Of a stretch of 37,649 nucleotides of DNA, positions 1 to 37,649 are shown piece by piece. Source of the DNA: a virus; IMG/VR virus record IMGVR_UViG_3300035703_000215, positions 1 to 37,649 of that record, one strand, 5' to 3'. The position numbers and the translations under genes are program-made. Each line of letters begins with the position of its first letter. The first letter of the stretch is position 1. The notes beneath the pieces are model-generated. The model searched no databases, was not told the DNA's origin, and saw nothing but the letters and a program-made list of their open reading frames with translations.

Positions 1-323
1 GGCGACCATGCGCCACCGCCTGAAAATGGCGCAGTCGGCGTACTCGGACAGCCGCGAGGACGAACTGGACGATCTGCGGTTCATGGCCGGCAGCCCGGAC
101 AACCAGTGGCAGTGGCCCGCCGACGTGCTGGCCACCCGCGGGTCGGTGCAAGGCCAGACCATCAACGCGCGTCCGTGCCTGACCATCAACAAGCTGCCGC
201 AGCACGTCCGTCAGGTAACGAACGAGCAGCGTCAGAACCGGCCCAGCGGTAAGGTCATCCCGGCGGACGACAACGCCGACGTGCAAGTGGCTGAGATTTT
301 CAACGGCGTGGTGCGGCATATTG
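1..323. repeat. Terminal overlap repeat, copy 1 (partner 37327-37649)
   Basis: Bases 1-323 align without gaps to 37327-37649. The first 127 bases are identical. Eleven substitutions follow, ten at third codon positions and one CTG/TTG leucine change, so the portal protein is unchanged. An assembler that closed on a circular or permuted genome and then ran on into a second strain would leave this pattern. The mismatches argue against an exact physical terminal repeat. Confidence 0.9.
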
Positions 324-2131
324 AGTATATGTCGGACGCCGACGTGGCCTACGACACCGCCTGCGACAACCAGGTGACCTACGGCGAGGGCTACATCCGC
401 CTGCTGACGGAATACTGCAACGACGAGACGTTCGATCAGGACATCCGCATCGCGCGCGTCCGCAACTCGTTCAGCGTCTACATGGACCCGACGATCCAAG
501 ACCCGTGCGGCGCCGACGCTGAGTGGTGCTTCATCACCGAAGACATCCTCAAAGAAGAATACGAACGGATGTTCCCGGACGCGACGCCGATCAGCACGCT
601 GTACAGCCAAGGCGTGGGTGATCAGGGCATCTCGTCGTGGCTTCAGGAAGACACGATCCGCATCGCGGAATATTTCTACAACACCTACGAAAAAGCCACG
701 CTGCACCTGTACCCGGACAACCAGACTGCTTACCGCGGCACGCCGCAGGATAAGCAGCTTACGGCCATGTTCGGCAAGCCGATCCGCAGCCGCGAAGTTG
801 ACCGCAAGAAGGTCATGTGGATGAAGACCAACGGCTTTGACGTGCTGCAAGAGCGCGAGTGGGCCGGCAAGTGGATTCCGGTCGTGCGCGTCATCGGCAA
901 CGAGTGGGAAGTTGACGGCCAGATGTACATCAGCGGCCTTGTGCGGAACGCCAAGGACGCCCAGCGTATGTACAACTATTGGACGAGCCAAGAAGCCGAG
1001 ATGCTGGCGCTGGCTCCCAAGGCACCCTTCATTGGCTATGGCGGCCAGTTTGAAGGCTACGAAATGCAGTGGAAGACCGCCAATACGACCAATTGGCCGT
1101 ATCTGGAGGTCAATCCCGACGTGACGGATGGAGCCGGGGCTGTCCTCCCCCTGCCCCAGCGCGCGCCTCCTCCGTTGCCCCAGACTGGCCTGATCCAAGC
1201 CAAGATGGGGGCTGCTGACGACATCAAGGGAACCACTGGCCAGTACGACGCCAGCCTTGGGATGCAGGGCAACGAACGCTCTGGTAAAGCCATCCTCGCC
1301 CGCGAGAAGCAGGGCGACGTGGGTACTTACCACTACGTCGATAACCTTGCCCGCGCGATCCGCCACATCACCCGGCAGATCGTGGACATGATCCCGAAGA
1401 TTTACGACACGCAGCGCATCGCCCGCATCATCGGCGTTGACGGTGAAGTCGATATGGTCAAGTTCAACCCGTCGCAGGCTGAACCTGTCAAGGAAATCCG
1501 CGACCAGATGGGTGCGCTGATCGAAAAGGTCTACAACCCCAGCGTTGGCACCTACGACGTGATGGTCACGACCGGCCCAGGCTACATGACCAAGCGTCAG
1601 GAAGCCTTGGACGCCATGTCGATGATCCTGCAATCCAACCCGCAGCTTTGGACTGTGGCAGGCGATCTGTTCATCAAGAACATGGATTGGCCGGGCGCGC
1701 AGGAGATGGCAGCGCGGTTTAAGAAGATTCTTGATCCGAAGGTTCTGTCGGAAGGCGATCAGTCGCCTGAGATGATGGCCGCCCAGCAGCAACTGGAGGC
1801 CATGACGCAAGAACTGAACCGCATGACGGACATCATTGCCAACGTGCAGGACAGCGTCGCCCAGCGCGAGGTGGACATCAAGGAATACAAGGCCCAGGTG
1901 GACGCCTACGACGCCGAGACGAAGCGGATCAGCGCCATGCAGCAGAGCATGACGCCAGAGCAGATTCAGGACATCGTCATGGGAACCATCGCTGCGGCGC
2001 TGGACACCGGCGACCTGATCGGCGGCGCGCCGCAGATGCGCGAGATGCCCGACATGGAGATGGAACAGCCTGAGATGCCAGAGATGGGCGAAATGCCGCC
2101 CGAAATGCCGCCTGAAGGAATGATGGAATGA
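2..2131 (+). CDS. Portal protein, P22-like (5' end lies at 37235-37326)
   Basis: The portal forms the dodecameric ring at the capsid vertex through which DNA is packaged and ejected. The sequence resembles P22-type podovirus portals: an N-terminal region with NQWQWPADV and PCLTINKLPQHVRQV, a central region containing GYGGQFEGYEMQWKTAN, and a helical C-terminal part. The tail is unusually rich in Met, Glu and Pro (about the last 35 residues, repeating EMP-type units). Reading frame 2 is open from the first base, and the true start is the ATG at 37235 on the far side of the contig join, giving about 740 residues. The gene follows the terminase block in circular order and its stop overlaps the next start (ATGA). 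The family call is by recognition; the break is an assembly effect, not a mutation. Confidence 0.93.
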   Translation, partial: ATMRHRLKMAQSAYSDSREDELDDLRFMAGSPDNQWQWPADVLATRGSVQGQTINARPCLTINKLPQHVRQVTNEQRQNRPSGKVIPADDNADVQVAEIFNGVVRHIEYMSDADVAYDTACDNQVTYGEGYIRLLTEYCNDETFDQDIRIARVRNSFSVYMDPTIQDPCGADAEWCFITEDILKEEYERMFPDATPISTLYSQGVGDQGISSWLQEDTIRIAEYFYNTYEKATLHLYPDNQTAYRGTPQDKQLTAMFGKPIRSREVDRKKVMWMKTNGFDVLQEREWAGKWIPVVRVIGNEWEVDGQMYISGLVRNAKDAQRMYNYWTSQEAEMLALAPKAPFIGYGGQFEGYEMQWKTANTTNWPYLEVNPDVTDGAGAVLPLPQRAPPPLPQTGLIQAKMGAADDIKGTTGQYDASLGMQGNERSGKAILAREKQGDVGTYHYVDNLARAIRHITRQIVDMIPKIYDTQRIARIIGVDGEVDMVKFNPSQAEPVKEIRDQMGALIEKVYNPSVGTYDVMVTTGPGYMTKRQEALDAMSMILQSNPQLWTVAGDLFIKNMDWPGAQEMAARFKKILDPKVLSEGDQSPEMMAAQQQLEAMTQELNRMTDIIANVQDSVAQREVDIKEYKAQVDAYDAETKRISAMQQSMTPEQIQDIVMGTIAAALDTGDLIGGAPQMREMPDMEMEQPEMPEMGEMPPEMPPEGMME

Positions 2132-2490
2132 AGTGCGCGGACTTTGTAGGGATGCTGTTTCTGGCGCGGGATGTGACCCATTCCGCCCACCTGAACACGC
2201 GCAGCTATGCCAAGCACGTCGCGCTGAACGAGTTCTACGACGGCATAATCGACTTGGCGGACAAGTTTGCCGAAGCCTATCAGGGCAAGTACGGCTTGAT
2301 CGGGCCAATCTCGCTGATGTCGGCCAAAAAGACCAACAACGTGGTCGAGTTCCTCGAAGGGCAATTGGAAGACCTTGAGCAGATGCGCTACAAGGTGGTC
2401 GATAAGGATTGCACCCCGCTCCAGAACATCATCGACGAGATTTTTGGGCAGTACTACTCCACGCTGTATAAGCTGAAATTTCTGGCGTAA
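2128..2490 (+). CDS. Ferritin/Dps-like helical phage protein (DUF5856-like)
   Basis: This 120-residue protein looks all-helical. Its pattern of DVTHSAHLNTRSYAKHVAL, then EFYDGIIDLADKFAEAYQG, resembles a phage family (DUF5856) that is distantly Dps/ferritin-like. The His and acidic residues of the first two helices (H17, H20, H30, E35, D39) sit where ferritin-type proteins place ligands, but I cannot confirm a metal site. The start ATG overlaps the portal stop (ATGA), so translation is probably coupled. Its place between portal and capsid genes suggests a virion-associated or assembly role. The function is unknown; the gene itself is certain from its length and coupling. Confidence 0.7.
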   Translation: MKCADFVGMLFLARDVTHSAHLNTRSYAKHVALNEFYDGIIDLADKFAEAYQGKYGLIGPISLMSAKKTNNVVEFLEGQLEDLEQMRYKVVDKDCTPLQNIIDEIFGQYYSTLYKLKFLA

Positions 2491-2499
2491 GGATGCCGT

Positions 2500-2904
2500 A
2501 TGCCTACCGCAACCTACAACAAATTTCAGCCAGCTATCGAAAATCTGTTTGAAAACATAAATTCAGGTTCCGACACCTGGGTGATCAAACTGGCCACAGC
2601 GGTGAACGCTGCTGCCGGGACGATCACCGAAGTTGCAAACGGAAACGGCTACACCACCGGCGGCAACGCCGCGTCGGTAACGTCAGCATCGCAAACTGGC
2701 GGCACCTTCACGCTGGTCTTGGCCAGCCCGGCGGTATGGACGGCATCCGGCGCCGGGTTTTCGTTTCGGTACGCGATCCTGACTGACAGCACCACAAGCA
2801 CAAACGTGGCCTATTGGGATTACGGGGCTTCACAAGCAGTGGCGTCAGGCGACACAGTCACTGTCACGCTTGACCCGACCAACGGCGTTTTCCAAGCCAC
2901 GTAA
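2500..2904 (+). CDS. Small beta-rich virion protein
   Basis: A 134-residue protein of Thr, Ala, Gly and Val-rich beta strands, with no signal peptide or membrane segment. It begins MPTATYNKFQPAIENLF and ends in a strand pattern around RYAILTD, YWDYGASQAVASGDTVTV. This resembles small structural proteins often found in phage head or tail modules, probably one Ig-like or jelly-roll domain. It starts ten bases after the previous gene and is followed ten bases later by a small GTG-started gene, so it is part of the late operon. The structural role is inferred from composition and neighbours; no biochemical function can be assigned. Confidence 0.6.
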   Translation: MPTATYNKFQPAIENLFENINSGSDTWVIKLATAVNAAAGTITEVANGNGYTTGGNAASVTSASQTGGTFTLVLASPAVWTASGAGFSFRYAILTDSTTSTNVAYWDYGASQAVASGDTVTVTLDPTNGVFQAT

Positions 2905-2913
2905 GGACGCGCT

Positions 2914-3111
2914 GTGACGCCTGCGACCATTAAAATCGACTTTAAATTTGATACCGTTTACGGCGCGTTTTGCGACGCGCTGCATCTTCCATCCGACCAC
3001 AGCTACACCGACGATCAAATTGCGGCCATGAAGCAGCAGCGGCTGGATAACTGGCTGTTTGCCATTGAAAACCCGCCTGAACCCGAAATGACTGAGGCCG
3101 ACGATGGCTGA
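2914..3111 (+). CDS. Small conserved phage protein, unknown function
   Basis: A 65-residue protein starting at GTG (GTGACGCCTGCG), ten bases after the previous stop. The preceding AAGGACGCGCT supplies a plausible Shine-Dalgarno. The body has an amphipathic pattern (DTVYGAFCDALHLPSDHSYTDD, then QQRLDNWLFAIE) seen in small unknown proteins beside other phage structural genes. The C-terminus is acidic and proline-rich. It overlaps the start of the next gene by eight bases, which supports coupled translation. I do not recognise a function. Confidence 0.6.
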   Translation: MTPATIKIDFKFDTVYGAFCDALHLPSDHSYTDDQIAAMKQQRLDNWLFAIENPPEPEMTEADDG

Positions 3112-4324
3112 CCGTTATTGGGTAGGCGGAACGGCGTCTTGGGACGGCCTTGCGCTTCTTAAATGGTCTGCTACTTCGGGCGGTCTTGGCGGCGCGTCAG
3201 TTCCTACCTCTGCTGACGACGTGTTTTTTGATAACTTATCTACAGGCACTTGCACGATTGCGGCTGGCAACACCGGCGCAAAGTCAATCAACTGCACCGG
3301 GTTTACAGGTACGATTGCCGGAACGGCTGGCATTACCGTAGCCGGCAGCGTCACTCTTGTCGCCGGCATGACCTATAGCCACACAGGAATAATGTCGTTT
3401 ACAGGTACGGGGACGTTAACGACTGCGGGCAAAAATTTTAGTACGGTAACGGTTAACGGCTCTGGTATTACGCTGACGCTTGGTGACGCACTAAACACAG
3501 GCACACGAAACTTAAACGTTACACTAGGAACGTTCGACGCTGCGATTTACAACGTAACTTGCAGTTCTATGAGTTCAAACATCAGCAATGTCAGAACCAT
3601 AACAATGGGGTCTGGGCTGTGGACGTTGAGCGGAACCGGAACGGTTTGGAATACGGCATCAACTACAAACCTTACGTTTAATAAAAACACCGCTAATATT
3701 TTGCTTTCTAGCGGCGGCGGCGCGGGGCGAACATTTAGCGGTGGCGGGCTTTCGTTCAATAAGCTGACTATCGGCGCCGCTACTGGGTCATCCACACTTA
3801 ATTTGCTTGGCGCGAACACATTTTCGGAACTAGCATCTACAAAAACTGTTGCTCATACAATTAGATTTGGAGCTTCTGCTAGTGGCACGACCGTTGATAC
3901 TTGGTCTGTTACTGGCACGGTAGGTAATATTGTCACAGTTGACAGCAACGTCGCGGGCATCCAGCGCAACTTCAACCTGACCAACGTCACCAGCGGCATT
4001 GACTATCTAAGTGTCACGGACATCGCGGTAAACCAGGCCAACCGTTTCTACGTCGGGGTAAACTCGACGAACGGCGGCAACAACCTAAACGTGATTTTTA
4101 CGGCGCCGCCCAACGCTTTCACAATCACGGCTGTCAACGGCACGTACCTAGTGAGCGGCCAAACAGCTACGCTATCTTTCGGGCGCTTGCTTTCCGCCCA
4201 AAACGGGGTATATTCTGTCGCTGGTCAAGCTGTAGATATTTCGGTGGGCGCCCCGCCTGCCCCCACTCTAGGGATAGAGCTTTTTGTTGAAATCCGTTCG
4301 TTTACCGAACGCAGGAGATTTTGA
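3104..4324 (+). CDS. Beta-solenoid fibre-like protein
   Basis: A 406-residue protein made almost entirely of short repeating Thr/Ser/Gly/Val/Asn strands, typical of a parallel beta-helix or solenoid. The N-terminus (RYWVGGTASWDG, then SVPTSADDVFFDN) matches a motif at the start of many phage beta-helix proteins. No catalytic motif is visible. Bases from roughly 3400 to 3900 are clearly more AT-rich than the neighbouring portal and scaffold genes, with many AAT, TTT and AAA codons, which suggests separate acquisition. It lies between portal and scaffold, not in the tail module, so it may be a capsid-attached fibre or adhesin. Its stop overlaps the next start (TGATG). Role inferred. Confidence 0.6.
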   Translation: MADRYWVGGTASWDGLALLKWSATSGGLGGASVPTSADDVFFDNLSTGTCTIAAGNTGAKSINCTGFTGTIAGTAGITVAGSVTLVAGMTYSHTGIMSFTGTGTLTTAGKNFSTVTVNGSGITLTLGDALNTGTRNLNVTLGTFDAAIYNVTCSSMSSNISNVRTITMGSGLWTLSGTGTVWNTASTTNLTFNKNTANILLSSGGGAGRTFSGGGLSFNKLTIGAATGSSTLNLLGANTFSELASTKTVAHTIRFGASASGTTVDTWSVTGTVGNIVTVDSNVAGIQRNFNLTNVTSGIDYLSVTDIAVNQANRFYVGVNSTNGGNNLNVIFTAPPNAFTITAVNGTYLVSGQTATLSFGRLLSAQNGVYSVAGQAVDISVGAPPAPTLGIELFVEIRSFTERRRF

Positions 4325-4632
4325 TGGCGATCAATCTGAAGGCAATCACTAGCTGCATGGGCTACCAGCAAATTTCAACGCTGAGTAGCGCGCAGAGCCT
4401 GACCATTCCGGAAGTTGACCCTTCCACGGGCCTGAAGGCTATGCCGACCATCGCGTTGATCACGCCTGAAACCAACGGTGTTCGCTGGCGCGATGATGGC
4501 ACCGCCCCCACGGCTTCGGTGGGTATGCCTCTCGCCGCTGGCGTCACGCTTCAGTACGACGGCGATCTGAAAAAGATTAAGTTCATTGAGCAGACCGCGT
4601 CTGCCAAGATCAACATCAGCTACTACGTGTAA
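4324..4632 (+). CDS. Small structural protein, unknown function
   Basis: A 102-residue protein starting at the ATG that overlaps the previous stop (TGATG). A TTG one codon upstream is less likely. It contains ITPETNGVRWRDDGTAPT followed by MPLAAGVTLQYDGDL, then strands ending NISYYV. The pattern RWRDDGTAPTASVGMPL resembles small phage proteins predicted to form a compact beta fold with trimer contacts. It sits just before the coiled-coil and scaffold genes. A decoration or stabilising role on the capsid is plausible from position only. Confidence 0.55.
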   Translation: MAINLKAITSCMGYQQISTLSSAQSLTIPEVDPSTGLKAMPTIALITPETNGVRWRDDGTAPTASVGMPLAAGVTLQYDGDLKKIKFIEQTASAKINISYYV

Positions 4633-4642
4633 GGGCGGCGAC

Positions 4643-5131
4643 ATGAACATCTCAGGCGATACCCCCGGCGTGGACTACGTTGCGTATTTCACCCAGCAGC
4701 TTCCCAAGGACTTGGCAGCTATGGCTGCGCTGCGCGACGAACTGGCGGTTCGCCAGGGCGCGCTGTCGGCGGCTGAAGCGGCGCTTGCAGATCGGGACGC
4801 CGCGGCGAAAGAACTGGAAGCCGCCAAGGCTGAAGCTGCGCTGATCAAGGCTGACGCCGTGAAAGCCAACGGCGAGGCTAAGTCCGCCAACGCCGCTGCC
4901 AAGAACCGCGAAGCGGCTGTGAGCGTCACTGAGGCCGCGCTGGCCGACAAAGTCAAAACCGTTGAGGCTGATCTGGCCGTGCGCCTGAAGGCTTGCGAAA
5001 CGCTGGAAGCCGGTCAAGCCAAGCTGACCGCTGATCTGGCTGCGCGCAGCGCCAAACTGGACGAAGATTCCGCCGCGCTCGACGCGCGCGTCAAGGCATT
5101 TCAGCAGAAGGTTGCTAATCTCTCTGTCTGA
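4643..5131 (+). CDS. Alanine-rich coiled-coil protein
   Basis: A 162-residue protein. I chose the ATG at 4643 because AAGGGCGG lies just upstream and the preceding in-frame codons lie inside the previous gene. After about 25 residues (GVDYVAYFTQQLPKDLAAM) nearly all of it is heptad-like Ala/Glu/Lys/Leu helix, for example AAKELEAAKAEAALIKADA, so a long coiled coil is likely. It directly precedes the scaffold gene. It could be a second scaffold-like or internal core protein, or a tape-like spacer; no enzymatic motif is present. The CDS is well supported; the role is inference. Confidence 0.6.
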   Translation: MNISGDTPGVDYVAYFTQQLPKDLAAMAALRDELAVRQGALSAAEAALADRDAAAKELEAAKAEAALIKADAVKANGEAKSANAAAKNREAAVSVTEAALADKVKTVEADLAVRLKACETLEAGQAKLTADLAARSAKLDEDSAALDARVKAFQQKVANLSV

Positions 5132-5179
5132 GTAAAACCGTACCGGCGAGGCTCACCGGGAACTCCATAGGGGTTATAC

Positions 5180-5971
5180 ATGGACGAGAATGTCCCAAAC
5201 GAAGCGGATGCCTCCGCGCCGGAACTGGAAGCTACGGCAGCAATCCAGCCCGAAGAAAACACAACGCCGGAAACGCCTGTCGAACAGGAAGCATCTAAGA
5301 CCTTCTCCCAGGAGGAACTGGACGCCATCGTCGGCAAGCGGCTTGCAAGGGAACAGCGTAAGTGGGAGCGTGAGCAAGCCCAGCGACTGGAAATGGCCCA
5401 AGCGCAGAAAGCGGCAGCACCGCCTTCTGATCTGAGCGCCGACCAGTTCAACACCTACGAAGATTACGCAGAGGCTTTGGCCGAACGTAAAGCGGAGGAA
5501 TTGTTGGCGCGGCGGGAAACTGCCAAGCAGCAACAGGCATTGCTCGAAAACTACCACGACCGTGAAGAAGCGGCGAGGGATCGGTACGACGACTTTGAAC
5601 AAGTCGCCTACAACCCCAACCTGTCCGTCACGGAGACAATGGCGCAAAGCATCCAAGCTTCCGACATTGGCCCCGACGTCCTGTATTGGCTCGGTTCCAA
5701 CCCGAAGGAAGCGGATCGCATTGCCCGGCTGCCGCCCATCTTGCAGGCTAAAGAGATCGGAAAACTTGAAGCCGGCATGGCCTCAAGCCCGCCGGTTAGA
5801 AAAACTTCAACCGCCCCGGCACCGATTGCACCTGTCACAGCCCGCGCTTCTGGCGCGCCGACGTATGATACGACCGACCCTCGTTCGACCAAGTCGATGA
5901 GTACGTCGGATTGGATCGAAGCGGAACGGATGAGGCAGATCAAGAAGTACGAGGCACAACGCAACCGTTAA
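5180..5971 (+). CDS. Capsid scaffolding protein
   Basis: A 263-residue, highly charged, mostly helical protein placed directly before the coat gene, the usual place for scaffold in P22-type phages. It has an acidic, disordered N-terminus, then a helical core with SQEELDAIVGKRLAREQRKW and a conserved segment (MAQSIQASDIGPDVLYWLGS followed by NPKEADRIARLPP). This resembles scaffold proteins of many podoviruses of GC-rich proteobacteria. The basic C-terminal helix (DWIEAERMRQIKKYEAQRNR) fits a coat-binding end. Scaffold directs procapsid assembly and leaves before or during packaging. The leader contains AGGGG ten bases before ATG. Confidence 0.82.
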   Translation: MDENVPNEADASAPELEATAAIQPEENTTPETPVEQEASKTFSQEELDAIVGKRLAREQRKWEREQAQRLEMAQAQKAAAPPSDLSADQFNTYEDYAEALAERKAEELLARRETAKQQQALLENYHDREEAARDRYDDFEQVAYNPNLSVTETMAQSIQASDIGPDVLYWLGSNPKEADRIARLPPILQAKEIGKLEAGMASSPPVRKTSTAPAPIAPVTARASGAPTYDTTDPRSTKSMSTSDWIEAERMRQIKKYEAQRNR

Positions 5972-5986
5972 TTTGGGACTACCACC

Positions 5987-7195
5987 ATGGCTAACTCGAT
6001 TCTTACTATCGACATGATCACGCGGAAGGCTCTCGAAATCCTCGAGAACAACCTCGTGCTCACCCGCAACGTCAACCGTCAGTACGACGACAGCTTCGCT
6101 GTCGAAGGCGCCAAGATCGGTTCGACCCTGCGTATTCGTCTGCCCGACCGCGCTTTGGTCACGGACGGCGCTGCCCTTCAGGTGCAGGACGACAACGAGC
6201 AGTTCACCACGCTGACCGTTGCCAACCAGAAGCACATCGGCGTGAACTTCACGACCGCCGAACTGACCATGCAGTTGGACGACTTCGCAGAGCGCGTGCT
6301 GAAGCCGCGTATCTCGCAGCTTGCCGCCAGCATCGACGCTGACGTGGCCAACGCTTATGCCACCATTGGCAACACGGTCGGCACCCCCGGCACCACCCCG
6401 GCCACTTCTCTGGTTCTGCTTCAGGCCCAGCAGAAGCTGAACGAAAACGCTGCCGTGATGTCGCCGCGCTACGCGACGGTCAACCCGGCTGCTAACGCTG
6501 GCCTGGTTGAAGGCATGAAGGGCCTGTTCAACCCGACCGACACCATCAGCAAGCAGTTTAAGAACGGCATGATGGGTACCGGCGTGCTTGGTTTCGAAGA
6601 AATCAACATGTCGCAGTCGATCAAGCAGCACACCACCGGCACCCGTACCGCCACCGGCGGCACGACTTCGGCTGCTATTACGTCGGAAGGCGCCACGACC
6701 ATTGCCATCACCGGCGCTGGCGCAGCGGCTACCGTCAAGGCTGGCGACGTGTTCACCGTGGCTGACTGCTTTGCTGTGAACCCGCAGACCCGTGAAAGCA
6801 CCGGTTCGCTGTTCCAGTTCGTCGCGCTTGCCGACGTTACGTTGAACGGTTCGGGCGCTGGCAACGTCACCGTTGCGCCGATCTACTCGGCTGCCAACGC
6901 GTTGGCGACTGTCAACTCGCTTCCGGGCAACAGCAAGGCCGTCGTGTTCGTGGGCGCTGCCAGCACTCAGTACGCCCAGAACCTGGTGTACCACAAGGAC
7001 GCCATCACCTTCGCCACCGCCGACCTTCTGCTGCCGCAGGGTGTCGATATGGCGTCGCGTCAGGTGCATAACGGCATCAGCCTGCGTATCGTTCGTCAGT
7101 ACGACATCAACAACGACCGTATGCCTTGCCGCATCGACGTTCTGTATGGCTACAGCACAATCCGTCCGCAGATGGCTTGCCGCATCTGGGGCTAA
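5987..7195 (+). CDS. Major capsid (coat) protein, P22-type
   Basis: A 402-residue protein starting MANSILTIDMITRKALEILE, which matches the N-terminus of P22 gp5-like coat proteins with the HK97 fold. Downstream are LTRNVNRQYDDSFAVEGAKI, a segment common to this family, and a Thr/Ala-rich stretch (about residues 215-250) likely to be the inserted domain. The C-terminus (RMPCRIDVLYGYSTIRPQMA) also fits the family. It follows the scaffold by 15 bases and is followed by a strong hairpin at 7205-7226, consistent with a highly expressed message. Codon choice is strongly biased to C/G-ending codons compared with nearby accessory genes, as expected for the most abundant protein. Confidence 0.92.
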   Translation: MANSILTIDMITRKALEILENNLVLTRNVNRQYDDSFAVEGAKIGSTLRIRLPDRALVTDGAALQVQDDNEQFTTLTVANQKHIGVNFTTAELTMQLDDFAERVLKPRISQLAASIDADVANAYATIGNTVGTPGTTPATSLVLLQAQQKLNENAAVMSPRYATVNPAANAGLVEGMKGLFNPTDTISKQFKNGMMGTGVLGFEEINMSQSIKQHTTGTRTATGGTTSAAITSEGATTIAITGAGAAATVKAGDVFTVADCFAVNPQTRESTGSLFQFVALADVTLNGSGAGNVTVAPIYSAANALATVNSLPGNSKAVVFVGAASTQYAQNLVYHKDAITFATADLLLPQGVDMASRQVHNGISLRIVRQYDINNDRMPCRIDVLYGYSTIRPQMACRIWG

Positions 7196-7204
7196 TTTGA
7201 AACC

Positions 7205-7226
7205 GGCCCCCGGTTCGCCGGGGGCC
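7205..7226 (+). terminator. UUCG-capped hairpin after coat gene
   Basis: Two perfect 9-base arms, GGCCCCCGG and CCGGGGGCC, flank a TTCG tetraloop ten bases after the coat stop, followed by AACTTCTTT. It could be a weak intrinsic terminator, or a stabiliser that protects the coat message. The downstream run is not pure T, so some read-through is likely. Confidence 0.65.
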
Positions 7227-7249
7227 AACTTCTTTGAAAGGATTCTACA

Positions 7250-7501
7250 ATGGCTCTTCCTAACGGCGGTTCGGCCTATCAGGTTTCGGACGGCAACGTC
7301 GATGCTGCCAAGTCAGTTGGCGGCTCTATCCTTAGCTTTGCTTCGGGCGCGGGGATTTACTTCCTCACTACCGCGATCACGGCAAACACCACTACGACCA
7401 CCGCTCCTTCGGGTTCGTTTGGCATGACCACCAACGCCACTGGCCTCGGCAAGCTGTTCTATTCGGACGGCTCCAAGTGGCAGTTTGCTGCGGTCTCGTA
7501 A
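7250..7501 (+). CDS. Small capsid-associated protein A (paralogue of 7552-7854)
   Basis: An 83-residue protein with a good Shine-Dalgarno (GAAAGGATT) before ATG. Its last ~60 residues, including TAITANTTTTTAPSGSFGMT and TNATGLGKLFYSDGSKWQF, closely match the C-terminus of the gene at 7552-7854. The shared module looks like a small beta-rich domain. The N-terminus (MALPNGGSAYQVSDGNVDAA) differs. It is flanked on both sides by GC-rich hairpins. Placement directly after coat suggests a decoration or head-fibre protein. The duplication is plain in the sequence; the role is inferred from position. Confidence 0.65.
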   Translation: MALPNGGSAYQVSDGNVDAAKSVGGSILSFASGAGIYFLTTAITANTTTTTAPSGSFGMTTNATGLGKLFYSDGSKWQFAAVS

Positions 7502-7508
7502 GCAACAC

Positions 7509-7532
7509 GGCCCCCGCTTAACCGCGGGGGCC
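7509..7532 (+). terminator. GC-rich hairpin between the capsid paralogues
   Basis: Arms GGCCCCCGC (7509-7517) and GCGGGGGCC (7524-7532) are perfect complements around a 6-base loop. ACTTCTTTC follows. The arms are nearly the same sequence as those of the hairpin after the coat gene, so this element was probably copied together with the small capsid gene. Confidence 0.6.
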
Positions 7533-7551
7533 ACTTCTTTCGGAGGTTACT

Positions 7552-7854
7552 ATGCCTAACACCAAAGCAGTCGGCGTTGCCTTCGCCGATCCTGAATTTG
7601 AAAGCGTCACTGTTAGCGGCGCCGTAACGGCGTCCGGCGCTGTGACGGGCGGGTCGATTGTTTCAACCGCTGCCAGCGGCGCTGTTGCTAGCAACGCCAA
7701 CGCGGGCGTGTACATTCTCAGCACGGCGATCACTGCCAACACGACAACCACTTCAGTTCCTGTTGGTTCGCTTGGTATTACCACCAACGCAACTGGCCGT
7801 GGCAAGCTGTTCTACTCGGACGGCTCCAAGTGGCAGTTCATGGCAATCAGCTAA
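7552..7854 (+). CDS. Small capsid-associated protein B (paralogue of 7250-7501)
   Basis: A 100-residue protein with GGAGG a few bases before ATG. The C-terminal ~60 residues repeat those of protein A (STAITANTTTTSVPVGSLGI, then GKLFYSDGSKWQF). The N-terminus differs and carries Val/Ser/Gly/Ala repeats (SVTVSGAVTASGAVTGGSIV) that would form a fibrous or solenoid stalk. A conserved module joined to a variable stalk suggests a head fibre or decoration protein. Hairpins at 7509-7532 and 7861-7880 isolate it. The structural assignment is from position and composition. Confidence 0.65.
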   Translation: MPNTKAVGVAFADPEFESVTVSGAVTASGAVTGGSIVSTAASGAVASNANAGVYILSTAITANTTTTSVPVGSLGITTNATGRGKLFYSDGSKWQFMAIS

Positions 7855-7860
7855 TACAGT

Positions 7861-7880
7861 GGGCGGCCTTCGGGCCGCCC
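7861..7880 (+). terminator. UUCG-capped hairpin after capsid paralogue B
   Basis: GGGCGGCC and GGCCGCCC form a perfect 8-base stem around TTCG, followed by ATTTTAAGG. It is the third such element in 700 bases. It probably marks 3' ends or stabilises separate capsid messages. Confidence 0.6.
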
Positions 7881-7896
7881 ATTTTAAGGATTTCTT

Positions 7897-8103
7897 ATGT
7901 CCGTCATTTACATGGTTCACCCCACGCACGGCGCTAAGGTTGCGATCTCCAACGAGGAAGCGATTTTGGATGCATTTGACGGCTGGGAACGCTATGATGT
8001 GAACACGTCATCTGTGGTGACGGACGATGACGAGGATGAGATCGTCAACGAGATGGCGGCACCAAAGCGGCGCGGACGCCCCCGCGCAAAGCAGGAAAAC
8101 TGA
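7897..8103 (+). CDS. Small protein with C-terminal AT-hook-like motif
   Basis: A 68-residue protein with an acidic middle (VVTDDDEDEIVNEM) followed by a basic tail, PKRRGRPRAK (residues 56-65). The tail contains the GRP core of an AT-hook, a short motif that inserts in the DNA minor groove. Small proteins with such tails lie next to head-completion genes in several podoviruses. It has AAGGATTTCTT upstream and ends three bases before the gp4-like gene. A role in holding packaged DNA near the head-tail connector is possible but is inference from the motif and position. Confidence 0.6.
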   Translation: MSVIYMVHPTHGAKVAISNEEAILDAFDGWERYDVNTSSVVTDDDEDEIVNEMAAPKRRGRPRAKQEN

Positions 8104-8106
8104 CCA

Positions 8107-8817
8107 ATGACGAGCGCCGGCGACATCATCAACGGGTCACTGCGGCTTTTGGGTGTCCTGGCCGAAGGCGAAGTGCCGTCAGCCGAAACGTCGCAAGACG
8201 CGCTGGCCGCCATGAATCAGATGCTGGATAGCTGGTCGACAGAGCGGTTGGCGGTCTACGCCACGCAAGATCAGGTGTTCACATGGCCCGCGGGCCTGCT
8301 GTCGCGCACACTGGGGCCGACCGGCGACTTCGTCGGCAACCGCCCGGTGTTGCTGGACGACAGCACCTACTTCCTCGACGCCAGCACCGGCATCAGCTAC
8401 GGCATCAAATTCATCAACCAGCAGCAGTACAACGGGATCGCGGTCAAGACCGTTACCTCGACGTTCCCGCAAGTGATCTTCGTCAACAACACGTTCCCCG
8501 ACGTGGAGATGTACATCTACCCGCGCCCGACGCGCGCGCTGGAGTGGCACTTCATCTCTGTGGAGGAACTGACCAAGCCTGCGCTGCTGGCCACCGAACT
8601 GACGTTCCCGCCGGGCTATCTGCGTGCGTTCCGCTACAATCTGGCCTGCGAGATGGCGCCAGAGTTTGGCGTCGAACCAAGCCCGCAAGTGCAGCGTATC
8701 GCCATGACCAGCAAGCGCAACCTCAAGCGCATCAACAACCCTGACGACATCATGTCCATGCCGTACAGCATCGTGGCAACGCGCCAGCGGTTCAACATCT
8801 TCGCAGGGAACTACTGA
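8107..8817 (+). CDS. Head-completion / tail accessory factor, P22 gp4-like
   Basis: A 236-residue protein with the gp4-type pattern: an N-terminal helical segment (SAGDIINGSLRLLGVLAEGE, then DALAAMNQMLDSWSTERL), a beta middle, and PPGYLRAFRYNLACEMAPEF near the C-terminus. In P22, gp4 forms the ring under the portal that closes the packaged head and receives the tail needle hub. Its location between capsid genes and the tailspike/gp10 block fits. The length is longer than P22 gp4 (about 166 residues), but similar proteins of this size occur in related environmental podoviruses. Confidence 0.8.
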   Translation: MTSAGDIINGSLRLLGVLAEGEVPSAETSQDALAAMNQMLDSWSTERLAVYATQDQVFTWPAGLLSRTLGPTGDFVGNRPVLLDDSTYFLDASTGISYGIKFINQQQYNGIAVKTVTSTFPQVIFVNNTFPDVEMYIYPRPTRALEWHFISVEELTKPALLATELTFPPGYLRAFRYNLACEMAPEFGVEPSPQVQRIAMTSKRNLKRINNPDDIMSMPYSIVATRQRFNIFAGNY

Positions 8818-8819
8818 CG

Positions 8820-10382
8820 ATGGCTAACGTCAAAATCTCTCAACTGCCGTTGGCAACATCACCGCTGGACAGCGCGGTTGAGATGCCGGTCGTCCAGGGC
8901 GGCGTCACCAAACGCGCTGGGATGACCACCATCGGCTTCTTGCAGTCTGGTACTGGTGCGGTTCTTCGCACGGCGCAGGCCAAAATGCGCGACATAGTCA
9001 GCGTCGAGGACTTTGGTGCTGTCGGTGACGGCGTGGCCAACGATACCACGGCAATTCAGGCGGCGCTTGATGCCGGTGCGGCGTTGTATTTTCCCGCCGG
9101 CACTTACAACCTGACCGCCAAGCTGACTTCTACCAACAAGCCAGTGCAAATTTTTACCCAGCCCGGTGTGACGCTCAAATGGCTAACCGCGGCCACAACG
9201 CAGGGGCTTGAATTTACGTTTAACAACATCACGACGCATATCTGCCAAATTGGCGACATTGCGCTGATTACCGAAAAGGAAGGTGGTGGCACAGCCATCA
9301 AATGCGTATGGCCTGGCGGCGGAACTGGTTACGCGCGATTGTTTGAAGCCGGCAAAATCCGCGTTTCCGGGGCCGACATTCCGGGCCTCGTTGGTTATTG
9401 GGCAGTGGGTATCGACTTGACAAACGGGTGGTTGGCCTACTGCGATACGCTGGATTTCTATGGCAAGCCCAGCGGAGTAACGCCGCTTTCAACGGCGGCT
9501 TTTGCAGCGCGCGGCACCACGACTGACGCCCGCGTGAATATCCGCGCGCGGTGGGCGCTGTCAGGCTTGCTGATTGCCGGCTTTTCGGAACTGTTGGATA
9601 TTAGCGGTTCTATTTTTGTGGCCTGCGATTGGGCTGTAGATTGCAGCGGCACAAGCGGGCTGAACACGCCCGGTTTCCTTTGGCTGGGCGGTCATTCGTC
9701 AACTTTCCGCGGCTCAATCCGTTCGGTCAACATTCTGCAAGGCAACGTGAACGGAATACTTATATACAAGCGCCTTGACAGCGCGCAAAATTTTATTGCG
9801 TTTGATTTGGACAGCGCATCGACGGAATGGCAGATTGCGGACTGCAAGGTGTTTTCACTGAGCAACCCCGGCGGCGGCACGACCACGGCGATCCGCGATG
9901 CAGGCGTGAACAACACCTGTACAGGCATTCGCACGGTGGGCTGTGATACGGACGTTGACATCGTTGCTAACGCCAGCGGGTTCAGCCACACGATTAGCCG
10001 GTCTGATAATTTGCGAGGCGCTATTACTCAGGGCGACACGGACGGCCAAGTCCTAGTAACGCCGGGCGGCGCACCGGGTTCTTCTGTTAACTATTTCGAC
10101 ACGCTGACGGCTAACAGCGCAACCCCTACTATTCTCGGTTATCGCCAGTGGGCGCCGGGCGGCGGTCACCTTTTGACCGCCAATAGCGGTGCCACTACAA
10201 TCACCAACTTTACCGGCGCGTTCCCCGGCGACGAAATCGTCGTGCAAGCTAATGACGCCAACACCACAATTCAGCACAATGCGGGTTTGTTGCTTGATGG
10301 CGGCGTCAACAAGGTAATGGCCAACGGTGACACGGTTCGCTTGCGGCGCATAAACTCAACAACATGGAAGCAGATTGGATGA
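8820..10382 (+). CDS. Tailspike / tail fibre 1, pectate-lyase-like beta-helix
   Basis: A 520-residue receptor-binding candidate. Residues 1-~65 (NVKISQLPLATSPLDSAVEM, PVVQGGVTKRAG, IGFLQSGTGA) form a conserved particle-binding region nearly identical to the start of the gene at 10504. Next comes VSVEDFGAVGDGVANDTTAI, the signature entry to a right-handed pectate-lyase-type beta-helix, then a long helix region that shares nothing obvious with tailspike 2, and a C-terminal beta domain (PGDEIVVQANDANTTIQH). Such spikes bind or degrade surface polysaccharide, but I see no assignable catalytic residues. The stop overlaps the start of a 40-residue ORF (ATGA). Confidence 0.82.
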   Translation: MANVKISQLPLATSPLDSAVEMPVVQGGVTKRAGMTTIGFLQSGTGAVLRTAQAKMRDIVSVEDFGAVGDGVANDTTAIQAALDAGAALYFPAGTYNLTAKLTSTNKPVQIFTQPGVTLKWLTAATTQGLEFTFNNITTHICQIGDIALITEKEGGGTAIKCVWPGGGTGYARLFEAGKIRVSGADIPGLVGYWAVGIDLTNGWLAYCDTLDFYGKPSGVTPLSTAAFAARGTTTDARVNIRARWALSGLLIAGFSELLDISGSIFVACDWAVDCSGTSGLNTPGFLWLGGHSSTFRGSIRSVNILQGNVNGILIYKRLDSAQNFIAFDLDSASTEWQIADCKVFSLSNPGGGTTTAIRDAGVNNTCTGIRTVGCDTDVDIVANASGFSHTISRSDNLRGAITQGDTDGQVLVTPGGAPGSSVNYFDTLTANSATPTILGYRQWAPGGGHLLTANSGATTITNFTGAFPGDEIVVQANDANTTIQHNAGLLLDGGVNKVMANGDTVRLRRINSTTWKQIG

Positions 10383-10501
10383 GCCAGTATGACGCCCTTT
10401 TTGCTTGCTACCAGAGCGGGCAAATGACCGAACGTCAGTTGCAGGCGCATATGCGTGACGACCCTGCGTTCGCTGACTACGTGCGCGAAAAGGTACGATA
10501 A
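10379..10501 (+). CDS. 40-residue conserved tailspike-linked protein, copy 1
   Basis: The start overlaps the tailspike 1 stop (ATGA), so translation should be coupled. The 40-residue product includes YQSGQMTERQLQAHMRDD and ends FADYVREKVR. It differs from the ORF after tailspike 2 (11772-11894) at only a few positions. It is hydrophilic and helical, with no signal peptide or membrane segment. Conservation in both cassettes with good codon structure argues for a real gene. A chaperone or assembly factor for the spike is one possibility; no homologue is recognised. Confidence 0.7.
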   Translation: MSQYDALFACYQSGQMTERQLQAHMRDDPAFADYVREKVR

Positions 10502-10503
10502 CA

Positions 10504-11775
10504 ATGGCTAATGACAAAATCTCTCAACTGCCGTCGGCAACCTCACCGCTGGACAGCGCGGTTGTAATGCCGGTTGTGCAGGGCGGCGTTACCAAGCAAG
10601 CGCCGGTCAACACCATCGGATTCTTGCAGTCTGGCACCGGCGCAACTTTGCGTACCTCGCAGAACAAGATGCGAGACACGGTAAGTGTTAAAGATTACGG
10701 CGCGACCGGTGACGGTACAACCCCCGATGGGACCGCAATTGCTGCCAGTATTCTTGCCAACAATTCTGTTGATCTGCCGTCAGGCAGTTACAGCAATCCG
10801 TCAACGGCGATCACGCTTCCATTTACAAAAGCATTAAGTTTTGACGCAGGCGCCGCCGTCGTCAATAGCGGCACCGGCACAACCGATTTTCAAGGTACGA
10901 CGATCCGCACAGCTTACAACCCCGCGGGGTTGACCGGCTGGACAGGTTCGGCGTCTGGCAACAGTTTTGAAGGTTTTGCAGTTGACCTAAGCGGATACGG
11001 GCCACGTTCGTTCAGCGGGAATAGCACGCCGACTGCCTTAAGTGGTTCGGTTAGTGTGCCGGCAACGGCGTCGGCGTTTTTTCATGCTAACGGCGTTGCC
11101 GGCTATGTAAAAAACGCCAACACGGCTTCGGTGGGCGCGGTGGCGCTCTATGGGCAGGCAGATCGTAACGCGGCAAGCGCGCTGGTGTGGGGTTTAAACA
11201 CCCGCACAATTGACAACGGGCTGGGTGGCTCGAACGTGTGGGGTTACGAACTTAACCTCAACATTTCAAACATCACTACCACGGCGCTCGGCCTTGATAT
11301 TGTCGGCGGTTCAACGGTTGAGCCGTCATTAAGCGTTGCCGTCAACGTGCAAGCTATTGGCGTTTTTGAAAGCCCGAAAAAGCGGTTTACCTACGCCTTT
11401 CGTTCAGTCAACGCAGCGGCAATCAACGGAATTGAACTTGGTTCGGTTGCGGACGCTAATAGCTCGGCGTCGCAACCTTTCATTATGAACTATGTCAACG
11501 GCAGCGGAGTTACGACGCAAGGTTTGTCTATGCAAGTTGACGGCAGCGGCAATTTCGGTATCATCGGCGGCGTTGCTTCTTCAACCTTGTTCGCGCTCAA
11601 AACGCCGGGGTCAACTGGCGGCCTTATCCAGCTACTCGGCAACAACATTGGCTTTTTTAATGCTTTCCCCGTTGGCAAGCCGACCGTGGCAGGATCAAGG
11701 GGTGGCAACGCCGCGCTGGCCTCGCTACTCACCGCTCTAGCTAATCTAGGTCTTATTACGGATAGCACGACATGA
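10504..11775 (+). CDS. Tailspike / tail fibre 2, paralogous N-terminus
   Basis: A 423-residue protein. Its first ~65 residues repeat those of tailspike 1 (NDKISQLPSATSPLDSAVVM and PVVQGGVTKQAP), followed by VSVKDYGATGDGTTPDGTAI, the beta-helix entry. The body then diverges completely from spike 1. The C-terminus (VGKPTVAGSRGGNAALASLL, ALANLGLI) is a type often seen at the ends of phage fibres. It starts two bases after the first 40-residue ORF and overlaps the second by ATGA. Both spikes probably attach to the same site on the tail hub, giving two receptor specificities or mixed trimers. Confidence 0.8.
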   Translation: MANDKISQLPSATSPLDSAVVMPVVQGGVTKQAPVNTIGFLQSGTGATLRTSQNKMRDTVSVKDYGATGDGTTPDGTAIAASILANNSVDLPSGSYSNPSTAITLPFTKALSFDAGAAVVNSGTGTTDFQGTTIRTAYNPAGLTGWTGSASGNSFEGFAVDLSGYGPRSFSGNSTPTALSGSVSVPATASAFFHANGVAGYVKNANTASVGAVALYGQADRNAASALVWGLNTRTIDNGLGGSNVWGYELNLNISNITTTALGLDIVGGSTVEPSLSVAVNVQAIGVFESPKKRFTYAFRSVNAAAINGIELGSVADANSSASQPFIMNYVNGSGVTTQGLSMQVDGSGNFGIIGGVASSTLFALKTPGSTGGLIQLLGNNIGFFNAFPVGKPTVAGSRGGNAALASLLTALANLGLITDSTT

Positions 11776-11894
11776 GCCAGCATGACGCCCTTCTTGCCTG
11801 CTACCAGAGCGGCCAGATGACCGAACGTCAGTTGCAGGCGCACATGCGTGACGACCCTGCGTTCGCTGACTACGTGCGTGAAAAGGTAAAATGA
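11772..11894 (+). CDS. 40-residue conserved tailspike-linked protein, copy 2
   Basis: Second copy of the ORF at 10379, again coupled to the preceding tailspike stop (ATGA) and to the following gp10-like start (ATGA). The sequence is almost the same as copy 1 (MTERQLQAHMRDDPAFADYV), with Tyr4 to His, Phe8 to Leu and the final Arg to Lys. The two copies also stay similar in DNA, with several silent changes. This indicates a cassette duplication with purifying selection on the peptide, or recent gene conversion. Confidence 0.7.
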   Translation: MSQHDALLACYQSGQMTERQLQAHMRDDPAFADYVREKVK

Positions 11895-13522
11895 AAAGTC
11901 CTATCCTTGGCTCAAGCTATGTCGCCCGCAGCATCAACGCTGCGGACGCGCGCATGGTCAACCTCTTTCCAGAGGTTGTGCCTGAGGGTGGGCAGATGCC
12001 TGCGTTCCTCAACCGCGCGCCTGGGCTGAAGCTACAGCAGGCCGTTGGCACCGGGCCGATCCGGGGGCTGTGGGCGCACCAGACGCAAGGCTCTGACTTC
12101 TTCGTCGTGTCGGGCAACGAAGTCTACAAACTGTCTTCGCTGACCGGCACGCCGGTGCTGCTGGGAACGGTCAACGGCACTGGGCCGGTGTCCATCGCCG
12201 ACAACGGCGACCAGATCGTCTTCGCGTGCAACCCGGACGCCTTCGTCTACACCGAATCCACCAACACGTTCGTGCAAGTCACCGATCCTGACTTCCCCGG
12301 CGCGGTGACGGTCGGGTATCTCGACGGCTACTTCGTGTTCAACCCGCCCAACAGCCAACGGCTGTATGTCACCAGCCTGCTGGACGGCACGCAAATCGAC
12401 CCGCTGGATTTTGTCAGCGCCGAAGGATCGCCAGACGGCATCGTCGGCTTGATCGTCGATCACCGCGAAGTGTGGGTGTTCGGCACCGACAGCACCGAAG
12501 TCTGGTACAACGCCGGCACGGCGGACTTTCCGCTGGCGCGCATCCAAGGCGCATTTAACGAGATCGGCTGCGTCGCGCCCTATTCCATTGCGAAGCTGGA
12601 CAACGGTGTGTTCTGGTTAGGAACCGACGCCCGCGGCCAAGGCATCGTCTACCGGGCGACCGGCTACGTCGGCCAGCGCGTGTCCACGCACGCGGTCGAG
12701 TGGCAAATCCAGCAATACCTCAACATGTCCGACGCAGTGGCGTACACCTACCAGCAGGACGGCCACGCCTTCTACGTTCTGAACTTTCCCTCAGCCAACA
12801 CGACGTGGGTTCTGGATGTGGCCACCGGGGCTTGGCACGAACGGGCTTATTTCAACGAAGGCGTGTTCTCGCGTCACCGCGGCAACAGCCAATGCAACTT
12901 CTTGGGCAACATCGTCATCGGCGATCACCTGAACGGCAACATCTACACCTTTGACCTAACGACCTACGCCGACAACGGCACGCCGCAGAAGTGGCTGCGG
13001 TCGTGGCGGGCGTTGCCGACCGGCCAAAACAACCTGAAGCGCACGGCGCAGCACAACCTTCAGATCGTGTTTGAGTCTGGCGTGGGCCTGTCGGGAACCG
13101 CTTCGCCTGATGTTTTTGGTTTGCTGCTGACCGAAAATGGCAACTTCCTTATCACCGAATCAGGCAACTATATTGAAATTTCCGTGGTGACCCCGCAAGA
13201 CATCAACTCGCAAGTCTTGCTGCTTGAGGATGGCGACTTTCTCATCACCGAATCCGATGAATACATTGAAGTTTTAGCTGGAACTACGCAGGGCGCAGAC
13301 CCGCAAGTTATGCTGCGCTGGTCGGACGACGGCGGCCACACATGGTCAAATGAGCATTGGACATCCATCGGCAGGATCGGCGGGTACGGCCAGCGCGCCA
13401 TCTGGCGCCGCCTGGGCATGACGATGAAACTGCGCGACCGCGTGTACGAGGTGTCTGGCACTGACCCGGTCAAGCTGGTCATCATCGACGCCGAACTGAT
13501 GTTGAGCGGCACCAATGCCTAA
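11891..13522 (+). CDS. Tail hub / packaged-DNA stabilisation protein, P22 gp10-like
   Basis: A 543-residue protein whose N-terminus (SPILGSSYVARSINAADARM, VNLFPE) and C-terminal segment (DPQVMLRWSDDGGHTWSNEH) match the P22 gp10 family. This protein forms the tail hub below gp4 and carries the tailspikes. It is somewhat longer than P22 gp10 (472 residues). Much of the excess lies near residues 400-465, where a 19-residue motif ending FLITES-x-x-YIE occurs twice, 31 residues apart, just before the conserved DPQVMLRWSDDGG. The position directly after the spikes supports the call. The start overlaps the 40-residue ORF; the stop overlaps the next start by eight bases. Confidence 0.85.
   Translation: MKSPILGSSYVARSINAADARMVNLFPEVVPEGGQMPAFLNRAPGLKLQQAVGTGPIRGLWAHQTQGSDFFVVSGNEVYKLSSLTGTPVLLGTVNGTGPVSIADNGDQIVFACNPDAFVYTESTNTFVQVTDPDFPGAVTVGYLDGYFVFNPPNSQRLYVTSLLDGTQIDPLDFVSAEGSPDGIVGLIVDHREVWVFGTDSTEVWYNAGTADFPLARIQGAFNEIGCVAPYSIAKLDNGVFWLGTDARGQGIVYRATGYVGQRVSTHAVEWQIQQYLNMSDAVAYTYQQDGHAFYVLNFPSANTTWVLDVATGAWHERAYFNEGVFSRHRGNSQCNFLGNIVIGDHLNGNIYTFDLTTYADNGTPQKWLRSWRALPTGQNNLKRTAQHNLQIVFESGVGLSGTASPDVFGLLLTENGNFLITESGNYIEISVVTPQDINSQVLLLEDGDFLITESDEYIEVLAGTTQGADPQVMLRWSDDGGHTWSNEHWTSIGRIGGYGQRAIWRRLGMTMKLRDRVYEVSGTDPVKLVIIDAELMLSGTNA
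13124..13273 (+). repeat. Tandem 31-residue repeat inserted in the gp10-like gene
   Basis: Bases 13124-13180 and 13217-13273 encode two copies of a 19-residue motif, LLTENGNFLITES and LLLEDGDFLITES each followed by two residues and YIE. The period is 93 bases. The surrounding protein reads as gp10 family on both sides. The DNA copies differ at many third positions, so the duplication is not recent. Confidence 0.75.
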
Positions 13523-14237
13523 CCCCGTCAACATCACCAACATCACGCCGCCGCGCGTGCAGTTGGCTGACCCGAACACAGGGCTGGTCAGCCGCGAATG
13601 GTTCAGGTTTTTCCAAAGCCTGTTTCAGTTGACCGGCAGCGGCCAGAACGACTTCACGCTGCAAGACTTGCAGATCGGCCCTGACAGCGACGCTGCGTCG
13701 CTGGCGGCTGTGTTGCAGACCGAAATCCAGAACCTATCGGTGTCGCCGCCGTACACGCCGCAGTTGGTTCGCCATCGCTACGGTTCGTTCTACGACACCA
13801 CCACGCAGACGGCAGCAGCTATCAACACCGCCTACGCGATGACGTTCAACACGGTTGATTTGTCGGTTGGTGTCACCCGCGGCACACCTACGTCGCGTAT
13901 CTACGTTGATACGCTGAACGTATATAACGTGCAATTCTCCGCGCAAGTTGATAAAACATCAGGCGGTGTTGGGTTGGTCTGGATTTGGCTGCGTAAGAAC
14001 GGCGTAAACGTACCGGACAGCGCCGGCCTAATCCGCATACAAGGCAACAACGCCGAAATTCTTGCGGCGTGGAATTACGTTATCGAGTTAAACGCAGGGG
14101 ATTATATTGAATTGATGTGGGAAGTGGACGACACATCGGTTATCCTTCTGGCAGATGCTGCGTCTGCCGTGCATCCGTCCGTTCCTTCGGTCATCCTTAC
14201 CGTGACCAACAACATTAGCTCAGATGGGGGCTACTAA
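13515..14237 (+). CDS. Tail-associated protein with C1q-like jelly-roll domain
   Basis: A 240-residue protein. The first ~75 residues (NPVNITNITPPRVQLADPNT, REWFRFFQSLFQLTG) resemble the attachment segments of phage tail proteins. The C-terminal ~150 residues (RHRYGSFYDTTTQTAAAINT, VGLVWIWLRKNGVNVPDSAG, NAGDYIELMWEVDD) have the strand pattern of a C1q/TNF-type jelly roll, which usually trimerises. It overlaps the gp10-like gene by eight bases and the next gene by one (TAATG). It probably forms a fibre tip or needle knob. The domain call is by recognition. Confidence 0.68.
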   Translation: MPNPVNITNITPPRVQLADPNTGLVSREWFRFFQSLFQLTGSGQNDFTLQDLQIGPDSDAASLAAVLQTEIQNLSVSPPYTPQLVRHRYGSFYDTTTQTAAAINTAYAMTFNTVDLSVGVTRGTPTSRIYVDTLNVYNVQFSAQVDKTSGGVGLVWIWLRKNGVNVPDSAGLIRIQGNNAEILAAWNYVIELNAGDYIELMWEVDDTSVILLADAASAVHPSVPSVILTVTNNISSDGGY

Positions 14238-15091
14238 TGGCCGTTCTTTCTCCTTCACCCAAAGCGCAGTTTCTGGACGCTTCCGGCGCGCCGCTGGTCG
14301 GCGGTAAGGTCTACACCTACGCCGCCGGCACAACCACACCGGTGGCGACCTATACCACCAGCACTGGCAATGTGGCCAACACCAATCCGGTGATTTTGGA
14401 CTCCCGCGGCGAAGCCAACATCTGGTACAGCAACGGCACCTCATACAAGGTCGTGCTGACCGATTCGGCTAACGCCACGATTTGGACGGTAGACAACATC
14501 GTCACGATTGGGTCGCTGGCGTTCCAGAACGCCGACGCGGTGGCCATCACCGGCGGCACCATCGGGTCGGGTGTGACGTTCAACGGCAACACCACCGGCA
14601 CTGCATCCAACGTCACTGGCGTCGTCGCGGTCGTCAACGGCGGCACAGGTTCAACCACGGCTGCCAACGCGCGCACCGCCCTCGGCGCGGCCAAGTCAGG
14701 CGCCAACGACGACATCACGGCGCTGGATCAAGACGTGGTGCTTGTGGCCACCGGCGACATCGGCGCTACCAGCATCGGCTACCGCGGCGCACCGCAGAAC
14801 GCACAGACCGCAGCCTACCAATTGGCGCTGACGGACAACGGCAAGCACATCTCGATCACCACCGGTGGCATCACGATCCCGGCCAACAGCGCGGCGGCGT
14901 TCCCGATTGGCGCGACGGTTGTCATTTACAACAACAGCGGCAGCAGCCAGAGCATCGGCATCACGACCGACACGCTGCGCCAAGCTGGCACGACCAACAC
15001 CGGCACGCGGACGCTGGCCAACTACGGCCTGGCGACGTGCGTCAAGGTTGATACGACCGTGTGGGCCATCACTGGCGCGGGGCTGACCTGA
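14237..15091 (+). CDS. Tail fibre protein
   Basis: A 284-residue protein. Residues ~8-90 (KAQFLDASGAPLVGGKVYTY, NPVILDSRGEANIW, GTSYKVVLTDS) form a very common phage fibre N-terminal domain. A linker with VNGGTGSTTAANARTALGA, a typical fibre repeat, leads to a C-terminal beta region (HISITTGGITIPANSAAAFP, GATVVIYNNSG). The start overlaps the previous stop and the stop overlaps the next start (TGATG). It is a third candidate adhesin besides the two tailspikes. No enzyme motif is visible. Confidence 0.72.
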   Translation: MAVLSPSPKAQFLDASGAPLVGGKVYTYAAGTTTPVATYTTSTGNVANTNPVILDSRGEANIWYSNGTSYKVVLTDSANATIWTVDNIVTIGSLAFQNADAVAITGGTIGSGVTFNGNTTGTASNVTGVVAVVNGGTGSTTAANARTALGAAKSGANDDITALDQDVVLVATGDIGATSIGYRGAPQNAQTAAYQLALTDNGKHISITTGGITIPANSAAAFPIGATVVIYNNSGSSQSIGITTDTLRQAGTTNTGTRTLANYGLATCVKVDTTVWAITGAGLT

Positions 15092-15516
15092 TGAGCGGCG
15101 CGGTACTGTCTTTGCTGGGTAATTCGGGTGGAGCGGCGTCTGCCGTGACCATCACGGTTGACCCCGCAACGATCACGGGCATTAACATCGGCCTTACCGC
15201 GTCGGCGCAGTACCAGCTTAACAGCAGCGGCAATGCGTTCCAGATCGTCAACGGCGGCGGGGCCACACTGCTGTACGCTTGGTGCGTCCCAGCAGCCCAA
15301 GCAGCCAACTACGAAGTGTACGCCAGCCTGGTGTCAGGGTCGTTGAGCGGCGGCAGTTCGGCCACCGACACTTGGCTGGCGCTGACAACGACACGCAACT
15401 GGCTGGTCAGCACCGTCACCCTTCAGTACGCAACGCTCAATGTCGGCATCCGGCGCGTTGGCACCACCACCATTTTGGCGTCGGCGGACATCGAACTAGC
15501 CGCCGAAGCAGTATAA
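15091..15516 (+). CDS. Small beta-rich tail protein
   Basis: A 141-residue protein. I chose the ATG at 15091 because it overlaps the upstream stop (TGATG); a possible earlier start at 15061 lies inside the previous gene. It begins MSGAVLSLLGNSGGAASAVT and is Gly/Ala/Thr/Ser-rich beta sequence throughout, with NGGGATLLYAWCVPAAQAAN and TDTWLALTTTRNW. This resembles small phage tail or fibre-associated proteins. No signal peptide or motif of known function is seen. Confidence 0.6.
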   Translation: MSGAVLSLLGNSGGAASAVTITVDPATITGINIGLTASAQYQLNSSGNAFQIVNGGGATLLYAWCVPAAQAANYEVYASLVSGSLSGGSSATDTWLALTTTRNWLVSTVTLQYATLNVGIRRVGTTTILASADIELAAEAV

Positions 15517-15525
15517 GGATAGGTC

Positions 15526-15861
15526 ATGTCTGTTACCGCCAAAGCCCTGATCCCGGCCAAGGTCGCCGAAGACACGCAGTCCACGCAGTACACTGCGACC
15601 AACGTGACGACGATCATCGACAAGTTTACGGCCACCAACTACGGCGCGTCCGCCGCGTCGATCAGCGTCAACCTAGTGACGGCAGCCGACACCTCTGGCA
15701 CGCAGAACCTGATTGTGAAGACCAAGACGCTCCAGCCGTCCGAAACCTACACGTTCCCGGAACTGGTGGGCCACGTCCTCAACCCGAATGGGTTCATCTC
15801 GACGCTGGCGTCGGCGCCGCTGACGATCAACATCCGCGCGTCGGGACGTGAGATTAGCTGA
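15526..15861 (+). CDS. Small beta-sandwich virion protein, unknown function
   Basis: A 111-residue protein with a Shine-Dalgarno (AAGGATAGG) before ATG. Its strand pattern (TNVTTIIDKFTATNYGASAA, SISVNLVTAAD, GREIS at the end) resembles small phage proteins predicted to form an Ig-like sandwich. It lies between the fibre genes and the cupin-SET gene, with its stop overlapping that gene's start (TGATG). A tail accessory role is inferred from location only. Confidence 0.58.
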   Translation: MSVTAKALIPAKVAEDTQSTQYTATNVTTIIDKFTATNYGASAASISVNLVTAADTSGTQNLIVKTKTLQPSETYTFPELVGHVLNPNGFISTLASAPLTINIRASGREIS

Positions 15862-16715
15862 TGCTGGCGCGCGTTGACGATCTTGTGCCGACTGCGCCGT
15901 TCACGGAAACGGACGTTGAAAAGTTGGAAACGGCTTTTCTTCAGCACGAACAAGCTGACTGCCCAGTCCATCACCACTTTGGCCCAGGTGTCTACATCCG
16001 CGAAGTCGTGTTGCCGACCGGGGCGTATGTCATCGGACATCGGCACAAGACGCCGCACATCAACATCATGCTGGAAGGCCGGATCACGCTGATCGGCCAA
16101 GACGGCGGCCATACCGAACTGACCGCGCCGCAGACGTTTGTGAGCGGCGCCGGGCGCAAGATCGCCTACATCCATGAGACGGTGCGCTGGCAGAACGTGT
16201 ACGCCACCGACGAGACAGATGTGGAAACGCTGGAAGCGCAGCTTTTGGATAAAAGCATCGCCTTTGAGGAAGCCCAAAAAGCCAACGGTCTGTTGTTGTC
16301 GTATGACGCCCACGCGGATCAGGATGACTTTGCCGCGGCAATTGCTGAGTTTGGATTCGACGCCGACACGGTCTGGGCCATATCGGCGGATGAGAGCGAC
16401 CAGATTCCGCTGCCGCACGGCGGCTACAAGATGATGGTGGCACCGTCGTCGATCCACGGCAAGGGCGTGTTCGCCACCGGCGACATCGCCGCGCATGAGT
16501 TGATTGCGCCGGCTAGGCTTGGCGGAAAACGCACGCCGGCTGGGCGGTTTACCAACCACTCAAAAACGCCAAACGCGGTTATGATCAAAAGCGACAACGG
16601 CGATATTTTTTTGTTCTCAAGCCAGTCGATTTCTGGCTGCAAAGGTAGTAGTGTCGGCGCGGAGATAACCGTGGATTACAGACAGGCGCTATCGCTGTCG
16701 GTAGGAGATAAGTGA
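15861..16715 (+). CDS. Cupin-SET domain fusion protein
   Basis: A 284-residue two-domain protein. Residues ~50-120 form a cupin barrel: GAYVIGHRHKTPHINIMLEG carries the H-x-H and Glu pattern that binds a metal in many cupins, and ETVRWQNVYATDE is the second strand set. Residues ~190-275 carry the marks of a SET lysine methyltransferase: SSIHGKGVFATGDI (S-adenosylmethionine-binding GxG strand), NHSKTPN (residues 232-238), and GAEITVDY ending in the catalytic-type Tyr273. The SET domain is compact, with no visible post-SET cysteines. Starts are coupled on the left (TGATG), and GGAG precedes the next gene. It sits among tail and ejection genes, so the target could be a virion or host protein. 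Activity is not shown by sequence alone. Confidence 0.75.
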   Translation: MLARVDDLVPTAPFTETDVEKLETAFLQHEQADCPVHHHFGPGVYIREVVLPTGAYVIGHRHKTPHINIMLEGRITLIGQDGGHTELTAPQTFVSGAGRKIAYIHETVRWQNVYATDETDVETLEAQLLDKSIAFEEAQKANGLLLSYDAHADQDDFAAAIAEFGFDADTVWAISADESDQIPLPHGGYKMMVAPSSIHGKGVFATGDIAAHELIAPARLGGKRTPAGRFTNHSKTPNAVMIKSDNGDIFLFSSQSISGCKGSSVGAEITVDYRQALSLSVGDK

Positions 16716-16716
16716 A

Positions 16717-17496
16717 ATGTCAGCCGTAGCAGCAGCAGTTATTGGCGGCGTGGCAACGCTGGGCGGCGGTTTGATCGCAGCCGGCGGTGCTAAAAAGGCT
16801 GCCAACGTTCAGGCAGAGGCCGCCCGCGAAGCGCAGGCCGCCAACGAACGGGCGTTGGAGCGTCAGATCGGGCTGCAAGAACCGTTCCGTCAAGCTGGCC
16901 TTACCGCGCAACAGCAGATCATGCAGTTGCTGGGGGTCGGCGGCGATGCGTCAGCGGAGGGCTACGGCAGTCTGGCCAAACCATTTGGCCAGACTGACTT
17001 TGAGCAAGACCCAGGCTACGCTTTCCGCCAGTCGGAAGGTATGCGTGCGCTGGAGCGCAGCGCGTCGGCCCGCGGCAATCTGCTGTCAGGCGGCACACTG
17101 CGCGGCATCCAACGGTTCGGGCAGGACTTGGCCAGCCAAGAGTACGGCAACGCCTTCAACCGCTACCAGATTGAGCGCAGCGCGCGCTTGAACCCGCTCC
17201 AGTCGCTGATGGGTTCTGGCCAGTCGGCGACCAACGTCATGACCGGCGCAACTGGTCAGGCCGGGCAGAATGAAGCCGCTAACCTTTATGGTGCCGGGCA
17301 GGCCCGCGCGTCTGGCTACGTCGGGCAGGCTAACGCACTGGGCGGCGCACTCAGCAGCATCGGCCAAGCGGCAGCATCGTACCCGCTGATGCAAGCGCAG
17401 ATGAACTATTTTAACTCGTTGGGTCGCGGGGGTGCCGGCGGTAGCGGCGGTATGACGCCTATCCCAGCGGGCGCGTACCGTGGCATCGGCGGTTAA
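16717..17496 (+). CDS. DNA ejection protein, gp7-like
   Basis: A 259-residue protein with a hydrophobic Gly/Ala-rich N-terminal segment (AAAVIGGVATLGGGLIAAGG) that may insert in a membrane. A helical Gln/Ala/Glu region follows, then the conserved block DPGYAFRQSEGMRALERSAS, RGNLLSGGTLRGIQRFGQDL, EYGNAFNRYQIERSARLNPL. This block is typical of injected internal proteins in podoviruses (P22 gp7 group and relatives). Such proteins leave the head with the DNA and help cross the cell envelope. GGAG lies ten bases upstream. It is followed by two further large ejection-type proteins. Confidence 0.78.
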   Translation: MSAVAAAVIGGVATLGGGLIAAGGAKKAANVQAEAAREAQAANERALERQIGLQEPFRQAGLTAQQQIMQLLGVGGDASAEGYGSLAKPFGQTDFEQDPGYAFRQSEGMRALERSASARGNLLSGGTLRGIQRFGQDLASQEYGNAFNRYQIERSARLNPLQSLMGSGQSATNVMTGATGQAGQNEAANLYGAGQARASGYVGQANALGGALSSIGQAAASYPLMQAQMNYFNSLGRGGAGGSGGMTPIPAGAYRGIGG

Positions 17497-17509
17497 CTAA
17501 GGACGGACA

Positions 17510-19171
17510 ATGGCTAACCAAGCAATCGCCCTTCAATCCCGCGCACCGCAAGGCAACTTCTTGGCGCCTGCGATCCAGCAGGGCGCGCAGTTCATCAACA
17601 TGATGTCGCAGCAGCGTGCTGCTGAACGTCAGGCGGCGGCGCAGCAACAGCAGTTGGATATCGCGCGGACGCAAGAATCGCGGGCTGCGGCGTTGGCCGT
17701 TCCGCAGCTAAACAAAGCAACGTCCGAAGCTACTGCTGAGTCACTTAAAACCGGCGAGCTATTCAATCAAGCCATCTATACGGCGGCGGCTAACTCCAAT
17801 TCGCCGGAAGATTTTTTAGCGTTCGCGCAGCGCATTGCAGCGGCTCCGCAATTTCAAAACAATATGTTTTTGGGCGGCCTAAAGGAAGTGGTGGCGTCTC
17901 TTCCCGCTGACCCCGCGCAGTTTCCTGAATGGCAACGGCAGACCGGCATTAAGACTGTCGAAGCCGCTAAACGTTATAAAAATAACCCCATGCAGCAAAA
18001 CCTCGGCACAACTACGCGGGTACTCAATGTGCCTGAGTACGGCGGCGGCGCGGCGCAAGTTGTCCCTGGTTCGGAAGCGGCGGTCACGATCAAGCCTACC
18101 GTACTCAATGTGGAAGGTATCGGCGGGGTCATCGTAGACCCCAACACCGGGCGCGGCTTTCCAATTGCTGCTGGCCAGACCGGCGGCTACACGCCGCCGG
18201 GCCTTGTTGGTGGCGACCGCGGGGGCGGCGTTGCCGCTACGCCTGTGGCTACGGCGCTTCAGACCAACCCCGGCGCGATCCGCGACGGCGCGTTCGCGCG
18301 TTCGCAGCCCGGCTACGCGGGCGCCAGCGGCGGCTTTGCTACATTTAACACGCCGCAGGAGGGCGCTGCCGCGCAGGAAAACTTGCTGCGTAAGGATTAC
18401 GTCGGCAGCGGCATCAACACGGTAAACAAGATTATTGATAAATATACGCCGGCATCTAAGGAAAACCCTGAAGCCAACCGTAACAACTATAAGAACTACG
18501 TCGCGGGTAAGTTGGGTATCAATCTCAACGCACCAATCACTGCGGCGCAAGTCCCTGCGCTTGCGGCGGCTATGCGCGAGTTTGAAACCGGACAGCGCCC
18601 CGCCCGCGCAGCCGCACCCGCCGCCGAACCGAAGACAATCAATCAGGTTGAAACTGAAAAAGCGTTTAAAAAGACGCTGCCTTTGTTTGGGTACAACCCC
18701 GACACAGGCACCGAAAAAGTCTCCGATTTGATCTCCGCATCTACCAGCGGCGGTTTGGAAAAGATTGGTTCTGACGTGGTTGGCTTCGTTACTGGCGAAG
18801 CTACGCCAGGGCGTCAAGCGTTGGGCCAGCTTGAAACCATCAAGGACAACATGACGTTTGAAAAACTGCGCGGCAAACTGGGCGCGCAAATTTCAAACGC
18901 TGACGTTCAGTTGGTTTCTAACACGATGGCCGATATCGCCAACCCAGATAAGCCTGCCAATCAGCGGCTGGCTTCTTGGCAGAACGTGGTTTTGCCAATC
19001 CTTCTGCGCGGCGCCGGCATAGAGCCTAAGGCGCAACCCGCCGCGCCATCGGCTGCTGGGCGCCAGACGCCTACCGCTGTGCCGGTTTTAACGCCCGAAC
19101 AAGTGCGCGCCAACCCTAACATCAAGCGTTGGAGGCGCGCGGACAACGGAGAGGTCATGACCCGGCCATGA
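17510..19171 (+). CDS. Internal virion protein with muralytic (P5-like) domain
   Basis: A 553-residue protein. The N-terminus is Gln/Ala-rich helix. Residues ~253-363 (NPGAIRDGAFARSQ, GGFATFNTPQEGAAAQENLL, GINTVNKIIDKYTPASKENP, NYVAGKLGIN) match the pattern of a lytic-transglycosylase-like domain found in phage structural proteins such as PRD1 P5-type peptidoglycan enzymes. This could open the murein locally during DNA entry. The rest is low-complexity and helical. It sits between two other ejection proteins and its stop overlaps the next start (ATGA). The muralytic call is by motif; the catalytic Glu cannot be assigned with confidence. Confidence 0.72.
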   Translation: MANQAIALQSRAPQGNFLAPAIQQGAQFINMMSQQRAAERQAAAQQQQLDIARTQESRAAALAVPQLNKATSEATAESLKTGELFNQAIYTAAANSNSPEDFLAFAQRIAAAPQFQNNMFLGGLKEVVASLPADPAQFPEWQRQTGIKTVEAAKRYKNNPMQQNLGTTTRVLNVPEYGGGAAQVVPGSEAAVTIKPTVLNVEGIGGVIVDPNTGRGFPIAAGQTGGYTPPGLVGGDRGGGVAATPVATALQTNPGAIRDGAFARSQPGYAGASGGFATFNTPQEGAAAQENLLRKDYVGSGINTVNKIIDKYTPASKENPEANRNNYKNYVAGKLGINLNAPITAAQVPALAAAMREFETGQRPARAAAPAAEPKTINQVETEKAFKKTLPLFGYNPDTGTEKVSDLISASTSGGLEKIGSDVVGFVTGEATPGRQALGQLETIKDNMTFEKLRGKLGAQISNADVQLVSNTMADIANPDKPANQRLASWQNVVLPILLRGAGIEPKAQPAAPSAAGRQTPTAVPVLTPEQVRANPNIKRWRRADNGEVMTRP

Positions 19172-20769
19172 AACAGAACGATCCTTACGCCGGGCTAGGC
19201 ACTTACGAACAGGGCGGCGCAGACCCTTACGCGGGGCTGGGCGTTGTTGAGAAGGCAATGCCGCGCGCCAAAGCCCCGCGCACGGGCATGGACAAAGCCG
19301 AGCAAATGGCCGGCGTTACATCCAACGCGCTGCTGCCCTACGCGACTGCGGCGGGCATGGGTGCGCTGGCAGGCGCGCCTTTTGCCGGCGTCGGCGCTCC
19401 GGTGGGTGCTGCTGGCGGTGTGCTGGCCTTGGGCCTCGGCGATCTTGGTACGAGCGTCTACAATCTGGCTACACCGTTGTTCGGTGGCCAGCGCGTCCCG
19501 CTGCCGTCTGAAGCCATGCAGCGGGGATACCAAAGCATTGGCGCAACCCGCGCACCGGAAACACCAGGCGAACAAGTGTACAGTGATATTCTGTCTGGTG
19601 CTGTGGGGGGTACTGGCCAAGCTATGGCTTCTCGAATCTTAGCCAGCAAGGCAACATCGCCCCAAGTCAAAAACTTCATGCGCGCTATGGGACAGAACAT
19701 TCCCGGTCAGGCCGCGGCGGGCGCAGGCGCTGCGGGCGCACCGTCGATTGCGACGAACTTCCTTGATGTGACGAACCCGGCGGCGCTGCTGGGTCTGTCT
19801 TTGGCGGGTGGCGGCGCAGGGTTCAAGGCCGCTACGCCAAAGGCCAAAGCCATTCCGGCTGCCCAACTAAAAGAAAAGTCTACCGATCTGTACAAACAGA
19901 TGGAAGCTGCGAACGTCAACGTGGCGCCGACCGCGATGGCCGATCTGCAATCCGCTGCGCTTTCAAAATTGCAAAGCCTGAAATACGACCCAGACACCGA
20001 CGTGCTGGTCAACAAAGCGTTGGATTTGTTTTCCAAAAAAGCTGGCAAACCCATATCGTTTGATATGCTGGAAAAGTTCAGGCGTTCAATCCGCGATCTT
20101 CCGTACAGCGAAGCGGGCGGCAAGAGCGGTACCGCCGAACAGCGTTCTATGGTTAAGGCGCTGGATGATGTCATTGACGACTTCATGAGCAACCTGACGC
20201 CGGCGCAGACAACGTCAGGCGATGCCGCCGCCGCCGATGCGTTTCTCAAGCAGGCCCGCGGCGTCCGGTCAACGGCGTACCAGACAGAAACGCTGGAGAA
20301 CGCTTTTGACGCGGCCAACAGAACTTCTAGCCAAGCAGATAGCACGAAATCGTTTTCGCGCGCGCTGCGGGACGAGTTTGGCCGCATAGCCAAGAACGAC
20401 CGCAAGATGTCGAAGTTTGATAAGCCAACGCAGGAACTGATTAAAAAGGTCGCCAACGGCACGGCCACGCAGAGCGTTTTGTCGGGGCTGGGCCGTTTGG
20501 CCCCCAGCGCCCGCGTATTTGGCGGGCAACTTCCCTTTGTGGGTATCGGCGCGTCCTACTCACCAGAAACCGCAGCCGGGCTGCTGGCAACGCAAGCTGC
20601 TGGCGCTACAGCGCGGGGCGTGGCAAACAAGATGTCGCGCACCCAAGCGAATCGCGCGCTGGCCAGCGCCAGCGGCGTAAAGCCCGGCGGCCCAGGCTTC
20701 TACGTTCTGTCGCCTGTTGCGCAGCAGAACGTGATGGCGCAAGACCGCGCGCAACGCAACCAACGCTAA
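19168..20769 (+). CDS. Large ejection / internal virion protein
   Basis: A 533-residue protein. I chose the ATG at 19168 because it overlaps the previous stop (ATGA) and gives MKQNDPYAGLGTYEQ; an upstream start at 19129 lies inside the previous gene. The motif DPYAGLG occurs twice within the first 25 residues. Residues ~50-110 are Gly/Ala/hydrophobic (GMGALAGAPFAGVGAPVGAA) and could form membrane-active helices. The rest is long helical sequence with KPISFDMLEKFRRSIRDLP. Size, order and composition fit the third injected protein of a P22-type set (gp16/gp20 position). It has no recognisable enzyme motif. Confidence 0.68.
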   Translation: MKQNDPYAGLGTYEQGGADPYAGLGVVEKAMPRAKAPRTGMDKAEQMAGVTSNALLPYATAAGMGALAGAPFAGVGAPVGAAGGVLALGLGDLGTSVYNLATPLFGGQRVPLPSEAMQRGYQSIGATRAPETPGEQVYSDILSGAVGGTGQAMASRILASKATSPQVKNFMRAMGQNIPGQAAAGAGAAGAPSIATNFLDVTNPAALLGLSLAGGGAGFKAATPKAKAIPAAQLKEKSTDLYKQMEAANVNVAPTAMADLQSAALSKLQSLKYDPDTDVLVNKALDLFSKKAGKPISFDMLEKFRRSIRDLPYSEAGGKSGTAEQRSMVKALDDVIDDFMSNLTPAQTTSGDAAAADAFLKQARGVRSTAYQTETLENAFDAANRTSSQADSTKSFSRALRDEFGRIAKNDRKMSKFDKPTQELIKKVANGTATQSVLSGLGRLAPSARVFGGQLPFVGIGASYSPETAAGLLATQAAGATARGVANKMSRTQANRALASASGVKPGGPGFYVLSPVAQQNVMAQDRAQRNQR

Positions 20770-20792
20770 CACAGACTTGATGAGGCGCTGAC

Positions 20793-20960
20793 GTGACGAC
20801 CATCGACCAGACCGAAGCGCGGCTGAATACGCATGAGGAGGTGTGTGCCTTGCGGTACGACGGCATCTGCGCGCGTTTGAAACGCTTGGAGAACGTCGGC
20901 GTGGCCGTGGCCGGGTTCATTATCGCGCTACTGCTTACCATCGTACTAAAGATTAGCTAA
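20793..20960 (+). CDS. Small membrane protein, XhlA/holin-accessory-like
   Basis: A 55-residue protein starting at GTG (GTGACGACC), with GAGG eight bases upstream. The first ~35 residues are helical and charged (DQTEARLNTHEEVCALRYDG, then RLKRLENVG). The C-terminus is one hydrophobic span, VAVAGFIIALLLTIVLKIS. A soluble coiled segment followed by a C-terminal anchor resembles XhlA-type proteins and phage lysis accessories. It lies 1.3 kb before the lysis genes, so a lysis-timing or membrane role is plausible. No other start gives a better ORF. Confidence 0.55.
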   Translation: MTTIDQTEARLNTHEEVCALRYDGICARLKRLENVGVAVAGFIIALLLTIVLKIS

Positions 20961-20997
20961 CCCCCGCGGTCTAAAAGACTGCTTTGCAAGGTTATTT

Positions 20998-22044
20998 ATG
21001 GCAGTCAATCAGTACGACGTTGACCCAGAGGGCGACGCCAAAATTGCTGAGTTAGCCGCCGATCTTGGCAGCCAGAACGCAGCAGCACTTCGGCTGAACG
21101 TCAGCCGGGCGGCGGTGCAGAACGCCTGCCGTCGCCATGTGGCGCGGACAGCCTCCGTTCTGTCGCTTGACAGGCCCAAGGCAGACCCCCTGCCGCCAGC
21201 CGATCTGCCGTTTGCAGAGCGGCTGGCGCTAATGAAGAAGCGCAACGCCCTGCGGATTGCACACGAACGGGCGCAAGCCTGGCAGACCGTGCGGATACCG
21301 ATCAAAGGGCCATACGCCATCTGCTGGTTTGGCGATCCGCACCTCGACGATCCGTACTGCGACTTGGTCGGCTTTGAGCGTGACGCCCGCATCTGCGCCG
21401 AAACCGAAGGGCTGTACGGCGCAAACGGCGGGGACTCAATTAATAACTGGGTGGGCAGGCTGGAGCGCCTGTACGGCGAACAGTCGGCCACGGTATCAGA
21501 AGGCTGGGAACTGGTCGAGTGGGCGCTGAAGCATCTAGGCGTCAACTGGCTGGTGTGGATTCTGGGCAACCACGACACTTGGAACTACGGCAAACGCATC
21601 TTTGACGGCATGAACACCGAACGCATCCTGATGCGCGATTGGGACGCCAAGCTGCAACTGGCGTCGCCGTGCGGCGGTATCACCCGCGTCTGGGCGCGGC
21701 ACGACTTCAAGGGCCACTCAATGTACAACGAGTTGCACGGCTTGAAGCGGGCGGCGATGATCGACGAACACGCCGACATCTACGCTGCGTTCCACCGGCA
21801 CACGTTCGGCACCGGCCAGGGCGAGTTTGCCGGCGGGCGGCGCTACACGCTGGTGCGCGCCAAGGGCTACAAGGAGAGCGACGACTACGCACTCAAGGGC
21901 CAGTTCGCAGAACAGCGCAGCGGGCAGTCGGTCGTGACGGTCATCACGCCGCGCAACGGCGCTGCCCCGGCAGTCAGCGTGTTCGAGGATGTGCAGGAAG
22001 GCGCGGACTTCCTGACGTACAAGCGCAGAAAGGCTGGGTTGTGA
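20998..22044 (+). CDS. Calcineurin-like metallophosphoesterase with N-terminal HTH
   Basis: A 348-residue protein. Residues ~25-50 (AALRLNVSRAAVQNACRR) look like a helix-turn-helix. The phosphoesterase core follows: FGDPHLDD (D113, H115), GGDSINNW (D146), LGNHDTW (N191, H192, D193), then HDFKGHSMYN and FHRHTFG for the later metal ligands. These give the full two-metal site of the calcineurin-like family. The substrate is unknown; it could be DNA ends, RNA or nucleotides. Similar genes are common in phages near packaging or lysis genes. GGTTATTT precedes the start, with only a weak Shine-Dalgarno. Confidence 0.82.
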   Translation: MAVNQYDVDPEGDAKIAELAADLGSQNAAALRLNVSRAAVQNACRRHVARTASVLSLDRPKADPLPPADLPFAERLALMKKRNALRIAHERAQAWQTVRIPIKGPYAICWFGDPHLDDPYCDLVGFERDARICAETEGLYGANGGDSINNWVGRLERLYGEQSATVSEGWELVEWALKHLGVNWLVWILGNHDTWNYGKRIFDGMNTERILMRDWDAKLQLASPCGGITRVWARHDFKGHSMYNELHGLKRAAMIDEHADIYAAFHRHTFGTGQGEFAGGRRYTLVRAKGYKESDDYALKGQFAEQRSGQSVVTVITPRNGAAPAVSVFEDVQEGADFLTYKRRKAGL

Positions 22045-22099
22045 TCGACCTTCTGTGGTATTATACCTTCCGGTACGGAAAACGCATGGGCGTTACGCA

Positions 22100-22492
22100 A
22101 TGAGCATTGTCCTTGGCCCCCGGTCTATCGCCCGCTTGCAGGACGTGCATCCTGATCTGGTGCGCGTTGTCCGCCGCGCTGCCGCCCTGTCCAGTCTGGA
22201 CTTCACCGTGCTGGAGGGGCTGCGGACACTGCCCAGGCAAAAGCAGTTGCTGGCGCAGGGCGCGACCCGCACGCTGAACTCCCGGCACCTGACCGGCCAC
22301 GCCGTCGATCTGGCGCCGATGATCGGCGGCACCGTGTCGTGGGATTGGCCGCTGTATCACCGTCTGGCCAAGATTGTGAAGGCTGCCGCGGCGCACGAAA
22401 AAGTCCCGATTGTCTGGGGCGGTGACTGGAGAACTTTTAAAGACGGCCCGCACTGGGAACTACCGTGGAAGCAATACCCCAAAGGAGAATGA
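22100..22492 (+). CDS. Endolysin, M15-type peptidase
   Basis: A 130-residue enzyme of the VanY/M15 type. SRHLTGHAVDLAP carries the S-x-H-x-x-G-x-A-x-D zinc motif (H63, D70), and DGPHWELP supplies H118. The catalytic acid lies in the same region. These peptidases cut the peptide cross-bridges of peptidoglycan; phage members often act on L-Ala-D-Glu or D-Ala bonds. The protein has no signal peptide, so it needs the holin encoded next. I chose ATG at 22100; a GTG at 22055 would add 15 residues. It opens the lysis cassette. Confidence 0.88.
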   Translation: MSIVLGPRSIARLQDVHPDLVRVVRRAAALSSLDFTVLEGLRTLPRQKQLLAQGATRTLNSRHLTGHAVDLAPMIGGTVSWDWPLYHRLAKIVKAAAAHEKVPIVWGGDWRTFKDGPHWELPWKQYPKGE

Positions 22493-22493
22493 C

Positions 22494-22670
22494 ATGAAGT
22501 TTGTTTCTTGGCTTGTGAACCGGCTCAAAGAGCCAAGCACCTACGCCGGCGTCGCCAGCCTCGCGCTGGCGCTGGGCCTGACCGACGTGCAGTGGGAAGC
22601 GATCTCGGCTGCGGTTGCGGGTCTGGCCGGCGTTGTTGCCGTGTTCCTGATGGAAAAGCCTGAGGCGTGA
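22494..22670 (+). CDS. Holin-like small membrane protein
   Basis: A 58-residue protein with a strong Shine-Dalgarno (AAAGGAGAATGAC) one base after the endolysin stop. Two hydrophobic stretches (YAGVASLALALGLT and AISAAVAGLAGVVAVFLM) follow a short basic N-terminus and precede a charged tail. This fits a small two-span holin that permeabilises the inner membrane. Position between endolysin and spanin genes supports the call. The family is not identified. Confidence 0.75.
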   Translation: MKFVSWLVNRLKEPSTYAGVASLALALGLTDVQWEAISAAVAGLAGVVAVFLMEKPEA

Positions 22671-22870
22671 TCAAACTCCTGACGCTCTTGCTGTCGCTGC
22701 TTGACCGGGTGTTTACCGATTTCGGAAACGCCAAGCTGCGGGCGCAAGGGCGTCAGGATGCACAGGAGCAACTTGATGCGAATGTTGCCAAGGCTGAAGC
22801 CGCTATGGACGCTGACGATCCCGCTCGTCTTGACCGGCTGCGTGACAGGTTCGACCGCGCTCGTCGGTGA
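22667..22870 (+). CDS. Rz-like inner-membrane spanin
   Basis: A 67-residue protein starting at GTG that overlaps the holin stop (GTGA). It has one N-terminal hydrophobic span (IKLLTLLLSLLDRVF), then a helical, charged periplasmic tail (AQEQLDANVAKAEAAMDADD, PARLDRLRDRFDRARR). This is the expected layout of an i-spanin. A lipoprotein ORF is nested in another frame within and beyond it, which is the classical Rz/Rz1 arrangement. It is short for the family. Confidence 0.65.
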   Translation: MIKLLTLLLSLLDRVFTDFGNAKLRAQGRQDAQEQLDANVAKAEAAMDADDPARLDRLRDRFDRARR

Positions 22871-23012
22871 TTACTGCCGCATCGCCAAGCCGATTAGCTA
22901 CGACAGCAAGACGGACACCGCTGAGACGGTGAAGGCAATCGAGGCGCACAACTCTACGTGGGTGTGTCTGTGTGAATCAGACTGTCCCGCCAGCACTGCA
23001 AATACCAGATAG
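22776..23012 (+). CDS. Rz1-like outer-membrane lipoprotein spanin
   Basis: A 78-residue protein in a different frame, starting inside the Rz-like gene. I chose ATG at 22776 because AGGAG lies eight bases upstream. It begins MRMLPRLKPLWTLTIPLVLT followed by GC, so a type II signal peptide with lipobox LTGC is clear. The mature part carries YCRIAKPISYDSKTDTAETV and EAHNSTWVCLCES, a pattern common in phage Rz1-like proteins. The last 59 bases overlap the 3' end of the convergent DUF3310 gene. Together with the Rz-like protein it would bridge the envelope and fuse the membranes at lysis. Confidence 0.78.
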   Translation: MRMLPRLKPLWTLTIPLVLTGCVTGSTALVGDYCRIAKPISYDSKTDTAETVKAIEAHNSTWVCLCESDCPASTANTR

Positions 23013-23184
23013 CCTTGCCGATCTCTAACACCGTGGCGTCCTTGTGGCCGGCGCGGCTCATGTACTTCAGCGCGTTCCCGCGGCAGTAGCCGGCAAACTC
23101 CTCTGGCGATAGCTTGGCCTGGAGGTAGTCAATCGTCTCGATGCCGCCGACCTTGTAGTGGTCGGGGTTGACTGCGTCCGTCAT
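22954..23184 (-). CDS. DUF3310 family protein (T7 gp1.7-like)
   Basis: A 76-residue protein with the DUF3310 signature: NPDHYKVGGIETIDYLQAKL, then GNALKYMSRAGHKD. The family includes T7 gp1.7, a nucleotide kinase acting on dTMP and dGMP, and is common in phages with their own replication genes. This copy is a bare single domain. It is the last gene of the minus-strand operon; its 3' end overlaps the Rz1-like gene by 59 bases. Its start overlaps the previous gene's stop (ATGA). Family call is strong; the biochemical role of this copy is inferred. Confidence 0.85.
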   Translation of the reverse strand: MTDAVNPDHYKVGGIETIDYLQAKLSPEEFAGYCRGNALKYMSRAGHKDATVLEIGKAIWYLQCWRDSLIHTDTPT

Positions 23185-23372
23185 ACGCCCAGCCTCGCCA
23201 TCAGTTCGGCACGCTCCCGCGCGCTACGCAGCATGGCGTACCGCTGGTGCAGGCGCCGCACGATCCCGACGCGGCGGCGTGATGCCATCTCGTCGTCCAG
23301 CAGGCGCTTGACCTCGTCCTCCGTCATGGACGTGAGCGTGGCGGCCAGCGACCGCCAATCAACCTTGTTCAT
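23181..23372 (-). CDS. Small helical protein, unknown function
   Basis: A 63-residue basic, helical protein (DWRSLAATLTSMTEDEVKRL, then SRRRVGIVRRLHQRYAMLRS). Its start lies 14 bases inside the helicase gene and its stop overlaps the DUF3310 start (ATGA), so it is tightly coupled in the operon. No motif is recognised. Positive charge in the middle could support nucleic-acid or protein binding. Confidence 0.6.
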   Translation of the reverse strand: MNKVDWRSLAATLTSMTEDEVKRLLDDEMASRRRVGIVRRLHQRYAMLRSARERAELMARLGV

Positions 23373-24678
23373 TCTTCAACTCCTCCATCGCAATATCTGA
23401 TACGGCACGCTTTTCGTGAAGGGCCGCCCAGATGCGTTCGTCAATTGTTTTTTCGGTAATCATCACATAGACCCACACCGCATGGGGCTGACCGCCGCGG
23501 TGCAACCGTCCGACCGTCTGTTCGTACAGTTCCAGCGACCACGGCAGCGACACGAACACCATGTGGCAGCCGCCGTGCTGGAGGTTCAGACCGTGGCCGG
23601 CAGACTTGGGATGCACCAGCAGCAGTTCGACCTTGCCGGCGTTCCACCGCTCAATCACGTCCTTGTCCTCAATGGTCTGGGCGTGCGGGAAGCGCCGGCG
23701 CAGTTCGGCCAGTTCCTCTTGGTAGTTGTACACCACGATGGTGTTGGCCCGTTGATTTTCCGCCAGCAGTTCCTCCAGCCGGTCAAACTTGTGGCTGCTG
23801 AACCAATGCACCGGCAGCGGCCCCTCGCGGTTGTAGACGAACCCTGACGCCATCTGTTGCAGCTTGGTCGTCACCGACGCGGCGTTTTGGGCGATGACGC
23901 GGTCTTCGCCAAACTTGACGACGTAGTCGCGCTTCATCTTTTCGTATGGCCCGCGATCCGCAAGCTGAACCCGCGTCTCGACGACGTGGCACGGCGGCAG
24001 CTTGTCCTTGTAATCGCCTGGGTCAAGCACGAACGTCGCCGGCTTGATCCGCTCCATCACCTGTTCCAGCGCGCCGGGTGCCGGCGTCCACTGGCCGAAG
24101 TCGCGGTTGACGCAGTGAAAGTACTGCTGGAGGAACGCGCCCTTGGCGCGGCCCAGCAAGCCTTGGTCGATGATCTTGCACTGACCGAACACATCCTCAA
24201 GGCCGTTCGACGTGAACGACCCGGTCAGACCCCACCGTATTGCCATCGTAGACATAAGTTTCTCCAGTGCTTTGAACCGCTTTCCGCTGGGGTTCTTCAG
24301 CCGCGTCAATTCGTCAAAGACAACGCCGTCGAAGCCGGTCAAATCTTCTAGCTTATCCAGGTTGTCGTAGTTGATGACGACAACGGACGCACCACTGTCA
24401 AGCGCCGCTTTACGCTGCGCCGGAGTGCCGACTGCCAGCGCGGGCGTGATGCCAGACCACTTCGGTGCCTCGACCGGCCACACGTCCGTACAGACGCGCT
24501 TGGGCGCGACCACCAGCCACCGCTTGACCAATCCATCGTTCAGCATCGCCTGCATGGCCGTCAGCGTGATCGCGGTCTTGCCCGCGCCGACCGGCGCAAG
24601 GATCATGGCGCGGTCGCGCTCGTACAGGAAGTCCGCCGCGTCGTCCTGGTACGGTCTCAAGCGAAGCGATTGGCCCAT
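23359..24678 (-). CDS. SNF2/DEAD-type DNA helicase
   Basis: A 439-residue superfamily 2 helicase. I chose ATG at 24678 (MGQSLRLRPYQDDAADFL); longer starts run through the VRR-NUC gene. Motif Q-like LRPYQ, Walker A LAPVGAGKT (K34), motif II VVFDELTRLKN (DEL in place of DEAH), motif III LTGSF, and motif VI QTVGRLHRGGQ are present in order. The short SNF2-like form is common in phage replication modules, where it probably remodels forks or recombination intermediates. It overlaps the VRR-NUC gene by 22 bases, and the two are often paired in phages, suggesting joint action. Confidence 0.9.
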   Translation of the reverse strand: MGQSLRLRPYQDDAADFLYERDRAMILAPVGAGKTAITLTAMQAMLNDGLVKRWLVVAPKRVCTDVWPVEAPKWSGITPALAVGTPAQRKAALDSGASVVVINYDNLDKLEDLTGFDGVVFDELTRLKNPSGKRFKALEKLMSTMAIRWGLTGSFTSNGLEDVFGQCKIIDQGLLGRAKGAFLQQYFHCVNRDFGQWTPAPGALEQVMERIKPATFVLDPGDYKDKLPPCHVVETRVQLADRGPYEKMKRDYVVKFGEDRVIAQNAASVTTKLQQMASGFVYNREGPLPVHWFSSHKFDRLEELLAENQRANTIVVYNYQEELAELRRRFPHAQTIEDKDVIERWNAGKVELLLVHPKSAGHGLNLQHGGCHMVFVSLPWSLELYEQTVGRLHRGGQPHAVWVYVMITEKTIDERIWAALHEKRAVSDIAMEELKNEQG

Positions 24679-24932
24679 GAATCCACGCCCTCCTTCGACC
24701 ACAGCACGGCGTAGTGCTGGCGCGCTGTCGCCATCTGTTCGGCAAATACCTCTTGCAGTGGCGACAGCCGCCCGCCGGGCTTCTTCATTTCCACAAACCA
24801 CGTCTGACCGTTCGGCAGGCAGGCGATGCGGTCAGCCACGCCCCGCTGCGTCACGCTGCGGAACTTGTAGCTGTAGCCGCCCAGCGCCTTCACGCGCTTC
24901 ACGAAGTAGGCTTCGATCTCTTTCTCGGTCAT
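24657..24932 (-). CDS. VRR-NUC domain nuclease
   Basis: A 91-residue stand-alone VRR-NUC protein of the PD-(D/E)XK fold. It shows the leading Glu (KEIEAYFVKRVKALGG), GVADRIACLP with the metal-binding Asp, FVEMKKPGGRLSPLQ with the E-x-K pair, and the conserved Gln. Viral members cut branched DNA such as Holliday junctions. The gene starts just downstream of a strong terminator and a possible promoter, and its 3' end overlaps the SNF2 helicase. AGGAT seven bases before the start may be the Shine-Dalgarno. Confidence 0.88.
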   Translation of the reverse strand: MTEKEIEAYFVKRVKALGGYSYKFRSVTQRGVADRIACLPNGQTWFVEMKKPGGRLSPLQEVFAEQMATARQHYAVLWSKEGVDSWANRFA

Positions 24933-24938
24933 GGCGCT

Positions 24939-24967
24939 ATCCTATGGGTGCAAACATTCTGTTGCAA
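24939..24967 (-). promoter_or_regulatory. Candidate promoter for VRR-NUC/helicase genes
   Basis: On the minus strand TTGCAA (24962-24967) is followed after 17 bases by TAGGAT (24939-24944), just downstream of the terminator at 24982-25017. The same TAGGAT overlaps the likely Shine-Dalgarno, so the -10 role is ambiguous. A promoter here would explain expression of genes placed after a terminator. Confidence 0.35.
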
Positions 24968-24981
24968 GAGCCAAGCAAAAA

Positions 24982-25017
24982 GAAACCCCCGGCGCAGTGA
25001 GGCACGCCGGGGGTTTC
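24982..25017 (-). terminator. Intrinsic terminator after primase-helicase
   Basis: A perfect 13-base stem: GAAACCCCCGGCG (24982-24994) pairs with CGCCGGGGGTTTC (25005-25017) around a 10-base loop. On the minus strand it is followed by TTTTT, and it begins six bases after the stop of the 790-residue primase-helicase gene. It is the strongest terminator in the window. It may cut the early transcript or act as an attenuator with read-through. Confidence 0.85.
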
Positions 25018-25022
25018 CGTCA

Positions 25023-27395
25023 TCAACCGCGCTGGTTTGGGGTGCGCTGTTGATGAATCCCTACCACCTTCGCCCCGGTGGTATCAATGTTTTCCACCAT
25101 CCGGCGAAGGTCGGATTTTGAATGCAGCCTCGCAACGTCGGGGACTGCGAAGATATGCCGCTTGGTGTGGAAGTCAGCCGACCCCAGACGCCCGCAGTCC
25201 ATCCAGCCCGCTTCCTTGAAGGCGTGCAGCAATGCCGCTTGCGGCACTTTGACGCCCGCCGGAACCTTACCTTCTGTGACCAAAAGATCACACAGCTTGT
25301 GAAACGGGCCGCCGACAACGCCCGACGCAAACGGCCCGACGCGCAGGCGCATCATATCGACCAAGTAGCTCTCGGCTACACTCATGCCCTGCTCGACCAT
25401 GTTCAGCTTCCACTCGGTCACCGGCGGCGCGGCGGCAGGGTTGAACGCCGACACGTCCCGCAAGTGCAGCCAGGCCCCAATCTTCTCGTAGCCGCCGGCC
25501 TTGTACCAATCCCACAGCACCGCCGCTTCGTCGGGGTGCATCCGCGGTGCGCGTGACCACACGCAGAACCAGCGGCGATCCTGCGTCGGCAGCGTGATCG
25601 GCAGCGGGTCGTTCGTAAACGCGATCACCTGAACCCGGTTGAGCATCTCGTAGGGGTGCAGCCCCTTGCGGTTGATGATCAACGTTTCCGGTGGTGCGGC
25701 GATGATCGGCTTGAGTTTGTTGGCCAGCGCCCGGCGCTCCCTTGCCTCCGGTTCGCGCAGTTCGTTCAGGATCAGGATTTCAGCCTCTAGGTTGTAACCC
25801 CACTGGCTGTTGATCTCGCCCGTCTCAATGATCGACCTGTTGTGCTGGTGCTTGCCGCCGATGGCCCACAAGAACGGCGCCCACATGGTGTCCTTGCCGC
25901 TGCCTTCGTCGCCGCCGTGCAGCACCGCGTGGTTGATCTTCACGTTCGGGTGCTGAACCTTGTACGCCATCACGTCAAAGATATGCTCAAGTTCGGACGG
26001 CTCCTCAATCAGACTGCGGCAGTGATCCAGCCACGGCGTGACCTGTGCGTCACTGACTGACACCGTGGCGCTCATGTCGGGGCGGGCGTTGACCCAGCGG
26101 TTGCCGTAGACCAGCCCGTCGCGCGCCACCAGCACGTCCTCGCCGGCGGCGTAGGTGATGCCGGTCAGCGCCTTCGCGCCAAACTCCTGCCGGCGTTCGT
26201 CAAAGTAGACCGACGCAGCGACCTGGCGTTTGCTGTTGTGGATCGACCGGCAGTCGATGTGGCGGAACAGCGCGTTGAACACCTGACGCGGCACTTCTTG
26301 GCGCGTCACCATGTCGAAGTAGCTGTCGTCGGACTGGACGTAGGCGAAGCGGTCGAACCACTCGGTCTTGGTCAGCCGCCCGGCTTCCTTGCGCTCGACC
26401 TCCTTGACGGTGATGGCGGCCTGATCGGGAAACGCTTCGGTCGGCATAATCTTTTCAGCCATCAGCTTCATGCGTTCGGCGATCAATTCGTCCCGCAGCC
26501 CCGGCGTCACGGTCGGCCCACCGTTCTCCGACACCCACTTCAGGAACGTCGCGCTGGTCAGGTGCTGGCAGTGGCCATGATAGCAGCAGTAGGAGCGATC
26601 CAGCGGCTTGTAGCGGCCCTCGATGCCGCCGTCCGAGTGTTCGGCATGGTTCGGGCAGACGACGCCGCACCAGCCCTCGTTGTTGACCCGCGACAGCACC
26701 ATGCTGTTGTCCGACAGCCACGCCAGCACGTTGTCTTGGCCGGTGTCGCGTATCTTGATGCTCTTGATCTCGGCGGTGTCCGCTTCCGGCGGCACCACGT
26801 CCAGTGCCTTGCACACGTCATCCAGCGTGTACTCGCGGTCGGGGTGGAACTCGACCAGCCGCGCCTCGAAGTTGTTCCGCCCCCGCTTCAGGTTGACGCT
26901 GCCGGGGATGCGGCAGTTGCGGACGGCGTTGGTCGCGCCTGGGTCAGTGTAGCCCGCGTCGGCGATGGCGGTGATGGCCGCGGTGAAGTCAGCCTTGGAC
27001 GGCTGTTCGCTGAAGGCGTAGCCCCACTGGAACGACCCTTCGGACGTTTCCATGATCCACGTCGGGGCCAACGGCGGCTCCTTGGACTTGGTGCCGATGT
27101 CGTCCAGCATCATGAACAGGACATACTCGACGTTCTCGGACTTGGCCGATGGCTTGCCGTCCACGAAGCGGTCAACGATGAACGACCCGGTGTTGACGTA
27201 CCATGCGTCGCCCGGCTTGATGTTGGCCTTGGCCGGCAGGAACGACGGGAAGGTGGCCTTCGGCGCCCCATCGCCGTGGTAGACCATCTCGCCGCCGACC
27301 AGCGTCGGCTTCTGCTTCAGCAGCAGCGCCGTCTCGCCCGTCTCAAACGCCAACCCAGTGACGTATTCGATAAACTTGGTGCGATCCTCACTCAT
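25023..27395 (-). CDS. Primase-helicase (AEP-like N-terminus, D5-like helicase)
   Basis: A 790-residue replication protein. Residues ~30-175 resemble archaeo-eukaryotic/RepB-type primases (MLDDIGTK with D98 and D99; GSFQWGYAF; DPGATNAVRNCRIPGSVNLK). A Cys/His cluster follows at residues 243-276 (CGVVCPNHAEH, CCYHGHC), probably zinc-binding. The C-terminal half is a superfamily 3-type helicase: HGGDEGSGKDTMW (Walker A, K501), LILNELREPEARERR (Walker B-like) and FTNDPLPITLPTQDRRW (sensor and Arg finger). It would prime and unwind DNA for the phage polymerase. The gene ends at a strong terminator and starts four bases after the polymerase stop. Confidence 0.85.
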   Translation of the reverse strand: MSEDRTKFIEYVTGLAFETGETALLLKQKPTLVGGEMVYHGDGAPKATFPSFLPAKANIKPGDAWYVNTGSFIVDRFVDGKPSAKSENVEYVLFMMLDDIGTKSKEPPLAPTWIMETSEGSFQWGYAFSEQPSKADFTAAITAIADAGYTDPGATNAVRNCRIPGSVNLKRGRNNFEARLVEFHPDREYTLDDVCKALDVVPPEADTAEIKSIKIRDTGQDNVLAWLSDNSMVLSRVNNEGWCGVVCPNHAEHSDGGIEGRYKPLDRSYCCYHGHCQHLTSATFLKWVSENGGPTVTPGLRDELIAERMKLMAEKIMPTEAFPDQAAITVKEVERKEAGRLTKTEWFDRFAYVQSDDSYFDMVTRQEVPRQVFNALFRHIDCRSIHNSKRQVAASVYFDERRQEFGAKALTGITYAAGEDVLVARDGLVYGNRWVNARPDMSATVSVSDAQVTPWLDHCRSLIEEPSELEHIFDVMAYKVQHPNVKINHAVLHGGDEGSGKDTMWAPFLWAIGGKHQHNRSIIETGEINSQWGYNLEAEILILNELREPEARERRALANKLKPIIAAPPETLIINRKGLHPYEMLNRVQVIAFTNDPLPITLPTQDRRWFCVWSRAPRMHPDEAAVLWDWYKAGGYEKIGAWLHLRDVSAFNPAAAPPVTEWKLNMVEQGMSVAESYLVDMMRLRVGPFASGVVGGPFHKLCDLLVTEGKVPAGVKVPQAALLHAFKEAGWMDCGRLGSADFHTKRHIFAVPDVARLHSKSDLRRMVENIDTTGAKVVGIHQQRTPNQRG

Positions 27396-27398
27396 CGC

Positions 27399-29369
27399 TC
27401 AACCCTTTCCATAACGTTGCATGATAGCCACTTCCGCGTTCAGCGGCAGGCCAGCGGCCCAGAGCGGCGGTGTACACATGATCTTGACCAGCGCGGCGGC
27501 GGCGTCCTCGGCGGTGCTGGCGTCGGTCTCCAGCACGATTTCGTCGTGGACGTGCAGCACTACGTCGAACCCTTCTTCCTCCAACCGCCGCAGCGCGTGC
27601 CGCAGCAGATCGTTGGCGATGGCCTGTGTGATGTTTTCGCAGGCCAGACCGCGCCACAGGCGGGCGCGGGGCCATTCCTTTGCGTCAGCGGCGGGCTTCC
27701 ACGCCGCCTTGGCGTATGTGATGTTGCCCTCCTCATCGAAGCGGGCGAACGGGTAGCATAGCACACGGCCTGACGGCAGTGCATACCAAAGATGCTGCTT
27801 GTCGTATAAATATGTCACGCGGCCCGCGGCGATCTCTTTGCCTGGGTGGCGCATGGCACCGGTGTACGCCCGCTCCAGCGCCGTCCAGTAGTTGACCGAC
27901 CACGGGTTCGCCCGGCGCCAGCCATCCACCATCTTGCGGCTGTCGCTCTCGGTCAGGATGACGTTGTAGATGCGGCCCATGCTGGCGAAGGCACCCACAC
28001 CGCCGGCGAAGCCGCAGGCCAACTCCTGCACCTTGCCGATCTGACGCTGTTCCTTGTCCACGTCATCATAGCGGACGTGGAAGGTTGCTGCGGCGTTGTG
28101 CTTGTACACGTCCTCGCCGCGCGCGAAGATGCCCAGCTTCTCTGCACCGCTGTTAGTGTTCGACGCCCAGGGCGTCACCCGCGCCTCAATGGCGGCCCAA
28201 TCGGCCACCACCAGTCGCTTGCCTTCAGGAGCCATCAGCGCCGGGCGCAGCATCCCCTTCAGCACGTCGGTGATCCGGCGTCCGAACTGCGGTACGATCT
28301 TGTGACCGCGCACCATTGCCTGCCGTGCTAGTGCAGGGTCGTCGGCGCATCGTCGTGGGAAATTATGAACTTGCAGTCCAAATGATGAAGCGCGGCCTGT
28401 AGCACTACCTCCAGCGAATACGAACGCTCCTCTAACTCGTTGATCCTCATCGTCTGAGAGCGCAGCCGCGCGCGCAAACTTTGCAACTGACGACGCCCAT
28501 AGGTCGTCTGCACATTGGATAACTTCAGCGACGACGGGCGGTACTTCATCGGGGTTTTCCTCTGCCAGAGCCAACAGATTGAAGCGGACGTTCTTGTCGA
28601 TTGATAGCTTGGGTTCGCCGTCCTTGTAAACCGTCGCCAGTTTGAGCGCCTGCGGCCCGACACGATCCAGCACCCACGCCCGCATCTTGGGGCTGCGCAC
28701 GGACGTGATCTCGCCGCCGGTGGCCTCCTCGACCGTCTGCTGGATGTCAGTAGACTCGGCGTCGGCGTACTGCACGGCAGCCAGCGCCAGCGGGCGATCC
28801 AGCAGCACGCCGCGGTCGTTGATGCGCTCGTTGACGTGGTAGTCGCGCAACTCATCAGCAGACAGCGGGCGCTGCGCTTGGCTGACGGCGCGCATGGCGC
28901 GCACATCGCTCTCGCAGTAGGCGACCATCTCAGCCATCAGGCCGGGGTCGTCGCGGAAGGTGCCATCCGCCTGCGGGATCGACAGCAGCCTGATCAATTG
29001 TGATCCGCGGTGATCTTTTTTCATGGACGCGCCAGCGAAGCGGCCCACATCCTCCAGGCTGCCCGGCGCGCAGTTGGCGCGGGCTTGCGCTGCGGTGCAG
29101 TAGAACTGCTCTAGCGCGTAGTCGATCTGTAGGACGTACCAGCACACCAGCCGCTCGAACGCGGCGTTGTGCGCCCGTATCTGGCCGGTGTGGTGGCGCA
29201 CGTCAGCCGGGAACGGCTGACCTGGCAGCCATGTCCGCACGTCATCATCGTCGAAGGCGTAGGACATACACAGCACGTCGGTGCTGGCGTCCTGCGCGTA
29301 GTTGTAGACGCCCTTCGCCGGCAAGTCACAGCGGCTGCGCGTCTCGAAATCGAGCCATAGGATGCTCAT
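27399..29369 (-). CDS. DNA polymerase I, family A, with 3'-5' exonuclease
   Basis: A 656-residue polymerase without a 5' nuclease domain. Exonuclease motifs: LDFET (D7, E9), AHNAAFE (N68) and YCESDV (D155). Polymerase motifs: GRASSFGLQVHNFPR, motif A VVADWAAIEARV (D390), the O-helix EQRQIGKVQELACGFAGG (R442, K446) and motif C HVHDEI (H608, D609). Alignment with E. coli Pol I puts L450 at position 762 and F454 at 766. The gene is intact. Its start overlaps the stop of the PAPS-reductase-like gene (ATGA). It replicates the phage genome together with the primase-helicase next door. Confidence 0.94.
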   Translation of the reverse strand: MSILWLDFETRSRCDLPAKGVYNYAQDASTDVLCMSYAFDDDDVRTWLPGQPFPADVRHHTGQIRAHNAAFERLVCWYVLQIDYALEQFYCTAAQARANCAPGSLEDVGRFAGASMKKDHRGSQLIRLLSIPQADGTFRDDPGLMAEMVAYCESDVRAMRAVSQAQRPLSADELRDYHVNERINDRGVLLDRPLALAAVQYADAESTDIQQTVEEATGGEITSVRSPKMRAWVLDRVGPQALKLATVYKDGEPKLSIDKNVRFNLLALAEENPDEVPPVVAEVIQCADDLWASSVAKFARAAALSDDEDQRVRGAFVFAGGSATGRASSFGLQVHNFPRRCADDPALARQAMVRGHKIVPQFGRRITDVLKGMLRPALMAPEGKRLVVADWAAIEARVTPWASNTNSGAEKLGIFARGEDVYKHNAAATFHVRYDDVDKEQRQIGKVQELACGFAGGVGAFASMGRIYNVILTESDSRKMVDGWRRANPWSVNYWTALERAYTGAMRHPGKEIAAGRVTYLYDKQHLWYALPSGRVLCYPFARFDEEGNITYAKAAWKPAADAKEWPRARLWRGLACENITQAIANDLLRHALRRLEEEGFDVVLHVHDEIVLETDASTAEDAAAALVKIMCTPPLWAAGLPLNAEVAIMQRYGKG

Positions 29370-30121
29370 GGCTTTTCTTCGCAGAAGATGCCGCAGTCAA
29401 TATCCATGCTTTTCATCGACCGGCCCTTGGCCGCAGGGTCTAACTCATCAAGAAATACCCGGCGGTTGTCCACGCGAACCAGCCGCGCGCCCAACCGCCG
29501 CGATTGTTCGGCGCGATCCTGAAACACGTCAGGGTGCTGCTGGCGGACGTGGTTCCAATATGTCGGCGACGTGGCCTTCACACACCCGATGCAGTTAGCG
29601 TTGGGGTAGCCCATACGATACACACGCGGCAGCGTAAGGCCCGCGTCCTGCAAGATGGCGTAGCAATCGTTTTTGGTCACGCCGTTGTCTATCAGCACCG
29701 GCAAGACGTTGCTGCGCTCGGTCAGGACAAACCTGTCGTGCCGCGTCTTTTCGTCGGCGGTGAACCCCAAGACGTGCCAGTCGGCGCGGTTCTCCGCTTC
29801 CCAATCCTGCCGCGCCCGCTTCTTTAGTTCTATCGTGCAGGGCGCGCCCTTCGGGCCGCTCATGAACGAACGCTGCTCCCACACATCGCGCGCAGATTGC
29901 AGCGGGTAGCGCCGCGCTGCGACCGTCTCAATCTCGACGCCAAGCCAGGCTTGAACGTCCAAGAGAAACCGCCGGTTGTCGGCGTCCTCCTCCACCACAG
30001 GGTTGTTTAGGATGCGGATGCGCGCTGTGCTGGCGTACTTGTCCAGCGTCAGCTTGGCAGCGACCGCGCTTGCTGCGCCGCATGAAAACCACACGGCGAT
30101 AACGTCATCATTATTGATCAT
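29366..30121 (-). CDS. PAPS reductase-like PP-loop protein
   Basis: A 251-residue adenine nucleotide alpha-hydrolase-type protein. The PP-loop is a variant, WFSCGAASAVAAK (residues 11-23), where SCGAAS replaces the usual SGGxDS. Later segments GVTKNDCYAILQDAGLTLPR and NANCIGCVKATSP carry a Cys pair, and Cys residues recur at the C-terminus (DCGIFC). Phages encode this family widely; relatives act in sulfate reduction, tRNA thiolation and DNA phosphorothioation (DndC). No other dnd genes are seen. Location upstream of the polymerase suggests a nucleic-acid or nucleotide role, but the substrate is unknown. Confidence 0.82.
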   Translation of the reverse strand: MINNDDVIAVWFSCGAASAVAAKLTLDKYASTARIRILNNPVVEEDADNRRFLLDVQAWLGVEIETVAARRYPLQSARDVWEQRSFMSGPKGAPCTIELKKRARQDWEAENRADWHVLGFTADEKTRHDRFVLTERSNVLPVLIDNGVTKNDCYAILQDAGLTLPRVYRMGYPNANCIGCVKATSPTYWNHVRQQHPDVFQDRAEQSRRLGARLVRVDNRRVFLDELDPAAKGRSMKSMDIDCGIFCEEKP

Positions 30122-30148
30122 CAGGATGCCTCACTTCATCCGCTACTA

Positions 30149-30174
30149 GCCGGGGCGGCCCAATCCGCCCCGGC
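30149..30174. other. GC-rich intergenic hairpin
   Basis: GCCGGGGCGG (30149-30158) and CCGCCCCGGC (30165-30174) form a perfect 10-base stem with a 6-base loop, between the unknown protein gene (stop at 30189) and the PAPS-reductase-like gene (start at 30121). No T run follows on the minus strand. It may process or stabilise mRNA, or attenuate transcription of the polymerase genes. Confidence 0.55.
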
Positions 30175-30188
30175 GTTCGCTGCCCAGT

Positions 30189-30836
30189 TTACACGCGGCG
30201 CCGGCGGCGCGGTGCGTCTTCAGCCGGGACTTCCGCTTCCTCGGCGTCTTCCTCCGCCGGGGCCGCGTCCATGCCCGACCACTTCACGATGTCGAACACC
30301 GGCGTGAAGATGCGGCCATAGCTCTTGTGCTGGTAGTGTTCCTTCTTGAGGCGCACCACCGGCACGGGCTTGTCCTGATCCTTGTCCACCTGTTCAGCGA
30401 TGGCCACGGCCAGGCCCTGCACGGCGCGCTTACCGCCGACGCTGGTCACGCTGTAGCGGACTTGCAGGCCCTCGTCCTCACCGTTCGTGCAGGCCAGCGT
30501 CATGCCGATCTGCATTTCCCAGCCGCGCTTGGCGGATGGCGGCGCGGGGTCGAGTTCCGGCAGCGGCTCGGAGACGCTGACCATCTTCTCGGCCAGCACT
30601 TCACCGTCGCCCCAAGCGATGTAGCCGTGGACGAACGAAAACGGATTGACGGCCCACAGGCTGTCATCCTCGACCTCGGTCTGATCGGCACCGAACACCC
30701 AGTGGCCGGTTTTGTCCATCTTCAGGATGGCCATCCCGCCAGCACCAGCCGACGATTCGATAGAGCGCAGCGCGGACGCCAGAGACTTAACAGACGGCAG
30801 ATTGGAGCCGCCAAACTTGGAGAGTTCATTCGACAT
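30189..30836 (-). CDS. Replication-module protein of unknown function (candidate DNA-binding)
   Basis: A 215-residue protein lying between the nuclease and the PAPS-reductase-like gene. It has a central beta-rich domain (GGMAILKMDKTGHWVFGADQ, NPFSFVHGYIAWGDGEVLAE, GWEMQIGMTLAC). An acidic C-terminal linker (EEDAEEAEVPAED) is followed by a basic end, RRRRRV. Proteins in this position in other phages are often single-strand DNA-binding or recombination proteins, and the linker fits that loosely. I do not recognise the family. The leader AAGGGAACACGATA resembles the repeated leader of the small early genes. Confidence 0.6.
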   Translation of the reverse strand: MSNELSKFGGSNLPSVKSLASALRSIESSAGAGGMAILKMDKTGHWVFGADQTEVEDDSLWAVNPFSFVHGYIAWGDGEVLAEKMVSVSEPLPELDPAPPSAKRGWEMQIGMTLACTNGEDEGLQVRYSVTSVGGKRAVQGLAVAIAEQVDKDQDKPVPVVRLKKEHYQHKSYGRIFTPVFDIVKWSGMDAAPAEEDAEEAEVPAEDAPRRRRRV

Positions 30837-30848
30837 TATCGTGTTCCC

Positions 30849-31970
30849 TTACTGGATTTTGGCCATTGCCTTCTTAAGCGTATGGCCGATTTGCAACACC
30901 GCAGGTCGGGGGTCATTCCCCGGTGCCAACGTGTTACCTGTGGAGACGGCCACCACCAGGTCAGCCGGCAATTCGATCTTCATCTTCTTCAGCGCCTTGT
31001 CGGCCACCGCGGGCGTGATTGCCTTCGGTTCGCCCCACGCTTCAACGCCTACGCTAGACAGGAAGGCCACAGCCTTATCCTCATCCGCCCACTGGCGGGT
31101 GGCGCGCTTCGGCACCAGCTTCCAGTCACCCACCGGCTTGCCTTCGGTCAGCATCTGCTGCGCCAGCGCCTGCAAGCCTGCGATGAAATCTTCGACCAGC
31201 GGCACCTGATCCAGATAGTGCGCGATCTGATCCACCGGCAGCGCGTCCAGCTTGGTCGCCAGCAGGCGATCCACGGCGCCGGTCATCACCGGACAGACAG
31301 GCTTAGCCGCGCACCACTTGCAGTGGTCACCAGCGGCCAGCGGTGCGTCGGGCTTCAACGCGCGGGTGACGGCGGCTTTCAGGTCAGCTTCAAAGGTCTT
31401 GATGCGTTCGACCGTGGTCACCCACCGCTTGACGCTGGGTGGCTGCACGATGATCAATTCGACTTCCTGCACGCCCTCGAACACCCACTTCGTGGCATCC
31501 GTCCGCATCGCGGCGGCGGCGTAGAACATCAACTGCGCGTTTTCTTCTGCGCCCACAGGAATGCCGTCACCGAATTTCCAATCCAGCACAACAGCGCGCC
31601 AACCAATGCGGCCCAGAAAATCAGTACTACCAAAAACGTCAGGCAGATAATCGCCAAACCCCACCCGGCTTTCGACAGCATATTCCATCCTTCCCTCTGG
31701 GTCGATCTCATCCAGCGCGGCCAGCGCCGGGCGCAGCTTGCGCTCGATCAGGTCGTCGTCCAGCGTAATGCCCTCATAGGTGCGCCCCAGAAAGGCTTCT
31801 GGCGGGCGGTTCTTATCCAGCACGTCCGCGATGGTGTCGTGCAGCAGCGTTCCCTCATTGGCGTAACTGCTGCTTGGCTGCGGTGGCATCTGAGCCACCA
31901 GCGCCACGCTGCCTGGGCAGGCGATGACGCGCTTGGCGGTCGATCCGCCGACGATCCTACTGTGTTGCAT
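30849..31970 (-). CDS. PD-(D/E)XK nuclease, DUF2800-like (Cas4/RecB type)
   Basis: A 373-residue nuclease-like protein. The N-terminus RVIACPGSVAL and ANEGTLLHD (conserved His) are followed by VFGSTDFLGRIGWRAVVLDW and KFGDG, which contain the metal-binding D and the D-x-K pair. HCKWCAAKPVCPVM at about residue 235 is a Cys cluster of the kind found in Cas4/AddB-like enzymes, though the full four-Cys iron-sulfur set is not certain. Such DUF2800 proteins accompany phage replication genes and probably trim DNA ends for recombination. AAGGACAG precedes the start. Confidence 0.82.
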   Translation of the reverse strand: MQHSRIVGGSTAKRVIACPGSVALVAQMPPQPSSSYANEGTLLHDTIADVLDKNRPPEAFLGRTYEGITLDDDLIERKLRPALAALDEIDPEGRMEYAVESRVGFGDYLPDVFGSTDFLGRIGWRAVVLDWKFGDGIPVGAEENAQLMFYAAAAMRTDATKWVFEGVQEVELIIVQPPSVKRWVTTVERIKTFEADLKAAVTRALKPDAPLAAGDHCKWCAAKPVCPVMTGAVDRLLATKLDALPVDQIAHYLDQVPLVEDFIAGLQALAQQMLTEGKPVGDWKLVPKRATRQWADEDKAVAFLSSVGVEAWGEPKAITPAVADKALKKMKIELPADLVVAVSTGNTLAPGNDPRPAVLQIGHTLKKAMAKIQ

Positions 31971-31973
31971 CGT

Positions 31974-32402
31974 TCACTGTCCTTTGTTTGGGTAGGTTGT
32001 ATGGCACGTCAAACTTTGTGCTGCAACCGGCGGCGTTAGGTTGGCCGCTGACCTGGCGTTGCCATTGGCGCGGGCCTGCTCGTACACGGGCCGGCGAAGC
32101 TTCCTCAGTGCCTCGCTGAATCGGTACACGCTCCCCCAGCCGTAGTCATGGGCAAGCTCTGTTAGCGTCTTGTTGCTGATGTCTCGATCCGCAGCAGGCA
32201 GCGTGGGCGCGGTGCCTGGCGGCCTGGGCGGATTGTTCGTCCGGCCCTTGGGCGCCGTCTCCTTGGCCATGCGCGCGTCTACAGACGCCACTTGCGACAG
32301 ATGCGCGCGTATGCGCTCGTTCGCATAGATGCGCTCCTTGCGCCCGTCTGGATACAACCACCAAAACACCCGGTTGTGGATAATAGCCCGGCGGGCGGTC
32401 AT
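31974..32402 (-). CDS. Unknown early protein, possible DNA-binding
   Basis: A 142-residue basic protein. I chose ATG at 32402 because it overlaps the upstream stop (ATGA); a longer start would run through that gene. The N-terminus RRAIIHNRVFWWLYPDGRKE is unusual and aromatic. A central Pro-rich linker (TNNPPRPPGTAPTLPAAD) leads to a segment TLTELAHDYGWGSVYRFSEA, which could be helix-turn-helix-like. It ends three bases before the nuclease gene start. No family is recognised. Confidence 0.55.
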   Translation of the reverse strand: MTARRAIIHNRVFWWLYPDGRKERIYANERIRAHLSQVASVDARMAKETAPKGRTNNPPRPPGTAPTLPAADRDISNKTLTELAHDYGWGSVYRFSEALRKLRRPVYEQARANGNARSAANLTPPVAAQSLTCHTTYPNKGQ

Positions 32403-32611
32403 GACAGCAGCCCCCGCGCCTCTACAGCGCGGCGCAGGTGTTGTGGGGCGTAGCCCCAGCGCCGGGTGCAGTCGCCGTATTCGCGGCACAGGGCTGTGAT
32501 GCGCTCGTCTAGTGCGCGGGTGGCGATGTGCAGCCTGTCATGCTCTGCGATGGCCGCAGCGGCGTCTTGCAAGATATCGCGCTCTAGGCGCGGGGGTGTG
32601 GTTGTGGTCAT
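32399..32611 (-). CDS. Small helical early protein, unknown function
   Basis: A 70-residue protein, starting at ATG 32611 (MTTTTPPRLERDILQDAAAA), which overlaps the stop of the transmembrane micropeptide (ATGA). It is helical and charged (EHDRLHIATRALDERITALC), with the motif RRWGYAPQHLRRAVEARG near the end. Its stop overlaps the next start. It belongs to the run of tiny coupled early genes. Function unknown. Confidence 0.55.
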   Translation of the reverse strand: MTTTTPPRLERDILQDAAAAIAEHDRLHIATRALDERITALCREYGDCTRRWGYAPQHLRRAVEARGLLS

Positions 32612-32673
32612 TTGTCTTCCTCTATTAGTAAGGCCAGCGCCAACAGCGCCAGCGCGATCAAAAGCCCGGCCAT
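32608..32673 (-). CDS. Transmembrane micropeptide (21 residues), candidate
   Basis: Between two genes there is one ORF, ATG at 32673 to TGA at 32608. It encodes a 21-residue peptide with 16 consecutive non-polar residues (AGLLIALALLALALLI) and a charged tail EEDK. Its stop overlaps the next start (ATGA), and its start lies two bases after the previous stop, so it is fully embedded in the operon. No clear Shine-Dalgarno is present; coupling would supply translation. It would span a membrane once. It may also be a chance ORF. Confidence 0.45.
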   Translation of the reverse strand: MAGLLIALALLALALLIEEDK

Positions 32674-32675
32674 GC

Positions 32676-32858
32676 TCAGTCGTCATACTGACTGGCCAGC
32701 TTGGCATCCCACTGCCGCCAGAGCTTGGCTATATCGGCTTGACTGTCCGCCAGCCGTTCAGCCAGCACTAGGGCTAGTTCGTTATCGGAGTATTTGGCAG
32801 CGTCCAACAGCGCCAGTGTGGGCAGGCTGCGGTAATAGGTGCGGTCGTTCATGTTCAT
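32676..32858 (-). CDS. Small helical early protein, unknown function
   Basis: A 60-residue protein (YYRSLPTLALLDAAKYSDNE, then LVLAERLADSQADIAKLWRQ). AAAGG lies about ten bases upstream of the first ATG; a second in-frame ATG two codons on could also serve. It is amphipathic and mostly helical. Similar small proteins with ALLDAAKYSDNELALVLAE-type sequence occur in early regions of other phages. Function unknown. Confidence 0.58.
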   Translation of the reverse strand: MNMNDRTYYRSLPTLALLDAAKYSDNELALVLAERLADSQADIAKLWRQWDAKLASQYDD

Positions 32859-32861
32859 GGT

Positions 32862-33071
32862 TCAAGCCTTTCCTGTGAGTTGCTCGATGACGGCAGCAAT
32901 GCGCCCATAGCCTTCGGCTAGTTGCTCTTTGCGGCGTTCGTCGCTGCGGCTGTCGCACCATTGCGCCTCGCTGTAGTGCGCTGCCTCTGCCTCGCGGTAG
33001 ATGCGCGCGGCGTTGGCAGGGCCATGCGTGGCGATAGCGTTCGCTGCTATTTGTTCGGCTGTCTGGCTCAT
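32862..33071 (-). CDS. Small early protein, unknown function
   Basis: A 69-residue protein (SQTAEQIAANAIATHGPANA, then YSEAQWCDSRSDERRKEQLA). It is helical, with one Cys and many charged residues. Its start overlaps the stop of the DUF7249-like gene (ATGA), so it is co-translated. It has no membrane segment or recognised motif. Confidence 0.55.
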   Translation of the reverse strand: MSQTAEQIAANAIATHGPANAARIYREAEAAHYSEAQWCDSRSDERRKEQLAEGYGRIAAVIEQLTGKA

Positions 33072-33334
33072 GCGTCTTGCTCCCGATAGGCTTCGATCAT
33101 GTGCTGCGCGATCTCGCGCCAGTTCACATCGCTGATGAACGCCAGCGCATAATCCCTCGCCAAGCTGCTTGGCTCTGACTCGCCTTCCAATATGTCTTCG
33201 GCCATGCCGCGCAGCATCTGCCCCAGATCGTAAGCGTCAAGGTCGTTGTCGCTGGCGAGGTCGGCGCCGTTGAACATCTCAAGGTTGACGCGCCATGTGG
33301 CGTAGTTTGTCCAACCGTTATATTCCGTGGTCAT
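33068..33334 (-). CDS. DUF7249-like small phage protein
   Basis: An 88-residue acidic protein starting TTEYNGWTNYATWRVNLEMF, a signature (W-x-N-Y-x-T-W) shared by small proteins in the early regions of many phages. The middle is acidic (ASDNDLDAYDLGQMLRGMAE) and the C-terminus helical. The leader AACGAAAGGAAACGACACC is one of the repeated leaders of this region. The function of the family is not known. The N-terminal call is by recognition. Confidence 0.7.
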   Translation of the reverse strand: MTTEYNGWTNYATWRVNLEMFNGADLASDNDLDAYDLGQMLRGMAEDILEGESEPSSLARDYALAFISDVNWREIAQHMIEAYREQDA

Positions 33335-33356
33335 GGTGTCGTTTCCTTTCGTTTAG
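33335..33356 (-). promoter_or_regulatory. Repeated early leader, copy 1
   Basis: Minus strand reads ACTAAACGAAAGGAAACGAC then ACC and ATG. It matches the copy at 33558-33579 at 20 of 22 bases. It contains the Shine-Dalgarno AAAGGA, so it is at least a ribosome-binding leader; the conservation beyond that suggests further use or recent copying. Confidence 0.65.
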
Positions 33357-33359
33357 TGT

Positions 33360-33557
33360 TTAGCGGCTGGCGTGTGGGAAGGCGGCGATACGGAAGGCAT
33401 CGTATGCGGCGACCTTGGCCGCGCGCAGTTCCGAGAAATAGCCTTGTGAGGCGGCGGCGGAATAGCGATCAACGCCGGCACGATCTAAAGCAGCTTGCCA
33501 ATCGTTATCAGCCTGAATTGCAGCGTGATACAGCGGCGCGATGGTGTCTGTGGTCAT
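33360..33557 (-). CDS. Small early protein, unknown function
   Basis: A 65-residue protein (TTDTIAPLYHAAIQADNDWQ, then YFSELRAAKVAAYDAFRIAA), all helical, with many Ala and aromatic residues. It is preceded by the repeated leader (copy 2). It has no motif that I recognise. The repeated leader before it and the open frame support a real gene. Confidence 0.55.
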   Translation of the reverse strand: MTTDTIAPLYHAAIQADNDWQAALDRAGVDRYSAAASQGYFSELRAAKVAAYDAFRIAAFPHASR

Positions 33558-33579
33558 GGTATCGTTTCCCTTCGTTTAG
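33558..33579 (-). promoter_or_regulatory. Repeated early leader, copy 2
   Basis: Minus strand reads ACTAAACGAAGGGAAACGAT then ACC and ATG. It matches copy 1 except for A/G in the Shine-Dalgarno and T/C near the start. AAGGGA sits at normal spacing from the start codon. Confidence 0.65.
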
Positions 33580-33598
33580 TTGATTGTGTGGTGTGGTG

Positions 33599-33661
33599 TC
33601 AGATGATGGCCAGCACGGCGATGCAGATGAACAGGGCCAGCATGGCAAGTGCATCCTTCAT
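33599..33661 (-). CDS. Transmembrane micropeptide (20 residues), candidate
   Basis: ATG at 33661 to TGA at 33599 encodes a 20-residue peptide. After MKDA it is wholly hydrophobic (LAMLALFICIAVLAII). It starts three bases after the stop of the previous early gene, so coupling is likely. It is the second single-span micropeptide in this operon. Short hydrophobic ORFs arise by chance in GC-rich DNA, so expression is uncertain. Confidence 0.42.
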   Translation of the reverse strand: MKDALAMLALFICIAVLAII

Positions 33662-33664
33662 GGC

Positions 33665-33823
33665 TTAGGCCCCCAAGGCGTAAGCGTGAGTGGCGGGCTT
33701 GTCGCTGGCGGTTATCGCGACGATGATACCCTTACGGCTGTAGATGTCGTTTGCAGCGGCGCGGGCTTCTGCCTCGGTTGCAAAGCGCCAAGGCTTGCGG
33801 TTGGCGTGGACTTCGAATGTCAT
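33665..33823 (-). CDS. Small first early protein, unknown function
   Basis: A 52-residue protein starting MTFEVHANRKPWRFATEAEA and containing ARAAANDIYSRKGIIVAITA. It is beta-alpha in pattern and basic at the N-terminus. I chose ATG at 33823 because the repeated leader with AAGGGA precedes it; longer starts would extend into the promoter region. It is the promoter-proximal gene of the minus operon, where phages often place host-takeover proteins. Function unknown. Confidence 0.58.
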   Translation of the reverse strand: MTFEVHANRKPWRFATEAEARAAANDIYSRKGIIVAITASDKPATHAYALGA

Positions 33824-33845
33824 TTGCGTTTCCCTTCGCTTCGTT
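33824..33845 (-). promoter_or_regulatory. Repeated early leader, copy 3
   Basis: Minus strand reads AACGAAGCGAAGGGAAACGC then AA and ATG. It shares CGAAGGGAAACG with copy 2 and is a slightly longer variant. A fourth, weaker match (AAGGGAACACGATA) precedes the gene starting at 30836. Confidence 0.55.
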
Positions 33846-33857
33846 GTTGATGCAACC

Positions 33858-33885
33858 GTTGTAGCATCGCGCGCATGCCTTGCAA
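33858..33885 (-). promoter_or_regulatory. Candidate early promoter
   Basis: On the minus strand TTGCAA (33880-33885) and TACAAC (33858-33863) are 16 bases apart, four of six matches each to sigma-70 hexamers. Transcription would start near 33850, just before leader copy 3. The -35 matches the TTGCAA of the candidate promoter at 24939-24967. Confidence 0.4.
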
Positions 33886-33942
33886 CACATTTGTTTGCAT
33901 CCTTACGAATTTGTAATATTAGCATGGATTGCCAAGGATTGT

Positions 33943-34020
33943 GGCTGTTAGGCTGTCAAAGAGGGGCAATCCGCCAAGGCATTTTGCGTGGTAATCCAAG
34001 GGGATGGGGGCTGTTAGGCT
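33943..34020 (+). repeat. 12-base direct repeat pair
   Basis: GGCTGTTAGGCT occurs at 33943-33954 and 34009-34020, 66 bases apart. GGATTG and its inverse CAATCC also recur around the first copy (33935-33972). The spacing is about six helical turns, so both copies face the same side of the DNA. Confidence 0.7.
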
Positions 34021-34060
34021 ATTTAGGTTTGTTAGAGTTATATCCAATGAAGAAATATAT

Positions 34061-34074
34061 GGTATTATAATACC
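34061..34074. promoter_or_regulatory. Perfect 14-base palindrome containing TATAAT
   Basis: GGTATTATAATACC is a perfect inverted repeat in an otherwise GC-rich genome. TATAAT lies inside it on both strands. It could be an operator for a dimeric regulator, or a -10 element working in both directions; no good -35 is visible at 16-18 bases on either side. Confidence 0.55.
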
Positions 34075-34151
34075 GTAGTAACGCTGGCGCGTGGTGAGCC
34101 GCGCTCACACCCTCGGTTTCAGTGCGGCTGGCGCATCTCCATGACAACGCA

Positions 34152-34361
34152 CCTAAAACGGCGTAACGCTATGATTTTGCGGGCAAAAACCATTGTCATG
34201 GCGATTGCCTAAAACCGCCCAAAACAGCCTGATTGTCCGATTGTCACGCAAGCCCGTTCATGTTGGGCCAACCGAAATGCAAAACCTAAACCGCCATAGC
34301 CAACATGCGACCTGCGCAAGCTGGCGCGCCAGGCGACTAAAAACACGCGACCTAAACCGCC
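34152..34361 (+). repeat. Iteron-like CCTAAA(A)CCGCC direct repeats
   Basis: Four same-direction copies: CCTAAAACGGCG (34152-34163), CCTAAAACCGCC (34208-34219), CCTAAACCGCC (34285-34295) and CCTAAACCGCC (34351-34361). A weaker relative (ACTAAAAACACGC) begins near 34336. Spacings are 56, 77 and 66 bases. Repeats of this kind bind initiator or regulator proteins in many replicons. Confidence 0.7.
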
Positions 34362-34425
34362 AAGCCGGGGAAATGACCGCGCCAATCCGCTGCGACATGT
34401 AGCCGCAGGCTGTGGTTGGAAGCTG

Positions 34426-34452
34426 GAGGAGGGGGGGGTGGGGGCCGGCGGG
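34426..34452 (+). other. G-rich tract with G-quadruplex potential
   Basis: The plus strand has GGAGGA, then eight G, T, five G, CCGGCGGG. Several G runs of at least two to three bases lie close enough to form a quadruplex in single-stranded DNA or RNA. It sits 30 bases before the T-rich tract. Confidence 0.6.
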
Positions 34453-34480
34453 CGCGTGGCTGTCACGGGCACCGTCCGCA

Positions 34481-34505
34481 AACAATTTTTTATTTTTTAT
34501 TTTTA
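34481..34505 (+). other. T-rich tract, candidate unwinding element
   Basis: AACAATTTTTTATTTTTTAT then TTTTAC forms the most AT-rich stretch of the control region, next to the iteron-like repeats. It could melt easily during replication initiation, serve as an UP-like promoter element, or end antisense transcripts. Confidence 0.55.
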
Positions 34506-34527
34506 CGCAACACAGTTTAGTGCAGCC

Positions 34528-34556
34528 TTGCCCGCGCACCCCGCGTCATCTATTAT
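34528..34556 (+). promoter_or_regulatory. Candidate late promoter before terminase
   Basis: TTGCCC (34528-34533) and TATTAT (34551-34556) are separated by 17 bases. Transcription would begin at about 34562-34563, the terminase start codon itself, and no Shine-Dalgarno is seen, which raises the possibility of a leaderless message. Confidence 0.45.
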
Positions 34557-34562
34557 GGCACC

Positions 34563-35060
34563 ATGACCTTCTATTCCCTGCCGTTCGCACCCGAACGCCC
34601 AGAAGCCACCGAGGCGCGCTTGGAGGCGATCTACGAAGCCGCGCGGTATGGCCTGAAAGGCGACAGCCTAGCGTTGGCCGCCGGGCTGACGCCAAAGCAG
34701 TTCCGGCGCCTGTCTGAGTTTGACCCGCTGGTCGAGGTTGCTGAGATGAAGGGCCGCGCTGACGGCGAACTGTCCGCCGCCAAGACGATGTACAACGCCG
34801 CCGCCAACGGCGACGCCAGGGCTGCGCTGGACATCCTCAAGCACCAGCACGGCTGGGTGGCCAAGCAGCAGATCGACGTGAACATCGACCAGCAGATCAG
34901 CATCACCGCGGCGCTGGAAAAAGCGCAGAGCCGTGTCATAGAGGGGCTGTATACCGAACTGCCCCGCATAGAGGACAACAACAGTGCAGCAGCCAATCTA
35001 CTCAGCGCAGGACGAGATGGCTCTGATGAGCCGGCTGTGGTCGCCGAGTATCAAGGATGA
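34563..35060 (+). CDS. Terminase small subunit
   Basis: A 165-residue protein with an N-terminal helix-turn-helix-like part (TEARLEAIYEAARYGLKGDS, LAAGLTPKQFRRLSEFDP), a helical middle (GELSAAKTMYNAAANGDARA) and an oligomerisation-type segment. The pattern ALDILKHQHGWVAKQQI is common in phage small terminases. It recognises the packaging site and hands DNA to the large subunit. It overlaps the next gene by 77 bases. No Shine-Dalgarno is visible before ATG; a promoter ends six bases upstream. Confidence 0.78.
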   Translation: MTFYSLPFAPERPEATEARLEAIYEAARYGLKGDSLALAAGLTPKQFRRLSEFDPLVEVAEMKGRADGELSAAKTMYNAAANGDARAALDILKHQHGWVAKQQIDVNIDQQISITAALEKAQSRVIEGLYTELPRIEDNNSAAANLLSAGRDGSDEPAVVAEYQG

Positions 35061-36510
35061 CCCGCTGGCGTTTGTGCTGCTGACCTACCCGTGGGGTGAG
35101 CCGGGTACGCCGCTGGAACACTTCCAAGGCCCGCGCAAATGGCAGCGCGCGGTGCTGGCCGACATCCGCGACCACATCAAAGAGAACCAAGGTAAGATCG
35201 ACTACGACACCTTCCGCAAGGCGGTGGCGTCAGGCCGCGGGATCGGCAAGTCGGCGCTGGTCAGTTGGCTGGTGCATTGGATGCTGTCCACGCGCATCGG
35301 CTCGACGACCATCGTGTCGGCCAACTCCGAGGCGCAGCTACGGTCGGTAACATGGGCCGAGATTACCAAGTGGCTGGCGATGGCCATGAACAGCCACTGG
35401 TTCGAAATCGCCGCCACGCGGATCATGCCAGCCAAGTGGATCACGGAACTGGTCGAGCGCGACCTGAAGAAAGGCACGCGCTACTGGGCCGTCGAGGGCC
35501 GGCTGTGGTCGGAGGAGAACCCGGACGCCTACGCCGGGGTTCACAACTGGGACGGCGTGATGCTGATCTTCGACGAGGCCAGCGGTATCCCCGACAGCAT
35601 CTGGTCGGTCAGCGACGGCTTCTTCACGGAGAACACGCCGCACCGCTTTCATGTCGCGTTCTCCAACCCGCGACGCAACACCGGCTACTTTTACGAGACG
35701 TTCAACAGCAAGCGGGCGTTCTGGCGCACGCGCAACATCGACGCGCGCGAGGTCGAGGGAACCGACAAGAACCTGTACCAGCGCATCATCGACGAGTACG
35801 GCGCCGACAGCTACCAGGCCAACGTCGAAGTGTATGGCCAGTTCCCCAGCGAAGGCGACGACCAGTTCATTCCGGTCAATCTGGTGGACGACGCCATGAA
35901 GCGGCCCAAGCATAAGGACGAGACGGCGCCCATCACCATCGGCGTCGATCCGGCGCGGTTCGGGTCGGACGCTACCGTCATCGCGGTGCGGCAAGGACGC
36001 GACCTGATCGACATCAAGCGGCTGCGCGGCGCTGACACGATGGAAGTGGTCGGGCACGTCATCGAGGCCATTGAGGAGTACAAGCCTGCGCTGACTGTCG
36101 TCGATGAGGGCGGCCTGGGTGCAGGCGTGGTGGATCGGCTGAAGGAGCAGCGGTACAAGGTGCGCGGGGTCAACTTCGGCAACAAGGCGCAGAAGCAACT
36201 CATGTACGGCAACAAGCGGGCCGAGATGTGGGGTGCGATGCGCGACTGGCTTAAGACAGCCAGCGTGCCAAACGACCGCTTCCTGAAGTCTGACCTGATC
36301 GGGCCGAAGACGAAGCCGGACAGCAAGGGCACGCTGTTCCTTGAGTCGAAGAAGGACATGAAGGCCCGCGGGCTGGCGTCACCTGATGCTGCCGACGCCA
36401 TCGCGGTGACGTTCGCGTTCCCGGTGGCGCACCGCGAAGGGCGCGTTGACAAGAAACGCGTAGGTGGGTATTCTCCCGCCGGTGTAGCTACAAGCTGGAT
36501 GGGGTCGTAG
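34984..36510 (+). CDS. Terminase large subunit
   Basis: A 508-residue packaging motor with ATPase and nuclease domains. Walker A is SGRGIGKSAL (K89) and Walker B is LIFDEAS (D197, E198). The nuclease acidic residues are D322 (TIGVDPARFGSDATV), D374/E375 (TVVDEGGLGAGV) and D471 (SPDAADAIAV). It starts at GTG inside the small-subunit gene, giving VQQPIYSAQDEMALMSRLWS, the usual N-terminus of this subgroup. It drives DNA into the head through the portal and cuts it at the end. Together with the P22-type head genes, headful packaging is likely. Confidence 0.93.
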   Translation: MQQPIYSAQDEMALMSRLWSPSIKDDPLAFVLLTYPWGEPGTPLEHFQGPRKWQRAVLADIRDHIKENQGKIDYDTFRKAVASGRGIGKSALVSWLVHWMLSTRIGSTTIVSANSEAQLRSVTWAEITKWLAMAMNSHWFEIAATRIMPAKWITELVERDLKKGTRYWAVEGRLWSEENPDAYAGVHNWDGVMLIFDEASGIPDSIWSVSDGFFTENTPHRFHVAFSNPRRNTGYFYETFNSKRAFWRTRNIDAREVEGTDKNLYQRIIDEYGADSYQANVEVYGQFPSEGDDQFIPVNLVDDAMKRPKHKDETAPITIGVDPARFGSDATVIAVRQGRDLIDIKRLRGADTMEVVGHVIEAIEEYKPALTVVDEGGLGAGVVDRLKEQRYKVRGVNFGNKAQKQLMYGNKRAEMWGAMRDWLKTASVPNDRFLKSDLIGPKTKPDSKGTLFLESKKDMKARGLASPDAADAIAVTFAFPVAHREGRVDKKRVGGYSPAGVATSWMGS

Positions 36511-36511
36511 C

Positions 36512-36778
36512 GTGGCCGACAAGAAGAAGTCTGTTTCGTTGGCCGTAGGGCGTGGGGAAAAGCTGCCCGCGTCCAAGGGTGCGGGACTGACGGCCAAAGG
36601 CCGCGCGAAGTACAACCGGGAAACCGGGTCAAACCTGAAGCCGCCGGCGCCCAACCCCAAGACAAAGGCGGATGCAGGGCGTAAGGCGTCGTTTTGTGCG
36701 CGTATGGGCGCGGTTGCAGCTAAGGCTAAGAACGGCGAACGTGCCAAAGCCAGCCTCAAACGGTGGAAATGCTCGTGA
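36512..36778 (+). CDS. Small basic protein, DUF6321-like
   Basis: An 88-residue, very Lys/Arg-rich protein starting at GTG one base after the terminase stop. The core (GLTAKGRAKYNRETGSNLKP, PAPNPKTKADAGRKASFCAR) matches a short phage family (DUF6321). The protein would bind DNA or RNA non-specifically, or a negatively charged surface. It is the first of four small basic genes between terminase and portal. The start and stop are well defined; function unknown. Confidence 0.72.
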   Translation: MADKKKSVSLAVGRGEKLPASKGAGLTAKGRAKYNRETGSNLKPPAPNPKTKADAGRKASFCARMGAVAAKAKNGERAKASLKRWKCS

Positions 36779-36924
36779 AACCCGGTCTTTACAGCAATAT
36801 CGCAGCTAAAAAAGCCCGTATTGCCGCCGGTTCTGGCGAAAAGATGCGTAAACCGGGCGCCAAGGGCGCCCCGACTGCAAAAGCGTTCAAAGACAGCGCC
36901 AAAACAGCTAAAAAGGGCAAATAA
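36769..36924 (+). CDS. Small lysine-rich protein, unknown function
   Basis: A 51-residue protein with ATG inside the end of the previous gene (ten-base overlap). It starts MLVKPGLYSNIAAKKARIAA and ends in a run of Lys/Ala/Gly (DSAKTAKKGK). It is strongly basic and probably unstructured outside partners. Its stop overlaps the next ATG (TAATG). The Lys-rich composition resembles small histone-like or DNA-compacting peptides. Confidence 0.62.
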   Translation: MLVKPGLYSNIAAKKARIAAGSGEKMRKPGAKGAPTAKAFKDSAKTAKKGK

Positions 36925-37088
36925 TGCGCCGCATGACCCCCATGAAGACGCCGATGGGCCTGAAAATGCCCAAGCCGAAGGCCGAAATCGACGCGATCCC
37001 GCTGGCGCGTAAGCCCATGCCGGGTGGCAAGGACATTATCAGCATCACCACCAAGATGCGTGAAACGCCCATGAAGAAGGGCAAATAA
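36924..37088 (+). CDS. Small Met/Lys-rich basic protein, unknown function
   Basis: A 54-residue protein coupled to the previous gene by TAATG. Nine methionines and many Lys/Pro residues occur (MRRMTPMKTPMGLKMPKPKA, ending TPMKKGK). It is strongly basic, with no globular-domain pattern. It may be a packaged internal peptide or a DNA-binding protein. Codon order is regular, which supports coding. Confidence 0.6.
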   Translation: MRRMTPMKTPMGLKMPKPKAEIDAIPLARKPMPGGKDIISITTKMRETPMKKGK

Positions 37089-37089
37089 G

Positions 37090-37230
37090 ATGCCTTTATC
37101 CAAATCTGCCAGCAAAGAGGCGTTCCGCAAGAACATCAAGGCGGAAGTGAAGGCTGGTAAGCCGGTCAAACAGGCTGTAGCTATCGCCTACAGCGTCAAG
37201 CGCGAAGCGGCCAAAAAGGGTAAGAAGTAA
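37090..37230 (+). CDS. Small basic protein, DUF6496-like
   Basis: A 46-residue protein starting one base after the previous stop. It contains SASKEAFRKNIKAEVKAGKP and VKQAVAIAYSVKREA, the pattern of the DUF6496 family of small phage and bacterial proteins (S-x-x-A-F-x-K-N-I, then Q-A-V-A-I-A-Y-S). It is helical and basic (ending AAKKGKK). It lies four bases before the portal start. Family by recognition; function unknown. Confidence 0.7.
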   Translation: MPLSKSASKEAFRKNIKAEVKAGKPVKQAVAIAYSVKREAAKKGKK

Positions 37231-37234
37231 GCAT

Positions 37235-37649
37235 ATGGCCGACCCCACAGGCATTCAGAAGGCGGGTCAGGTCGCCAACGTGGGGTCAAACCCTGAGAAG
37301 GTGCCTGCGCGCGACGACGACAAGATGGCGACCATGCGCCACCGCCTGAAAATGGCGCAGTCGGCGTACTCGGACAGCCGCGAGGACGAACTGGACGATC
37401 TGCGGTTCATGGCCGGCAGCCCGGACAACCAGTGGCAGTGGCCCGCCGACGTGTTGGCCACCCGCGGGTCGGTACAGGGCCAGACGATCAACGCGCGTCC
37501 GTGCCTGACGATCAACAAGCTGCCGCAGCACGTCCGTCAGGTGACGAACGAGCAGCGCCAGAACCGGCCCAGCGGTAAGGTCATCCCCGCCGACGACAAC
37601 GCCGACGTGCAGGTCGCTGAGATTTTCAACGGCGTGGTGCGGCATATTG
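37235..37649 (+). CDS. Portal protein, 5' part (continues at window base 2)
   Basis: ATG at 37235 starts MADPTGIQKAGQVANVGSNP and, 33 residues later, reaches MRHRLKMAQSAYSD, the same residues encoded at base 8 onward. The gene runs off the window end. The part from 37327 repeats bases 1-323 with only synonymous changes. This supplies the true N-terminus of the portal and shows that terminase, basic proteins and portal are one operon. Confidence 0.9.
   Translation, partial: MADPTGIQKAGQVANVGSNPEKVPARDDDKMATMRHRLKMAQSAYSDSREDELDDLRFMAGSPDNQWQWPADVLATRGSVQGQTINARPCLTINKLPQHVRQVTNEQRQNRPSGKVIPADDNADVQVAEIFNGVVRHI
37327..37649. repeat. Terminal overlap repeat, copy 2 (partner 1-323)
   Basis: This segment is the same length as bases 1-323 and differs at 11 sites, all silent in the portal frame, after an identical first 127 bases (37327-37453). 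It marks a circular or permuted genome and two co-occurring strain haplotypes. Confidence 0.9.

What the first reader, a model, noticed from the sequence alone, without database searches (positions are those of the whole stretch)
15861..16715. Phage protein fusing a cupin barrel to a SET lysine-methyltransferase-like domain
The C-terminal third carries the three SET signatures in order (HGKGVFA, NHSKTPN, GAEITVDY with Tyr273), and the N-terminal half carries a cupin metal-site pattern (GHRHKTPHINIMLEG). SET domains are mainly eukaryotic and scattered in bacteria. Here one lies in a late operon between tail-fibre and DNA-ejection genes, coupled by TGATG. It could methylate lysines on an ejected or tail protein, or a host protein at infection. 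The cupin may act as sensor, carbohydrate-binding or substrate-recruiting module.
Basis: partly seen in the sequence, partly recalled or inferred. Interest (0 to 1): 0.8.

Follow-up and report, generated by a model that had tools for sequence, protein, structure and literature searches.

The report
Phage cupin–SET protein beside ejection genes
This short-tailed phage carries a protein that joins a barrel-shaped cupin domain to a histone-methyltransferase-like SET domain; the gene sits directly before the gene for the first protein the phage injects into its host, which suggests it chemically modifies phage proteins while the particle is built.

Summary
ORF 15861-16715 encodes 284 aa: cupin barrel, helical linker, C-terminal SET domain. 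Pfam SET passes its curated cut-off, 26 of 27 relatives match it, and a confident AlphaFold model (pLDDT 88.5) matches cupins and MLL1/EZH2 SET domains. At least 500 viral stretches encode the SET; of those read, nearly all are the same fusion (PHROG 34170, function unknown). SAM-binding and catalytic motifs (GxG, NHxxxPN, GxExTxDY) are invariant and under purifying selection, but the substrate-shaping SET-I insert (~35 aa) and the YxG tyrosine are missing. The cupin metal site is degenerate.

The new result is the position. The cupin, with or without SET, sits between the tail nozzle and the first ejection protein; a gp7-family gene follows it in 113 of 116 distinct SET-bearing loci. P22 gp14, T7 gp13 and GNAT acetyltransferases occupy the same position in other podoviruses, and no searched record carries both types. 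I therefore favour an assembly-stage enzyme that modifies ejection or other virion proteins over a host-targeting effector; substrate and activity are untested.

The parts
15861..16715 (+). cupin-SET protein, 284 aa
   Evidence: (PHROG 34170 E=3.8e-81)
15942..16256 (+). cupin (jelly-roll) domain, residues 28-132
   Evidence: A3 alignment; Foldseek hits to RmlC-like cupins, prob 1.00; PHROGs 12032 and 24280
16038..16058 (+). degenerate cupin metal-site motif H60-x-H62-xxx-H66 (62 and 66 are Gln in many relatives; fourth His absent)
   Evidence: alignment with TM1459 and relatives
16257..16421 (+). helical linker, residues 133-187, part of the SET module in split versions
   Evidence: DSSP of the model; linker present in L140 and L142 SET-only ORFs
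16422..16703 (+). reduced SET domain, residues 188-281, without the SET-I insert
   Evidence: Pfam SET; A2 alignment; PDB profile hits MLL1 1.9e-8, EZH2, PBCV-1 vSET
16458..16466 (+). SET motif I, G200-K-G202
   Evidence: invariant glycines in 25 of 25
16554..16574 (+). SET motif NHSKTPN, N232 to N238
   Evidence: N, H, P, N invariant; aligned with MLL1 NHSCEPN
16656..16679 (+). SET motif GAEITVDY with candidate catalytic Tyr273
   Evidence: G, E, T, D, Y invariant; aligned with MLL1 GEELTYDY
15526..15861 (+). 111-aa gene overlapping the start (TGATG); conserved neighbour in part of the family
16717..17496 (+). first ejection protein (P22 gp7-like, phrog_598), directly downstream
   Evidence: E=2.1e-35; adjacency in 113 of 116 SET-bearing loci
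11891..13522 (+). nozzle / head-closure protein Hc3 (P22 gp10-like)
   Evidence: E=6.2e-130
17510..19171 (+). second ejection-module protein by position, with lysozyme/tape-measure-like stretch
   Evidence: gene order as in P22

Best explanation
A morphogenesis protein of a P22-like short-tailed phage. The cupin half is the conserved body that fills the gene position between the nozzle and the first ejection protein (the position of P22 gp14 and T7 gp13). Inferred: it binds an ejection or tail-module protein during assembly, and the added SET domain uses S-adenosylmethionine to methylate lysine(s) of that bound protein; the gp7-like protein made next from the same message, or a partner, is the likeliest target. 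Shown: fold, conserved motifs, purifying selection, fixed position, optional and repeatedly gained or lost SET module. Not shown: SAM binding, activity, substrate, presence in virions.
For: SET motifs invariant across relatives down to about 41% identity; SET profile finds MLL1, EZH2 and PBCV-1 vSET; SET dN/dS median 0.11 against 0.07 for the cupin. A gp7-family gene is directly downstream in 113 of 116 distinct SET-bearing and 21 of 28 cupin-only loci; in most of the others the next ORF begins with a similar hydrophobic N-terminus. The same position holds the cupin in P22-like, T7-like Krylovirinae and Zobellviridae phages. That position holds gp14 in P22, gp13 in T7, and annotated GNAT acetyltransferases in BcepIL02, ctMlz233, BUCT555, Mx8 and Itty13. 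The 55 cupin records and 44 GNAT records do not overlap. The JC1 GNAT was not among proteins found in purified virions (PMC9144972); cobavirus authors equate their GNAT with T7 gp13, suggested to act in virion morphogenesis (PMC6775973). Fused in most phages, split but overlapping in Paraburkholderia (L142), and SET without cupin next to an ejection-like module in L140.
Against: No lysine of the gp7-like protein is conserved across SET-bearing phages (best column 62%, and Arg in the window), so one fixed gp7 site is unlikely. SET-I and YxG Tyr are missing, so substrate binding must differ from known SET enzymes. Cupin-only phages manage without SET, so methylation is dispensable. P22 gp14 as GNAT fold rests on a poor model (pLDDT 45). 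PHROGs names the cupin 'short tail fiber' or 'tail fiber adhesin', which would make it a virion surface protein.
Confidence: 0.42

Rival explanations
1. Structural tail protein: the cupin barrel is a receptor-binding or needle-tip element of the tail and the SET domain (a beta-clip fold) is a second structural or ligand-binding module without methyltransferase activity.
For: PHROGs labels for the cupin: short tail fiber, tail fiber adhesin; neighbouring tail-fibre-like genes; SET lacks SET-I and the YxG Tyr.
Against: Catalytic Tyr and NH/GxG motifs are invariant, which a structural role would not require. Cupin is under strong purifying selection, unlike typical host-range adhesins. The labels rest on annotation, with no virion data found. 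The position matches gp14/gp13, not fibres.
Confidence: 0.25
2. Host-directed effector: the protein is packaged and ejected, or made late, and methylates a host protein to help infection.
For: Gene next to ejection proteins; a phiKMV-like phage N-acetyltransferase, Rac, is reported to inactivate host RNA polymerase (cited in PMC10504331).
Against: Late-operon position inside the virion module in nearly every lineage seen; strict linkage to gp7 rather than to early genes; the only copy seen beside replication-type genes without an ejection module is the split one, L142.
Confidence: 0.15
3. The SET methylates a different virion protein, such as the adaptor (gp4-like, three lysines conserved in 96-98%) or the upstream 111-aa protein (one lysine conserved in 100% of those present), with the cupin as an assembly chaperone.
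For: Lysine conservation; 111-aa gene overlaps the start and is present in part of the family.
Against: Lysine conservation has other causes and cupin-only phages were not compared; the 111-aa gene is absent from many SET-bearing loci.
Confidence: 0.15

Closest known systems
PHROG 34170 (cupin-SET phage proteins, e.g. Rhodoferax phage P26218 gp30)
   Same: Full-length match over residues 16-279, same gene order
   Different: Nothing essential; the family has no described function
SET-domain lysine methyltransferases (MLL1/KMT2A, EZH2, PBCV-1 vSET)
   Same: Fold; GxG, NHxxxPN and GxExTxDY motifs in order
   Different: No SET-I insert (about 35 aa shorter than MLL1), no YxG Tyr, extra GCKGG-type insert before motif III, no post-SET Cys cluster, fused to a cupin
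Phage cupin 'short tail fiber' / 'tail fiber adhesin' families (phrog_12032, phrog_24280; VvAW1, BA3)
   Same: Homologous cupin, same position before the ejection protein
   Different: No SET domain; in most phages read the protein ends 8-48 residues after the cupin
TM1459-type manganese cupins
   Same: Barrel fold; H60/H62/H66 align with the metal histidines HSH...H
   Different: Fourth His absent; two of the three replaced by Gln in many relatives
P22 gp14 (DUF2824), T7 gp13, and phage GNAT acetyltransferases (phrog_4470)
   Same: Same gene position between nozzle and first ejection protein; GNAT and SET enzymes both act on amines
   Different: Unrelated sequences and folds; acetyl rather than methyl transfer expected

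Membership tests
SET domain family (PF00856) | Score above Pfam gathering cut-off | tested here: met
   26.5 vs 22.4 bits; 26 of 27 relatives have a SET match at E<=0.1
SET domain family (PF00856) | GxG, NHxxPN and GExxxxDY motifs with catalytic Tyr | tested here: met
   invariant in 25-27 relatives
SET domain family (PF00856) | SET fold | tested here: met
   model pLDDT above 90 over most of the domain; Foldseek MLL1 E=3.4e-4, prob 1.00. Pseudoknot threading not inspected atom by atom
SET domain family (PF00856) | SET-I substrate-shaping insert and YxG Tyr | tested here: not met
   7 profile positions against 42 residues in MLL1; P217-A218 in place of E-Y. A variable feature: lowers the enzyme claim, not the fold claim
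SET domain family (PF00856) | SAM-dependent lysine methylation | not testable with these tools
   needs biochemistry
Cupin superfamily | Cupin fold | tested here: met
   Foldseek prob 1.00 to many cupins; Pfam Cupin_2 below cut-off
Cupin superfamily | Four-residue metal site | tested here: not met
   three His in the window, fourth not conserved; two positions His/Gln in relatives
Phage tail fibre adhesin (phrog_24280 / phrog_12032) | Sequence match | tested here: met
   E=4.9e-29 and 7.7e-34, cupin part only
Phage tail fibre adhesin (phrog_24280 / phrog_12032) | Located on virion surface and binds receptor | not testable with these tools
   no virion data found for it
P22 gp14 / T7 gp13 morphogenesis proteins | Gene position between nozzle and first ejection protein | tested here: met
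P22 gp14 / T7 gp13 morphogenesis proteins | Sequence homology (DUF2824, PF11090) | tested here: not met
   no DUF2824 in the window genome; the window protein matches only SET and Cupin_2 in Pfam. Analogue by position only

The most novel reading that the evidence does not exclude
Podoviruses keep an amine-modifying enzyme position directly before the first ejection protein: acetyltransferase folds in P22 (gp14), Bcep22-like, Mx8-like and others, a SET methyltransferase here. Covalent modification of ejection-module proteins would then be a general, unrecognised maturation step, with different chemistries replacing each other.
Probability: 0.25. Interest if true: 0.85.

Novelty: new variant of a known kind. 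Interest (0 to 1): 0.62.

Why it matters
SET domains are studied mostly as eukaryotic chromatin enzymes. Here a reduced SET is a recurrent, selected module on a phage virion-assembly gene. If active, it would give a protein-methylation step in phage assembly and a way to ask what the little-understood P22 gp14 and T7 gp13 do: the same gene position holds GNAT-type and SET-type folds, so one mass-spectrometry experiment on virions could test a shared function.

Tried and rejected
Sequence search of the PDB with the single protein found nothing; profiles were needed. Search for one conserved target lysine in the gp7-like protein: none. Fold of P22 gp14: model poor, hits uniformly N-acetyltransferases, kept as a lead only. 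The Acetyltransf_3 Pfam model found no GNAT in any of the 21 phage records, including BcepIL02, so it was too insensitive; phrog_4470 finds BcepIL02 but not T7 or P22. BcepIL02 gp64 shows no similarity to the 111-aa neighbour. Literature searches found no paper on a phage cupin-SET protein. L052 and L168, where the SET frame is broken, were treated as interrupted SET-bearing copies, not as natural SET-free ones, when reading the tree; the automatic count still scored L168 as lacking SET.

Full report
Observation. The ORF at 15861-16715 encodes 284 aa. The quoted motifs are at the stated places, and the ordered three-motif SET pattern is absent from 200,000 shuffles of the protein. Pfam SET passes its curated cut-off; Cupin_2 is sub-threshold. 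In a 27-member alignment, 26 members match SET. AlphaFold gives pLDDT 88.5 and pTM 0.86 with a barrel, a helical stretch and a second beta domain; Foldseek finds cupins and MLL1/EZH2 SET domains in the PDB and, in the viral library, cupin-only phage proteins plus phage SET proteins.

The family. Among loci read, nearly all are the same fusion. PHROG 34170 is this family, function unknown. Cultured members include Rhodoferax phage P26218 and Pseudoalteromonas phage PH1.

SET anatomy. G200, G202, R229, N232, H233, P237, N238, G266, E268, T270, D272 and Y273 are invariant. Profile alignment to MLL1 places them on MLL1's own motifs. Between motif I and the NH motif the family has 7 profile positions where MLL1 has about 42 residues, so the SET-I insert is absent; P217-A218 stand where MLL1 has Glu-Tyr of YxG. 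An extra GCKGG-like insert precedes motif III. Pairwise dN/dS is low in both domains (medians 0.11 SET, 0.07 cupin). Catalysis is therefore probable by inference, not shown.

Cupin anatomy. H60, H62 and H66 align with three metal histidines of TM1459, but in many relatives positions 62 and 66 are Gln and the fourth His is not conserved. A binding or scaffolding role is more likely than metal catalysis.

Position. The window has portal, scaffold, coat, adaptor and Hc3 genes of P22 type. Cupin-only relatives occupy the same position in Vibrio, Shewanella and Thalassomonas phages, in T7-like Krylovirinae between tail tubular B and internal virion proteins (VAC_51 has the same order), and in Zobellviridae. 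A gp7-family gene is directly downstream in 113 of 116 distinct SET-bearing loci; the three exceptions have an ORF with a similar hydrophobic N-terminus. In P22 this position is gp14, in T7 gp13. In five other podoviruses it is an annotated GNAT acetyltransferase. None of the 55 cupin records is among the 44 GNAT records.

History. On a cupin tree (104 columns, many forks unresolved) most SET-bearing proteins form one group; L056 is a cupin-only branch inside it, sister to SET-bearing L029 with full support, and PH1 has SET inside the BA3/VvAW1 cupin group. The tree needs 4-5 changes. L142 has cupin and SET as separate overlapping genes; L140 has SET without cupin, upstream of an ejection-like module with an endolysin-domain internal virion protein. 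A domain that is added, lost and split on one constant partner points to functional coupling (inference).

Mechanism. I favour an assembly-stage protein whose cupin binds an ejection or tail-module protein and whose SET methylates it. The GNAT of JC1, in the corresponding place, was not found in purified virions (PMC9144972), and cobavirus authors matched their GNAT to T7 gp13 (PMC6775973); both fit a morphogenesis role. Against a single gp7 target, no gp7 lysine is conserved. The P22 gp14 fold result is weak: a pLDDT 45 model whose listed top 50 PDB hits are all acetyltransferases, best E 1.7e-3.

Verdict. Real, conserved, not described in the papers searched. New variant of a known kind: reduced SET on a cupin virion-module protein.

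Noticed in passing
window 16422-16703 vs L010: Window and L010 differ far less at silent sites in the SET part (dS 0.21) than in the cupin part (dS 0.92), which suggests exchange of the SET module by recombination.
   Followed up: partly
window 29366-30121 (-): PAPS-reductase-like gene (phrog_424); BcepIL02 and JC1 carry a PAPS reductase near their ejection genes.
   Followed up: no
window 2128-2490 (+): Small gene matching phrog_858, starvation-inducible transcriptional regulator, right after the portal gene.
   Followed up: no
window 8820-10382 and 10504-11775 (+): Two tandem tail-spike-like genes share nearly the same N-terminus, with different C-terminal parts.
   Followed up: no
L303, L304, L305, L306, L307: GNAT acetyltransferases, described as 'moron' genes in some phages, sit in the nozzle-to-ejection position in five podovirus lineages.
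   Followed up: partly
L136, L138, L139: Cupin-SET phage genes on short contigs filed under Lentisphaera, Bathyarchaeota and Armatimonadetes MAGs; probably phage contigs binned with the wrong organism.
   Followed up: no
L052, L168: SET reading frame broken or cut short in these contigs; sequencing error or decay not distinguished.
   Followed up: no
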